DNA of 48,323 nucleotides from a virus, in the IMG/VR virus record IMGVR_UViG_3300025311_000373, positions 1 to 48,323 of that record. One strand, given 5' to 3'. A program made the position numbers and the translations under genes. Below the pieces are notes generated by a model, which saw only the letters and a list, made by a program, of their open reading frames with translations, had not been told where the DNA came from and did no database searches. This document shows positions 1 to 48,323 of this stretch, in pieces (position 1 is the first letter of the stretch; every line of letters starts with the position of its first letter).

Positions 1-189
1 TCAATGACCACGATGCCCTTCCGAATGGCGGTATATTCAGGAACCAATCGCGCCTATTCTAGCCTGCAATCAAGATAGTCTTCAAAGCGGCGCCGAGCAT
101 TTTGCAAAACGAAATTACATATTTCCATTTTAGCCGTAGCAGTAACGAATTTGATAACAGCTGGGTAGGCTAAAGCAGGCCCGCTCTGC

Positions 190-195
190 TATAAT
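190..195 (+). promoter_or_regulatory. -10 box of the tRNA-Pro promoter
   Basis: A perfect TATAAT lies 12 bases before the first base of the tRNA, placing transcription start a few bases upstream of the mature 5' end. No clear -35 hexamer is seen. Positions 1-189 hold no gene I can support. Confidence 0.5.
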
Positions 196-206
196 TTGCA
201 ACTCGT

Positions 207-283
207 CGGGGCGTAGCGCAGCCTGGTAGCGTACTTGCATGGGGTGCAAGGGGTCGAGTGTTCGAATCACTCCGTCCCGACCA
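207..283 (+). tRNA. tRNA-Pro (anticodon GGG), CCA encoded
   Basis: A complete 77-nt cloverleaf can be folded by eye. The 7-bp acceptor CGGGGCG pairs with CGTCCCG (one G-U). The anticodon stem CTTGC/GCAAG closes the loop ATGGGGT, giving anticodon GGG followed by G37 as usual for proline tRNAs. The T arm carries TTCGAAT, and ACCA is encoded at the 3' end. It reads CCC/CCU codons. As the only host-like gene in the window, at the outer edge of the prophage, it is a plausible integration site, but no repeated att core can be shown because the other prophage end is not in view. Confidence 0.95.
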
Positions 284-318
284 ATGTTTATGCGGCTCTT
301 AGCCGTTTTGCTGTATGT

Positions 319-367
319 AAACGCAGCCTGTATATTAGACAAAATCTAATAGCAGGCTGCGTTTTTT
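319..367 (+). terminator. Rho-independent terminator after the tRNA
   Basis: A long hairpin: outer arms AAACGCAGCCTG / CAGGCTGCG, inner arms TATTAGA / TCTAATA around CAAAA, followed by six T. It sits 36 bases after the tRNA and should end its transcript. Confidence 0.85.
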
Positions 368-491
368 GCGTTTAAGGACGTGTCCATACGAGGCTAGGAA
401 AAGACTTTTTTGAATTTCTCAAGCGTCCGAAAAAAGAGAAAAAACGGCCTTAGCACAGGCCTTTCTACCAAAATCCTACCAGCCAACGGAT

Positions 492-752
492 CTATTTTTT
501 GCGGCGTAGTTCATAGAAATTACCGGCTGTCTCTTCTGAAATTGCTGTGCCGTCGACCATCATAGGCACAAGATAATTTACCGCCTCGCCTGCAATTGAG
601 GTTCCTTCCTCGCCATATTCTTCAACCAACCCGAAGAACGCGACGTCATCAACCATATCCTCATCACCATCGGCATCTTTATAGACCACTTCCCATCCCA
701 CGGCCGGCACCACTTGAACAATCTTGCGCGGCGGTTTATTGTTTTTTGGCAT
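492..752 (-). CDS. Hypothetical 86-aa acidic protein
   Basis: Not recognised. The start is supported by a strong ribosome site (AGGGAGG) just upstream of the ATG. The protein has a basic N-terminus (about residues 1-11), a very acidic middle rich in D and E, and a basic C-terminal tail (RRKK). It is divergent from the gene starting at 811 with only 58 bp between them, so the two likely have back-to-back promoters. No signal peptide or membrane segment. It may be a phage-end accessory gene or host DNA; the prophage boundary is not defined here. Confidence 0.6.
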   Translation of the reverse strand: MPKNNKPPRKIVQVVPAVGWEVVYKDADGDEDMVDDVAFFGLVEEYGEEGTSIAGEAVNYLVPMMVDGTAISEETAGNFYELRRKK

Positions 753-810
753 AAAGCCTCCCTAAAGTATGAAGAGGCAAGATTACCAGAAGTGGCGCTA
801 AAATCACTGC

Positions 811-1080
811 ATGTCTAACTTCAAACCCCCACTTTCCTTTGATGAGCTCCACGCGATCGGCGAGCGCAACCGGACCAATGCGGACGTAAAAGCGTTACTC
901 TGGGAAATCAAGCGACTTCACGCTGTCGTCTCCCGAGCCCATCAGATTTATCGGAGTAACGGCAGCATCCCTCAATTTCTCAATGAGGCGCTTTGGAACG
1001 AAATCAAGGATGACCCGGTCGTCAAGGCGTGGGAGGATCTGAACAAGCCAAAGGTGGAGCCTGGAGACGACGATGATTAA
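811..1080 (+). CDS. Hypothetical 89-aa protein
   Basis: Not recognised. The protein is mostly predicted helix with an acidic tail (GDDDD). The stop overlaps the start of the next gene, which supports a two-gene unit. The ribosome site is weak. No membrane segment or catalytic motif is seen. Confidence 0.55.
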   Translation: MSNFKPPLSFDELHAIGERNRTNADVKALLWEIKRLHAVVSRAHQIYRSNGSIPQFLNEALWNEIKDDPVVKAWEDLNKPKVEPGDDDD

Positions 1081-1279
1081 AACGGAGACGGCCCTATCTC
1101 GCCTACAAGCCGATGAGATCTGCGAGATCGTCCTGAAGGATGGAACAACCCGACATGCAAGTTGGAATCCGTTAAACCGTGCATTTCACTTCTGCGACGG
1201 GGTGGAATCCGGATATGTCAGCCACGACGATGTCAAAGAGTGGATGCCAGGTAGTGTCCCTTTTAATGGGTCGAGCTGA
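1073..1279 (+). CDS. Hypothetical 68-aa protein
   Basis: Not recognised. It starts inside the last codons of the preceding gene (8-bp overlap), implying translational coupling. Small, no membrane segment; the middle (ETALSRLQADEICEIVLKDG) looks like an ordinary folded domain. Downstream, 1280-1385 holds no gene I can support. Confidence 0.5.
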   Translation: MIKTETALSRLQADEICEIVLKDGTTRHASWNPLNRAFHFCDGVESGYVSHDDVKEWMPGSVPFNGSS

Positions 1280-1385
1280 AAATGGGTCGCTAATGCAGCT
1301 AGGGAAACTCTCTATGACGCTGAACAGAAAAATAAAGCATTATGCCAATGGCTATCCTAAAGACACTATGCAATGCACGGTGTGC

Positions 1386-2015
1386 TTATTGAGTAAACTC
1401 GGATATTTCGACACTTGGCCCTACCCCTTGCGCTTGCGCCTTGATTGTTGCAAGCATGCTTTTCACCAGTTCGGTTGCGGACTGGCTGAACTGTACTTTA
1501 AGAAGTGCAGAGCCGCCGAACAACGTTGGATACTCCACCACCACCCAACATTTTTCAATATCCCATTCATTCTCCAGAATTTCTTTTTTTTGTACGCCCC
1601 AAATGCCCCCTGTATAAGCTTGCAATACATGAGTATCGGAGTCGTCTGACGAAAATGGCAAGTGTGCCCAGATCGGGATTTTTGGTACATCTTTTTTATG
1701 AATCAGTGCATTAAATAAGCTTGCTTGAGAAACTGGGCGTCGAAAATTAAGTTCTAAATGTCCGACTCGTCGATCCATTAGCGCAATAGTTCTGACTCTC
1801 AATGGAACTGGCGTCTTATTCTCGAATATGATGTGAAAGTCTACTTTGTTGTAGCCCATTCCGTGAGATGAAACTCCATCGTTTATCATGGCCTCTAATT
1901 CGCCGTTGCGCTTTGAATTGAACCGGTAGGCTACGAGTGCAATTACTGCCGCCGACACCAAGTTGCCTAGAAATGCCCCAATTCCGTTGATTCCAATTGC
2001 TTGCAGATCACTCAT
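1386..2015 (-). CDS. Hypothetical membrane-anchored protein, 209 aa
   Basis: Not recognised. One transmembrane helix at about residues 10-30 (GIGAFLGNLVSAAVIALVAY) is followed by a basic stretch (RFNSKR), suggesting a single-pass protein with most of its mass in the cytoplasm. The rest looks like a beta-rich domain. It lies alone between the small leftmost genes and the lysis cassette on the cassette's strand. The position at the late-operon end fits a phage accessory (moron-like) gene, which is inference. Confidence 0.6.
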   Translation of the reverse strand: MSDLQAIGINGIGAFLGNLVSAAVIALVAYRFNSKRNGELEAMINDGVSSHGMGYNKVDFHIIFENKTPVPLRVRTIALMDRRVGHLELNFRRPVSQASLFNALIHKKDVPKIPIWAHLPFSSDDSDTHVLQAYTGGIWGVQKKEILENEWDIEKCWVVVEYPTLFGGSALLKVQFSQSATELVKSMLATIKAQAQGVGPSVEISEFTQ

Positions 2016-2090
2016 GTCGAGATTCGCCTAATAACGGTGAATTAAAAAGGCAATAATACCCTTTGTCGTTATCAAAACGCGGATCGGTCA

Positions 2091-2342
2091 CTATCTCGGC
2101 CATGCCTTCACGATCCGCGCGTGATTGATCGCGCACTTGCCGAACGCCGGCAGCACCTCCTCCTCCACCCATGTCTGCCACACGTCGTAGTCCTTGGTGT
2201 CAGGAGCCGCCGGAATCTGGCACGGCTCCGCCAGGCTGCTGTCGAGCAACGGCTTTTCGGACGGCGTCGACCGACCTGGTGAGACTGCGCATCCGGCCAT
2301 CGTCAGGACGGCAATCAACAGGCAGAGGTGTCGCTTTCGCAT
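2091..2342 (-). CDS. Outer-membrane spanin lipoprotein (Rz1-like)
   Basis: An 83-aa protein with a basic N-terminus, a short hydrophobic stretch and a lipobox-like ending MAGC at residues 15-18, so likely an outer-membrane lipoprotein. It is proline-containing like Rz1 proteins. The start has an AAGGA ribosome site 8 bases upstream. The first 143 bp lie inside the 3' end of the Rz-like gene in another frame, the classic overlapping Rz/Rz1 layout, and it then runs past the Rz stop. Known role of the family: pairs with the inner-membrane spanin to fuse inner and outer membranes at the last step of lysis. Confidence 0.85.
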   Translation of the reverse strand: MRKRHLCLLIAVLTMAGCAVSPGRSTPSEKPLLDSSLAEPCQIPAAPDTKDYDVWQTWVEEEVLPAFGKCAINHARIVKAWPR

Positions 2343-2622
2343 TCTTGAATTCCTTTCTTATGATGGCCAGCTCGGTGCCGAGCACGGAGAAATCCGCATT
2401 CGCACCGTCGGCTTGTTCCTTGATTTTCTTGGCCGTGGCGACAAAGTCATCGAGCACTTCCTTGTTCTGGACAGCGACCTCGTTGGCGCGCTCTGCTTTC
2501 AAGGTGGCGATGTCGGCATTGAGCCGCCAGCCGTTGGCGGTCCAGCCACCGCCGAATCCAATGGTCACGGCAGCCGCAACGCCGGCGAGCAGGAACAACG
2601 GATTGATCGACAGCGGATTCAT
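2200..2622 (-). CDS. Inner-membrane spanin (Rz-like)
   Basis: 140 aa with an N-terminal membrane segment (about residues 9-28) followed by a charged helical region of alternating K/E/A (about 38-95) expected to form a periplasmic coiled coil, the usual i-spanin plan. The ATG overlaps the endolysin stop in an ATGA junction. The 3' part encodes the start of the Rz1-like lipoprotein in another frame. Assignment rests on topology, position and the nested partner rather than on sequence motifs. Confidence 0.85.
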   Translation of the reverse strand: MNPLSINPLFLLAGVAAAVTIGFGGGWTANGWRLNADIATLKAERANEVAVQNKEVLDDFVATAKKIKEQADGANADFSVLGTELAIIRKEFKNAKATPLPVDCRPDDGRMRSLTRSVDAVRKAVARQQPGGAVPDSGGS

Positions 2623-3050
2623 ACCAACCCCTGCATATAGCCGGTACCGAATCGGATCGTCAGCACCTGGTTGCGCGGCTCATCGACGGCCAGCCCGACA
2701 TGGACCCAGCGATCGAACTCCAGGATCAATTGATCGAACTTCACCGCGTTATGCTTGATCGCCTCGGCCAGCTCACGCGGCGTCATGCCGGCGGCACGGA
2801 TGTCCGCAGACAGGCCCTGCATGTGTGCGCTGCTCATCGACCCGCCGACGGCGCGATTGACCGCCGGCGACCGGTAGCCGCTGGACACCATGATCGGGCG
2901 ATTGACCACGGCGCGGATTTGTTCAAGCACCGTAGCCACACGCTTGAGGTTCTCGATCACTTTCTGGCTTGGTACGTTGTCCAGATTGTGACGCGCGGCC
3001 GTCTCGGAGAAGGTCAGTTCTTCGAGGGTAAAGTGTGTGCTGAGTTTCAT
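2619..3050 (-). CDS. Endolysin, M15-type D-Ala-D-Ala carboxypeptidase-like
   Basis: 143 aa from the ATG preceded by AAAGGACATGCA; a longer frame upstream is less likely. Peptidase M15_3-type features are visible: SSGYRSPAVNRAVGG, then SAHMQGLSADI with the metal-binding His and Asp, and a C-terminal WVHVGL with the final His. This family cleaves peptide bonds in murein and serves as endolysin in many phages. No signal peptide, so export through the holin lesion is expected. Start and stop overlap the neighbours by ATGA on both sides, so translation of the cassette is coupled. Confidence 0.9.
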   Translation of the reverse strand: MKLSTHFTLEELTFSETAARHNLDNVPSQKVIENLKRVATVLEQIRAVVNRPIMVSSGYRSPAVNRAVGGSMSSAHMQGLSADIRAAGMTPRELAEAIKHNAVKFDQLILEFDRWVHVGLAVDEPRNQVLTIRFGTGYMQGLV

Positions 3051-3112
3051 TGCATGTCCTTTCGATTCAACACATCGACCACGTCCAGAACGGTTTGCTG
3101 TTGCGGTGTCAT
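3047..3112 (-). CDS. 21-codon mini-cistron between holin and endolysin
   Basis: A 21-residue frame starts with a strong GGAGG 6 bases upstream of its ATG. The ATG overlaps the holin-like gene's TGA (ATGA), and its own TGA overlaps the endolysin ATG (ATGA). The peptide begins MTPQQQ and is not hydrophobic. It may be a real peptide or a coupling device that passes ribosomes from holin to endolysin. Supported by signals and architecture only. Confidence 0.55.
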   Translation of the reverse strand: MTPQQQTVLDVVDVLNRKDMQ

Positions 3113-3558
3113 AGCGCCTCCTTGGCTTTTTTAATTGATGCGGTGGCGTCGTCAAGCATCTCGCCAATGTCTTTGCTGCGTCTGTTTTCAAACCATTTCA
3201 CAAAGCCGCCGATAAGCCACCATGCCGGCAAGCCGGCGGCGACCATGATCGGTGCTGCGATAAACAGGAACCCGACCGCTTGATCGGCGCCGTACATTGT
3301 CGCCACATCCTTGGCCGACTCGAATAAGCCAGGTGAATACGATCGCAGCCAAACCACCAGCAGCGGCCCGGCGGTCGCAGACGACACGATGGACGATGCG
3401 AACCTGGCGAACGCTTCACCTTTCGTTTTCGGCCACAGAAAAATAAATCCCAGCGCTGCAGCCAGCGATCCGGCGAGCACCGGCAGCCCGAATATTTTTA
3501 TTAATGCGCCGCCTGCAGCTGCTGAAGTGCTCATTGGTTCTGCCATGTGATGGTCCAT
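3109..3558 (-). CDS. Holin-like membrane protein, first gene of the lysis cassette
   Basis: Up to 149 aa with three likely membrane helices (around residues 19-41, 58-72 and 96-116) and a charged C-terminal tail rich in K, D and E, as in many holins. Upstream of the endolysin, in the usual holin position. The start is uncertain: ATGs at 3558, 3546 and 3534 are all in frame and none has a clear ribosome site. Closely spaced starts could in principle give holin/antiholin pairs, but that is not shown. A superinfection or unrelated membrane protein is the alternative. Confidence 0.65.
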   Translation of the reverse strand: MDHHMAEPMSTSAAAGGALIKIFGLPVLAGSLAAALGFIFLWPKTKGEAFARFASSIVSSATAGPLLVVWLRSYSPGLFESAKDVATMYGADQAVGFLFIAAPIMVAAGLPAWWLIGGFVKWFENRRSKDIGEMLDDATASIKKAKEAL

Positions 3559-3569
3559 GAGGTAGAAAT

Positions 3570-3591
3570 AAAAAATCCTGCCGAGGCAAGG
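3570..3591 (-). terminator. Terminator before the lysis cassette
   Basis: On the minus strand CCTTGC-CTCG-GCAGG (one bulge) is followed by ATTTTTTATTT. It lies between the last tail-associated gene and the holin-like gene and would reduce read-through into lysis genes. Confidence 0.55.
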
Positions 3592-3597
3592 TATGGA

Positions 3598-4119
3598 TTA
3601 TTGAGGTTCAAGGTCGGACCATTCCAAAATGTGGAAGCCCCAAAATGTACCGGTAGAACCAAGAATATTGAGGAATGGCCGACTCTCTACCGGCGTTCCT
3701 TGTGGATAGTCCATGCGGATTTGCTTCTGAACGAAGTAAAGTCGGTCGCCTTCCTTGACTTCCATCGGACCGGAGAGACAGGGATAATCGGTAGTGGTGT
3801 TTGTCACCGCCATTTGATTAGCGCAGCCGCCGTAGCCATCATGCGGAAACCAGCCATTTAACCAAAACACGCTTTGCCGTAATCCTGATGGGTTCGCATC
3901 CCAAACAACCTGGCCGAAGGGCAGAATTAAATGAATGCCAGGGCCAATAACGATCATGTTTGGATCGGACACATCGCACCGATCTTCCCAGTTCCTGTCT
4001 ACCATATTGAACGGCAATGCTGCATTCGCATCGTTCGGTATAGCGAAGTCGCAGCAAGGATCGCCGTCGATATATTCCCGTCGAACCCATACGCCACGAT
4101 AATTATGCCGATATGTCAT
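3598..4119 (-). CDS. Hypothetical tail-fibre-associated protein, 173 aa
   Basis: Not recognised. It is rich in aromatic residues, G, N and D, with several cysteines (DPCC, GGCAN, YPC), looking like a compact beta-rich domain. There is no signal peptide. It follows the tail fibre and its chaperone-like gene and ends before the lysis cassette, so a virion surface or adhesin role is plausible but inferred from place only. Confidence 0.6.
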   Translation of the reverse strand: MTYRHNYRGVWVRREYIDGDPCCDFAIPNDANAALPFNMVDRNWEDRCDVSDPNMIVIGPGIHLILPFGQVVWDANPSGLRQSVFWLNGWFPHDGYGGCANQMAVTNTTTDYPCLSGPMEVKEGDRLYFVQKQIRMDYPQGTPVESRPFLNILGSTGTFWGFHILEWSDLEPQ

Positions 4120-4153
4120 TTTCTGCCTTTCGTTTTAAGAAGCCGGTTCAGGT

Positions 4154-4540
4154 TCAGGTACTTTTCGGAAATGCCGGCCGTTTCGGCATGTCACCAGTTT
4201 GCTTGCTGATCACCGTACGAAGCGCGGCGCGATAAGCGGTCCACTCAGCCGGGATCGGCACGCCGCGTTCCAGGCAGCGAAGGATGGTTTTATCGGACGC
4301 GTCGAGTGCAACATGGGCGCGCTTTACAAGTGATCGAGTTGCTTGGTCCGGCGCGATCTCGACGTCGACGCCGACCGGCTGCCCGTCGGCGTCGGCAACA
4401 ATGACTTTGCCTTGCATCGCGAGCAGTTCTGCATGCCGTTCCGGAGATATTTCACGGGCGGGCTGAGGGATGTTCTCCCCATGGATTGCGGAACAGTAAA
4501 ACGCTGCCCGGCCGTCAACCATTGCGAAGAATATTTTCAT
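4154..4540 (-). CDS. Tail fibre assembly (chaperone-like) protein
   Basis: 128 aa from the ATG one base after the tail-fibre stop. Features: an N-terminal segment with the query-like pattern IFFAMVDGRAAFY, a middle region with IVADADGQPVGVDVE, and a C-terminal WTAYRAALR segment typical of phage tail-fibre assembly proteins. Such proteins act in the cytoplasm to fold or trimerise fibres and sit directly behind the fibre gene, as here. Confidence 0.75.
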   Translation of the reverse strand: MKIFFAMVDGRAAFYCSAIHGENIPQPAREISPERHAELLAMQGKVIVADADGQPVGVDVEIAPDQATRSLVKRAHVALDASDKTILRCLERGVPIPAEWTAYRAALRTVISKQTGDMPKRPAFPKST

Positions 4541-4541
4541 G

Positions 4542-5621
4542 TTATTTACCCCATGCTTCATAGTAGAGAGAGACACCGAACGCCTCTGTGCCGTCTTTGT
4601 CGATCACAATGTCTGCCCCGCTCAACGTCTCGTTTGTCACGTATACCGACATTGCAACGCTCGATGCGATGGAGATGAGTGTTGGATGGACGCCGTACAG
4701 TGCGTTCGGAAACGCAAAAGGAAATGTAATGGGCTGCACGAAATCGCCTGACGTAATGATGCCGGTCACCTTGCCCCACTGCCGGATGAGGCCACCCGGA
4801 AAAATCTGATAGCCGTTGGTTGCAAGCGATTGCTGACCGCTCTTGGTGAACTGGTTCAGAATCTCTGCGACCGCGAACGCTGTGGTCGCGAGCTGCGTAG
4901 TGTTTGTTCCAACTGCCGCCGTCGGTGCAGTTGGAACACCAGATAACACCGGAGAAGCCAACGGCGCTAAATTCGCAAGTGTCGTTGCGATAAATGGTGC
5001 ACTTGCTGCCTGTGCGATATTGCCGGACGTGATTGTGGTCGCGCCGTTGGCGACCGTTACGACCCAAAGGCCGACATATCCCGCGTCAGGCGATGGCGTC
5101 GTCTGTGCACCGGTAGTAGCCGAGATGCCAGCCTTGGCGCTCACTACGACTGTGCCAGCGCGATTCGTATTCTCAGCAACGCCGGTATTGTTTGGGCCGG
5201 CATATGCGGAGGCTGGATTGCTCGCGTTGTAGTAAGGCAGCACGATTGGGGTGCCGTCGACTTCACTGAATGCGGCTTGAATTAGGTAGTTGATGCTATG
5301 ACCAACGGTGCCCGGCGCCGCACATGCCAGATCGCTCGAATCAAGCTTGATACCCTGCTTCAGGATCGTATGTGTCGTGTCGGCTGCGATCGAGCTGTAT
5401 GCGGTGCCGTCAATATTCGCAAGTGCATAAATCTCGCCGACACCGATCGAAACGCTCATTGATGCTGGACTGGTCGCAGTGCACGGCAACCCGTTGGCCA
5501 ACGTGTTGGTACCCAGAATCGCGGCGGCCAATTTGCTCAACGCGATCATGGCGTGTTTGTTCGTGCTGAGAAGGTCCGTCTCAAGTGGTATCTGACCTGG
5601 ATAAATCATGACGCGATCCAT
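4542..5621 (-). CDS. Tail fibre / receptor-binding protein
   Basis: 359 aa, rich in A, T, S and G with very few charges in the middle, as in fibre shafts. Residues around 223-250 carry the fibre-type motif SPVLSGVPTAPTA...TNTTQLATTAFA. The C-terminal part (GGLIRQWGKV ... WGK end) resembles receptor-binding tip domains of myovirus and siphovirus fibres. The N-terminus (MIYPGQIPLETDLL) should attach to the baseplate. It has no variable repeat matching the DGR template at 45.6 kb. The upstream terminator suggests separate control of fibre expression. Confidence 0.85.
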   Translation of the reverse strand: MDRVMIYPGQIPLETDLLSTNKHAMIALSKLAAAILGTNTLANGLPCTATSPASMSVSIGVGEIYALANIDGTAYSSIAADTTHTILKQGIKLDSSDLACAAPGTVGHSINYLIQAAFSEVDGTPIVLPYYNASNPASAYAGPNNTGVAENTNRAGTVVVSAKAGISATTGAQTTPSPDAGYVGLWVVTVANGATTITSGNIAQAASAPFIATTLANLAPLASPVLSGVPTAPTAAVGTNTTQLATTAFAVAEILNQFTKSGQQSLATNGYQIFPGGLIRQWGKVTGIITSGDFVQPITFPFAFPNALYGVHPTLISIASSVAMSVYVTNETLSGADIVIDKDGTEAFGVSLYYEAWGK

Positions 5622-5637
5622 ATTGCTCCCGGAAATG

Positions 5638-5660
5638 AAAAAGCCACCCGAAGGTGGCTT
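5638..5660 (-). terminator. UUCG-loop terminator before the tail fibre
   Basis: On the minus strand AAGCCACC-TTCG-GGTGGCTT runs into TTTTT. It lies between the baseplate genes and the tail fibre gene. Confidence 0.85.
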
Positions 5661-5681
5661 GGTGATGGTTCAAATAGACGA

Positions 5682-6344
5682 TTAAGTGGTGATTCGTGCC
5701 CAGACAGCTGTTCCGGCAACTTTCACAGAATCGATCGCAGCATAAATATCAGCATCGGTAACCGTATCTTCAATCATTGAAAGTGAGCCATATTCAGCTC
5801 GCGATGCAACGCCGTATCCACCAGTCGATATGCCGTAACCAGCCACGTACGGAATACCACTTCCAACGGGCCGGAAAGCAGTCACAAACGCTTGGGCCGG
5901 CAGAAGCATCGACCCGTAGGCACCATTGACTCCATAGCCCGTGTTTGGAACGCTGTAGGCTCCCGTATCGGCGGGTCGCTGCGGCTCAATGACAACCGGT
6001 ACCCGGCCTGTCAATTCCGTGAGAATCGCGATTACCGATGCACGGGTTGCACGCTCCCGAAACAGGTTGATGATGATGGTTGCTCTGAAGCTCGCATCTG
6101 TTTGATGCTGCTTTCTGACGATTGCCGTTCCAAAGAAATCACCAGCGATAACATCAAGCCAGCCGTCCGTCGCTGTCAGAATCCGTGTCTGCAGCCTGGC
6201 ATACGCATAGAGCGAATACAGGAAAGCCCAGCATGCTGCCCAGCCAGATAAAACAGCATCGAGTATTGGCGCATCGTCGCCAAACCACCGCGGAATAGTC
6301 GCCTTGATCCGCTGTAGCAAATCGGATTGATCGCCGGTCGCCAT
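5682..6344 (-). CDS. Baseplate/tail protein, Mu gp48 / P2 gpI-like
   Basis: 220 aa encoded directly behind the baseplate J-like gene (one-base overlap), where Mu gp48 and P2 gpI lie. The N-terminal half is helical with aromatic residues (WAACWAFLYSLYAYARLQ) and contains GWLDVIAGDFFG; the C-terminal half is rich in G, Y and A. Known role of the family: links the baseplate wedge to the tail fibres. The call leans on synteny. Confidence 0.7.
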   Translation of the reverse strand: MATGDQSDLLQRIKATIPRWFGDDAPILDAVLSGWAACWAFLYSLYAYARLQTRILTATDGWLDVIAGDFFGTAIVRKQHQTDASFRATIIINLFRERATRASVIAILTELTGRVPVVIEPQRPADTGAYSVPNTGYGVNGAYGSMLLPAQAFVTAFRPVGSGIPYVAGYGISTGGYGVASRAEYGSLSMIEDTVTDADIYAAIDSVKVAGTAVWARITT

Positions 6345-7462
6345 TACGAAACCACCACTGAAAGTGATTTGATTACTTGTTTCGGCGTTGCCGTCAGATC
6401 GGCGGTACCGCCATTCAACACAACAGCAGTCACGTTCGTGATACCTGGCGATGCATCGTATGCCAACTGCGCTATACGCGTATAGGCAAGATCCTCACCG
6501 AGTTCAAGCGCATTGATGTAATCGGTAGCCGCGGCATCCGCAAGAGCTTTTGTTGCAGTTGCATCGTATCCAGCGGCGATCGTGACGGTGAAGGTCACGG
6601 TAGCGTTGACCACCACCGGCGCGAACACACCGAACCGAATCGTGAAACCACGTACTGCATCAATCGCATTCGATACGGATTCAAGAAACTCCGACGTTGG
6701 CGCGCCGGTGCCGTCATCCACCACCGCATAGAAATATCCATAGTCGACGGTGCCGTCGTATTGCTCATTCTCGACAAAGGTATAACTGATGCCGGCTGCG
6801 ACTGATGTCACTGCAAAGCCGATTGCCGCCTCTGTCGCACGAGCCAGCGAAGCAATGTACAGGACGAATCGCGCACGAAAAGCCGGATCCAGCTCCGCGT
6901 CGTCTCCATTGATGAAACTTGCCTCGTTCGTGACTGTATCAACGTATGAAATTGCATCCGCCATGACTGAGATCTGGCCGATGCTCACGTTTCCATCAGC
7001 GCCGGCCGTGTCCGCGTCCGCTGGCACAATCAGAGTCGATATGCCTGCCGCCATGACATACCCCGCCGCTGTCCATGCAGCATGATTCTCGTCTTCGACG
7101 ACGGTGAACGTCTGACTTCCATCGGCAGTCTGCACGGCGGTCCCAAACGGAATCAGCGCCTGCAGGGTCGGTGTGAATCGAGCGAACGTCACTTCACCAT
7201 TGGACGCGACCGCCGCGAGCCTGGTGACACCATAGTCGGCCATCCATGAATCCAGATCAGACTCGGTAGCAGTTCTGGCACGCATCATCGACAACAGCTT
7301 GACGATCAAACCCTGAAACCACAGGCCTACGGCTGCATTCGCCTCCACCATCGCGCGCAATACCGAGCCGACCGTGAAGTTCACCAAACTGGAGGAGCTG
7401 GCCTGAATCGCCGTCACCTGGTCGCGTACGAGCGTAGCAAAGTCTTTGGTGCTGATCGCCAT
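6344..7462 (-). CDS. Baseplate J-like protein (Mu gp47 / P2 gpJ family)
   Basis: 372 aa, close to the family's usual length. The N-terminal domain contains VNFTVGSVLRAMVEANAA and ATESDLDSWMADYGVTR, typical of baseplate J proteins, followed by a beta-rich middle (ALIPFGTAVQT, LIVPADADTAGADGN) and a C-terminal domain ending PGITNV. In contractile-tailed phages this protein forms the baseplate wedge that drives sheath contraction. It lies between the gp46-like and gp48-like genes in the standard order. Confidence 0.9.
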   Translation of the reverse strand: MAISTKDFATLVRDQVTAIQASSSSLVNFTVGSVLRAMVEANAAVGLWFQGLIVKLLSMMRARTATESDLDSWMADYGVTRLAAVASNGEVTFARFTPTLQALIPFGTAVQTADGSQTFTVVEDENHAAWTAAGYVMAAGISTLIVPADADTAGADGNVSIGQISVMADAISYVDTVTNEASFINGDDAELDPAFRARFVLYIASLARATEAAIGFAVTSVAAGISYTFVENEQYDGTVDYGYFYAVVDDGTGAPTSEFLESVSNAIDAVRGFTIRFGVFAPVVVNATVTFTVTIAAGYDATATKALADAAATDYINALELGEDLAYTRIAQLAYDASPGITNVTAVVLNGGTADLTATPKQVIKSLSVVVS

Positions 7463-7469
7463 TTTGTAC

Positions 7470-7871
7470 CTATTGATTGATGTTGAAGTTAAGGCTGACC
7501 GGCTTGCGCGTGTTCGCGTCCACGTATTGGATCTGTACGCTCACGCCACCGGTGATCGCCTCGACAATGATGGTCGGGTCCGGGTTATGCGAAACGATCG
7601 CTTCGTTAAAAATCTGCCCCCGGATCAGTGCGCGAATCCTGCGGACATCGATGTTTTTTCCGATTTCTTTCGGGACGCCGGCGCCATAGTCCGCATGCCA
7701 GATATAGTCACCGACTGACTCAATCTTTCCTGCAGCATCGCGTACCGTCGAATTGGTCAGCAGCCTGCGCAATAGCCGCTGCTCTCCTTCCGTGGTTGAT
7801 TCCACCAAAGCAAGATCGCCAGTGGCGGACAGGCTCAGATCGTCGCCTATGTAATGATTCAGATCGCTCAT
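7470..7871 (-). CDS. Baseplate wedge protein, Mu gp46 / gp25-like
   Basis: 133 aa with the pattern VESTTEGEQRLLRRLLT followed by YIWHADYGAGVPKEIG, known from Mu gp46-type wedge proteins, then a beta-rich C-terminus. The start overlaps the stop of the spike gene (ATGA). Role: wedge component contacting the sheath. Confidence 0.8.
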   Translation of the reverse strand: MSDLNHYIGDDLSLSATGDLALVESTTEGEQRLLRRLLTNSTVRDAAGKIESVGDYIWHADYGAGVPKEIGKNIDVRRIRALIRGQIFNEAIVSHNPDPTIIVEAITGGVSVQIQYVDANTRKPVSLNFNINQ

Positions 7872-8458
7872 GTTGGTATCGGAACTCCACTTTGTCCTGC
7901 GCCTGGCGTTACCCCGTCGTGCGGGTGTTCCACTAGACTGATGTCGGCTGCAATCACATCTTCAGTTGCAGTGATTGTTCCATCTACATTGAAAGCGCCG
8001 GCATGGTTCCACGTGATAGCAGCCGAGGTGATGGTTCCGTCGCCATTGAGGGTGACGGAAGCGCCATTGGCATCAGAAAACGTCGCCTTGCCATCGTTCA
8101 GCAGCTTGAAGAATGCACCGCTTTCATGCACCAGCCACAGTTCACCGCTTGGAACAGCAAGCGGCCGGTCCTGATCATTGAAGAAGCGACCGCAGATGAA
8201 TCCGGCTTCGTTGCCATCATCCTGAAACTGGACTTCAACCATGTCGCCAGATGTTGGAGGGCAGAAAATGCCCCATCCGTTCCCGCTCCATGCCGACGTG
8301 ACAGGAAGCCATCCGGTCTCCTGCCCACTGGGCGACATCACCTTCGCGCTGTAGGCATTCGGATCGTAGCTTGTGACGGTGCAAATCGTCGTTTTCGCCT
8401 GTTCTTGCGTTGACATCTGTGCAAGCTGGCGCATCAGGTTTTGCTGTCCGTTCATCAT
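7868..8458 (-). CDS. Baseplate spike protein (gpV / Mu gp45-like)
   Basis: 196 aa. Residues about 24-100 form an OB-fold-like domain (TVTSYDPNAYSAKVM, PPTSGDMVEVQFQDDG). A repetitive beta region follows (GKATFSDANGASVTLNGDGTI), suited to a triple-stranded helix. The tail has HPHDGVTPGAG, the motif found near the tips of such spikes. The spike punctures the outer membrane on contraction. Overlaps both neighbours by four bases. Confidence 0.88.
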   Translation of the reverse strand: MMNGQQNLMRQLAQMSTQEQAKTTICTVTSYDPNAYSAKVMSPSGQETGWLPVTSAWSGNGWGIFCPPTSGDMVEVQFQDDGNEAGFICGRFFNDQDRPLAVPSGELWLVHESGAFFKLLNDGKATFSDANGASVTLNGDGTITSAAITWNHAGAFNVDGTITATEDVIAADISLVEHPHDGVTPGAGQSGVPIPT

Positions 8459-9579
8459 GATGGATTGTTCGGTGTTTGGTTCTTGCCTTCGACGTGCATC
8501 TTGAAACCGTGATCGGAAAAATCGTACATGCGCGTGATCGTTGACGCGTAATAAGGTTGATCTAACACCGTTCCTGTGCCCTCCACCTTAATAAGGTTTT
8601 GCGCTGTCAATAAGATGTCGCCAGGCATTTCAGCATGCATGTTCATTTCATGCCGGCTCAACTCTTCCAAAATCGCCTGCGCGCGGCGCTTTGCCTGGTC
8701 GGGGGTCAGATTCGGCAGGTTGTAGACATATTCCTGCACCTCGCTGAATTTCGTCGCTTTGCTTGTCGTTTTGTTATAAACCCTGGTCCGCTGGGCCGTT
8801 TCCTCGACCTTTTGCTTTGTCTTCTGATCAAACGAAATAATCCGAACCTTTAGATCCTTAGCGATCGACAAATTGCGCGTGAATTTCAATTTGGTTGCAT
8901 TGATGATCGGGTAGCCTCGATCGTCAGTTGGCTTCTGCCGACGGATGACATAGGGGTCTGAATCCGGTGCCGTACGTGGCTCGAAATGCAGTTCACTTCC
9001 CTTGACATAAACTTGATAGCGTTCGATCTGTGCAAGCTTGGTGACGATGTCCCAGTAGGTCGAGTCCGATGCGATGAGCTTGTGGAAGATTTGGTAATAC
9101 GATCCAACAGGCTTTTGCGTTGGCGTCACAATCGGAGTCAAGCCACGCTCGATCGCTATCTGCGTCACCACGCCTGATGCGGTCAACTCACCAACAAACG
9201 AAATCGATCGCTTGTAGTCGATTAATTTTGACGTCAGATCACGCCCAGATAAAATTAGCACGTCGTCGATCTCGTCAAACTCGATGTCGTCAACATACCC
9301 GACGAGGAAGCTGGTCAGCTCCTGTTTTGTAAAATTGTCCGGATCGGCAGGGAAGCCAATCAGAAACTCCATCTCCAGCTTTTCCTGCAAGGCCCACCAG
9401 TCAAGGCCTCGATCGACAGGCTGGCTGGCCAGTGCGAGTGTTAATCGGAACGTGTCCGCCTGAAAAAACGAATTGTTATCAACCTGAAACGACAATACCT
9501 GCGCGACCAGGTCGCCATTCGCATAGACCAGCGCGCGCGGCTGCTGGGCCGCGCTCTGTGGATTCGGTTGATTGATCAT
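8455..9579 (-). CDS. Baseplate hub protein (gpD / Mu gp44-like)
   Basis: 374 aa, the usual size for hub proteins. It contains LSGRDLTSKLIDYK, the conserved hub motif, and later YWDIVTKLAQIERYQVYVKG. The hub seats the spike at the end of the tail tube. The start overlaps the stop of the LysM protein gene by four bases. Confidence 0.88.
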   Translation of the reverse strand: MINQPNPQSAAQQPRALVYANGDLVAQVLSFQVDNNSFFQADTFRLTLALASQPVDRGLDWWALQEKLEMEFLIGFPADPDNFTKQELTSFLVGYVDDIEFDEIDDVLILSGRDLTSKLIDYKRSISFVGELTASGVVTQIAIERGLTPIVTPTQKPVGSYYQIFHKLIASDSTYWDIVTKLAQIERYQVYVKGSELHFEPRTAPDSDPYVIRRQKPTDDRGYPIINATKLKFTRNLSIAKDLKVRIISFDQKTKQKVEETAQRTRVYNKTTSKATKFSEVQEYVYNLPNLTPDQAKRRAQAILEELSRHEMNMHAEMPGDILLTAQNLIKVEGTGTVLDQPYYASTITRMYDFSDHGFKMHVEGKNQTPNNPS

Positions 9580-10538
9580 TGAGGAATGACGCCGCCATTA
9601 CTTTGCGGATTGTTCGGAATTATCAGATTTGTGATGGAAGAGATGGTCGTCTCCGTCAACTTGTTCGCCTGAGCAATGGCACTCCATAGCGACGGATCAC
9701 CATACTCACGCGCCGCCACGTCAAAAAGCGTTCCACCGCCAACAGTCACGGTTCTGACATTTGGCCCGGCGCCGATCAGGTTAAGATTTGTTTGAATCCG
9801 GCTGGCAACAGACCGCAGTTGGTAGAGCTTTGAAGATTGGGAGAATGCGGTTACTTGTTCAATCAATCCAGACGCCTGCTGTGCGATCGGGTTATTCGGC
9901 AAAACCCCACCCATTGTTGTTACTGAATTGATTGTATTCGCCACCGTACCAATCATCGTATCAACGCGTTGCATCACTGCGGACACCGGTGCCAACACGC
10001 CATTGATGGTTTCCTGAGTGGTTTTCGCAAAATCGGATACGGCCGTGATCGCGTTGTCCATGGTCGACAGCAACCCGGACAGCGTGTCATCCTCAATCTC
10101 GCCTCCCAGAGCCAAAGCGGTGGCCAAATCCTCTGCGACTGCAGGATTGAACGCGACCGGTGGGAAAGACGTCTGCGGCTGTGTGTTGTCCTGCACCACT
10201 TCGAGTTCGATCGTGTACGACACACGATAAAACCGCTCGACCGTGAAGATGAAACTGCGAATAACGACGTTGTAGTCAAATTCGAAGAATGTCAGCCTCA
10301 CAGATTTGCCGCGGACGCGCATCAAATCGAGATAGCGGGCGCGCTCGAGTGAATTGCCGCCAGTGAACAGCCCGGACCAAGCAATAGGCGCGTCGTCCCG
10401 CCCCATCGCCTGGACAACCTTTGCCCCGCCCGGAAACCGGTGAATGACCAGCGCTTGAGCGCCACCCAGCGGGATGCGCTCAGGGATCTCCTGTTCCTCA
10501 AAAAGGAAGTCGCCAAGAAACAGAAAGGTATCAGCCAT
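9576..10538 (-). CDS. Baseplate/tail protein with C-terminal LysM domain
   Basis: 320 aa. The N-terminal domain resembles phage tail proteins that precede the hub (LGGAQALVIHRFPGG, ERARYLDLMRVRGK). A low-complexity helical middle follows. The C-terminus (TLFDVAAREYGDPSLWSAIA ... LIIP) is a LysM module like that of T4 gp53 or P2 gpX. Such proteins connect the hub and wedge or contact murein. Confidence 0.8.
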   Translation of the reverse strand: MADTFLFLGDFLFEEQEIPERIPLGGAQALVIHRFPGGAKVVQAMGRDDAPIAWSGLFTGGNSLERARYLDLMRVRGKSVRLTFFEFDYNVVIRSFIFTVERFYRVSYTIELEVVQDNTQPQTSFPPVAFNPAVAEDLATALALGGEIEDDTLSGLLSTMDNAITAVSDFAKTTQETINGVLAPVSAVMQRVDTMIGTVANTINSVTTMGGVLPNNPIAQQASGLIEQVTAFSQSSKLYQLRSVASRIQTNLNLIGAGPNVRTVTVGGGTLFDVAAREYGDPSLWSAIAQANKLTETTISSITNLIIPNNPQSNGGVIPQ

Positions 10539-10540
10539 GA

Positions 10541-12442
10541 TTAGAGCCCAGAAAATCCGGAGCCGAGAGCTCGCATGTTCATTGATGGATCGAAAACGCT
10601 CATACCGGATGGTGGACGCGCCATGGCTTTTTCTTGATGCTTGCTGACGATTTGACCTACCTTCTGTCCATCAAGAAAGACATCCCCTTGCTTACCGCCG
10701 GCAGCCTCTTTTACGGGAGGCGGGACATAGTCTGGTCTTTGCCGCGCGTAGTAACCGTGTGGATTTTCTTTCAAGGAGACCTTCGGGCCAAAACCGGTTG
10801 AGTTTTCCGGCGGTTTCCATTCAGGCAGGTTCCAGCCCATTGCCTTAGATCGCGCCAAGGCATCGGGTGTCAGCTTCACGCCGCCATCGGTTTTATGGCC
10901 ATCTATCTCACCTTGGCTCATCGGCCTAAAGGCATACGCTGCTGCCAGGAGAGTGCCGAGAGCAAGCACGACTAATCCAACAGGCCCCAGCAGTGCGGTT
11001 AGAGCAGCACCCACCATCGGCAATCCGCCGACGCCGCCCATAACGCCAATTGCAAGGGAGAGACCTTTAAATCCAGCGATGAGCAACAAGAGCGTACCGC
11101 CAAAGGCCATTGCGCTCGCCAACGCCACAAATCCCAACGCCATTGCTTTGGTTATGCCTGGATTCATCCTTGCAAACTGTGTGAATGTTTGCAGCGCCGA
11201 CGAAAGCCCATCGACCATCTTGATCGCCAGCGGTAAGATCGTTGTTCCCAGCGCATTGAGCGAGTTTTGCCACTTCGCACGCAAATCGCCTTCCCGGCCT
11301 GCCAGCGTGTTTTTGCTAGCGTTGATCGTGCCATCTACACCCATGGCGCCCTTGACCATCTCAAAGTCACGCATCGCCTGAAATTGTTGCGTGGTGAACG
11401 TCGCAGCCATATTTGAACCGGTGCGGTTCGACAGCAGGCTATTTGCAAATTTGATGACTTCAGAATCTGTTTTTGCGCCTGCCTTTTTGGCTGCCGGAAC
11501 AACGTATTCCATCAGCCAGGCGCCGGGATTTGTGCGCAATAGTTCTTCACCCTTGATGCTGGTGATTTGCGTGGTTTTGTATTCTTTGCCGCCAACGCTG
11601 CCATGCGTTACAGAACCGAGTTCAGCCAATCCGGCGCCGGCCAGCGCTGCCATGGTCTTTTTCGTCGTGCGACCGGCGATCAAGTTCTGGTACATGCTCA
11701 TCAGGGCCGTGCCGGTCGAATGCCCACCTTGTTCCTGAGCGATTGTGGCCAGCATCATGATGCCGTCATCACTCAGTCCCTTGAAAGCTGCGCCGCCCCG
11801 CTTCGCCATAGCTTCAAGGTCGCCAAACTTGAGCGCACCGCCGGATCCGGTAACCATTTTCTGCGACAGGTCGAGACCACGCATGAAATCTGCTTTGCTG
11901 TCAGTCAATCCGCGCATATCGTTGAAGCGCATGATCGACCGGACTGCGCCGGTGTCGAGTTTGCCAATCTTGCCGCTGAAGAGCGTTGAGTTGGCGGCGT
12001 TGAGCTCTGCTAATTTCGGTGCGACTGCCATGGCGGTATTGATGTCGCCGAACATGCCGACCGATTCCCGCAAGGTCTCCATCAGGTCTTTATTCGACGC
12101 GCCGAAGGCCTTTGTGCCAAGTGCAAATGAATTGGCCTGGCGATTCACGACATCGCCCAAGTTCAGCGTCTTGAATCGCGCAAACGCAGTTTCGTAGTCC
12201 TTTGCTGCATTCAGCGGGCCCTTCATCAGCGCCAAACCACCAAATCCGACAGCAGCCAACCCACCACCTACGAGACCAAGGCGCTTGATGTCGAGTAGCT
12301 TGCGCTCCAGCAGCGTGGCGCTGGCATTTGCACCAATAAAACTTCTATTGACGCCGCCCAATTGTGAGGTAATCGCGACTAAGGCGGTGCTGACGTGATT
12401 TACGAGCGTAAGACGGACTGCGACCTTATATGCATCCCACAT
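10541..12442 (-). CDS. Tail tape measure protein
   Basis: 633 aa. The N-terminal region is helical with an A/G-rich hydrophobic segment near residues 56-76. The middle shows the TP901-type tape measure pattern (DYETAFARFKTL, LMETLRESVGMFG, ALKFGDLEAMAKRGGAAFKG). A central membrane-like region lies near 430-500 (ALGFVALASAMAFGGTLLLL and a second). It sets tail length and enters the host envelope at injection. Placed between the chaperone/tube genes and the baseplate genes. Confidence 0.92.
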   Translation of the reverse strand: MWDAYKVAVRLTLVNHVSTALVAITSQLGGVNRSFIGANASATLLERKLLDIKRLGLVGGGLAAVGFGGLALMKGPLNAAKDYETAFARFKTLNLGDVVNRQANSFALGTKAFGASNKDLMETLRESVGMFGDINTAMAVAPKLAELNAANSTLFSGKIGKLDTGAVRSIMRFNDMRGLTDSKADFMRGLDLSQKMVTGSGGALKFGDLEAMAKRGGAAFKGLSDDGIMMLATIAQEQGGHSTGTALMSMYQNLIAGRTTKKTMAALAGAGLAELGSVTHGSVGGKEYKTTQITSIKGEELLRTNPGAWLMEYVVPAAKKAGAKTDSEVIKFANSLLSNRTGSNMAATFTTQQFQAMRDFEMVKGAMGVDGTINASKNTLAGREGDLRAKWQNSLNALGTTILPLAIKMVDGLSSALQTFTQFARMNPGITKAMALGFVALASAMAFGGTLLLLIAGFKGLSLAIGVMGGVGGLPMVGAALTALLGPVGLVVLALGTLLAAAYAFRPMSQGEIDGHKTDGGVKLTPDALARSKAMGWNLPEWKPPENSTGFGPKVSLKENPHGYYARQRPDYVPPPVKEAAGGKQGDVFLDGQKVGQIVSKHQEKAMARPPSGMSVFDPSMNMRALGSGFSGL

Positions 12443-12451
12443 ATTATTTCC

Positions 12452-12754
12452 TCAAATGTTCGCGTAATAAATGCCGGTGCCGTTCACTGCGAAATGAGCG
12501 GTGGAAATACTGCAGGAATATTTTTCTGCGATCGCTCTATACGTCAGACCATTCTTGCGGTCAGTGCGAATGCTTGCCACCGTGGCGCCATCGAACCTGC
12601 AAAACTTGGCTGGTGCCCAGTCTTTTACGTCGGGTCTTGGCCTGCCACGCTTGCTATCTCCGAGCGCTTTCTTGTGAGCCTCGGATAACGGCCTACCCCG
12701 CAAAGGTGCTATCCTCTTTTCGATTGTTTCCGGGCTTTGCTTTCGACCTAACAT
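12452..12754 (-). CDS. Small NUMOD3-like plus HTH protein in the tail operon
   Basis: 100 aa. The N-terminal half has two short repeats of the nuclease-associated modular type (GRKQSPETIEKR, GRPLSEAHKKALG), the DNA-binding units found in phage homing endonucleases. The C-terminal half (NGLTYRAIAEKYSCSISTAH) is a helix-turn-helix of the homeodomain/resolvase type. No nuclease catalytic domain (HNH or GIY-YIG) is visible. It may be the DNA-binding remnant of a homing endonuclease or a small regulator. It separates the tape measure gene from the other tail genes, an unusual place for a regulator. Confidence 0.65.
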   Translation of the reverse strand: MLGRKQSPETIEKRIAPLRGRPLSEAHKKALGDSKRGRPRPDVKDWAPAKFCRFDGATVASIRTDRKNGLTYRAIAEKYSCSISTAHFAVNGTGIYYANI

Positions 12755-12765
12755 GGATGTTCCTA

Positions 12766-12978
12766 ATGAAGATTTTCAATCGCTTGCATGAATGGGCCGC
12801 TGATCGATTCAGCTTCATCCAGTATCCGAATGTCCGTGGCCCGAAGCTTCAGTTCTTCAAATGCCAAATGCCATTGGCCACCCGGTTATTCATCGCGGTC
12901 ATGAGCATGCTGACGATCAGCATCAGCCTGGCTGCACTCGCAGGCCTTCTGATGGCGCTCTACTTCGTGATGTCGTGA
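12766..12978 (+). CDS. Small membrane protein on the opposite strand (moron candidate)
   Basis: 70 aa from the ATG at 12766 (an in-frame ATG at 12757 is the alternative). Positively charged N-terminal part, then one long hydrophobic segment in the C-terminal 30 residues (FIAVMSMLTISISLAALAGL). It is the only plus-strand gene inside the 22-kb late operon, starts 11 bp from the divergent NUMOD-like gene, and overlaps the next tail gene tail-to-tail by 19 bp. Product unrecognised. Confidence 0.5.
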   Translation: MKIFNRLHEWAADRFSFIQYPNVRGPKLQFFKCQMPLATRLFIAVMSMLTISISLAALAGLLMALYFVMS

Positions 12979-13436
12979 CCTAAGAGCGCGTTACCGCCGA
13001 TCAGTCCGGCCGTCACACCGCGCGCCATAATCTTTTCGATATTCTCTTTATTCACGTACGCTGCAGGCCCCATGAACGGCCGTGGTGGAATCTTGTCTGT
13101 CCCGAACTCCTGCCATTTGCCTTTTTCCAGCTTGGTGCCGACGACACCTTCACCACCGCTGCGCTCGTGTTCAATGCTAGCGTAGAGCTCGCCGGTCACA
13201 AGCAGTGGTGAGTCGCCAACGCCCATGCGCTCGTGATGCTTGAGAGTGCTTTCAGCTAACTGCGCCCATTCATTGAACGGACCTGCTGCCGGCTGATAAT
13301 GTCCAATCTCAGCCTTGGCGGTCTCTTCAATCACTTGCAGTGAGCGGTCAAGCGCGCGCTCAGCGCTTTTTTGTACTGCAACTTCCAGCGTGGCGAAATG
13401 CAGGATGAAGGAAGACAGATCGTTGAACTCTCGCAT
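12960..13436 (-). CDS. HK97 gp10-like / tail completion or virion morphogenesis protein
   Basis: 158 aa. The N-terminal helical region is followed by SPLLVTGELYASIEHE and, near residue 123, WQEFGTDKIPPRPFMGPA, the hallmark of gp10-like head-tail and virion morphogenesis proteins. Its ATG begins one base after the stop of the frameshifted chaperone product, consistent with one polycistronic message. Confidence 0.75.
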   Translation of the reverse strand: MREFNDLSSFILHFATLEVAVQKSAERALDRSLQVIEETAKAEIGHYQPAAGPFNEWAQLAESTLKHHERMGVGDSPLLVTGELYASIEHERSGGEGVVGTKLEKGKWQEFGTDKIPPRPFMGPAAYVNKENIEKIMARGVTAGLIGGNALLGHDITK

Positions 13437-13984
13437 TTACTTCTCCTTCCAGCACATCTCGCCGTAGTTAAACTCGCTGCCATCGAACTCACCGAAGCAG
13501 ATGGACATCGCCGCTGCAAGTACAGACGGCATTGAAAACGCGACGTCGAACGGAACCCCTTTGCTGATCAGGTAACAACCCTGCCGAAGCTCGGGGTTCC
13601 GAGCTAGTTTTTTACGTTTTCAGTCTCCGCGTCGTTGCCGTCCGCAGCCTGATCTTCATCCTTAGGGCTGAAGTGCGTCATCAACGCTTCGATCCCTGCA
13701 TCACCGAGCCGTTGAATCAAAGCTTCGAGCTCGCGCTTGGTTGAAGGCATCGGCTGCGGCTCGCCGTGGATCTGCACGATCCAGAAAAGCGGCATGATCA
13801 TGGCCATGTAGACCTGATTCTTTGCAGAGTCCCCGACCATCTCGACGACGCGATACTGTTGCAGCACATTTGGCTTTTTCAATCCAAGGATCATTGATCC
13901 GGCTGTTACGGTTTGAATATCGCTAGCTGCGGCAGCAAGGATTTGCTCAGACGGTTTCTGAATGGTGACTTTGGGGGTAGTCAT
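13437..13984 (-). CDS. Tail assembly chaperone, -1 frameshift fusion (gpG-T-like), 182 aa
   Basis: The 0-frame gene (126 aa) stops at 13604-13606, but its last codons read GTA AAA AAC, containing the slippery heptamer A AAA AAC. A slip of -1 opens a 56-codon extension that runs to the TAA at 13437-13439, directly before the next ATG. The extension reads as an ordinary protein (ELRQGCYLISKGVPFDVAF, CFGEFDGSEFN) and has no start of its own. This is the lambda G/GT arrangement seen between tube and tape measure genes in most long-tailed phages. The fusion should bind the tape measure protein during tail assembly. Confidence 0.85.
13588..13613 (-). promoter_or_regulatory. Programmed -1 frameshift site: slippery heptamer plus hairpin
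   Basis: Slippery A AAA AAC occupies 13607-13613 on the minus strand, in register with the 0 frame. One base downstream begins a perfect 7-bp hairpin, AGCTCGG-AACC-CCGAGCT (13588-13605), which contains the 0-frame stop codon's edge. The spacer (1 nt) is shorter than the usual 5-9 nt, so the heptamer may do most of the work. Confidence 0.8.
13604..13984 (-). CDS. Tail assembly chaperone, short 0-frame product (gpG-like)
   Basis: 126 aa with the start of gpG-type chaperones (pattern VTIQKPSEQILAAAASD) and an acidic tail (SPKDEDQAADGNDAETEN) before the slippery site. It lies between the tube and the tape measure, where the family is always found. The short form is normally made in large excess over the frameshift product. 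Confidence 0.85.
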   Translation of the reverse strand: MTTPKVTIQKPSEQILAAAASDIQTVTAGSMILGLKKPNVLQQYRVVEMVGDSAKNQVYMAMIMPLFWIVQIHGEPQPMPSTKRELEALIQRLGDAGIEALMTHFSPKDEDQAADGNDAETENVKN

Positions 13985-14045
13985 GGCGGGTCCTTAGATA
14001 GTTGAACGGCCGGAAAGGATCCGGCCCGCGATCGAACGATGAAAA

Positions 14046-14483
14046 TTACTGGTTTTTGATGCGGCGCGATGCCATGAAGTCCATCTTCATCTTCACAGTT
14101 TTATCGCCTTCTTTCTTGCCGAGGTCCTTCAGATCCAGAACAACCTTTTCATACCGGTATTGTGTGATGCCGCCGTTCGGCTCCTGAATCGTCTCCTGGA
14201 TATATCCGAATGGCATATTCACGCCGGCGTAATAGGAAGCCTCCGCAGCTGCCCAGAAATCTTCGAGCAGGCTATTGAAACGGTCGACTTCGAACGATCC
14301 TTTCCAACCTGCATGGGTGACAATATGACGCGCTTCGCCGTCCATTCCGATGCGCTTTTCGTTTGTCGTTTCCGGCTGCGCATCAAATGACGTGATTGCT
14401 GCAGGCGGAATATCCAGCGTGCCGGATGCGGTCACAATGACCAGCCGGACGTCCTTACCAATTGTTTGACCAGCAACAGGCAT
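14046..14483 (-). CDS. Tail tube protein
   Basis: 145 aa from the ATG preceded by GGAGG; an ATG four codons upstream lacks spacing to the site. Directly behind the sheath gene, in the standard sheath-tube order. Contains GEARHIVTHAGWKGSFEVDR and YRYEKVVLDLKDLGKK, typical of Mu-type tube proteins. It polymerises as hexameric rings around the tape measure. Confidence 0.85.
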   Translation of the reverse strand: MPVAGQTIGKDVRLVIVTASGTLDIPPAAITSFDAQPETTNEKRIGMDGEARHIVTHAGWKGSFEVDRFNSLLEDFWAAAEASYYAGVNMPFGYIQETIQEPNGGITQYRYEKVVLDLKDLGKKEGDKTVKMKMDFMASRRIKNQ

Positions 14484-14495
14484 GTGAGCCTCCAA

Positions 14496-14518
14496 AGAAA
14501 AAACCGCCCGAAGGCGGC
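14496..14518 (-). terminator. Terminator between sheath and tube genes
   Basis: On the minus strand GCCGCC-TTCG-GGCGGT is followed by TTTTT. An intrinsic terminator here would uncouple tube from sheath levels unless antiterminated. Confidence 0.8.
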
Positions 14519-14537
14519 ATGCTGCGATTAATGAAAA

Positions 14538-16064
14538 TTAGGCTTGTGTTGCTGTGCTGGTGCGCGCGACCTGGACTGACTGGCCACCCTCAAGATTTAT
14601 GAGGAATTTTTCAACCACGGACAGGTATCGGACTTTGACATCCATCTGCATATAGCCCAGCGCGATGCGCGATGCGATGTTGTTGGTCAAGTCGCAGATC
14701 GTAGAGGAATCATCGATCATGTTTTGTTGTTTCATGCCTGCGAGGAATGAATCGACAGTGGCTTTCGCCTGCGAGCGTGTCGGGTCCGTTGGCGAAGTGC
14801 CTTGCAACTTCCCGACGAACCGCCCCATGCCGCCGTTCAGCGTGTAGGCGATGTAGTTCGTCATCCGGGTGTAGTTATCACCGTTAATGACTGGGTTGCT
14901 GGAGCTGTTATGGCCGAATCGCGCGCCGAAGTACGAACCGCCCGGCACTGGATTGGTGATCAGGTCGATATTGGCTTGGCCCAACAGTTGGAGCTCGGCA
15001 CCGGAATAAACCCGGTTCTGTGCGCTGCGTTGCGTGGCAACGATCCCGTACAGTTGCTTATTCAGGGAAGACTGCTCAGGCGATGCATTGGCCAACCAGC
15101 CGGCCACATAACCTTGCGGCGAGACGACGCGCGTGACCGCGTTCACGGTATCAAGGAAGTAGATCCAATCGCCGTGTAGCAGTTTGAACGCATAGCTGTC
15201 GATCCCGGCCGTCGCTTTGACGGTAGCGGCATTTGAGATCGTATCGCCTGAAGGGCCGACACCGATCATGTAGACGCCCTCGGACAATCCGAAACTCACC
15301 TGCGTGGTCCATGATGCCGACGCGTCGCAATCTGCCAGAACACCGATCGATACGCCGGTATTACGCAGGCTGTACATACCGCTACGGGTCGTTGTATCAG
15401 CACCAAGCAGAACCGATGATGTGATCGTGGTTACGCCGTCTGTCCCAGACGCGAGCGTGTGCGTCGCGAGAGTTGGCGCCGTGATTCCAGCACCGGCCGT
15501 CGCGACAATCAGTTCTGACGCCGGACGTAGCGCGCCGTTGCCGTTGTTTATCGCCGCAGCAATCGCTACCCAAAGCGCGTTGCCGGATCCGCCGATGTTG
15601 TCAAACACTTCCGGCTGGAAGCCAGGCAATGCAACGGTGACGCGGTGGGTGCTCGCCTGACTGCCAGCCGCAATCGTTACCTGAATACTGTTGCCTGTCG
15701 TGCCAGTGTGTTTCGCGGTGAACGTGATGCAGTCCGTTTGTACGAGAATCGATGCGGCCACGTCGGTACCATCGGTCACACGCACAAATCGGAAGTTCGC
15801 GGCACCTTGCAATACGGCCGTGGCCACGATCGTACCCATATCGTACTTGCGATTCTGGATCTGACCGTGAATGCGTGCGTAGTCGGACATCGAGCCGCCC
15901 ACCGATGGAGAATTGACCGGTCCCCAGGTTGCGGTCCCGACGATGCCGAGAATATTGGTAGGAATGCCGTTCAGTAGTGAAACCTGCGGCGGCACGATCT
16001 GGACATACAAGTCGGGCACGATCAATGCCGTCGTGTTGATCTGGCCTTGTTGGACAACTGGCAT
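14538..16064 (-). CDS. Tail sheath protein
   Basis: 508 aa from the ATG with a GGAGG site; the upstream in-frame ATG is less favoured. The N-terminus has PQVSLLNGIPTNILGIVGTA, as in sheath proteins of contractile phages; the middle insertion domain is T/A/S-rich; the C-terminal part has DPTRSQAKATVDSFLAGM and ends with the strand region. It wraps the tube and contracts at infection. Identification of the phage as a myovirus rests mainly on this gene with the baseplate set. Confidence 0.93.
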   Translation of the reverse strand: MPVVQQGQINTTALIVPDLYVQIVPPQVSLLNGIPTNILGIVGTATWGPVNSPSVGGSMSDYARIHGQIQNRKYDMGTIVATAVLQGAANFRFVRVTDGTDVAASILVQTDCITFTAKHTGTTGNSIQVTIAAGSQASTHRVTVALPGFQPEVFDNIGGSGNALWVAIAAAINNGNGALRPASELIVATAGAGITAPTLATHTLASGTDGVTTITSSVLLGADTTTRSGMYSLRNTGVSIGVLADCDASASWTTQVSFGLSEGVYMIGVGPSGDTISNAATVKATAGIDSYAFKLLHGDWIYFLDTVNAVTRVVSPQGYVAGWLANASPEQSSLNKQLYGIVATQRSAQNRVYSGAELQLLGQANIDLITNPVPGGSYFGARFGHNSSSNPVINGDNYTRMTNYIAYTLNGGMGRFVGKLQGTSPTDPTRSQAKATVDSFLAGMKQQNMIDDSSTICDLTNNIASRIALGYMQMDVKVRYLSVVEKFLINLEGGQSVQVARTSTATQA

Positions 16065-16086
16065 TGAAGCCTCCACTAAAAGAAGA

Positions 16087-16102
16087 GCCTCTGAAAAGAG
16101 GC
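16087..16102 (-). terminator. Hairpin in the sheath leader
   Basis: Minus strand GCCTCT-TTTC-AGAGGC followed by TCTTCTTTT, just upstream of the sheath ribosome site. It could be a weak terminator or a 5'-stabilising stem. Confidence 0.4.
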
Positions 16103-16112
16103 CAAATAAACG

Positions 16113-16135
16113 AAAAAACCCGCGCGCGGCGGGTT
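16113..16135 (-). terminator. Terminator upstream of the sheath gene
   Basis: Minus strand AACCCGC-CGCGC-GCGGGTT followed by TTTT. It separates the neck genes from the sheath-tube pair. Confidence 0.8.
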
Positions 16136-16155
16136 CCTAACTGGATTGCTACGAA

Positions 16156-16299
16156 TTACTTCGCTGCTTTTGGCTCGACCGCCACCTTGACCACGTATTG
16201 AGCTTGATCGCCAGCAAGAATCTTTTTGATCGCTTCTGGATCTTTAATTTCTTCGCCACGCTTATAGTCGGCAAAAGCACTGGTAACAACGAGTTTCAT
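16156..16299 (-). CDS. Hypothetical 47-aa protein upstream of the sheath
   Basis: Not recognised, but a convincing small gene: ATG preceded by GTGAGG, natural composition, and an ordered pattern (VVTSAFADYKRGEEIKDPEA ... VVKVAVEPKAA). Mu-like phages also carry a small conserved gene just before the sheath, although I do not see clear sequence identity with that family. Basic, no membrane segment. Confidence 0.65.
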   Translation of the reverse strand: MKLVVTSAFADYKRGEEIKDPEAIKKILAGDQAQYVVKVAVEPKAAK

Positions 16300-16306
16300 A
16301 TTGACC

Positions 16307-17152
16307 TCACGAGTTAATGACTATTTCGCCAATCGCGGTACCGGTATCGAATTCAAGCGGTATCGAACTGGTGGCTGTTTGCGCAGTGACGACCTGAGTG
16401 TCAGTGCTTGTTTCAGTTAATGAATATTCCACCGCGTACAGCATGTCCCGGCGATAAATGCCGAGTTTCGAATCATCGTGCTGAATGCTGCTTCTGTATC
16501 GCAACATGCCCTTCGAGCCGTCAGAGAAGGTCAACCGGTAGGTGCCTGCCAACGCCCGATCAACGATGATCGCCAGCGGATCGCGCTGGTCATGGCAATT
16601 GGCCCAGACGCTGATCTGAAATACCTTTTCCTGCCGGCGCAGTTCGCGAATGCTGGTTCCTTGCACGCCGACTCGGGCTGTCACACTGAATGTGTCAGGG
16701 ACCGTCAGAACCGGCCCAACACTCGACGCGGCACGGTCAGCACTGATAAGGGTAGCCAATGCTGTTGCAATCGCCGTCAGCGTGTCGCTTGCCTGCACTG
16801 CATAAACATACGGCTCGCCATCGATCAGCAACATAACGTTTTGATTCGCTGCAGCGGTGCCGCCGATCGTGACCGTGTAGCCGTCAATCGCAAGGGTCAC
16901 TGTGGCGTCATTCACCGTCAGCTCTTCCCACTCAGGAGCGTGAGAGGGTAAAGCGCGTTCGGTAGGTGTCGGAAAGACCGATACATGGATCTTTCCGGCT
17001 TTCAGATCGGTGCGCAAGGTTTCAGGCAGCGGCCAGCCTTGAAATATCTTTACAGGTGCTGTGACAGTCGACGGCGCGGCGGTCCCGTTGGGATACACGA
17101 CAGCGGAGATGGCCGTCACGAGCGCGTTCGCGACTTCCGTGAAATCGGCCAT
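16307..17152 (-). CDS. Hypothetical neck/tail-terminator region protein, 281 aa
   Basis: Not recognised by motif. The N-terminal part (EVANALVTAISAVVYPNG) and the region around 180-230 (QISVWANCHDQRDPLAIIVD) look like tail terminator/neck proteins, with a beta-rich insertion between. Placed between head-tail joining genes and the sheath, which fits a tail-terminator role. Starts one base into the stop of the preceding gene. Confidence 0.6.
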   Translation of the reverse strand: MADFTEVANALVTAISAVVYPNGTAAPSTVTAPVKIFQGWPLPETLRTDLKAGKIHVSVFPTPTERALPSHAPEWEELTVNDATVTLAIDGYTVTIGGTAAANQNVMLLIDGEPYVYAVQASDTLTAIATALATLISADRAASSVGPVLTVPDTFSVTARVGVQGTSIRELRRQEKVFQISVWANCHDQRDPLAIIVDRALAGTYRLTFSDGSKGMLRYRSSIQHDDSKLGIYRRDMLYAVEYSLTETSTDTQVVTAQTATSSIPLEFDTGTAIGEIVINS

Positions 17153-17820
17153 TATGGATGTTCCTCAACAGTTACCAATCGCCAGCCGAGATCGCTCTGT
17201 TCGGCCGCTTGAATCGAGTACTTGCGGCCCAAATCATCGATCAGGACGTCGCTTTCCTGAATCGTGACGCCAATAGACGAAGGCAAAAGCACTTCCCAGC
17301 CGACATTGCGTGTAGCGCCAGGCAATCCGGATCCGGTGCTTTCGGCACGACCCTTCAGCAGAATCGATGCTGGCCAGCCTGTACCGAAAGCACCGTTGGC
17401 GCCGGCCGCCCCGAGGATGTCCTGCATACTAGCCGCGCATTCGCCTTGGTAGGCAACGGCACCGATCGTGGCGCTCACGGGCATGCGCATCAAGCGGACC
17501 GTCCGATTGCACTTGATGCACAGGATCGGCTGATTCAATAACTGCGAAGCTATGAAGAACTTTTCCGTCGCACTGGAAAGGTAATCACCTGTCAGCGTCT
17601 GCCTCCCATCCGTTATGCAAAGCCAAACCATCTCGCCGTGCTTATTGACTTTCATCCAACTCAGGTCTTTTGCAATCAGCGCGGCCTTTTGGGTAACGAT
17701 CAGTGAGGTCAGCGGATTGGTAGCGGCGATCGGGCGATAAATACCGTAGTCCGTGCCCAGTTTCAGCGCGCCTTTCGCGTACCCGGCATATATCCGCGCT
17801 TGCAAGGTCGCTCCATCCAT
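17152..17820 (-). CDS. Hypothetical head-tail joining region protein, 222 aa
   Basis: Not recognised. Two CxxC-type cysteines (CIKCNR) near residue 100-105 hint at a metal site or disulphide. The C-terminal part (QESDVLIDDLGRKYSIQAAEQSDLGWR) resembles phage head-closure or minor tail proteins where this wording recurs. Its place in the neck-gene block supports a structural role. Confidence 0.6.
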   Translation of the reverse strand: MDGATLQARIYAGYAKGALKLGTDYGIYRPIAATNPLTSLIVTQKAALIAKDLSWMKVNKHGEMVWLCITDGRQTLTGDYLSSATEKFFIASQLLNQPILCIKCNRTVRLMRMPVSATIGAVAYQGECAASMQDILGAAGANGAFGTGWPASILLKGRAESTGSGLPGATRNVGWEVLLPSSIGVTIQESDVLIDDLGRKYSIQAAEQSDLGWRLVTVEEHP

Positions 17821-17833
17821 ATACAGCCCTTAA

Positions 17834-18226
17834 TTATGTTCGAACCAAAGAGACCCTATGATCGCCTGAACCAAGCCCTGGTCCAGGTGGGAACCCGAGG
17901 AATGCACACATCTTGCGACGCCATGAATTGAATAACCCTTCACGGTCCTGCCGCTCGTTCTTGTTGTGCTTCCATACGGCAGCTTCATCCGTGTCGAGGT
18001 TTGTGGAAACCCCTACAATTGCCGTTTCCAACGCCGTCAAGTTCGTTAGATAAGTATTTATCAATATCAACTCTTCGGACGATGTCAACTGATCGAGCCG
18101 ATCGGACAGCGTCACGTTTGGATACGTACGGTTGTATATGACGACGGCGCTGCCCGCAACGGTACCTTCCATCGGATACCCGGCAAAGCGACGTACATCC
18201 GTTTTTTGAGCTGCGGTCAGCGCCAT
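17834..18226 (-). CDS. Hypothetical head-tail connector-type protein, 130 aa
   Basis: Not firmly recognised. The start MALTAAQKTDVRRFAGYP is typical of small phage neck proteins; the rest is helical with a G/P-rich segment near the C-terminus (LGFPPGPGLGSGD). It follows the 83-aa gene below by three bases. Confidence 0.6.
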   Translation of the reverse strand: MALTAAQKTDVRRFAGYPMEGTVAGSAVVIYNRTYPNVTLSDRLDQLTSSEELILINTYLTNLTALETAIVGVSTNLDTDEAAVWKHNKNERQDREGLFNSWRRKMCAFLGFPPGPGLGSGDHRVSLVRT

Positions 18227-18229
18227 AAA

Positions 18230-18481
18230 TTAGCCTTTCTTTTGAGTGCGCCCTCTTGTCGCCGGCTCGGGTTCAACGGCAGCTTCTACCACCGATTCTA
18301 AAACAGGCTGCACTACCGTTTCGACCGGCACCTCCTCTGTTCTTACTTCGGTCGCCGGCTCAACTGGCTGGGACTTGGGCAACGTGAGCGAAAACCCGCA
18401 GTTGGCAACGCATTCACGCGCATCAACTGATTCTTTCTGATGCGCTACGCCTTGCGGGTCGTAACAGGTTACTAGTGCCAT
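18230..18481 (-). CDS. Hypothetical 83-aa protein with Pro/Glu-rich tail
   Basis: Start chosen at the ATG after TGGAGAAATT. The N-terminal half has two to three cysteines (VTCYDPQG, ECVANCGF) suggestive of a small structural unit; the C-terminal half is a repetitive V/E/P/T stretch ending in a basic tail (RGRTQKKG), probably disordered. Function unknown. Confidence 0.6.
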   Translation of the reverse strand: MALVTCYDPQGVAHQKESVDARECVANCGFSLTLPKSQPVEPATEVRTEEVPVETVVQPVLESVVEAAVEPEPATRGRTQKKG

Positions 18482-18490
18482 AATTTCTCC

Positions 18491-18520
18491 AAAAATCAAG
18501 GGCAGCCGAGGTCGCCCTTG
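18491..18520 (-). terminator. Terminator between capsid-accessory and neck genes
   Basis: Minus strand CAAGGGC ... GCCCTTG with a G/C-rich loop, followed by ATTTTT. It also has T-rich sequence on the other strand, so it may work both ways. Confidence 0.7.
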
Positions 18521-18526
18521 AAAAAT

Positions 18527-19126
18527 TTACCCGAGGTTGATCCACGTCACCTTGACCGTACCAGACCACGTTAGCGTGCCGTCACCATCAATATCGGCAG
18601 CAGCAACAGAGCTGTTCAGGTACATACTCAAAGGCCCGGCGAACTGCGCAGAGGCCGCAAGGGCTGGAGCAACGGCTGCAGCAGCGACGTTGATTGTTGT
18701 CGAATTTGCGGTTACAGTGGACGGCGCCAAATCAACTTCTGTGCCAGTAAGCGCAATACTGTCCGTTGCCACGCTACCAAGCGCCACCGCACCAGCGACA
18801 CCAGACTTAATCGTCGACGCAATGGTCGATGTCGTCGTTGGGGCTAGACTCGCCTTGCAACCCAAAATGATGATGCGACCTGTAGGAAATCCATAAATCT
18901 TTGTCGATGCCCACGATGTTGCATCAGCGATGGATTGCGCAAGCGCAGTCAGGGTAATTGTAGTTTGATGTATAACTGCATCGCCAGCTTCAGAAGCGAC
19001 CGCGGTCGCTCCCAAAGCTACCGGCACAGCGCCAAACGAACCGGACGGTGCTACGTCAAGATCGACCGTTTTGCTGCGCTTTACGTTGGCGTTGACCGCC
19101 TCGTCAATTTGGACTGTGCGAGTCAT
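18527..19126 (-). CDS. Hypothetical virion structural protein, 199 aa
   Basis: Not recognised. Rich in A, T, S and V with a beta-sandwich-like rhythm (GRIIILGCKASLAPTTTS, DGDGTLTWSGTVKVTW). It lies two genes after the major capsid gene, where decoration or minor capsid proteins are found. No signal peptide. Confidence 0.6.
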   Translation of the reverse strand: MTRTVQIDEAVNANVKRSKTVDLDVAPSGSFGAVPVALGATAVASEAGDAVIHQTTITLTALAQSIADATSWASTKIYGFPTGRIIILGCKASLAPTTTSTIASTIKSGVAGAVALGSVATDSIALTGTEVDLAPSTVTANSTTINVAAAAVAPALAASAQFAGPLSMYLNSSVAAADIDGDGTLTWSGTVKVTWINLG

Positions 19127-19129
19127 GGC

Positions 19130-19546
19130 TTAGTCCTTGGCGATCCAGGCGGAGAACGTGATTGAAGGTGTGGTGCCTTCAACCTTCGTGCTCAGGCGAA
19201 CGTAGCGGTAGGTAGTACCGTTTTTCTCGTTGCGGAAAGGGATTACGAAGCGACCGACACCGGTATCAGCATCGCCAGGGGCAGTGGTATTGCCCATGCG
19301 AGAAACAGCCAGTTCCACGCTTCCACTGGTCATTGCCGCGACATTTGATCCCTCCAGAGACACGGTGTAATACTCGTCGGTGCTTGCTACGTCAATTGCG
19401 GTTACATCGATGACCAGGTTACCTTCGACCAAGCCGGGACCAAGGTCAAGGATGGTTGCGCCGACGTCGGTTTGCTCCGTGGTATGCGCGGCTGCAGCCT
19501 CAAGCAGCAGAGCTGCATCGTAGGTGTATTGAGAATAAATATTCAT
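19130..19546 (-). CDS. Probable capsid cement/decoration protein, 138 aa
   Basis: The gene immediately after the major capsid gene. The start MNIYSQYTYDAALLLEAAAA and the beta-rich body (VIDVTAIDVASTDEYYTVSL, TYRYVRLSTKV) fit small capsid-stabilising proteins of the Bordetella BPP-1 type (Bbp16-like). That likeness is recalled, not computed, so the call is provisional. Confidence 0.6.
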   Translation of the reverse strand: MNIYSQYTYDAALLLEAAAAHTTEQTDVGATILDLGPGLVEGNLVIDVTAIDVASTDEYYTVSLEGSNVAAMTSGSVELAVSRMGNTTAPGDADTGVGRFVIPFRNEKNGTTYRYVRLSTKVEGTTPSITFSAWIAKD

Positions 19547-19619
19547 GATTTCGCTCTTTCAATTTAGGGATTTGAAGAGACGGCGCCGCGAAGCGCCACC
19601 TTTCGGCCGTAATCGCTTA

Positions 19620-20675
19620 TTAGGCGACGACAGCAGCGTCGGAGATCGAATACAAGCGGGTTGCAGCACGCCCGTTGAACACGGCGTAACCGTTGTACCA
19701 CTCGACGCGAGTTCGATAAACCGGAGCGGTTTGCAGCTCGCCGAGATCGCGAACGTCAATGCCACCATTTTGCAGACCCAGCACGCCACCTTCACCTGCA
19801 GAGATCACGTAGATCGACGTTGCTGTCGCAGTGCCAGATGTCGCGGCTTCGGTGAATGGCAGAATTGCAGTGCCGGTATGGTCCAGATCTAGAACCAGAA
19901 TAGGCAATCCGTTGTAAAACTCAACGCGACGTCCGAATGCACCCACTTCCATGGTGATGAATCCGCCCACGGTGGTGCTGCGCGATGCTTGCGTTAGACG
20001 GCGGCGCATTGCCTTCGACATAATCAGGTGCGTCGGATTCAGCGTCTGATCGATCGCTTCATCCAGCTTTGTCAGAGACAAGGCGGAACCATTCGCGGTA
20101 GAGCCTGCTGCAATCAGCTGGCTGCCAGTGATGCGGGTTTGCAGTCCATCGAATTCACGTGGATCTGACTGGTTGTCACCCTTGATGAATGTCTTCGTCC
20201 AAGCCAGCGACAGCGCGCGCACCTTCATCGCTTCGTGAACCGAGCGCTGATTCTGACCCATGGTGTCCACGATGAATTTGTCTACGTCCAGGTCACCACC
20301 GGCGATCACCAACGCTTCCGTCAATGGGTTGAGCACACCAGTGGACGGAGTGTACGACTCGTTCACCCCACGGAAGCCGACGCCAGGCAGCGAGGATTCG
20401 CGATTGTATTTCATCGCATTACCTTGAATGCCTTCGAACGGCAGGTTCATCAGGATGTCGGACGAGCCGGCATACAGTTCGATGATGGCCTGGCGCACAA
20501 CATCGCCGGTTTCCAGCTTTGCTGCTTCGACCAAGGTCAGCGCGCCCAATACCAAACCGTTGCCGGACAGGAAATTGGTGATCGATACGCGGGACAACTC
20601 GCGGACATCATTTGCTGCCGCCGAAACAAGACCGATCGCAAACGCCACGATTACTGCAATGAGCTTGTAAAACAT
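19620..20675 (-). CDS. Major capsid protein with signal-like N-terminus
   Basis: 351 aa. From about residue 47 the sequence follows a known capsid family (TLVEAAKLETGDVVRQAIIE, then NLPFEGIQGNAMKYNRESSLPGVGFRGVNE), with the later capsid-like stretch TRVEWYNGYAVFNGRAATRL. Gene order scaffold-capsid-cement supports it. The odd feature is the first 20 residues: MFYKLIAVIVAFAIGLVSAAA looks like a signal peptide with an A-x-A cleavage site. The ATG has an AAAGGG site 8 bases upstream, so the extension is probably translated. It may be cut away during maturation. Confidence 0.85.
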   Translation of the reverse strand: MFYKLIAVIVAFAIGLVSAAANDVRELSRVSITNFLSGNGLVLGALTLVEAAKLETGDVVRQAIIELYAGSSDILMNLPFEGIQGNAMKYNRESSLPGVGFRGVNESYTPSTGVLNPLTEALVIAGGDLDVDKFIVDTMGQNQRSVHEAMKVRALSLAWTKTFIKGDNQSDPREFDGLQTRITGSQLIAAGSTANGSALSLTKLDEAIDQTLNPTHLIMSKAMRRRLTQASRSTTVGGFITMEVGAFGRRVEFYNGLPILVLDLDHTGTAILPFTEAATSGTATATSIYVISAGEGGVLGLQNGGIDVRDLGELQTAPVYRTRVEWYNGYAVFNGRAATRLYSISDAAVVA

Positions 20676-20687
20676 GATTTGAACCCT

Positions 20688-21527
20688 TTACTTTTTGGTC
20701 CCCGCCCGTGCAGCCGTGAGCTTTTCGGTAGGAGATAGTTTTGATAAATCGCGGCCACCTCGGCCACCTTTGTCGCCTCCTGAGCCCCCGCCGGTATTGC
20801 CAGCTGGGAACCAGTGCGGCTTGCTTTCTTTCATGCTTTCAATCCATTCGGCCGGCGTGAACGGCGTCTTGCCGTCCTTGCCCAGCACCACCTCACCGTC
20901 TTTGTCCAACTGAACGGCGTCGCCGTTGTCATCGAGCGTGAAGATTTGGCGTGCGAACAGAAGGGCGTCATCAATGGCGCCTTTGTGGGTCAGCCCTGAT
21001 ACGGCTGCGCGGATGTGGTTGTCGAGAACGCGCTGGCTGTACTGCTTTGCTCGCTCCAATGCCTTTTCGGTATTGGTCTGGGCTTCCTTCACCAGGCGGT
21101 CTGCTTCCGCATTGCGTTTTTCAGTCCGCTTTGCGATCACCTCGTCCATCTTTCCCGCGGCGATCAGGTCGGCCTCTTCCTGGGATTCGAACTTCGACAT
21201 CAGTGCTTTGTGCTTGTCTGGGTCGATTCCAACAAATCGTCTCTCAAAATCTTTACGGGCCTGATCCGCATCACGCGCAGCTTTCCGTTCCTTTTCGAGA
21301 GCCGACTTCAGGTTCGTCGTGTCTTCCAAACCCGTGATGTCGAGATGGAACTTGCCATCCTTTTCGACGTATAGAGCCCGGTGTGCTTCCGGCACGGTGT
21401 CGAGTGCATCCACCGTCAGTGGCAGCGCTCCAAGAATCAATCCACAGGCAGCGAGGTGCTGGTGCATGCTGGTGTAGGCGAATGCGAGGATTCCACGAAC
21501 AAGCGGCTTGGCTTTGCTGATCTTCAT
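20688..21527 (-). CDS. Capsid scaffolding protein
   Basis: 279 aa. Residues about 45-75 (VPEAHRALYVEKDGKFHLDI, GLEDTTNLKSALEKERKAAR) and the long charged coiled coil that follows (to about 170) are typical of phage scaffolds, as is the G-rich, basic tail. The usual scaffold start would be near residue 40; here a good ribosome site (GGAGGGAT) supports a start 40 residues earlier, adding a hydrophobic segment (CGLILGALPLTVDAL). Lies just upstream of the capsid gene. Confidence 0.85.
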   Translation of the reverse strand: MKISKAKPLVRGILAFAYTSMHQHLAACGLILGALPLTVDALDTVPEAHRALYVEKDGKFHLDITGLEDTTNLKSALEKERKAARDADQARKDFERRFVGIDPDKHKALMSKFESQEEADLIAAGKMDEVIAKRTEKRNAEADRLVKEAQTNTEKALERAKQYSQRVLDNHIRAAVSGLTHKGAIDDALLFARQIFTLDDNGDAVQLDKDGEVVLGKDGKTPFTPAEWIESMKESKPHWFPAGNTGGGSGGDKGGRGGRDLSKLSPTEKLTAARAGTKK

Positions 21528-21571
21528 TGCTTATCCCTCCCGGATATTTGTTGCGGGCGTCTCGCCCATAA

Positions 21572-21604
21572 AAAAAGGCCGCTTGCATCACGCAAATGGC
21601 CTTC
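21572..21604 (-). terminator. Terminator between protease-like and scaffold genes
   Basis: Minus strand AAGGCC-ATTTGC ... GCAAGC-GGCCTT with one internal mismatch, followed by a run of T. It separates the packaging genes from the capsid genes. Confidence 0.75.
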
Positions 21605-21648
21605 GATACTCCGGAGTCACGGTAACGACCCCGTAAAAATTGAATGCA

Positions 21649-22047
21649 TCAGGTCTTGCTGGTCAGCTTTTCGACACGCTGACGGTCCGGCGCGCGCCCT
21701 GGAAACTTCAGGAGAGCTGAAGCCAGCGCTTGGCGGTGCCCGCGCACCTCGGCATAGTGGTCGGCTTCGAATTCCTGTTCCCGCCGGCGCTCGTCGGTCT
21801 GTGGCATGAACACGCACAGGCGCAGGAAGTTCTCCCAGACATGGCCGTGATACCGGTGGCCATGCTCGTGGGCGATCACAGCGTCGATCTCAGCCTGGTC
21901 CAGCACGTCGTACAGCCAGGTCGGGATGATCACCACCAAACCAGTGAAGCAAGGCTGGTTCGGCTTGATCAGGAACGACGCGACAAGAATCAGCGCGAGA
22001 TTCAGCGACACCCATACACACCAAGCCATCAAGAGAATTTCAAGCAT
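21649..22047 (-). CDS. Small membrane zinc metallopeptidase, M48-like
   Basis: 132 aa. One N-terminal membrane segment (about residues 5-27). HEHGH at 60-64 is an HExxH zinc site; QEFEAD at 91-96 gives the third ligand (E92) and D96 as in M48/HtpX-type peptidases (usual length 250-400 aa, so this is a minimal form). The ATG is preceded by GGAGCGACC. The position between portal and scaffold is where tailed phages keep the prohead protease, and no other protease gene is visible. A role in capsid maturation is therefore plausible but not proven; a membrane-acting accessory is the alternative. Confidence 0.75.
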   Translation of the reverse strand: MLEILLMAWCVWVSLNLALILVASFLIKPNQPCFTGLVVIIPTWLYDVLDQAEIDAVIAHEHGHRYHGHVWENFLRLCVFMPQTDERRREQEFEADHYAEVRGHRQALASALLKFPGRAPDRQRVEKLTSKT

Positions 22048-22055
22048 GGTCGCTC

Positions 22056-23468
22056 CTACGTCGCCGGGACCGGTCCCGGCCCCATCTTGATTCTCGTCTG
22101 CTCTTCCTCCATGGTGATCGTGGAACTGATCACCTCGCCCTTTTTCAGATTCTCGAAGAACGTTTCGAAACTGATGCCGCCCTTTTGCAGAGCGTTGACC
22201 AGCTCCTTCAGCATCCGGTAATCCATCGGCATCGGGAAGAAATCCCGATTCAGTTCGAACGTCACTTCTGCGTTGGCGCCACCCCAGAGGCAGAAGGTTT
22301 CCAGCGATTTCTTGAGGCCGATCGACAGCGTCTGCGCCGCGCTCGACAACACCGAGTTTTCGCCAGATCGATGGATCCCGGCGGTCTCGGCCGCTTCAGC
22401 CGCTTTCTTCTGCCCTTCCAGCATGCGCGCGCCAAGGATGGCCATCTGCGCTTCCTTGCGATCAAGGTTCCTTTCCAGCGCCCCGAGGCCTTGGCCGGTG
22501 AACTCCAGGAAAGACGCCTTCGCATTGGGATCCGTAAAAACCCATGCAGACTGGCTGCCGATATACAACTTTTCTATCGGCCTCCCCTCGTCGTCGGTCT
22601 TCGGACTGTATCCAGACACCACTGCAGTCGGCAGGCCAGTGAAATGGCAGCCGTGCTCGTAGTCGGCCGTTGTCCGGTAATGCGACAGGTTCAGGTCGAC
22701 CAGGTCGATCAGCGGCGGCTCATCAACGTCGGGCGTGATGTCGTCAACACCGATGAACGTGAACGGGATGAAATCGAGCGGCTTGCTGCCCATCAGCGGC
22801 ACGGACGTTTCCAAGAGGATGTTGTTCCCCTTGTCGTCGACCGTGAAAACCCGCATCCGGTAGGTATCGCCGGTGGTCGGGTCCAAATCCAACACACGGA
22901 AGCGGTTTTCCGACTTTTCTTCGAACTCATCGACCTGTTCGACGTACTTGAACGCCAGCACCACCAGGCAAAGCACGGTTTTATTGTTGACCCGCCGGGT
23001 ACGCCAGTTGATGATGCTTTCGGACTTGTACATGCACATGGTCGGGCGCAGGTTCAGCTCTGCCGCGTCAGCCAACGTCATCTCAGGGGATGCCATCGGA
23101 TAGTCAACCAGCACGCCAACACGGCCGACGGACAGGCTTTCTTCTGCCACCTTCTGCGAGAAAACGTGGAACGGAACCCCGTTCATGGTCACATCTTCCA
23201 GCAACGGCTTTACCGATTCCGGCACATCGATCGTCGGCGGCTTGCGATAAAGCATGCCCAGCAGCCCGGCAATCGTGCGCCACGTCGCGTTGTAGAAGAT
23301 AGCCCTGGTGACGTACGCCTCATAGTCGGTCGGGGTCTGTTCCTTCAGTTTTGGCAGGTATTCTTCCTGCGCCGCATGGACGGCGTCCTGGCCAGCGGCC
23401 ACGTCACGGCACCGCTTCCACTTCCCCGCCATGGCGGCATAGTCGATATGTGGGTTTTGAACTGACAC
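22056..23468 (-). CDS. Portal protein (DUF4055-like)
   Basis: 470 aa. Contains GLLGMLYRKPPTIDVP near residue 88, SVGRVGVLVDYP, DLVDLNLSHYRTTADYEHG and TGLPTAVVSGY, the pattern of DUF4055 portal proteins. It lies directly behind the large terminase. The portal forms the dodecameric vertex through which DNA is packaged. Confidence 0.9.
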   Translation of the reverse strand: MSVQNPHIDYAAMAGKWKRCRDVAAGQDAVHAAQEEYLPKLKEQTPTDYEAYVTRAIFYNATWRTIAGLLGMLYRKPPTIDVPESVKPLLEDVTMNGVPFHVFSQKVAEESLSVGRVGVLVDYPMASPEMTLADAAELNLRPTMCMYKSESIINWRTRRVNNKTVLCLVVLAFKYVEQVDEFEEKSENRFRVLDLDPTTGDTYRMRVFTVDDKGNNILLETSVPLMGSKPLDFIPFTFIGVDDITPDVDEPPLIDLVDLNLSHYRTTADYEHGCHFTGLPTAVVSGYSPKTDDEGRPIEKLYIGSQSAWVFTDPNAKASFLEFTGQGLGALERNLDRKEAQMAILGARMLEGQKKAAEAAETAGIHRSGENSVLSSAAQTLSIGLKKSLETFCLWGGANAEVTFELNRDFFPMPMDYRMLKELVNALQKGGISFETFFENLKKGEVISSTITMEEEQTRIKMGPGPVPAT

Positions 23469-24740
23469 TTATGCACCGCCAATTTGGATTTTTCGCAATT
23501 GATCGCGTTCGATCGGGTACCGCTTGCTGATGAAATAGCCGTTCGCGTCGACTATGTGGTCGTGCCCAGTCGACTTATCAGGTTCGCCGTTCTTGTCATA
23601 CGCCTGCTGCTCCAGGCCGTCCGTCAGCACCGGGCACAGATCGGTGTTGACCTTGTGGCGCCGCACGCCGGCCGCATTCAGAATCATGCCGTTCATGCTC
23701 AAAACACGATCTTTCACTCTCGGGTTCGATGCGTCGACGACCACATTGAAATTGGCACAATTCAACAGGCTGATGTCCGACAAGCTCGCGCTTTTCGACG
23801 ATTTGTTGTCGCCGGACGCATCCGGATAAATCAGAATAGAGCGACCAGGTTTGGCGTATTTCTGCTTGATCGTATCGATCATGGCCGGCGTGTCCCGAAC
23901 CCCGGTCAGTTCGCCAAGGGTCAGCGGCAACCCGGCCCGAATCACGCTGATCGTCGCGGCCATGTTGTAGACGTTGAAGTCCATGCCGATGTGAAGCGCT
24001 TCGTTGTCGCGAATCGTCTCGTTCGTGTGATTCTTGACCCGGCAAAACTCCGGGTGAACAGAACCGCTGACCAAGTTGACGAACTTGCCGTCTATGTACG
24101 CCTGCAACTGCGGCGCGGAATAGTCCTCCTGAAGCGATTCGATGTAACCGACCGGCAGGTTGCGCAGGTTGCTGTAAGTACTGGCGGGAATCAGCTCATA
24201 TTGAGCACCGCCACGCTTCACCCAGCGCTTGTGCACGAACCGGAAACCCTCCGGCGTTGTCCCGACAGCGATGGTGTTGGCTTCGCCGTTCTGTTTCTTT
24301 TGCCGGTTACGCGCAAGAATCTGGCGCCAGCAATATGCCGCCGCGTCCAGTTTCATGGTGTCCAACTCATCGACCAGCGAGTCGGCCACCTCATATCCGA
24401 CAATGCGTTCCGGGCTGTCCAGGGTGCGGAAGATGATATTTCCGGCGCCGCGCAGCTTGAGAACGTGTTCCGACCGGTTCAAGCTGTACGGAATCCTGGC
24501 GTTTTCAAGCATCTGCTCGAATCGCGGATAACCGATCAGCTTTACCAGGTCGTACGTCGGCAGGTAGTACGCAATGTTCAGCGTCTTGTGCCGAAGCTTG
24601 AGACGCAGCGCGCGCAGCATCAAGGCTTGCGTCTTGCCGCTTCCGAAACCCCCGACGAATGCCGGGAAGTGCGCCGTACTGTTCACCAGTTGGGTTTGCG
24701 GCCCGGTGGCGCGCGCAATGAGCTTTCTCTTAGTCGTCAT
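23469..24740 (-). CDS. Terminase large subunit
   Basis: 423 aa from the ATG that overlaps the small-subunit stop; a longer upstream frame is not needed. ATPase: Walker A GGFGSGKT (30-37) and Walker B SLVDELD (121-127). Nuclease: acidic residues in HIGMDFNVYN (D254), IYPDASG (D307) and near the C-terminus HDHIVDANGY. It cuts concatemers and pumps DNA into the prohead. Confidence 0.95.
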   Translation of the reverse strand: MTTKRKLIARATGPQTQLVNSTAHFPAFVGGFGSGKTQALMLRALRLKLRHKTLNIAYYLPTYDLVKLIGYPRFEQMLENARIPYSLNRSEHVLKLRGAGNIIFRTLDSPERIVGYEVADSLVDELDTMKLDAAAYCWRQILARNRQKKQNGEANTIAVGTTPEGFRFVHKRWVKRGGAQYELIPASTYSNLRNLPVGYIESLQEDYSAPQLQAYIDGKFVNLVSGSVHPEFCRVKNHTNETIRDNEALHIGMDFNVYNMAATISVIRAGLPLTLGELTGVRDTPAMIDTIKQKYAKPGRSILIYPDASGDNKSSKSASLSDISLLNCANFNVVVDASNPRVKDRVLSMNGMILNAAGVRRHKVNTDLCPVLTDGLEQQAYDKNGEPDKSTGHDHIVDANGYFISKRYPIERDQLRKIQIGGA

Positions 24741-25284
24741 ATTCGACCACCTCGAAAGCGTCCGGCGTGGTATCGCCGGCACCGCCCCGTTCAAGCAATA
24801 GGGCCCGCTTCAATTCCAGATCGCCGATACGGCCGAGTAGCTTTTGAATCACGTCGATGTAATTCACCCGCCGATGCCGCTCTTCCCGGGTTTTACTTTT
24901 GGAGCCTTTGCCCTTGTAGGCTGTGAACTCATCCAGTACCGGCTTGTCGCCATTATGGTTCTGCGCCAACAGCGCGCGCCGAAGCTGCAACTTTGCGATT
25001 TTCAGTTCTTGCTCGAGCTGATCTGACTTGATGTCGTCGAACAGTTCGGCTTCGCCCGGCATGAGCACGTCCGAATAAATCCCGTGCTTTCTGGCATTCT
25101 GATTGCCCGGTTTCCCGCCAGGACTTGCACCGCCATGCAGCCGACATTTCCCGTTCGGCATTGCCCAAGTCTGGCAAAACCCACCCCGGCGTTTCTTGGC
25201 ACCGCATCGAGGCGGGTCCTTGGGGTCGTTTCGCTTTTCCGGCGACTTCGTTACTTCAGGAGCTACTTTGTGGTTTCTTGCCAT
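24730..25284 (-). CDS. Terminase small subunit
   Basis: 184 aa from the ATG at 25284 (in-frame starts at 25293 and a GTG at 25305 are possible). Contains CGAKKRRGGFCQ and CRLHGGASPGGKPGNQNA, the signature of a common phage small-terminase family, then a coiled coil and a C-terminal acidic tail. It recognises phage DNA and recruits the large subunit. The 3' end overlaps the large-subunit start. Confidence 0.88.
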   Translation of the reverse strand: MARNHKVAPEVTKSPEKRNDPKDPPRCGAKKRRGGFCQTWAMPNGKCRLHGGASPGGKPGNQNARKHGIYSDVLMPGEAELFDDIKSDQLEQELKIAKLQLRRALLAQNHNGDKPVLDEFTAYKGKGSKSKTREERHRRVNYIDVIQKLLGRIGDLELKRALLLERGGAGDTTPDAFEVVEYDD

Positions 25285-25520
25285 GGCTCTCATCCCGAGA
25301 AGCACCGGCTGTTTAAGGCGGTTGGTTGAAATTCCCCAAAATCCCTTTGGAGACTGTGAAACTTATGTCGCTGCCCGCGTTCACAGCAGCGCCGCGATAT
25401 TCGGCGGAAGGACCACCCCGCGATAATCTGCGGTTGGGGCCACCATGAACCTTGGTTCGTCAGCGACTGCGCCCGTAACTCATCCGCCACTGGAGCGCGC
25501 TGGCGGTCCGCTCCAGCAAA
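25285..25520 (-). other. Gap upstream of the terminase genes, candidate packaging region
   Basis: About 235 bp without a convincing gene. A 66-codon minus-strand frame exists but is unusual in composition (many R, C, W) and has no ribosome site. In cos and pac phages the packaging start often lies next to the small terminase gene, so this is a candidate; no defined cos motif can be seen. Confidence 0.3.
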
Positions 25521-25706
25521 TCAATGCGTTGTCTTCTGGCCGGTCGTTGCATTGTCGAAACCGAGCTGCATCTGGAAGATCAACTCGGCTTGCGCGGTCC
25601 GAGCGACCGATTGCAGGGCCTCGATATAGATATGTTTGTGTTCTGGTTGGCTGAGCCTGCAAAGCGCGGCTGCCAAGTTCTCGATGGATTCTTCGGTCAG
25701 GCTCAT
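25521..25706 (-). CDS. Hypothetical 61-aa protein
   Basis: Not recognised. Starts at an ATG after TTTGGGG. Helical (EESIENLAAALCRLSQPEHK), no membrane segment. First gene after a strong terminator, at the upstream end of the late operon. Confidence 0.5.
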   Translation of the reverse strand: MSLTEESIENLAAALCRLSQPEHKHIYIEALQSVARTAQAELIFQMQLGFDNATTGQKTTH

Positions 25707-25719
25707 GCGAACCCCAAAT

Positions 25720-25751
25720 AAAAAACCCGTTATCGTTAATCCGATAACGGG
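25720..25751 (-). terminator. Strong terminator at the head of the late operon
   Basis: Minus strand CCCGTTATCG-GATTAA-CGATAACGGG, a perfect 10-bp stem followed by six T. In lambda, Q antitermination acts past terminators in just this position, between the late promoter and late genes. Confidence 0.9.
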
Positions 25752-25794
25752 CGAAACTACACTTCTGGAGAAGTGGAGGAGACTCTGTACGGTA

Positions 25795-25950
25795 TTACCG
25801 GCGCTGCGTACCGTTGCGCGCCATTTCCACAAGCTCCCAGCCGAGTATCCTGCGGATCTCTTTCATGTCAGGCGGCGGCTTCTTGGATTCCGCGCGGCGT
25901 TCCATGTACATCCTGATTTCCCGTTTCGTGGGCTGGTTGTAGTGGGCCAT
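25795..25950 (-). CDS. Hypothetical small basic protein, 51 aa
   Basis: Not recognised. The ATG at 25950 has a strong GGAGG site. A longer version from the ATG at 26070 (AAGGA site, 92 aa) is also open, so the start is unsettled. The protein is highly charged (REIRMYMERRAESKKPPP) and probably binds nucleic acid or a partner. Confidence 0.5.
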   Translation of the reverse strand: MAHYNQPTKREIRMYMERRAESKKPPPDMKEIRRILGWELVEMARNGTQRR

Positions 25951-26130
25951 GACGAACCTCCGTATAGGTTGAGGGAATCCGGCACTCCAGCGAAAGCTCG
26001 CATCGGCCAGCGGCAATAATTGTTGCCATCCTGTTTCCGCAACGATGCGGAGCACGGTACGCCCATACATTGGCGATCCTTCATTCCGTGCCAATGGATC
26101 TACTTACCGGCTGTCACCCTCAAATTTGCC

Positions 26131-26152
26131 AACTTGCACAAATTCGCAAGTT
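26131..26152. promoter_or_regulatory. Inverted repeat upstream of the late operon
   Basis: AACTTGC-N8-GCAAGTT, a perfect 7-bp inverted repeat in an AT-rich stretch between the early-operon terminators and the first late genes. It could be an operator or part of the late promoter region. Nothing else is evident between 26071 and 26376 apart from the two terminators listed. Confidence 0.35.
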
Positions 26153-26166
26153 TGAAGGTACAAATG

Positions 26167-26188
26167 AAAAAGCCCCGTGGCGCGGGGC
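26167..26188 (-). terminator. Terminator, early/late boundary (second)
   Basis: Minus strand GCCCCG-CGCCA-CGGGGC followed by TTTTT. Confidence 0.85.
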
Positions 26189-26272
26189 ATTCCAAATCGA
26201 TCAAGGTGGCGGGCATCATGCCCTTCGGGGTATTAAGCGGATTTCATGGTGATCTCCATGGCTCAGAAACGC

Positions 26273-26294
26273 AAAAACCCGCACAAGGCGGGTT
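26273..26294 (-). terminator. Terminator, early/late boundary (first)
   Basis: Minus strand AACCCGC-CTTGT-GCGGGTT followed by TTT. With the next hairpin it forms a double stop behind the early operon. Confidence 0.85.
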
Positions 26295-26376
26295 TCGGGG
26301 ATACTTGTTACAGCATGGCAAAAATATAGTGCAGCCGTAACATTAAGTCAAGGAAAGATTAATAACAAACAAATTC

Positions 26377-27027
26377 CTACGGGCAACTACCTTCCATCAG
26401 CGACTCGATCAGCCCGGTCGATTCAAAGTAGGGGGTCAGCCGATTGATCGCCATCGCCTCTAATTCCTTGAGCTGCGCCTTTATCTTCGGGAACGCGCGC
26501 GCATAGGTCATGTGATTGCTGCCGAAGTCTTGTGCCAGGTTGCGAAAGCTGATTTCCGTGAGGGAGTGATTTACGTACACCTTGGCGATCACATAATCCA
26601 TGGCCAGTTCCTCGATCTTCGGATACCCGGGGCGTACCCATCTAGCGAGCGCCTGAATCGCATCGCCACGATCTTGGGAAAAGTAAATGCGCCTCTTCCC
26701 GTCGAGCTCATCGACCATCGTCGGGATGAACCGCGCGTGAATCGCATGCATCTCCGGCGCCGGCAGGTGTGTTTTGACGGACTGCGTGACCATTGCGCAT
26801 TGGGCCCGAACCTCGTCGGATGACAACCCGCCAAAGTTCACGGTGCCGGATCCTTCGCCGATCAACTGATTCATCCAGTCACGCTGCTTGGTTGTCAGCG
26901 TCTCCTGCTGCCCCATGATCTGCAGCAGCGCGCGGCGTAACGGGCTTTCCTGCCGTGCTTCAACGGACATGATCAAGAAAGCGACGTGGAGCGCCTGTCC
27001 AGTAGTTTGAAATATTGCTGTACTCAT
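26377..27027 (-). CDS. Late-gene regulator candidate in the position of lambda Q
   Basis: 216 aa from the ATG overlapping the kinase-like stop (ATGA). No firm family. The C-terminal half has a helix-turn-helix-like stretch (LTEISFRNLAQDFGSNHMTY) within a region like sigma-4 or Q-type proteins (AMDYVIAKVYVNHSLTE ... YARAFPKIKAQLKELEAMA). It is the last gene of the early operon and is followed by two terminators and then the late operon, exactly where lambda-type phages place Q. The antiterminator role is inferred from place and the HTH-like segment. Confidence 0.55.
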   Translation of the reverse strand: MSTAIFQTTGQALHVAFLIMSVEARQESPLRRALLQIMGQQETLTTKQRDWMNQLIGEGSGTVNFGGLSSDEVRAQCAMVTQSVKTHLPAPEMHAIHARFIPTMVDELDGKRRIYFSQDRGDAIQALARWVRPGYPKIEELAMDYVIAKVYVNHSLTEISFRNLAQDFGSNHMTYARAFPKIKAQLKELEAMAINRLTPYFESTGLIESLMEGSCP

Positions 27028-27467
27028 AGGTGATGCTCCCAAACGACTGGTTTCAATTGAGACACTGATGCACGTCCCACCGTGTAAAGCGAATGATTGC
27101 CGTAGTCGTGGCAGACGGGACGGCCCTTGTACATTCCCCAGTTCGACGGCTTCAGATCAGCGAACAGCGCTGGCACTTTCTTTGGAAATTTGCCAATTGG
27201 GATCGGCTTAGTACGCGCCTGGACGATCCATAACCCGCGTGGACTTATCCATTCAACTGGGGCAAGCCATTTGCCAAGCGGCGTGTCTCTGAACTCGCAC
27301 CAAATCTGGAATTCGTTGACGTTGCTCCAGTTCGTTCCCGAATCATGCTTGACCACCAGTTTCTTATCGAAAATGTGTTCATACACCTGCCGATACTGGC
27401 CGCTTCCTAGTTCTGGACCGCAAATGAGGCGGAACAGATCGGTCGCGCTATCATCACTTAGCCGCAT
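27024..27467 (-). CDS. Minimal protein-kinase-like protein, 147 aa
   Basis: Kinase landmarks occur in order: glycine-rich loop ELGSGQYRQVYE (19-30), VVK with the ATP lysine (K40), NEF with the helix-C glutamate (E52), a hinge-like WIVQAR (80-85), a catalytic loop ADLKPSNWG with D104, K106 and N109, and DYG (121-123) in place of DFG. Only about 24 residues follow, so most of the C-lobe (substrate site) is missing; ordinary kinases have about 250 aa. It may be an active minimal kinase, a regulator, or a kinase-fold protein with another job. Overlaps both neighbours. Confidence 0.65.
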   Translation of the reverse strand: MRLSDDSATDLFRLICGPELGSGQYRQVYEHIFDKKLVVKHDSGTNWSNVNEFQIWCEFRDTPLGKWLAPVEWISPRGLWIVQARTKPIPIGKFPKKVPALFADLKPSNWGMYKGRPVCHDYGNHSLYTVGRASVSQLKPVVWEHHL

Positions 27468-27664
27468 TTCCTCTCCCCGTAACTTTTGCACCGCTTGCCG
27501 TGATTCCTGCGCTTCTGCTTCTCATCCTTGGCCGTGCAGACCATCACCGGGTTACCAAAAGCGGTGAACTGCTTTTCGTGGATGCAGCCCCGGCAACTTC
27601 TTGATTCTTCCTTGATCAGCACTTCCAGCGGATCGCGATACATGTGCTGTTCGAGTACTGTCAC
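27458..27664 (-). CDS. Small Cys-rich (zinc-ribbon-like) protein, 68 aa
   Basis: GTG start overlapping the upstream stop (GTGA) with a GAGGG site. Cysteines in SCRGCIHE, VCTAKDEKQKRR and RCKSYGERKC could bind zinc. Strongly basic C-terminus. Similar small Cys-rich proteins are common in phage early operons; function unknown. Confidence 0.6.
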   Translation of the reverse strand: MTVLEQHMYRDPLEVLIKEESRSCRGCIHEKQFTAFGNPVMVCTAKDEKQKRRNHGKRCKSYGERKCG

Positions 27665-27924
27665 GCTGCCCTCGCCTTTCGAACACTCTCTAAGTAAAAC
27701 CAGCCGGCGTGCTCGACTTGATAGAACTTTGATTCGTCGATCTTTGCCCGAGCAACCTGCCACGCTGATTTGATGACGTCACCTTTAGCATTGGTTACCG
27801 GTTCGCCTTCGAAACTGCCAATTACGGGACCGTGCGCCTGCCAGTCCAGCACTACGCGCCCTGACTCCGGTTTATTGCTGTTGCAGTTGATTGCAGGCTC
27901 TTCGCTTAGGATAAAAGTAGTCAA
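27661..27924 (-). CDS. Hypothetical 87-aa protein
   Basis: Not recognised. Reads as a small beta-rich domain (VVLDWQAHGPVIGSFEGEPV). Its start overlaps the upstream stop and its stop overlaps the downstream GTG, so it is in a tightly coupled operon. Confidence 0.6.
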   Translation of the reverse strand: MTTFILSEEPAINCNSNKPESGRVVLDWQAHGPVIGSFEGEPVTNAKGDVIKSAWQVARAKIDESKFYQVEHAGWFYLESVRKARAA

Positions 27925-28382
27925 ACTGCCTCCCTCAAAAGTTCTTCTTTAATCTGAAAATCTTTAATCAGGTCTCTTGCGTACCCTGCCGTCATTTCGA
28001 TGGTTTCGGCCTTCATGCGCGAAAGACATGCGCGGCAAGCCTCGGTTTCGTTCGCAAAAATGGACATCCCGTATTGCAGCTTGTTAGCCAGCTGGCGCAG
28101 CGGATCCAATCCGAGCAGCCGGCCTGTTCTGGTCTCGTGAATTTCGTAGGCTTCCACAACACCGAGAATCGCCGCTGTGCTGTCAAACCACTCACCGTCG
28201 ACATTCTTGAAAATCGCCTGGCCGGACGTAGTTTCGTCGATCGTGCCGTGCTGCTCGAGCTGGTCGAGAATGGCAATCAGCGGGTTGAAAACAGCCGCCA
28301 CCTTCCATGGCTGCGCTTTCAGCTTGACCTCATCTGCCAGCCGGGGCACGTAGCGCTTGTTGCGCTTTTTGGTGCCGGCCAT
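27921..28382 (-). CDS. Hypothetical 153-aa protein
   Basis: Not recognised. Basic N-terminus (AGTKKRNKRYVPR), helical body, with two cysteines (ACRACLSRM). The start overlaps the stop of the 38-aa membrane peptide by one base. Phage early genes with the same starting pattern are often uncharacterised. Confidence 0.6.
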   Translation of the reverse strand: MAGTKKRNKRYVPRLADEVKLKAQPWKVAAVFNPLIAILDQLEQHGTIDETTSGQAIFKNVDGEWFDSTAAILGVVEAYEIHETRTGRLLGLDPLRQLANKLQYGMSIFANETEACRACLSRMKAETIEMTAGYARDLIKDFQIKEELLREAV

Positions 28383-28498
28383 TATTTGCACCTCGTCTGA
28401 ATTTCAACCTGCTGCCGCCACGATTCGGCAATACTCGGCTCACCCTTGAACAGGACCACAGCAACGATGACCAGAACAAACATCAGGACATCGCTCAT
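28382..28498 (-). CDS. Single-pass membrane micro-protein, 38 aa
   Basis: Begins MSDVLMFVLVIVAVVLF, a membrane helix at the extreme N-terminus, followed by a short soluble tail with SWRQQVEIQ. Its ATG overlaps the RuvC-like stop (ATGA) and its stop overlaps the next ATG. Coupling on both sides argues that it is translated. Confidence 0.6.
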   Translation of the reverse strand: MSDVLMFVLVIVAVVLFKGEPSIAESWRQQVEIQTRCK

Positions 28499-29040
28499 GC
28501 TGCCGCCGCAAAAAAGCTTGGTGCCTTGCGTGGCTTGGCCGGTTTCTTCTTTTTCGGCTTTGACGTCAGTTCGACCTGCCCGGATTCCAATGCACGCGCC
28601 AAGTCCAAGATTGCCAGCGCGTCGGCGTGGTTGTCGTCAACGGGCTTGTAACCGCGGCGAATTGCCTCGGCAATCATCGCGTCCTTTTTGGCGTTCCCCT
28701 TCCCTGTCCAGCTTTTCTTGATCTGCCCGACGCCAAGCGGTATGCACTGGACGTGATTCATTTCGCACCAGTGCTGCAGATGTGCCAGAAATCCGCCATA
28801 CGCGTGAGCAGCAAGAACCTGTCCGGGGCCGTGCCGGCGTACGTCTTCGTAGTAGACCGCTTGGAGTTCACCGACAGATCGGCCAAGCTCTGTCAGGTGC
28901 GCCCGAAACTTTAACCACCTCTGCCCCGGGCCGTCAGTCCTGCTCGGCGCAAACGATTTCGAGCCGCTCTTAATCTCCCCGTCACGGGTGCCGAGTGCCC
29001 AACCCGTGGTCGTGCCGATGTCGATTGCCAAGATATTCAT
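28495..29040 (-). CDS. RuvC-like Holliday junction resolvase
   Basis: 181 aa from the ATG of MNILAIDIGTTTGWA. The RNase H fold acidic residues are present: D7 in strand 1, E65 in VYYEDVRRH, and the pair in DDNHADA (135-141). Length and order match RuvC-family phage resolvases. It resolves branched DNA during replication, recombination or before packaging. A basic low-complexity tail (KPKKKKPAKPRK) is appended. Confidence 0.85.
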   Translation of the reverse strand: MNILAIDIGTTTGWALGTRDGEIKSGSKSFAPSRTDGPGQRWLKFRAHLTELGRSVGELQAVYYEDVRRHGPGQVLAAHAYGGFLAHLQHWCEMNHVQCIPLGVGQIKKSWTGKGNAKKDAMIAEAIRRGYKPVDDNHADALAILDLARALESGQVELTSKPKKKKPAKPRKAPSFFAAAA

Positions 29041-29150
29041 CGCTTGCCCTCGCTTCCCATGCCAACAGCGATGCATCGACCAACGAAAACAGCTATCAGG
29101 AATGAAACAACTATTCCGATGATGATCAGGGTGAAAATCTCTTTGCTCAT
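29037..29150 (-). CDS. Single-pass membrane micro-protein, 37 aa
   Basis: A second membrane micro-protein in the same operon (MSKEIFTLIIIGIVVSFLI...). Start and stop each overlap the adjacent gene (ATGA at both ends). Function unknown. Confidence 0.6.
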   Translation of the reverse strand: MSKEIFTLIIIGIVVSFLIAVFVGRCIAVGMGSEGKR

Positions 29151-29932
29151 GCAGTAACTCCCTTTTTATGGCGCCCGGAAACCTCGATTTCTTGCGCTTG
29201 TTTCGCCAGTTCAGCCTTGCGCGCTGTTACCGCTATGCGATCGGCTTCAAGTTCGGCTGCTCGCTTCTTTGCCAGTTTTTCGGATGGAGATTCCAGCTTG
29301 GCCAGCTCTTCTTTCATCTTTTTCAAACCTTCCGGATAAGACTGTTGCTCAAGCTTCGGGCCTTCCAACAGCAGCGCTTGGTTTGAATTTTTTTCCGGTG
29401 CCGGCAGTCTCCCAACCTGAACGGCTTCCCGCAACACGATGACGTAGCGCTCCTGATTCTTGCCAGGGGTGATCGTCCACTTAGCTGCGCGTCCATTCTT
29501 CCGGGACTCTGAAATGTGCCGGGTGTACGATTCCTTGAACGCCATACGTGCGCCGACTTCATCGCCGCTGTCCAGAATGGGCTTGCAGATCCAGAACGCT
29601 TTTCCCATTTCCTCGGTCCAGACCACCGTTTCGGCTTCGTCCATCGCCGCCAGCGAGATCGCCCACGCTTCTTCGACGCCTGGCCGGCCATCGTTTGTAG
29701 CCCTACCTTCGATCTGCCCAATCAGATGACCAGGTGTCGGTTGAAACATTCCGACTTTGGTATCGCGAATATGGGCCGTCAGCGCCGACCGCACTTGCTC
29801 AAGCGAATACATTTCCATCGCGTTAAAAAATAGAGCTTTGCCAGCCGGTGGAATCGGTTTCCAGCTCGGGCTCAACGAAATCGCGCCGTCAAGCAGCTCG
29901 ACAAATTCATCAAAGTCGCGTTCAAACATCAA
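29147..29932 (-). CDS. Replication-associated protein, possible helicase loader position
   Basis: 261 aa, directly behind the O-like initiator with an 11-bp overlap. N-terminal part DFDEFVELLDGAISLSPSWK and SLEQVRSALTAHIRDTK, then FQPTPGHLIGQIEGR, a wording seen in phage proteins that follow initiator genes; a long charged coiled coil makes up the C-terminal third. No Walker A motif, so it is not a DnaC-type ATPase; a lambda-P-like loader is possible from its place. Confidence 0.55.
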   Translation of the reverse strand: MMFERDFDEFVELLDGAISLSPSWKPIPPAGKALFFNAMEMYSLEQVRSALTAHIRDTKVGMFQPTPGHLIGQIEGRATNDGRPGVEEAWAISLAAMDEAETVVWTEEMGKAFWICKPILDSGDEVGARMAFKESYTRHISESRKNGRAAKWTITPGKNQERYVIVLREAVQVGRLPAPEKNSNQALLLEGPKLEQQSYPEGLKKMKEELAKLESPSEKLAKKRAAELEADRIAVTARKAELAKQAQEIEVSGRHKKGVTA

Positions 29933-30719
29933 TCACCTCCGAATTCTTCCTTCCGAACAAAAGCCGCTTTGCTTCCTCGTTGTCGGCGCTGCGCTGTGCC
30001 TGGGTCACTGGCAATCTGCTTTGTCCTACCTGCTGCTTTGGCAGCACCCAGCTGGCCTCGAACCCTTGCCAGTTGCGCGAGATTTCCAACTTCAAAGCGT
30101 CATCAAGAGACAAACCGGCCTTGCCGGCTTCGGCAATTCGGGACTTGATGACGGTGATCGACGTCTGCGCTTTCTTCGCCTTCCGATGTGCCATCCAATC
30201 CGTGACCGTTTGTTCGTCAACACCCATGTCGATCAGAACTTGGGACGGGTCAAATTTCACGGCGCCGCTTAATTGACGGTTCCCTGACGGTTCCTTTGAT
30301 GGTTCCTTGATGGTTCCGTGGCCCGTTTTTGGGCCTCTTTCATGGGAAATTTGGGCCTCTTTACCGGGGAAATTGGGCCTCTTATGTGGGAAATTTGGGC
30401 CTGTTTCATCTTTTGAAGCGTCCCGTTTTTGGGCTTCTTCAACATGCCCGTTTTCGGGCTCCTTCAATCGGTACACAATGACCTGCTTCGTCGATCCTTT
30501 TCGGAATCCCGTGTCTTCAATAAAACCCCATTCGCGCAAGCGCCGAATGTTTTCCTGAACGGTTTTTCTATCCTGCGACGTCTGGCTTTCAATGTGCGCC
30601 ATGGACGGCCAGCACACCATGTCGCTATCGGCGCAGTTGGCCATGACGACCAGCACGAACTTAGCCGGTGAGCTTTTGATCGGTTTGCCAAGCGCCCAAG
30701 AGATAGCTTCTACGCTCAC
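29922..30719 (-). CDS. Replication initiator, lambda O-like
   Basis: 265 aa from a GTG overlapping the upstream stop (GTGA). The N-terminal domain is a winged helix of the initiator type (SPAKFVLVVMANCADSD, CWPSMAHIESQTSQDRKTV, RRLREWGFIEDTG), followed by a repetitive linker, then a C-terminal domain for helicase loading. The linker is encoded by DNA repeats described separately, as in lambda O where ori lies inside the gene. It should open the phage origin and bring in the host helicase. Confidence 0.8.
   Translation of the reverse strand: MSVEAISWALGKPIKSSPAKFVLVVMANCADSDMVCWPSMAHIESQTSQDRKTVQENIRRLREWGFIEDTGFRKGSTKQVIVYRLKEPENGHVEEAQKRDASKDETGPNFPHKRPNFPGKEAQISHERGPKTGHGTIKEPSKEPSGNRQLSGAVKFDPSQVLIDMGVDEQTVTDWMAHRKAKKAQTSITVIKSRIAEAGKAGLSLDDALKLEISRNWQGFEASWVLPKQQVGQSRLPVTQAQRSADNEEAKRLLFGRKNSEVIDV
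30275..30318. repeat. Four 11-12-bp direct repeats (origin iteron set 1)
   Basis: GA(C/T)GGTTCC occurs four times, starting at 30275, 30286, 30298 and 30309, spaced one helical turn apart. It lies within the initiator gene next to the 22-bp iterons. Confidence 0.75.
30329..30406. repeat. Four 22-bp iterons, candidate replication origin
   Basis: TTGGGCCTCTTT (third copy ends A, fourth has CTG) starts at 30329, 30351, 30373 and 30395, an exact 22-bp period (two helical turns), with GGGAAA between copies. Two weaker copies follow at 30429 and 30453. Since 22 is not divisible by 3, each copy is read in a different frame, so the repeat is conserved at DNA level. This matches the iteron array of lambda ori inside O. 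Confidence 0.85.
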
Positions 30720-31024
30720 TTGGCCACCTTCAATAGTCCGTTTTCGATCAACGCCATGTACGTCGACGCAATCCATTTCACCGTGAGTTGCACGGCTTCT
30801 TCGTATGTCATGCCGATGTAGTTATCGAGCTTGAAGTGACAGCCGACGATTCCCGGCCGGTCAGCGCACAGAGCCATCAGCGCGGCGTCAGACGCCTTCA
30901 AGCCGCCGCCCTTCCCCATCTGCGAAAAGTTCGCATGCGCAGCCTGGCTGTAGCCCCAGACACCACAGCACTGGCACGGGAGCGAAGCGACTGCACGGCG
31001 CAACATGGGATTGCGAAAGGTCAT
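30716..31024 (-). CDS. HNH-like / DUF968-type protein, 102 aa
   Basis: CQCC near residues 17-20 with AAHANFSQMGKGGGLKASD and ALCADRPGIVGCHFKLD gives the Cys-His pattern of small phage HNH-like nucleases (Ref or DUF968 type): paired Cys, active His in AHAN, later Cys and His. Possibly a recombination-linked nuclease. The family call is from pattern only. Confidence 0.6.
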   Translation of the reverse strand: MTFRNPMLRRAVASLPCQCCGVWGYSQAAHANFSQMGKGGGLKASDAALMALCADRPGIVGCHFKLDNYIGMTYEEAVQLTVKWIASTYMALIENGLLKVAK

Positions 31025-31539
31025 GCCTCAAAGCTCCCCAATATGGTTTCGATCATTTCTTCGGATTTCGCAGGGGTTAGATGCGGGTACAGGTGATGCT
31101 GGGCATGTTGTGAACGCAGGAAGGTAATTGCGTCGGTATGGAACTGCTCCATCGTCTGTTGATCGCATTTGTCGTAGCTGATCGATCTCGGTTCGGGCAC
31201 CAGCTGGCCACGCACCACTTTCCAGTCACAGAATCCGGAGCCGACCTTTAACCAATTTCTGAATTGCTCAAAACTGCAATAGCATTCCTGTGCATCGAAC
31301 AGCGTGCTTTCCAGCTTCATGTGACGCCGGTGGAATATCCCGTTCCGAATGATCGAAAGGTCGACCGAGAACACTTCGCCGGATCCTGCCGCCATCAGTT
31401 CACGCCAGAATCCCTTCCACCGCTTTTGATCGTGCTCGGTCAACCCGCCCAGCATTTCGAACAGCACGCCGGCCAGCACCTGACGCTGCTGCTCCGTCAG
31501 GTCGAGGTCGGTGCGCTTGGCGATGGCGATGGCGGTCAT
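31021..31539 (-). CDS. DUF1367-like phage protein
   Basis: 172 aa. The segment WKVVRGQLVPEPRSISYDKC followed by MEQFHTDAITFL is the hallmark of DUF1367, a family of unknown function in temperate-phage early operons. Overlaps both neighbours by four bases. Confidence 0.65.
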   Translation of the reverse strand: MTAIAIAKRTDLDLTEQQRQVLAGVLFEMLGGLTEHDQKRWKGFWRELMAAGSGEVFSVDLSIIRNGIFHRRHMKLESTLFDAQECYCSFEQFRNWLKVGSGFCDWKVVRGQLVPEPRSISYDKCDQQTMEQFHTDAITFLRSQHAQHHLYPHLTPAKSEEMIETILGSFEA

Positions 31540-34052
31540 ACCGTCTCGATCTCCTCAAATTGGAACAGGCTCGGCATCGACACTTCCCGCTCGGCCAGCT
31601 GCAGGTAGTGCACACTGTCAAAGAAGTAAGCGGAGTTCAGTTCAGACCCGGCACCGCGGCGACCTGCTTTAATGGCGCGCACCGGCACGGTACCGAGTCC
31701 GCAGAATGGGTCATAGACCACTTCACCCGGGTTGCTGTAACGCTCGATCAGGCGGTCGACAATGTCGAACTGAAGTGGGCAGACGTGCTTTTCAACGGCG
31801 CGGTTGGTTTGGGCACCGTTCAGCGTGTGCATGCGGTTCACGTCATGCCAGACGTCCGGATGGTGACTGCCGGGCGCCAAAGACATGAAGGTGCTTGGCA
31901 ATGCGTTCTTGGCCTGCAACTCCGCACCGATCTTGACGTGAAATTCGTAGTCGTAGATGTTGGCCAGACTGAACTGCGTGTACATCTTTGCGAGCTTGGC
32001 CGGACCCAACTGGGCCATTTCATCAGCGGTCAGCAAACGGTTACCACTGGAACGCCAGAATGCATGCGCATCGACCTGCCACTTGGCCAGCGAGTATTCA
32101 TCCTTCGATTTTTTGATCGGTGCGTCGGCATAACCGCGTGAGCGATCGGTTTGCGGCTTGTGGAACAGCAGTACGTATTCCGGGGAGCCGACACCCATCT
32201 TGCTGCCGTCCTTGCACATTTCTGTGTAGCCCAGCCGGTAGGTTTGATTATTCTCACGGACGACGTCGGTAACAATCGTGATCATCCCAAGGTAATCAAA
32301 CCCATGTTTGAGCGCGTGCATGGTCGCTTCACAGTGAAACGGGCTGCTCGTCGGCAGGCCGGCACCGGTGACGTTGCCGAAGTTGATGCGGTCCTTGACG
32401 TGGCAGCAGTAAATCCGGCCGGGCTTCAGGATGCGCAGCAGTTCCGGCGTCAGGAAATCCATCTGCGCCCAGAAATGATCATTGTTTTCGGTATGGCCGA
32501 AGTCGTTGTAACTCGGCGTGTATTCGTAGTGATTGGCGAACGGGATCGAAGTGACCATCAGGTCGACGCTGTTTTCCGGCTGCAGGCGAGCCTCCAACAC
32601 ACAATCGTTATTGGCAACGGCGAAGTGCTCACCTTTCACTTCCAGACGCTCCACGCCGATCGCGCGGGAAAGCGTTTCTTGCATGGCCAGATTGTTCAGG
32701 CCGAACTTGCGGATGATGTCTGTCATTTTTTGGACCATGTCGGTGTGTTGCTGCCACTTGCGCTGCAGCGTGCGGAGTACCTCGCGCTCAGCCTCGGTGT
32801 AGATGATGTCGATGCGGCAGGTCTTGGTTTGCTGGAAACGGTAGACGCGATGGATCGCTTGAATGAAGTCGTTGAACTTGAAGCCGATGCCCAGGAATAC
32901 TTCCCATGCGCAATGTCGTTGAAAGTTGCAACCGGATCCGGCGATAATTGGTTTGGTTGCCAGTTCTTGATATTTGCCGTCTGAGAAATCCACGATCAGC
33001 TGTTCGCGATCATCCAGGTTCTGTGAGCCGTAGACGGAGGTCATTCCCGGAATTGCTGACTCGATCGCTTCACGCTCGGATTCCAGGTCGTGCCAGATGA
33101 TGCGGTGCGCATCCGGATCTTCGGCGCGGATTTCCATCAGCTTGGCAACGCGTGAATTCAGACTTTCGCGCTTTTCAGCAGAGGCGGATTGCACGCCCAG
33201 TGCGACATCCTGAAACAGCAGGTTCTGACCATCGCGATCAGCGCCGGCCGCAGCGTAATCGCTGGCCACTTCGTGGTACCGGACATCGAGCGGCGGCAGG
33301 TCATAGCCTTCATCACTGAAACCCAGATCGGACGGCTTTTGCACGAACAGCGCCCAGCTGGAAACCCATAACCAGAACTCTTCTTCCTTGTGCGGGTACA
33401 GCGTCAGATTGTTTGCCTGGCTGCTGTCACGCTGAAAGAATCGCGTCAATGCCTGGCCGCTGTCCATGATCCCGAGGAACGCGGCGTAATGAATGATTTC
33501 CTTGTACCGGTTCGGGCTGGGTGTCGCGGTCGCTGCAAAGCGGTACTGCACCGGTTGAAACAATGGCATGAACTCTTGAAACGTTTTGCTGCCGTAGCTG
33601 CGAAGCACAGCGGCTTCATCCAATGTAGCGGCTCCGAACAGCGCCGGCGTGAGCTTGCCCTCGCGGATCGATTCGTAATTGGTCATGTAGATCGTGCGTG
33701 GGTCATCGATCTCGGCATCCGTGCGAATGAAGCGCAGGTTGACCGCGTGTTCTCCGTGAAACCGCAGCTCGGCCTCGCGTTTGAATTCTTGCCGCACGCC
33801 CAACGGCATCGTGATGAGCGTCGGTTTTTGGATCTCGGCTCCGATGATCCGCATGGTCTCGATCTGCGTTGCAGTCTTGTGCAACCCGAACGATGCAAAG
33901 ATCGCCCGACGGCCGCCGGCGACAGCCCACTGCACCATGGCGCGGGTGTGCGGCTTCAATGCCGGATTGATTTTAGAAAGCGGCACATCGAAACCAGCCG
34001 CTGCAGCGAGCCTGACCTTTGTCTTGAGAAACTGAAGGTAATCGTCGTTCAT
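31536..34052 (-). CDS. Fused SNF2-like helicase and N6/N4 DNA methyltransferase
   Basis: 838 aa. N-terminal SF2 helicase: FGLHKTATQ in place of Walker A, DEAA (in TLDEAAVLRSYG), ATATPSPN as motif III, and a C-lobe with AIHRVYRFQQ as motif VI. C-terminal methyltransferase of beta order: motif IV TSIPFANHYEY (for TSPPY), later FCGLGT in YDPFCGLGTVPVRAIKAGRR as motif I. A translocating methyltransferase could modify phage DNA as it moves, like P1 DarB-type anti-restriction proteins. The Walker A lacks the usual GxGKT, so helicase activity needs testing. Confidence 0.8.
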   Translation of the reverse strand: MNDDYLQFLKTKVRLAAAAGFDVPLSKINPALKPHTRAMVQWAVAGGRRAIFASFGLHKTATQIETMRIIGAEIQKPTLITMPLGVRQEFKREAELRFHGEHAVNLRFIRTDAEIDDPRTIYMTNYESIREGKLTPALFGAATLDEAAVLRSYGSKTFQEFMPLFQPVQYRFAATATPSPNRYKEIIHYAAFLGIMDSGQALTRFFQRDSSQANNLTLYPHKEEEFWLWVSSWALFVQKPSDLGFSDEGYDLPPLDVRYHEVASDYAAAGADRDGQNLLFQDVALGVQSASAEKRESLNSRVAKLMEIRAEDPDAHRIIWHDLESEREAIESAIPGMTSVYGSQNLDDREQLIVDFSDGKYQELATKPIIAGSGCNFQRHCAWEVFLGIGFKFNDFIQAIHRVYRFQQTKTCRIDIIYTEAEREVLRTLQRKWQQHTDMVQKMTDIIRKFGLNNLAMQETLSRAIGVERLEVKGEHFAVANNDCVLEARLQPENSVDLMVTSIPFANHYEYTPSYNDFGHTENNDHFWAQMDFLTPELLRILKPGRIYCCHVKDRINFGNVTGAGLPTSSPFHCEATMHALKHGFDYLGMITIVTDVVRENNQTYRLGYTEMCKDGSKMGVGSPEYVLLFHKPQTDRSRGYADAPIKKSKDEYSLAKWQVDAHAFWRSSGNRLLTADEMAQLGPAKLAKMYTQFSLANIYDYEFHVKIGAELQAKNALPSTFMSLAPGSHHPDVWHDVNRMHTLNGAQTNRAVEKHVCPLQFDIVDRLIERYSNPGEVVYDPFCGLGTVPVRAIKAGRRGAGSELNSAYFFDSVHYLQLAEREVSMPSLFQFEEIETV

Positions 34053-34396
34053 GCAACCGCCAATTCAGGAAACAACGGTTCTTGCACCTTCGGCATTGGT
34101 GGCGGCATTCCAAGCAACTCCTGCTCTTTGTGCGTCTTCGGATCTTTCCAATATCCGCGAACGACCAGGCGCGGAGTCGGCTTTGCCATCAGCGAGCCGA
34201 CCCGGCCGGTGACGACGTTGATGTCGTATTCATCCGGAAATCTGGCGTTCAGAAGTTTGGAAATCTGCTTGCGCGTGAGCGTGATGCTGTGATCAGTGAA
34301 GAGCTTCATCACTGCGGCTTCTTTCGGCTGGAGATAGTCCCGGACCGACAGCGACCGATGCGCCGCACGGCTTGTTTCCGTGACGGCCGTTCTCAC
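34049..34396 (-). CDS. Winged-helix-like hypothetical protein, 115 aa
   Basis: A segment SITLTRKQISKLLNARFPDE followed by VVTGRVGSL looks like a winged-helix domain (recognition helix then wing), with a proline-rich tail. Likely DNA-binding; target unknown. ATGA overlap with the helicase-methyltransferase. Confidence 0.55.
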   Translation of the reverse strand: MRTAVTETSRAAHRSLSVRDYLQPKEAAVMKLFTDHSITLTRKQISKLLNARFPDEYDINVVTGRVGSLMAKPTPRLVVRGYWKDPKTHKEQELLGMPPPMPKVQEPLFPELAVA

Positions 34397-34671
34397 GCTG
34401 GAACCTCTAGAGGCTGATCCACCGTATTAACGTCGCTGTGGCGCGCTCCAGCGATTGGGATCAAGGCGAACTCCGGAATGGCAAAGTCGGTGCCAAAATC
34501 ATCATTAATGGTTCGAATGGGAGTTGGGAACCGGACGTGCCACGACGGAAACAGACCGTGATCAGGGAAATATACGGGGCCAAGGAACACGGCAGCCGTA
34601 CCAATCTTTCCGAGAGACTCAGCCACGTCAGAATGAACAGCCATCACGAGATCATCTTTTTCGATCTTCAT
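34393..34671 (-). CDS. Hypothetical 92-aa protein
   Basis: Not recognised. Reads as a small beta-barrel-like domain (KIGTAAVFLGPVYFPDHG, WHVRFPTP). Overlaps both neighbours by four bases in the early operon. Confidence 0.55.
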   Translation of the reverse strand: MKIEKDDLVMAVHSDVAESLGKIGTAAVFLGPVYFPDHGLFPSWHVRFPTPIRTINDDFGTDFAIPEFALIPIAGARHSDVNTVDQPLEVPA

Positions 34672-35006
34672 GCTGCCGCCTGCTCAACCGGGTATGCCCA
34701 ATCCCGCGACTGGAAATAGCATGGGTGCCCGTCTTCCGAAATCCACATGTTCCCGTTCCAGCGTGTGCCCTCGAAAACATGGTTCGGCGCTTCTGGATGT
34801 TTGGTCCAGTACTGGCCTTTTGCTTCCGGCAGAACATAGGATGGATACCATTCGATTCCGTCATCCAGCTTTGCTCGAGCATCGTCCGGCACCGCGACAA
34901 GGAAGTCGCTATCGTTATCAACGATGTGCTTCAGTCCAAGCTTGCAAGACACCAGATAACTCGCAGCCAGTACCGCCACCAGTGCCACAAATCCCCATGT
35001 GCCCAT
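34668..35006 (-). CDS. Membrane-anchored hypothetical protein, 112 aa
   Basis: Start chosen at the ATG preceded by AAGGGGAATGAC. One N-terminal membrane segment (GFVALVAVLAASYLV) then a soluble domain rich in W and Y (DDGIEWYPSYVLPEAKGQYW). Unknown function. Confidence 0.6.
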   Translation of the reverse strand: MGTWGFVALVAVLAASYLVSCKLGLKHIVDNDSDFLVAVPDDARAKLDDGIEWYPSYVLPEAKGQYWTKHPEAPNHVFEGTRWNGNMWISEDGHPCYFQSRDWAYPVEQAAA

Positions 35007-35007
35007 G

Positions 35008-35196
35008 TCATTCCCCTTGAAGAGTCGTCTCGGTGCTGGTGAGTCCCAGCTTGCGTTGTGCTTCGGTGAATTCGTACTTCCATAGATGCTGGTATGGCTC
35101 CATCGACAGCGGCCAGTCATTGACCGTTTTCCCGGCTTTTGCGGCGTTGAACGCGGACCGCATGATTGCGGCGCGAGATTGAATCTCGAAGCTCAT
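35008..35196 (-). CDS. Hypothetical 62-aa protein
   Basis: Not recognised. Helical, basic in the first half (EIQSRAAIMRSAFNAAKAGK). ATGA overlap with the upstream regulator gene. Confidence 0.5.
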   Translation of the reverse strand: MSFEIQSRAAIMRSAFNAAKAGKTVNDWPLSMEPYQHLWKYEFTEAQRKLGLTSTETTLQGE

Positions 35197-35621
35197 GCAA
35201 ACGACCTGCCGTGGAAGGCTTCAATCAACGTTTTGTTTTTCAGTCGCTCTGCAGCCAGCATTTCCTGCAACTGTTCAGCGCGGCGCTCGGCTTCCGACTG
35301 CAGCAATACCAAGCCGTAGTTGCGCTTGTTTGCCAACCAGATCAATGGCGCTTCGTTCCCGCACAAATCCATAAGCGGATCAATTTTCTCGGTTGGAAAA
35401 TGGCCAGTTCCTTTGCGCAGGTTCGAGAAGTGCCCTGCATCAATTCCGAGCGTCAGATAAATCTCTTTATCCTCTAGCCCTGACTCCGTAATACAAAGAT
35501 TGATTGCGCCCAGAAGCGTCTTTTGCTTCGCAACGACATCGACCGGGACATCGGTTCTGGCCGCATTGCGGACCAGTGGTAACTGACCCTGTTCAACCGC
35601 GTTCTTATTATTTGAGTTCAC
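35193..35621 (-). CDS. HTH regulator at the head of the early operon
   Basis: 142 aa from a GTG with a GGGGAGG site; a longer ATG version lacks one. Residues about 45-90 (ESGLEDKEIYLTLGIDAGHF, SNLRKGTGHFP) form an XRE-like helix-turn-helix; the tail is a coiled coil (EAERRAEQLQEMLAAERLKN). Position after the Cro-like gene suggests a CII-type or early regulator. The gene opposite it, at 35778, is divergent, and the shared region contains inverted repeats. Confidence 0.65.
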   Translation of the reverse strand: MNSNNKNAVEQGQLPLVRNAARTDVPVDVVAKQKTLLGAINLCITESGLEDKEIYLTLGIDAGHFSNLRKGTGHFPTEKIDPLMDLCGNEAPLIWLANKRNYGLVLLQSEAERRAEQLQEMLAAERLKNKTLIEAFHGRSFA

Positions 35622-35672
35622 TTGAATAGCCTCCCCAGGCAAAAAAAACGAAACTGCTGTTGCTGTTAAGAA

Positions 35673-35688
35673 TTTGATAAAAATCAAA
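35673..35688. promoter_or_regulatory. Inverted repeat upstream of the regulator gene
   Basis: TTTGAT-AAAA-ATCAAA, a perfect 6-bp inverted repeat between the divergent genes; candidate operator. Confidence 0.4.
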
Positions 35689-35715
35689 CTTCAGATTTCA
35701 GGCAAAAAAAGAGAC

Positions 35716-35776
35716 GGGGTTTCCAAAAATGCTATCTTTCAGTTTCCACACATCAAGTCACACTCAAGGAAACCCC
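35716..35776 (+). promoter_or_regulatory. Inverted repeat that could mask a ribosome site
   Basis: GGGGTTTCC (35716-35724) and its exact complement GGAAACCCC (35768-35776) flank 43 bases; the second arm is the ribosome-binding region (AAGGAAACCCC) of the gene starting at 35778. In mRNA the arms could pair and block initiation. Confidence 0.45.
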
Positions 35777-35777
35777 T

Positions 35778-36068
35778 ATGAAAAACGAACAACAACTCGT
35801 CAAGTCAGTGAACGAGCTCGAGAACCGCCTGGCCGAAATAACCGGTGCCATCGCCGCAATGAGCGCTGCAGTCCATTCACTGATCGCGACGCATCCAGAC
35901 AAGACAGCGCTAAATCAAGCCTTTCGGAATCACTCAAGCCTGGACAATGTTTATGGGGCGGAACCAGGGTCCGGAAACAGCGTGTCATTTCTGGATGGCT
36001 GCAGAAAACTTCAACAAGCAATAGACCAACTGCAGGTACGCAAAAGCGGCGTAGTGGGCGGCTTTTGA
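35778..36068 (+). CDS. Hypothetical helical protein, 96 aa
   Basis: Not recognised. N-terminal half is a coiled-coil-like helix (QLVKSVNELENRLAEITGA), C-terminal part less ordered. AAGGAAA ribosome site. Lies opposite the presumed leftward early transcript, so expression may be limited to lysogeny. Confidence 0.5.
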   Translation: MKNEQQLVKSVNELENRLAEITGAIAAMSAAVHSLIATHPDKTALNQAFRNHSSLDNVYGAEPGSGNSVSFLDGCRKLQQAIDQLQVRKSGVVGGF

Positions 36069-36116
36069 GGTCACGGTCTGTGATCTTCCGGACGCCGGAT
36101 TTGATTTGTGGTGTCT

Positions 36117-36353
36117 TCACGGTGCCTCCTTGTCGGTCGCACGGCGATGGGGTTCCGGATTTTTCACATCTTGTGGCTCAATCAGATCTTCAAAAACATC
36201 CGGCCTTGCAAGCTTTAAAAACTTGAGTTGGGCCTTTGGAATGCCAGCAGTGCGCCATTCCGACACCGATGGAGGCTTAACCTCGCAGATGCGGGCGGTC
36301 TCGGATGTGCCTCCGAGCCGGTCGATGATTGTGTTTGCGATTTGGGTATCCAT
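36117..36353 (-). CDS. Cro/YdaS-like repressor
   Basis: 78 aa. Residues 5-45 (IANTIIDRLGGTSETARICE, PPSVSEWRTAGIPKAQL) form a YdaS/Cro-type HTH. It is divergent from the CI-like gene, sharing an 81-bp operator region. The -10 box ends 7 bases before the ATG, so the mRNA may be leaderless. Confidence 0.8.
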   Translation of the reverse strand: MDTQIANTIIDRLGGTSETARICEVKPPSVSEWRTAGIPKAQLKFLKLARPDVFEDLIEPQDVKNPEPHRRATDKEAP

Positions 36354-36360
36354 GTTTTTT

Positions 36361-36366
36361 ATTTTA
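36361..36366 (-). promoter_or_regulatory. -10 box of the leftward early (cro) promoter
   Basis: TAAAAT on the minus strand, 17 bases from TTGCTT (-35, at 36384-36389). The operator at 36364-36377 overlaps the -10, so a bound repressor should block RNA polymerase. The same layout recurs at 38.9 kb. Confidence 0.65.
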
Positions 36367-36435
36367 GGCGCACCTAATGTTTAAAGCAAGGAATTTTTAG
36401 GCTGCCCTTACTATAAAAATATTAGGATTGCCTAA
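36364..36435. promoter_or_regulatory. Operator cluster 1: three TTAGG-N4-CCTAA sites
   Basis: Sites at 36364-36377 (TTAGGCGCACCTAA), 36397-36410 (TTAGGCTGCCCTTA, degenerate right half) and 36422-36435 (TTAGGATTGCCTAA). The third overlaps the first base of the repressor start codon, suggesting autoregulation. AT-rich promoter elements lie between. Confidence 0.85.
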
Positions 36436-37268
36436 TGGATTGGAAAAAACGACTTACTAAAGCTCGCCTTGATGCGGGCTACAAAAGGAAAAGCCACTTT
36501 GCTAATGCTGTGGGCGTGAGTGCACCCACGGTGACTGATTGGGAAAAGGCGGTTGAAGACGGTGGCATTGACAAGCTCCGAGCGGAAAATCTTGTGAAAA
36601 TTTGTCATATTCTAAATATCAATAGCGATTGGCTTTTAGATGGTGTCGGACCGCAAAACCGCTCTGGATTTGGGACTGCAACCCCTCGATTAAAAGCGAT
36701 TCTCGGTGTCTCGGACGAAGATCTTGCGGAGCTTGAAAGCCTTCAAGGTTTGCCTGCAATAGACTCAGACAGGCGCCATGAACACAGGCGTGCGCACGAT
36801 CTTGAGCTTGTCGCTCCGCAAGGTTCCGATGAGGTGATGATTCCTCAATACAATGCTGGCGGCGCGATGGGTAATGGCTTAGTCTTGGATGGGCTGGCAG
36901 GAATTATTAAGAGTTGGCGCGTCGATCTCGAGTGGCTACGCCTGAACGTGAGGAATCATACGGGCGTGAAAAATCTTTGTATCGTGACTGGATTCGGCCC
37001 GTCCATGCGACCGATGTTTAATCCTGGCGACCCGCTGTTACTTGACAAGGGCATCACGACGTTTGATCACGAAGACGCCATCTATTTTTTCCGGGTCGGT
37101 AACTATGGCTACATCAAAACGGTGCAAAGAATCCCCACGCAAGACGGCGGAATTATTTACCGGGCCAAATCTAAGAACCCAGACTATGATCCATTCGACA
37201 TCACCAGAGAAATGGATTTAGAAGTTTTCGGCAAGATATTGACTGTGTGGAAGAGTGAACAGTTTTAG
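36435..37268 (+). CDS. CI-like repressor with LexA/S24 peptidase domain
   Basis: 277 aa. N-terminal HTH (residues about 19-40: KSHFANAVGVSAPTVTDWEK). C-terminal S24 domain with Ser190 in TGFGPSMRPMF and Lys228 in YGYIKTVQR, the self-cleavage dyad. A likely Ala-Gly cleavage bond lies at 141-142 (YNAGGAMG). It keeps the prophage silent and is destroyed after RecA activation. AGGA lies in the third operator as ribosome site. Confidence 0.93.
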   Translation: MDWKKRLTKARLDAGYKRKSHFANAVGVSAPTVTDWEKAVEDGGIDKLRAENLVKICHILNINSDWLLDGVGPQNRSGFGTATPRLKAILGVSDEDLAELESLQGLPAIDSDRRHEHRRAHDLELVAPQGSDEVMIPQYNAGGAMGNGLVLDGLAGIIKSWRVDLEWLRLNVRNHTGVKNLCIVTGFGPSMRPMFNPGDPLLLDKGITTFDHEDAIYFFRVGNYGYIKTVQRIPTQDGGIIYRAKSKNPDYDPFDITREMDLEVFGKILTVWKSEQF

Positions 37269-37306
37269 GCGTACCGGCACGCCAGCTTGCCGCATGGATA
37301 ATAAAA

Positions 37307-37978
37307 ATGAAAAATTACCTCATTATCGGGTTGGTTTTTGCCACACTGAATGGCTGCTCTCAAGAAGCGAAACAGCAAAGTTCAAATGCTAGCCCGGAGC
37401 AAATGGCAGTTATTAAAGCAGCCCGCCAATCAACTCCTAAATATAGTCCTGATGAAATTAATATGGTGGTCGAGCATGCGGCAGAACTGCGCTCATTCGC
37501 CATTCAAGGGAGCGCTTTAGTAAAGAAACATACAGCGTTGATTGATAAAGCCTACAAGTCAGGAAATAAAAAAGCTGTCGAAAATGCGACGGTATTGTAT
37601 AAAAAAGCAGCGATGGAATTCCAAGAGGCGGTTGACCGCCTACGGAGCCCTGCATCAAATCTAGAAAATGAGGATGCCTCGTACGCACTTATAGAGGCGC
37701 ACCAAGGCTTGGCCGGGATCGCTTCATCCATAGTCGATGTCGCAATATCGCTTGGGATGCCGTACCGCTTAGAGAAACTAGGGCTTTCGACGTCTGAAGA
37801 GGAATCAGCTTTAGAGATCAAACAAGGTATAGTCGATAACCGGCAGGCGCAAGCCACGCTCATCATTTCGATTGCTAAGGCTTACGCTGCATACGGCTAC
37901 GCATCGACGAGCATTGATGATAAAACATTCCGACTGAAGGCAGGGTCTGTTCCAACACCCTCCACTTCTGGAAAATAG
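37307..37978 (+). CDS. Lipoprotein of the lysogeny region, 223 aa
   Basis: A signal peptide with lipobox (MKNYLIIGLVFATLNGC) marks a lipoprotein. The mature part is helical with heptad-like K/A/E patterns. It follows the repressor with a short gap, so it may be expressed in the lysogen. Surface lipoproteins at this place in temperate phages sometimes block superinfection; no family is recognised. Confidence 0.7.
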   Translation: MKNYLIIGLVFATLNGCSQEAKQQSSNASPEQMAVIKAARQSTPKYSPDEINMVVEHAAELRSFAIQGSALVKKHTALIDKAYKSGNKKAVENATVLYKKAAMEFQEAVDRLRSPASNLENEDASYALIEAHQGLAGIASSIVDVAISLGMPYRLEKLGLSTSEEESALEIKQGIVDNRQAQATLIISIAKAYAAYGYASTSIDDKTFRLKAGSVPTPSTSGK

Positions 37979-37982
37979 GCAT

Positions 37983-38189
37983 ATGAATTACCGGCGGCGT
38001 CCGTCAAAACTTAATCCGTACGTCCCGCTCATCGTCGGCATCATAGCGACCCTGTGCGCTTACCTGGTGCTGTATTTCATCGGCGGATTCGAATATCCCC
38101 TGTTCGTGCTGAACTTGCCGCTCGCCTTCTTCATCGCCGGCGGCATCAGTACGATCGTGCTGCTGGTGTGGCGGGATCGGCAGAGGTGA
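37983..38189 (+). CDS. Two-helix membrane protein, 68 aa
   Basis: Two membrane helices (about 13-34 and 39-62) separated by a short loop, basic at both ends (NYRRRPSK, WRDRQR). Four bases after the lipoprotein stop. Candidate immunity or exclusion protein. Confidence 0.6.
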   Translation: MNYRRRPSKLNPYVPLIVGIIATLCAYLVLYFIGGFEYPLFVLNLPLAFFIAGGISTIVLLVWRDRQR

Positions 38190-38222
38190 TCCTGTGGTGA
38201 TTTGTGAGTTTAAGAGGAAATA

Positions 38223-38264
38223 ATGATTAATGATCAGATTCAGAGTGTGAAGAAGAACGGGTGA
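38223..38264 (+). CDS. 13-codon leader mini-cistron
   Basis: A 13-residue frame with a strong AAGAGGAAATA site; its TGA overlaps the GTG start of the next gene (GTGA). It may be a coupling leader; sequence not informative. Confidence 0.35.
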   Translation: MINDQIQSVKKNG

Positions 38265-38464
38265 CGATAATGGATGCAACTACAAAGCGCCTAATATTGG
38301 ATCTAATGACTATTTCTGGACATCATGGCAAAGCGCTGAATTATTTGGCGAATGCGTGCCCCAACGACGAAGCCAGAAGCAAAGCCTTCAAAGAAATAGA
38401 ATTAGGCCTCAAGGATCTGCAGCACGCGATTAAGGTCGTTCAAGAAACTTGGGAGAAAGCATGA
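38261..38464 (+). CDS. Hypothetical 67-aa helical protein
   Basis: GTG start coupled to the mini-cistron; the ATG at 38270 is an alternative. Helical, no membrane segment (ALNYLANACPNDEARSK). Stop overlaps the next ATG (ATGA). Confidence 0.5.
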   Translation: MTIMDATTKRLILDLMTISGHHGKALNYLANACPNDEARSKAFKEIELGLKDLQHAIKVVQETWEKA

Positions 38465-38721
38465 GCAATGTCAATTTCGACCTGTTAGAGCGCATGAAAG
38501 ACCGTCTTGACAAGAAAGGCGGCCCGCCGGATGATGGTGGTATGGAAGCACGCGTAGCAAAATTGGAAGCAATTACCGAGTATATTCAGCGAGATATTAA
38601 AGAGCTGAAGGAAGATGTTCGCGCGATTCGTACAACCGACTTTCGAATACTCTTCGGCGCGATCATTGCTGTTGCTCTGGGCTTGGCCGCAATAATGGCA
38701 AAAGGCTTCGGTTGGCTTTAA
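38461..38721 (+). CDS. Coiled-coil membrane protein, 86 aa (XhlA-like)
   Basis: Coiled coil (RVAKLEAITEYIQRDIKELK) followed by one C-terminal membrane helix (LFGAIIAVALGLAAIMAKGF). This plan resembles XhlA-type phage membrane proteins and occurs next to repressors. Followed by two terminators. Confidence 0.6.
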   Translation: MSNVNFDLLERMKDRLDKKGGPPDDGGMEARVAKLEAITEYIQRDIKELKEDVRAIRTTDFRILFGAIIAVALGLAAIMAKGFGWL

Positions 38722-38739
38722 TTCCAATTTCCCAGCCTA

Positions 38740-38768
38740 AAGCCCTGCCCTAGCCGCAGGGCTTTTTT
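38740..38768 (+). terminator. Terminator of the lysogeny operon
   Basis: AAGCCCTGC-CCTAGCC-GCAGGGCTT then TTTT. Confidence 0.9.
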
Positions 38769-38823
38769 ACGTCCATTTCAGTTGTACGGTAATTCCGTAC
38801 AACTGAACTTCCCCGCCTGACCC

Positions 38824-38844
38824 ACCGCTTCGGCGGTTTTTTTT
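38824..38844 (+). terminator. Second terminator
   Basis: ACCGC-TTCG-GCGGT followed by eight T in total; a UUCG tetraloop. Isolates the next promoter from lysogeny transcripts. Confidence 0.85.
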
Positions 38845-38873
38845 CGCCTCCGATTTGCCTGTTATAAATATTA

Positions 38874-38925
38874 TTAGGCGAACCTAAAATAATTCTTGCC
38901 TTTAATGTTAGGTTCGCCTAATATT
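38874..38925 (+). promoter_or_regulatory. Operator cluster 2 with rightward early promoter
   Basis: Operators at 38874-38887 (TTAGGCGAACCTAA) and 38908-38921 (TTAGGTTCGCCTAA) are exact inverted copies of each other over 16 bp. The promoter reads TTGCCT-N17-TAATAT (38897-38925), with the second operator over the -10. It should drive the recombination/DGR operon and be shut by the CI-like repressor. Confidence 0.85.
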
Positions 38926-39038
38926 TGTTTAAGGCAGAACTAACACCGACGACCGAACCCCCGAACCATGAGTTTCTAAGCGGACGGGAAATAGGACGGC
39001 AACCGGGACGGAAAACCGGCACCAACAGGGAGATGGAC

Positions 39039-39236
39039 ATGTACCACGCAGCGCAAGTTTCAGCACGGAATGCACAACTCAAGCGGATCGCCGGCATCGG
39101 CTTTCACGTGATCGAGGTTGCGACCGGCAAGCGCGTTGGTGACTCGATGCCCCTCCCCTACGGATTTGCAAAGTATGTCCGCGATACCCGCGACCTGTTC
39201 AATCAGGGCGCGTTTCTGGTGAAGCGCTGCAGCTAA
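39039..39236 (+). CDS. Hypothetical 65-aa protein, first gene of the rightward operon
   Basis: ATG chosen after GGGAGATGGAC. Reads as a small folded protein (QLKRIAGIGFHVIEVATGKR). Not recognised. Confidence 0.55.
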   Translation: MYHAAQVSARNAQLKRIAGIGFHVIEVATGKRVGDSMPLPYGFAKYVRDTRDLFNQGAFLVKRCS

Positions 39237-39332
39237 GACTTCCGGCGAACGCCGGGAATGACGCGAGCCTGAACGCGCACAGGCCCATGGGGGACATGGT
39301 GAAAGCCCCGCAACGAATTCAGGGAGACCAAA

Positions 39333-39527
39333 TTGAAAGACATAAGAACCCCAATTACTGACGCCGAACGCTATCAAGCCGTCAAGTCGGTTGACCGCGC
39401 CAAGTTCCTGAAGTCGTACGTAGATGCAACCGCTGCCGAGCGTGACGAGATTACAGCTGGCTGGAATCGCAACTACGACGCGGCGATCGATCTTGTCGTT
39501 GAAGAGCAAGCAGCGGTGCCAGCATGA
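39333..39527 (+). CDS. Hypothetical 64-aa protein (TTG start)
   Basis: TTG start preceded by AGGGAGACC. Helical and charged (DAERYQAVKSVDRAKFLKS). Stop overlaps next ATG (ATGA). Not recognised. Confidence 0.5.
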   Translation: MKDIRTPITDAERYQAVKSVDRAKFLKSYVDATAAERDEITAGWNRNYDAAIDLVVEEQAAVPA

Positions 39528-39613
39528 GCGCCCTGCTGTCCGGTGTGCTCTGCGGCCTGGCTCTGTTCGTTCCTGCGGCTGTGGTCGTGATCATCCAATC
39601 GGGTGCGCTATGA
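39524..39613 (+). CDS. Membrane micro-protein, 29 aa
   Basis: Mostly one hydrophobic helix (MSALLSGVLCGLALFVPAAV). ATGA overlaps at both ends couple it to its neighbours. Third such micro-protein in the phage early region. Confidence 0.5.
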   Translation: MSALLSGVLCGLALFVPAAVVVIIQSGAL

Positions 39614-39816
39614 AGATCACCACGCCGCCCGTCGTCATTGAAATCTCAGTCCGAACGCTGTTCCGCCGCTTCAATCGCTGGCGCCTTGCGCGAGCCGAGC
39701 GTCATTACATTCTGTGCGCCGATGTTGAGCAGGAAAGAGCGCGCGAAGCCCACCTGAACGTCGCGTACTACCAAAAGCAGGCAGCCATGGCCCGGTCCGC
39801 GCAGATCAATCTGTAA
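39610..39816 (+). CDS. Hypothetical 68-aa basic protein
   Basis: Basic and helical (FRRFNRWRLARAERHYILCA). ATGA overlap with the micro-protein gene. Not recognised. Confidence 0.5.
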   Translation: MKITTPPVVIEISVRTLFRRFNRWRLARAERHYILCADVEQERAREAHLNVAYYQKQAAMARSAQINL

Positions 39817-39847
39817 TCAATTCATTTCAAACAAAAGGGAGATTCAA

Positions 39848-40900
39848 GTGACCGACGCAACTAATCAAACAGCGCTGACCGTCCGCCAAGGATTCGGCGA
39901 ATCGCAAGCGACTTTCGCAGTGCAAGAGACAGCATCCAGCGCCATCGCCGCGCAGTCCAAGGCAATGGTCGAATCGCGCTACATCATGGCCATGCGCAAT
40001 CCGCGCAATTGGGACCAGGTGCGCACCGATCTTATCAAGGAATGCCATCGCCCATCCTTCGCGCACAACAAGAGCGCCTATTACATCAAGCCGATCGGCC
40101 AGGGTGTCGAAGGGCTTGGTATCCGATTTGTGGAAGTCGCGCTGCGCTGCATGAAAAACGTGCTGGTCGAAACGACCATGATTTTTGAGGATGAGCAGAA
40201 GGAAGTGCACCGGGTATCGGTAACCGATCTGGAAGCCAATATTACCTACCCGCTCGATGTGCGTGTGTCGAAGACGGTGGAGCGGTCAAAGCCGAATGGC
40301 GACGGTTCGTTTCTGTCTGTACGCAACAACAGCTACGGCAAGCCGGTGTACACCGTTCTGGGCACCGACGACGACATCCTGAACAAACGAGGTGCCCTTA
40401 TCTCGAAAGCGATCCGCACCATTGGCCTACGCATCATCCCGGGAGATCTGTGCGACGAAGCTGAGGACATCATCAAACGCATTCGCCTGGACGAAGCTGC
40501 AAAGGATCCCGATGCAGAGCGCCGCAAGATCGTCGATGCGTTCTCCGCTATCGGTGTCAACGCAACCGACCTGACCAACTACTTGGGCCATGACCTTGGC
40601 AAGTGCTCGCCGGCTCAGATTGTGACATTGCGCGGCATCTACGGCGCCATCAAGGATGGTGAAGCGACTTGGCAAAGCGTGATCCAAAACAAGGCCGAGC
40701 AAACCGCACCGGCCGATGCCGCAAAGAAGGTCGAAACCTGCACCCCGGAGCATTTCGAGAAAAACAAGGAGACCTGGCGCAAAACGATCATCGACAAGAA
40801 AAAGACCGTCAAGGATCTGATCTCGACCATTCAAACCAAGCACCTGCTTACTGAAGATCAGAAGACGACGATCGACAGCTGGGCGCACGAGAACGACTGA
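39848..40900 (+). CDS. Candidate ssDNA-annealing recombinase, 350 aa
   Basis: Upstream of and next to a YqaJ-type exonuclease, the usual place for a RecT/Erf/Bet-type annealing protein. Contains FAHNKSAYYIKPIGQGVEGL, VSVTDLEANITYPLDVRVSK and ILNKRGALISKAIRTIG. The C-terminal third is helical and basic (TCTPEHFEKNKETWRKTII). No family motif can be proven by eye; function inferred mainly from the exonuclease partner. Confidence 0.6.
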   Translation: MTDATNQTALTVRQGFGESQATFAVQETASSAIAAQSKAMVESRYIMAMRNPRNWDQVRTDLIKECHRPSFAHNKSAYYIKPIGQGVEGLGIRFVEVALRCMKNVLVETTMIFEDEQKEVHRVSVTDLEANITYPLDVRVSKTVERSKPNGDGSFLSVRNNSYGKPVYTVLGTDDDILNKRGALISKAIRTIGLRIIPGDLCDEAEDIIKRIRLDEAAKDPDAERRKIVDAFSAIGVNATDLTNYLGHDLGKCSPAQIVTLRGIYGAIKDGEATWQSVIQNKAEQTAPADAAKKVETCTPEHFEKNKETWRKTIIDKKKTVKDLISTIQTKHLLTEDQKTTIDSWAHEND

Positions 40901-40925
40901 CCCTCAACAATAAAAAGGAAGAATA

Positions 40926-42680
40926 ATGCAAACCCATGACCTGATCCAAGGCAGCGCCGAATGGCACGCCTACCGCGCCAACCACTTCAACGCCAGTGAC
41001 GCACCTGCGATGCTGGGATGCTCGCCCTACAAGACACGATCACAACTGCTGCACGAGTGCGCTACCGGCGCCGTGAAGGAAGTCGATTCCGCAACGCAAA
41101 CACTCTTCGACAATGGGCACCGCTTTGAGGCACTGGCCCGTCCGATCGGCGAGGCACTTATCCAGGAGGATCTTTATCCCGTCGTTGGATCTCATGGGAA
41201 ATTCAGCGCGTCGTTCGACGGGCTCACCATGGACGAAAGCACAGCGTTTGAGCACAAAAGCCTCAACGATGAGCTGCGCGCTTGTTTCGCCGACATGGAG
41301 ACAATCGCACCAGAGCACCGCGAGCGCTGGTCCGGTAACGTGCTGCTCAAGCATTATCGGGTACAGATGGAACAGCAGTGCATGGTCGCTGACTGCCACC
41401 GTGTCCTGTTTATGGCATCAAAGTGGGAAGGTGAGCGGCTGGTCGAGGAACAGCATTGCTTGTACTACCCCGACGCGGCCCTTCGCGAAGAAATCATCGC
41501 AGGCTGGGAGCAGTTCACAATAGACCTTGCTGAATATCAGCACGTCGAAGTACTGCCGGCCGCCGTTGCCGCGCCGGTCATGGACCTGCCTGCACTGACA
41601 ATTCGGGTCAACGGTGCGATCACACTGCAATCCAATCTGACCATCTTCGGCGATCGCCTGCAGTCGTTCATCAAGGACATCGACAAGAACCCGTCCGATG
41701 ACCAGGCGTTTGCCGACTGTGAAGCAGCGGTAAAGGTGCTGCAAAAAGCCCAGGATGCACTGGAAGCCGCCGAAGCAAGCGCACTGGCACAGACGGCCGA
41801 CATTGACGACATGACCAAGACCGTGGCGATGTACAGCGAAATGGCGCGCACCACGCGCCTGATGCTGGAAAAACTCGTCAAGGCCCGCAAAGAAACCATC
41901 CGCATCGAGATTCAACAGGGCGCCAAGGACAAGGCTGCGGAGCATATCGACGGATTGAACAAGCGCCTTGGCAAGCCGTACATGCCCACTGTACCGGTCG
42001 ACTTCGCTGGCGTGATGAAGGGCAAGAAAAGTATCGCCAGCCTGCGCGACGCTGTGGACACCGAGTTGTCCCGGTTCAAGATCGAAGCCAACGCGATCGC
42101 GGACAAGATCCAGTTCAACCTCAATACCCTGCGCGACATCGCGGTCGACCATCCGTTCCTATTCGCGGATGCGGCACAGATCGTCCTGAAGGCGAATGAC
42201 GACTGCACCGCATTGATCCGGCTGCGCATTTCGGAGCACAAGGAAGCTGAGGAAAAGCGCCTGGCTGCCGAGCGTGCGCGAATTCAAGAAGAAGAGCGGA
42301 TCAAGGCCGAGGCCAAAGCCAAGCGCGAAGCGGAGGAGAAAGCTGCTGCCGAGCGCCAACAGGCAATGCTGGCAGCCGCACAACAGCGCCGTGAGGAGGA
42401 AGCCGCTGCAAAGCGTGTGGAAGCTGAGCAACCGCCAGCCGTCGTCTACCCGCCGCTTACCGCGGAACGGGCCGGCGCCGCACCGACTGCAACGGTTACA
42501 CAACTCAACCCTGCAGCATCCATGCCATTCACCGCCAAGGCAACCGCCACCGGTCCGACCGACGAGGAGATCATCGAAGTTCTTTCCCTGCACTTCCGCG
42601 TTCATGAAAGCAAAGTGGTCGCATGGCTGCTTGACATGGATCTCGAAGCGGCTGGCAACCGCATTGCCGTCAATCTTTAA
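40926..42680 (+). CDS. YqaJ/lambda-exo-like recombinase nuclease with long C-terminal coiled coil
   Basis: 584 aa. N-terminal domain (about 1-205): QGSAEWHAYRANHFNASDAP and MLGCSPYKTRSQLL, FDNGHRFEALARP, then FDGLT with FEHKS as the D...ExK nuclease site. The domain ends about residue 210; the rest, including an E/A/K-rich coiled coil (about 440-510), is much longer than ordinary YqaJ proteins (200-320 aa). It should resect 5' strands for annealing. Whether the extension links to the annealing protein is open. Confidence 0.85.
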   Translation: MQTHDLIQGSAEWHAYRANHFNASDAPAMLGCSPYKTRSQLLHECATGAVKEVDSATQTLFDNGHRFEALARPIGEALIQEDLYPVVGSHGKFSASFDGLTMDESTAFEHKSLNDELRACFADMETIAPEHRERWSGNVLLKHYRVQMEQQCMVADCHRVLFMASKWEGERLVEEQHCLYYPDAALREEIIAGWEQFTIDLAEYQHVEVLPAAVAAPVMDLPALTIRVNGAITLQSNLTIFGDRLQSFIKDIDKNPSDDQAFADCEAAVKVLQKAQDALEAAEASALAQTADIDDMTKTVAMYSEMARTTRLMLEKLVKARKETIRIEIQQGAKDKAAEHIDGLNKRLGKPYMPTVPVDFAGVMKGKKSIASLRDAVDTELSRFKIEANAIADKIQFNLNTLRDIAVDHPFLFADAAQIVLKANDDCTALIRLRISEHKEAEEKRLAAERARIQEEERIKAEAKAKREAEEKAAAERQQAMLAAAQQRREEEAAAKRVEAEQPPAVVYPPLTAERAGAAPTATVTQLNPAASMPFTAKATATGPTDEEIIEVLSLHFRVHESKVVAWLLDMDLEAAGNRIAVNL

Positions 42681-42704
42681 TCACCCTCAAAAATAAGGAA
42701 AAAA

Positions 42705-42968
42705 ATGGACACCTCAATCAAAATCCGCCCGGAAATTGCACTCAACGCCGTCGAGTCATCCCAGATCGAAGCGATCGGCCATGATCCGGAAACCAACACA
42801 CTGGCCATCCAGTTCAAGTCGAAATCCGGCCCGGGCAGCGTCTACCACTATTCGAATTTTGGCACCGAGCAGTTCGGCGCAATCAAGAATGCTGAATCGA
42901 TCGGCTCGCACTTCGGCAAAGTCATCAAGCCGTTCCCGGACGTGTATCCGTACGAAAAAATCAGCTAA
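42705..42968 (+). CDS. KTSC-domain protein, 87 aa
   Basis: Features IEAIGHDPETNTLAIQFKS, YHYSNFGTEQFGAIKNAES and IGSHFGKVIKPFP typical of KTSC domains, a small family found in phages and with RNA-related partners. Role unknown. Confidence 0.8.
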   Translation: MDTSIKIRPEIALNAVESSQIEAIGHDPETNTLAIQFKSKSGPGSVYHYSNFGTEQFGAIKNAESIGSHFGKVIKPFPDVYPYEKIS

Positions 42969-43020
42969 TCGCGTAACGCCGCATCCCCTCAACCAGAACC
43001 CACTACTCCAGGAGAGAAAA

Positions 43021-43827
43021 TTGTTCAGCCTAAACAAAGAATCGTTGCGACTTGCCGATGTGAACCCTCGGAAAGAAATCCACGGTGATGAAAAGGTTCT
43101 CGCCGTCGATCTGAAGCTGGAATTCGAGACATCGAATGCTGTGCTGTTGAAATTCTCGCCAACGCTACGGGATGCGCTTTACACGCAGGATCCGGGCGCA
43201 ACCATCGACATGATCGATCCAAGCCACGCACCGACCCTGCGCAATCCGCAGATGGGCGAAATCAAGTGGGCGCTGGAAATGCCGTTCGTGCGCTTCAGCG
43301 TGTTTGTCGATGGTTCGAACGATGAAGACATCGCTTTCATCGCTGCCAAGTGCAATAACTTCCGGTTCACATGCAAGGAAGGCGGCACGGTCATCGTCAC
43401 TTGCCGCGTGCAGAAATCCGAACCGCTGGAAGTCGATGTCACGAAGCTGCTGTTCTTGATGGACAAACAGATCAAGGTCAGTCTGGAAGCCGAGGATGAG
43501 CCGGAAGACTACGGCGACGGTGAAGAAGGAAAGGCTGAATTCCAGCAAGGCGAAGTAGATCTGCTGACCAGTTCCCAGGCAGGCGATGAGAACTCCGACA
43601 CCGGGCCAGCATCCGAAACCGAATCGGCGGACCAATACGACGCGCTCTACGCCAAGGCCGTCGCATTCGTGCGCGAGCTCAATAAGGCATCCATATCGAT
43701 CGTCAAGCGCGAACTGAAGATCGATGCGCTGGTTGCGACACGCATCCTCGATCAAATGGAAGAGGACGGCATTGTCGGTCCTGCCGCCGGCAATGGCTTG
43801 CGGGATGTGATCGCCGTACCTGCTTAA
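43021..43827 (+). CDS. Protein with C-terminal FtsK-gamma-like winged helix
   Basis: 268 aa from a TTG preceded by CAGGAGAG. The N-terminal part (1-150) is a beta-rich domain of unknown family; an acidic linker follows (about 155-205). The C-terminal 60 residues (ALYAKAVAFVREL, ASISIVKRELKIDALVATRI, LDQMEEDGIVGPAAGNGLRDV) match the FtsK gamma winged helix, which in FtsK reads KOPS sites and contacts XerD. A phage copy could bind DNA or compete with host FtsK. Confidence 0.75.
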   Translation: MFSLNKESLRLADVNPRKEIHGDEKVLAVDLKLEFETSNAVLLKFSPTLRDALYTQDPGATIDMIDPSHAPTLRNPQMGEIKWALEMPFVRFSVFVDGSNDEDIAFIAAKCNNFRFTCKEGGTVIVTCRVQKSEPLEVDVTKLLFLMDKQIKVSLEAEDEPEDYGDGEEGKAEFQQGEVDLLTSSQAGDENSDTGPASETESADQYDALYAKAVAFVRELNKASISIVKRELKIDALVATRILDQMEEDGIVGPAAGNGLRDVIAVPA

Positions 43828-43835
43828 CGGTCAAT

Positions 43836-43891
43836 GGAGCCGCCGCCGGAGAAAAGTCCCTCCCTGAGCGAAGTACCTGGCGGACGGCTCC
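43836..43891 (+). promoter_or_regulatory. Long hairpin upstream of the DGR cassette
   Basis: GGAGCCGCCGCC pairs with GGCGGaCGGCTCC (one bulged A) around a 31-base loop. It follows the FtsK-gamma-like gene and precedes the first variable protein; the short T run after it is weak, so it may be structural rather than a terminator. Confidence 0.5.
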
Positions 43892-43935
43892 GCCCTTTCA
43901 ATAATTATTCAGAAGCAAAACAACCAAGGAAAATA

Positions 43936-44547
43936 ATGAAATCCTCCATTCAAGAAATCACAGCGATCCTCGGAACCTCGATGGCCGGCGGCTTCTACGC
44001 TGGCCGCGTGAAAATCGGCGAACAGGTATTCGCACTGATCGTCGCCCCCAAAGCTGATGGCGAGCATGCAGACATAGTCTGGAATGATTCCCGGGAAACT
44101 GTTGATGGCGCGCTGTCTTACAACGATGGCCTGGCGAATACCCATGCGATGGCTGCAGCTGGAAGCAAACTCGCGCAATGGTCACTGGACCTGCACATTG
44201 CCGGACATGACGACTGGTACCTGCCATCGCAGGACGAACTCGAAATCCTCTATCGAAACCTGAAGCCAACCGCCGAAGAAAATTATCTTTATGCGCGCTC
44301 TGGCATCAATGTGTCAGCGGTTCCACCGACTTATCCCTACACCAGTGAATTGCCTGCGCAGACTGCCGCAGAGGTGTTTCAGGCTGACGCAGTAGAAGCA
44401 TTCGATCCGGCTTGGTATTGGAGCTCAACGCAGCACGCAGCCGACTCTGGTTGTGCCTGGTGTCAGGACTTCGACGACGGCGACCAGTACGGCAACGGCA
44501 AGAGCGCAGCGCTGCGCGCGCGCGCCGTCCGCAGATTAGCCATTTAG
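43936..44547 (+). CDS. DGR variable protein 1, DUF1566-like C-type lectin fold
   Basis: 203 aa from the ATG after AAGGAAAATA. The C-terminal domain has the DUF1566/C-lectin pattern: DWYLPSQDELEILY, then AWYWSSTQHAADSG, and KSAALRARAVRRL at the end. The last 36 codons contain VR1. Selected residues at template-adenine codons include several Asp and Gly and two Cys. No signal peptide or membrane helix, so the protein is likely cytoplasmic or in the virion. Paralogous to VP2. Confidence 0.9.
   Translation: MKSSIQEITAILGTSMAGGFYAGRVKIGEQVFALIVAPKADGEHADIVWNDSRETVDGALSYNDGLANTHAMAAAGSKLAQWSLDLHIAGHDDWYLPSQDELEILYRNLKPTAEENYLYARSGINVSAVPPTYPYTSELPAQTAAEVFQADAVEAFDPAWYWSSTQHAADSGCAWCQDFDDGDQYGNGKSAALRARAVRRLAI
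44430..44536 (+). repeat. DGR variable repeat 1 (VR1)
   Basis: 107 bp aligning without gaps to the template repeat at 45591-45697. Of 14 differences, 13 fall at template adenines (12 A to G, 1 A to T); the other is a T to G at 44520 in the GC-rich end. Substituted template positions: 45604, 45611, 45614, 45623, 45628, 45634, 45637, 45643, 45649, 45652, 45653, 45658, 45659. Confidence 0.95.
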
Positions 44548-44579
44548 TCCTTTATCAATTTTCAGAGGAGTCCGCCCAC

Positions 44580-45044
44580 ATGACCACCATCACGCTTGAA
44601 TCGATCAAAACCGAGCACAACCGGCTGGCCGAAGTAATCGCAGCATTCGAAGTGCAGATCAAAGAAAAGCGTCTTTTCTCGCTGCCCGAAGCTGAAATCG
44701 ATCTGAACGACGGCGAACACTATGCCGGCATCATCATCGGGAAGGATGGTGCTTCCAGCCATCACCTGATCCTGCTGTCCGGTGAAGCCGAGGAAATCAC
44801 CTGGGCGAATGCCGTGGAATGGGCGGTCAAGGCTGGCGGTGAATTGCCGACGCGCCGTGAACAGGCGCTTCTGTACGCCAATCTGAAGGAACAATTCAAA
44901 CCAAATTGGTACTGGTCCTGCGAGCAGCACGCAGCCCACTCTGATTATGCCTGGTGTCAGTACTTCGACAACGGCTACCAGATCAACAGCTACAAGAGCG
45001 CAGCGCTGCGCGCTCGCGCCGTCCGCAGATTAATTATTTTGTAA
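44580..45044 (+). CDS. DGR variable protein 2, DUF1566-like
   Basis: 154 aa from the ATG after AGAGGAG. Short helical N-terminus (MTTITLESIKTEHNRLAEVI), then a reduced DUF1566 domain: GELPTRREQALLYANLKEQF, NWYWSCEQHAAHSDY, and KSAALRARAVRRLI. VR2 encodes the last variable segment. Shorter than VP1, no export signal. Next to VP1 with 32 bp between. Confidence 0.9.
   Translation: MTTITLESIKTEHNRLAEVIAAFEVQIKEKRLFSLPEAEIDLNDGEHYAGIIIGKDGASSHHLILLSGEAEEITWANAVEWAVKAGGELPTRREQALLYANLKEQFKPNWYWSCEQHAAHSDYAWCQYFDNGYQINSYKSAALRARAVRRLIIL
44924..45030 (+). repeat. DGR variable repeat 2 (VR2)
   Basis: 107 bp aligned without gaps to the template. All 8 differences are at template adenines: 4 A to T, 3 A to G, 1 A to C (45604, 45623, 45628, 45634, 45643, 45650, 45656, 45658). 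The GC-rich 3' end is identical to the template. Confidence 0.97.
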
Positions 45045-45062
45045 TTTAACTATTTCATCAGC

Positions 45063-45416
45063 ATGGCACTCCACACCAATCTGCCGATATATAAGGTCGC
45101 CTACGATCTTCTCGACGTTGTCACTGATTTAGTCAAGAACATGCCACGCAATTTCAAGGCATCGATTGGCGGAAAGATCAGTGAGGAATGCGTTGAGATT
45201 GTGGTGCTCATATTCCGCGCCAACAGCGCTCGGGATAAAGCGCCGCACTTGGGCGAACTGATCGAGCGCCTGCAGGTCGCCGAACTACTGCTGCGCCTCT
45301 CACGAGACAAGCGGATGATTTCGACCGGCCAGTATGCCAAAGCAATCGATCTGACCAATAGCGTCGGCAAGCAGGCGGGTGGATGGCGCCGTTCCGCACT
45401 TTCGTCTGCTTCATAA
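45063..45416 (+). CDS. avd: DGR accessory variability determinant (Avd)
   Basis: 117 aa, typical of Avd. Pattern LPIYKVAYDLLDVVTDLVKN, MPRNFKASIGGKISEECVEI and a GKQAGGWRR end match the four-helix Avd family. In known DGRs Avd forms a pentamer that binds RT and template RNA and is required for adenine-specific cDNA synthesis. It lies between VP2 and the template repeat, the usual order. Confidence 0.92.
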   Translation: MALHTNLPIYKVAYDLLDVVTDLVKNMPRNFKASIGGKISEECVEIVVLIFRANSARDKAPHLGELIERLQVAELLLRLSRDKRMISTGQYAKAIDLTNSVGKQAGGWRRSALSSAS

Positions 45417-45430
45417 GGGTCACGGCCACT

Positions 45431-46822
45431 ATGACTGAACGAACTTTTAATCTGGTTGTGCCGCTGGCTCACAAGGCCACCGACATGCGCATCGCAGATA
45501 CCTCTGGCAGTGTCCAGGTACGGTCTGGCGCAGTTTCCCCGTTGATCGGCTCCGGCCTTCGGCAGGGCGACGTAGATAGCACAACAGGACGCAGCACGCA
45601 GCCAACTCTGATTATGCCTGGTATCAGAACTTCAACAACGGCAACCAGAACAACAACAACAAGAGCGCAGCGCTGCGCGCTCGCGCCGTCCGCAGATCAA
45701 TCCGAGCGCCACCATGCTGATTTTTCTTTTCCTGATCTGGTCCAGGCTTACTTCGACTGCCGGAAAAGCAAACGCAATACAGAAACCGCCCTGGCTTTCG
45801 AGCAGAATCTAGAGCGTAATTTGTCGCGCCTGTATGACGAGCTGGCCGCCGGCAGTTATAGGCCGGGCAAGTCAATCTGTTTCGTGGTCACCAGACCGAA
45901 AGCCCGTGAAGTATGGGCAGCAGACTTCCGCGACCGGATCGTGCATCACCTGCTGTACAACCGTATCGCCCCGCGATTCTATTCCTCGTTTGTCGCCGAC
46001 AGCTGCGCGTGCATTCCTGGGCGCGGCACCCTTTACGCAGCGCGCCGACTGGAAGCCAAGATCCGCAGCATCACGCAGAACTGGACAAGACCGGCCTGGT
46101 ACCTGAAATGCGATCTGGCGAACTTCTTCGTCAGCATCGACAAGAATGTCCTGCGGGACCTGATCGCTGCGCGCGTGCAAGAACCATGGTGGCTTTGGCT
46201 TGCCGATGTGATCCTGTTCCACGATCCGCGCCAAGACTTCGAGTACCGCGGGAATGCATCCCTGCTGGAGCGCGTGCCGCCGCACAAGCGCCTGACCAAC
46301 CAGCCGGCACACCTTGGCCTGCCGATCGGCAATCTGTCGTCGCAGTTCTTCGCCAACGTCTACCTGGACGTGCTCGACCAGCATGCCAAGCACCGCATTG
46401 GCGCCCGGCATTACATCCGGTACGTCGATGATTTCATTTTGCTGCACGATTCGCCGCAGTGGCTCAATGCCGCGCATGCCGAGATCGATGCATTCCTGCC
46501 ACGCGTGCTGCATGCACGTCTGAACCCGAGCAAAACCATTTTGCAGCCAGTCGATCGCGGCGTCGATTTCGTCGGCCATGTGATCAAGCCATGGAATACC
46601 CGGTCGCGCCGACGGACAGTCGCACAAGCAGTGGGCAGGATTCTGTCCATGGATGCCGGCGACGTCTATGCATCGGCGAACAGCTATTTCGGATTGTTGG
46701 GCCAGTCGAATGCCAGTCATGCCGACCGTGCGCGCCTGGCGAATGCCGTGCTTCAGCGCGGACATTCGGTAAATCGGCAATTGACAAAATCATATAGAAA
46801 ACAATTAAGGGAGTTTGCATGA
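45431..46822 (+). CDS. DGR reverse transcriptase
   Basis: 463 aa if started at the ATG at 45431. The RT core begins about residue 100: FSFPDLVQAYFDCRKSKRN, CDLANFFVSIDKN, GLPIGNLSSQFFANVYLD and the catalytic YVDD at 331-334 (46421-46432), then the thumb. GLPIGN and the lack of a maturase domain fit DGR RTs. Start problem: the frame is open across the template repeat and no ATG/GTG follows it in frame before the core, so the N-terminal 90 residues (including a Thr-rich piece from the template) may be translated or a non-standard start used. Confidence 0.93.
   Translation: MTERTFNLVVPLAHKATDMRIADTSGSVQVRSGAVSPLIGSGLRQGDVDSTTGRSTQPTLIMPGIRTSTTATRTTTTRAQRCALAPSADQSERHHADFSFPDLVQAYFDCRKSKRNTETALAFEQNLERNLSRLYDELAAGSYRPGKSICFVVTRPKAREVWAADFRDRIVHHLLYNRIAPRFYSSFVADSCACIPGRGTLYAARRLEAKIRSITQNWTRPAWYLKCDLANFFVSIDKNVLRDLIAARVQEPWWLWLADVILFHDPRQDFEYRGNASLLERVPPHKRLTNQPAHLGLPIGNLSSQFFANVYLDVLDQHAKHRIGARHYIRYVDDFILLHDSPQWLNAAHAEIDAFLPRVLHARLNPSKTILQPVDRGVDFVGHVIKPWNTRSRRRTVAQAVGRILSMDAGDVYASANSYFGLLGQSNASHADRARLANAVLQRGHSVNRQLTKSYRKQLREFA
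45591..45697 (+). ncRNA. DGR template repeat (TR)
   Basis: 107-bp template between avd and the RT core, 32 adenines, with AAC codons in the variable register. It contains a stop-interrupted copy of the variable segment in its own frame (a stop at 45577 precedes it), so it is not coding for a variable protein. The RNA is reverse transcribed with adenine errors, and the cDNA replaces VR1 or VR2. Confidence 0.95.
45665..45678 (+). repeat. Perfect 14-bp palindrome in the template's GC-rich end
   Basis: GCGCAGCGCTGCGC reads identically on both strands. Identical copies lie in VR1 (44504-44517) and VR2 (44998-45011). GAGCGC...GCGCTC can form an alternative hairpin in TR and VR2; the T to G in VR1 breaks it. 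Confidence 0.85.
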
Positions 46823-48237
46823 AGCGAGATTTTTTAAGCCTGCCGCTTGACCTCGGCAACGAACTGAACATCGATAACTTTGCCGGGGGCGGCGGTGCAT
46901 CCGAGGGCATTGAACAGGCATTTGGCCGTCCGGTCGATGTAGCCATTAATCATGACGGCGAAGCGTTGGCCATGCATGCTGCCAATCACCCTCGAACTGC
47001 GCACTATCAAGAAGATGTGTTTGACATTCATCCCGGCTTCGTCACAGGCCAACGCCCGATCGGTCTTGCCTGGTTCAGCCCGGATTGCAAGCATCACTCC
47101 AAGGCCAAGGGCGGGAAACCGCGCGAGCAGAAGATTCGCGGCCTTGCGTGGGTTACGCTGAAATGGGGAACGTTTCAGATGCCGCGCGCGATCGCACTTG
47201 AGAACGTCGAAGAATTTCAGGATTGGGGGCCGCTGGATGACGCCGGGAAGCCCATTAAATCCGAGAAAGGCCGCACCTTCCGTGCCTTCATAGATGCACT
47301 CTCAACAGGATTGGCCAAAGATCATCCGGATATACCTGAAATTTATGATGCGCTCGGTGCCGACTTCCCAATGGGCCGGCTATACGCTGGACTGGGTTAC
47401 AAAGTCGAGCACCGGATTCTCAGAGCTTACAAATATGGCACGCCAACTATTCGCAAGCGTCTATACATTTTCGCGCGCCGCGATGGTTTGCCGATCGTCT
47501 GGCCATCGCCGACTCATGACAATCCAAAGTTGCCGGGATTCGCGAAAAGCGGTTTGTTGCCTTGGGCTACGGCCGCCGAATGCATCGATTGGTCGATCCC
47601 CTGCCCGTCAATTTTTACTCGCAAGCGGCCGCTGAAAGACGCGACGCTGCGCCGAATCGCCAAGGGCATCATGAAGTTTGTCGTTAATTCGGCTGATCCA
47701 TTTATCGTGAAGTTTCCCGAGAACAGCACCGGCCAGCAGATCGATGAACCGCTGCACACTGTCATGGCGGGCGCACCACGCTTCGGGCTTGTATCTCCCA
47801 CCCTGATGCATCTGACTCATCATGGCGCCGACCGTACAGCATCAGTCGATGCACCAATTGCAACCATTACCGGGGCACATCGTGGTGAACAGGCGCTGGT
47901 CATGGCGATGCTGGCCAAGCATTACACCGGAGTAGTCGGCACCAGCGTTAAAGTGCCTTTTGGCACCGTTACTACCAGTGACCACCATTCCGTAGTTACC
48001 GCTCAGCTTGTCGGCTGCGGCGGTCGTGCTGGGCAGTCTCGCCCGCGCGATGTGAGCGAGCCGACTGCTACGGTCACAAGTAAGGCGGACACAACGCTCG
48101 TGACATCGCACCTGGTCAAGTTACGCAATAACCAATTCGGCCAAGGAATGGACGAGCCGTTCCCGACATTGACGGCCGGCGGCGGACATGTTGGAGAGGT
48201 TCGCGCTTTCCTGATTACTCATAAGTCAGAAATATAG
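46819..48237 (+). CDS. C5-cytosine DNA methyltransferase, C-terminally short
   Basis: 472 aa. Motif I FAGGGGASEG (21-30), motif IV SPDCKHHSKAKGG with catalytic C90, motif VI LENVEEF (E128), motif VIII GTPTIRKRLYIFARR. The C-terminal part has P-T-V/I-T repeats (PLHTVMAG, PIATITGAH, PTATVTSK, PFPTLTAGG). No GNSV-like motif X or motif IX target region is seen before the stop, so it may be truncated or completed elsewhere. The ATG overlaps the RT stop (ATGA). Confidence 0.85.
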   Translation: MKRDFLSLPLDLGNELNIDNFAGGGGASEGIEQAFGRPVDVAINHDGEALAMHAANHPRTAHYQEDVFDIHPGFVTGQRPIGLAWFSPDCKHHSKAKGGKPREQKIRGLAWVTLKWGTFQMPRAIALENVEEFQDWGPLDDAGKPIKSEKGRTFRAFIDALSTGLAKDHPDIPEIYDALGADFPMGRLYAGLGYKVEHRILRAYKYGTPTIRKRLYIFARRDGLPIVWPSPTHDNPKLPGFAKSGLLPWATAAECIDWSIPCPSIFTRKRPLKDATLRRIAKGIMKFVVNSADPFIVKFPENSTGQQIDEPLHTVMAGAPRFGLVSPTLMHLTHHGADRTASVDAPIATITGAHRGEQALVMAMLAKHYTGVVGTSVKVPFGTVTTSDHHSVVTAQLVGCGGRAGQSRPRDVSEPTATVTSKADTTLVTSHLVKLRNNQFGQGMDEPFPTLTAGGGHVGEVRAFLITHKSEI

Positions 48238-48249
48238 GCGACACTTGGA

Positions 48250-48323
48250 TGCTTGAAAAACGAACGGACCAACGCAGGCTTGTTGCCGATGTCGGCAAGC
48301 TGTGCCGCCACGCGCTCCTGCAG
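48250..48323 (+). CDS. Partial gene running off the window
   Basis: An open frame from the ATG at 48250 (MLEKRTDQRRLVADVGK...) continues to the last base. The ribosome site is weak. Too short to identify; it could be the continuation of the methyltransferase function or a new gene. Confidence 0.35.

Follow-up and report, generated by a model that had tools for sequence, protein, structure and literature searches.

A temperate-phage diversity-generating retroelement in which an RT-15 RNA probably loops the template of two lectin-like genes

What sets the ends of the template in a diversity-generating retroelement (DGR) whose template repeat (TR) overlaps the reading frame of the reverse transcriptase (RT) and is directly preceded by a structured RNA? 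The question is raised by an element in the early region of a temperate phage, carried as a prophage, in a stretch of viral DNA of 48,323 nucleotides (the window). The element is a complete DGR, comprising two tandem lectin-like (Lcl_C) target genes, Avd, the TR and a YVDD-type RT (Table 1). The first-pass annotation had described one template serving two paralogous targets, and all of the parts of such a system were identified. Its placement of Avd and RT on either side of the template was nearly right, except for the overlap of the TR with the RT frame and for the intervening RNA, RT-15, which it did not mention. A start of the RT inside the TR (e.g., ATG 45614) is possible. We consider it very probable that this is a functional-looking DGR, in which RT and Avd rewrite both lectin-like genes, and in which RT-15, together with a helix formed between one of its strands (a1) and the TR 3' end (a2), makes the TR a loop.

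Table 1. Features of the DGR, in window coordinates
Feature	Position	Strand	Basis
Target gene 1 (203 aa, Lcl_C / C-type-lectin-like; VR1 at 3' end)	43936..44547	+	Pfam, AlphaFold, Foldseek
VR1	44430..44536	+	13/14 differences to TR at template A
Target gene 2 (154 aa, helix + lectin-like domain; VR2 at 3' end)	44580..45044	+	Lcl_C, model, Foldseek
VR2	44924..45030	+	8/8 differences to TR at template A
avd	45063..45416	+	Pfam bAvd 5e-15, PHROG 3206 5e-35
RT-15 structured RNA (RF03018), 5' leader of template	45400..45591	+	173.8 bits, full model 1-192
a1 (RT-15 strand, unpaired in Rfam model; putative partner: TR 3' end)	45447..45454	+	covariation
RT-15 closing helix P1, 5' strand	45456..45461	+	mapped Rfam structure; covariation score 0.361
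RT-15 closing helix P1, 3' strand (6 nt 5' of TR)	45579..45584	+	mapped Rfam structure
TR (template repeat)	45591..45697	+	A-specific match to VR1 and VR2
a2 (TR 3' end + 3 flanking bases; putative partner of a1)	45693..45700	+	covariation; TR/VR identity ends inside a2 in relatives
RT open frame; enzyme core from about 45713	45383..46822	+	ORF, Pfam, PHROG

Both VRs align to the 107-bp TR without gaps. VR1 carries 14 differences, 13 at template adenines and one T>G, and all eight differences of VR2 are at template adenines; the coordinates and counts of the first-pass annotation were exact. Adenine accounts for 32 of the 107 TR bases, and the hypergeometric chance of at least 13 of 14 differences at adenines is 2.2e-7, that of 8 of 8 being 3.2e-5. 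Codon positions 1 or 2 take 21 of the 22 differences. The annotation had named many non-adenine differences or a non-functional RT as grounds for abandoning its reading; the former amount to the single change in VR1 and none in VR2, and the RT, as far as its sequence tells, has an uninterrupted frame with the YVDD motif. When the entire window was scanned with the TR region, VR1 and VR2 were the only VRs. Elsewhere in the genome, all matches to the TR were shorter: two on contig C29, the site of a second such DGR, and one of 23 bases on contig C57.

The RT matches Pfam RVT_1 (1.5e-14) and PHROG 1423 (RT; 1e-119), and its best PDB sequence match (E 3.8e-34) is 8ub7, named Reverse transcriptase and presumably the enzyme of Bordetella phage BPP-1. 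The best PHROG, Pfam and PDB matches are DGR and general RTs rather than retron-family RTs; a weak PDB match (E 2e-4) bears the name retron-type RT. Avd had no PDB match in sequence or profile searches. The VRs reside in C-type-lectin-like proteins, on the basis of Lcl_C and Foldseek matches. Target 1 matches Lcl_C at 2e-14, and its AlphaFold model (pLDDT 94) has the C-terminal domain of Legionella Lcl as its second Foldseek match (E 7.5e-4), a modest result with two matches at E <= 0.001. Target 2 matches Lcl_C at 7e-6, under the curated cut-off, and the Lcl C-terminal domain is the top Foldseek match (E 1.7e-5) of its model (pLDDT 93). Protoglobins that target 1 matched in the PDB sequence search (best E 0.007) were judged spurious; they were missing from the profile search, in which the Legionella chain 8q4e (HbP1) alone appeared.

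The first-pass annotation regarded two targets per DGR as less common. Within the clade of the window DGR they are instead the rule, at least two VRs being found in 111 of 116 deduplicated relatives with at least 7 kb of upstream sequence, and multi-VR DGRs have long been published: the accessible parts of the sources give about one seventh in DiGReF (2012) and 271 of 948 in a 2019 survey. Among 302 VRs of relatives, located by an adenine-tolerant scan, 3837 of 9457 template adenines were changed, versus 157 of 21667 other bases. Two relatives with identical RT cores (L154 and L155) differ in an aligned VR by 19 changes, all at adenines, and elsewhere at 39 of 3045 positions; in another pair (L061 and L065), 14 of 14 and 17 of 18 changes in the two slots are at adenines. 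The relatives thus appear to diversify actively, and mutagenic retrohoming is predicted from their comparison. The suggestion that the targets drift independently is supported in these relatives. In this genome no VR variation was seen: compared over 4414 bp, the sole near-identical contig (L111) has the same VRs and is therefore uninformative in this respect.

RT-15 (RF03018) was detected well above its gathering cut-off (173.8 versus 82 bits) over the full-length model, and it ends where the TR begins. An Rfam search of positions 43500-47000, to E 0.1, gave RT-15 alone and no Phage_DGR match. In the family genomes, each of the 13 above-cut-off RT-15 loci is immediately 5' of a TR; in 12 the RT core follows the TR at once, and in the other about 1.15 kb later. 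Nine sub-cut-off matches (L190-L198) were set aside, none having an RT of this clade in the stretch around the match. A class-wide search of 369 genomes (strict filters, six candidates scored per genome) returned the window's own genome alone. The one-line Rfam description of RT-15 makes no mention of DGRs.

Within RT-15, the strand AAUCUG is unpaired but conserved, and is complementary to CAGAU, with which the TR ends, and to the bases that follow it. Compensatory change in a1:a2 is strong (7/8 pairs; six pair types at position 7) and comparable to that of the Rfam helix P1. Over 129 loci, 88.0% of cells were paired versus 78.0% in shuffles, a level reached in 0 of 500 shuffles, and slides gave at most 45.2%. 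Pairs 1-5 are strongly conserved, so that pairing there is barely above shuffles. Across 286 loci, position 7 was paired in 275 (96%, versus 44% in shuffles) and position 8 in 81% (versus 66%). Independent sister pairs that changed at position 7 included 14 with two-sided changes, still paired (0.44 expected), five with one-sided changes, still paired, and three in which the pair was broken. Pair-breaking one-sided changes numbered nine at position 3, where no compensated change occurred, eight at position 4, 12 at 5, 31 at 6, 18 at 8 and 25 at 9. In the window itself, A45449 and C45698 form a mismatch at position 6, and thermodynamic folding assigns a1:a2 a probability of 0.02, preferring to pair UCUGG with ACCAGA inside the TR; over the 129 loci the mean probability of a1:a2 is 0.39, exceeding 0.5 in 51. 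The UCUGG:ACCAGA pairing was rejected, being near shuffle level (77.6% versus 77.4% of cells paired), with a covariation score (0.058 versus 0.054) matched by 15 of 500 shuffles. The covariation indicates that in the relatives the ends of the template RNA are probably paired as a1:a2 around the structured part and the template.

TR/VR identity also runs out in this segment. In 515 VRs, identity to the TR at non-adenine bases stays at 0.99-1.00 as far as C1, where a2 begins; in 496 of these VRs the last identical base is within positions 1-7 of the a2 segment, the identity fading over these positions rather than at one base. Deviations of a TR from CAGAT are shared by the VR in 3 of 136 cases. 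Changes are very rare at adenines in the 18 nt before C1, and the cDNA start or the crossover could therefore be further upstream. The DGR anatomy, the position of RT-15 5' of the TR, the a1:a2 covariation and the ending of TR/VR identity inside a2 are all established by sequence comparison.

In the looped arrangement, an error-prone RT-Avd would copy one TR transcript with errors at adenines, and the copies would overwrite the 3' ends of both lectin-like genes. In the template RNA of the clade the structured part (RT-15) precedes the TR; with a1 paired to a2 the TR would become a loop, closed off by P1 on the 5' side and by the a1:a2 helix on the 3' side, and RT-15 would set both template boundaries in a retron-like manner. 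The helix may position the RT at the TR 3' end, copying beginning at the helix edge and ending near P1, and the a1 strand (AUCUG-G) may act as primer, through a 2'-OH or a nick near G45454/G45455. More tentatively, and with somewhat less than an even chance of being right, a broad clade of phage DGRs would possess a circularly permuted retron-like RNA, in which RT-15 pairs with the TR 3' end, its AUCUG-G primes cDNA, and the fold, not a BPP-1-like 3' spacer, sets both TR boundaries.

It is unlikely that the element is instead an ordinary BPP-1-like DGR, with its functional RNA 3' of the TR inside the RT gene and RT-15 merely a 5' regulatory or translation element. The structured RNA of BPP-1 (Phage_DGR) is indeed 3' of the TR, and since the TR overlaps the RT frame here, a 3' element could be hidden in coding DNA; however, the RT gene after the TR gave no sign of synonymous constraint, fourfold-site diversity being unreduced except in the initial 15 codons, where the TR ends, and RT-15 covaries with the TR 3' end, for which a translation element alone would have no need. 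Another reading, to which we give very little weight, takes AAUCUG for a retrohoming guide, paired to the target gene at the 3' boundary of the VR. Both window VRs do pair with this strand over eight bases (one G-U in VR1), better than the TR does, and in the relatives position 7 of the VR flank exceeds its shuffles (58% versus 46% proximal, 71% versus 47% distal), as shared ancestry could also bring about; this pairing was nevertheless judged the worse, the TR flank being paired at both positions 7 and 8 at the levels given above, whereas at position 8 the VR flanks (285 and 218 VRs) do not exceed their shuffles.

Equally improbable is a genuine N-terminal extension of the RT, with the conservation upstream of the TR being that of the protein. 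The frame there is open in 139 of 158 loci, and the 150 bases before the TR hold 51 stops in the RT frame versus 366 and 360 in the other frames (143 loci), but the region is a known structured RNA, 34 of the 143 loci have a stop, and the extension was rejected because entropy is equal across the three codon positions, without codon periodicity. Decay of the DGR, with diversification lost, is also doubtful: the non-adenine difference in VR1 and the identical VRs of L111 would fit it, whereas the frames of the targets, avd and RT are all open, VR2 has no such difference, and the relatives of the window DGR are apparently active.

As a DGR, the element belongs to a known kind. The BPP-1 DGR (mtd-avd-TR-brt) has the same order of target, avd, TR and RT and the same adenine-specific change; its Bbp7 we take to be Avd. 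It differs in having one annotated VR and a structured RNA between TR and brt (in L199, TR 2235-2368 and Phage_DGR 2373-2505). No RNA was found in that position in the window DGR; its structured RNA is 5' of the TR, and about 15 bases separate the TR from the RT core. Rfam RT-14, of Bacillus phage BalMu-1, likewise adjoins a DGR TR and RT, but, like the BPP-1 RNA, is on the 3' side, beginning where the TR ends. Retron RNA ends pair as a1/a2, and retrons (msr-msd RNA) share the order a1, structured RNA, template, a2 and RT gene; in contrast, the window element has a DGR-kind RT and Avd, its product overwrites target genes, and 2'-OH priming is here hypothetical. In BPP-1, according to the accessible part of one report, the spacer 3' of the TR binds the RT and primes cDNA (PMC12875486). 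If a widespread clade loops its TR from the 5' side, the rule for template ends would differ among DGRs, RT-15 would gain a definite role, and the RNA layouts of DGRs and retrons would be linked; the a1:a2 covariation makes the idea directly testable.

Two-target cassettes and TR/RT overlap are already published: two VRs, and overlap of the TR with one end of the RT frame, are described for the multi-VR and group 3 DGRs of DiGReF, although the accessible descriptions there include neither RNA structure nor RT-15. A literature search, outside which key papers lay, yielded no description of RT-15 closing a TR into a loop. The same clade includes the DGRs of Burkholderia phage Magia (genome announcement, PMC7883833), Pseudomonas phages Cruim01 and Haboob and Shewanella phage QDWS, whose RTs are 62-66% identical and which likewise have avd, RT-15, TR and two VRs, but differ in hosts and neighbouring genes. 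Among these four records, that of Magia is annotated with a possible DGR target and an Avd-like protein, and that of Cruim01 with an RT-15 feature.

The element in the window is a diversity-generating retroelement (DGR) of an already known kind. Its anatomy is shown by the genes adjoining the template repeat (TR) and the two variable repeats (VRs), which encode two Lcl_C proteins, Avd and a reverse transcriptase (RT) with a YVDD motif. The first-pass annotation had described two targets fed by one template and altered at template adenines, and the alignments agree with it exactly: 13 of the 14 differences in VR1, and all 8 in VR2, fall at adenines of the TR. With 32 A in its 107 bases, the hypergeometric chance of such bias is 2.2e-7 for VR1 and 3.2e-5 for VR2. 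The sole non-A difference across both VRs, T to G at 44520 in VR1, lies 12 bases upstream of C1 (the first base of strand a2), in a stretch where TR and VR differ almost never in relatives. A viral contig of 4414 bases (L111) matches the window without a difference along its whole length, both VRs included, and given this identity is perhaps from the same source.

Coordinates of the DGR and neighboring features (window positions unless stated)
Feature	Position	Remark
Repressor	36435-37268	prophage early region
VR1	44430-44536	
VR2	44924-45030	
avd	45063-45416	
RT-15 (Rfam RF03018)	45400-45591	173.8 bits; last base is the first base of TR
Strand a1	45447-45454	within RT-15
Helix P1	45456-45461 / 45579-45584	closing helix of RT-15
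TR	45591-45697	
Strand a2	45693-45700	TR 3' end and three flanking bases
RT frame	to 46822	
Cytosine DNA methyltransferase	46819-48237	start overlaps RT stop
Second DGR	about 8250-10640	positions on contig C29 of the same genome (locus L012)

The DGR belongs to a prophage and falls in its early region, in the order repressor, RecE-like exonuclease, DGR and cytosine methyltransferase. A contractile-tail structural module, including a tail fibre gene, is on the opposite strand; the target genes thus sit outside the tail module. In the phages Cruim01, Haboob and QDWS, methyltransferases are likewise found downstream of the DGR. The AlphaFold models of the two targets were confident (pLDDT 93 and 94). 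In Foldseek searches of the PDB, the C-terminal domain of Legionella Lcl was the first match for target 2, followed by other C-type lectins, and the second for target 1, whose remaining matches were weak. In BFVD, target 1 resembled DUF1566 proteins and parts of tail fibre or collagen-repeat proteins.

The relatives compared came from searches with the RT sequence: of 119 matches in genomes and 348 in viral contigs, the best 80 of each were taken. Together with the C29 locus, four phage records of the same clade (Magia, Cruim01, Haboob and QDWS) and the window, these formed 166 loci, of which 151 were kept at 95% RT identity; among the matches listed, Avd was present in 148 of the 151. For the 116 loci with at least 7 kb upstream, two VRs were found in 82, three in 27, four in 2, one in 1 and none in 4, by a scan that accepts mismatches at A and therefore favors adenine-biased repeats. 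Some DGRs (L051, L032 and other relatives) serve four or more VRs. Multi-VR cassettes, and those in which TR and RT overlap, have already been described (PMC3521204; PMC6642488). Upon neutral extension of 302 located VRs, template A was changed in 3837 of 9457 cases, C in 55 of 10295, G in 62 of 7200 and T in 40 of 4172.

Pairs of close relatives show, at the level of sequence, that the VRs change on their own. In L154 and L155, whose RT cores are identical, the proximal VR differs at 19 adenines and 39 of 3045 bases differ elsewhere (the distal VR could not be aligned); in L061 and L065, adenine sites account for 14 of 14 and 17 of 18 VR differences in the two slots, with 8.8% difference elsewhere. 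Of the 22 pairs whose RTs are 99% identical or more, 19 had no difference in the aligned VRs and two more differed there by a single A. In the 60 nt following the VRs of relatives (two slots nearest avd), perfect hairpins whose stems reach 6 bp or more occurred in 71 of 272 cases versus 15 of 272 shuffled; they are similar to the stem-loop that BPP-1 has behind its VR.

The RNA element RT-15 is a constant neighbor of the TR. It also occurs in the C29 DGR and in all four phages. Of 294 family genomes searched, 12 had an above-cut-off match (13 loci); all 13 are directly followed by a TR that has one or more VRs, and the RT core directly follows the TR in 12. In the remaining locus, L186, the TR has two VRs and the RT-core match begins about 1.15 kb beyond it, perhaps owing to an insertion. 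In 139 of 158 loci the RT frame continues 5' of the TR, and a protein-coding extension of the RT was considered there. It was rejected, since codon positions 1-3 are equal in entropy upstream of the TR and a stop codon lies within the preceding 150 bases in 34 of 143 loci; the stretch is accordingly read as RNA. In many relatives an in-frame ATG inside the TR is a candidate RT start.

The Rfam model leaves unpaired a conserved strand of RT-15 directly upstream of P1, AAUCUGG, which is complementary to the 3'-terminal CAGAU of the TR. For this pairing, loci from four further scans were added, yielding, among the matches listed, 461 loci (304 at 97% RT identity), of which 287 contained a TR and 286 both strands, anchored by alignment and conserved motifs independently of complementarity. 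Pairs 1-5 were formed in 87-100% of the 286 loci, near the shuffled level (86-99%) because both strands are conserved. Pairs 6, 7, 8 and 9 were formed in 59, 96, 81 and 60%, versus 51, 44, 66 and 47% upon shuffling. Pair 7 occurred as UA (116), GC (106), CG (30), AU (11), UG (9) and GU (3), and was unpaired in 11. In 143 non-overlapping nearest locus pairs (median RT identity 85%), compensated two-sided changes at positions 2, 4, 5, 6, 7, 8 and 9 numbered 3, 2, 2, 4, 14, 6 and 15, against 0.02 to 1.9 expected, and zero at positions 1 and 3; pair-breaking one-sided changes at positions 1-9 numbered 2, 1, 9, 8, 12, 31, 2, 18 and 25. Pair counting in a 129-locus alignment agreed with this sister comparison: 88.0% of cells were paired versus 78.0% shuffled and at most 45.2% in slid versions, and the covariation score of 0.262 (shuffled, 0.088; established helix P1, 0.361) was reached by none of 500 shuffles. 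The covariation argues for a long-range a1:a2 helix in this clade. The predicted probability of the helix averaged 0.39 over the 129 loci and exceeded 0.5 in 51; the window's own helix has one mismatch and a probability of 0.02. The VR flank, tried as the partner of a1, performed worse, position 7 being paired in 58% (proximal; shuffled 46%) and 71% (distal; shuffled 47%), so that the template, not the target, is the better partner.

The template ends coincide with RNA structure. Among 515 VRs, TR/VR agreement at non-A bases was 0.99-1.00 from 24 bases upstream through C1 of CAGAU and dropped beyond it, the final identical base lying within positions 1-7 in 496. Where the TR deviates from CAGAT, the VR shared the deviation in 3 of 136 comparisons; changes in a2 therefore track RT-15 rather than the VR. 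On the 5' side, identity starts about 6 nt past P1. Since these limits coincide with both helices, the shared stretch corresponds to the RNA between P1 and a1:a2. Adenines in the final 18 nt upstream of C1 were changed in 0-3%, and mutation transfer thus starts farther upstream than the homology end.

In such a layout, which resembles that of retron RNA, the a1:a2 helix would position the RT, a1 might serve as primer and P1 could halt copying. The arrangement in BPP-1 is the opposite, with Phage_DGR after the TR, and fits the published account in which the spacer after the TR recruits the RT and primes cDNA (PMC12875486); RT-14 of BalMu-1 also follows the TR, unlike RT-15. DGR and retron RNAs are treated separately in PMC8867640, and a literature search of titles and abstract openings, with the most relevant papers outside its coverage, returned no description of the RT-15/TR pairing layout.

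On C29, the window's genome (5.4 Mb, 151 contigs) has another DGR from this clade, in which two VRs accompany Avd, RT-15, TR and RT; 54 bases of its TR match the window TR at 89%. A third RT-like gene, a 275-aa frame on contig C96 (L001), is possibly a fragment of a group II intron maturase.
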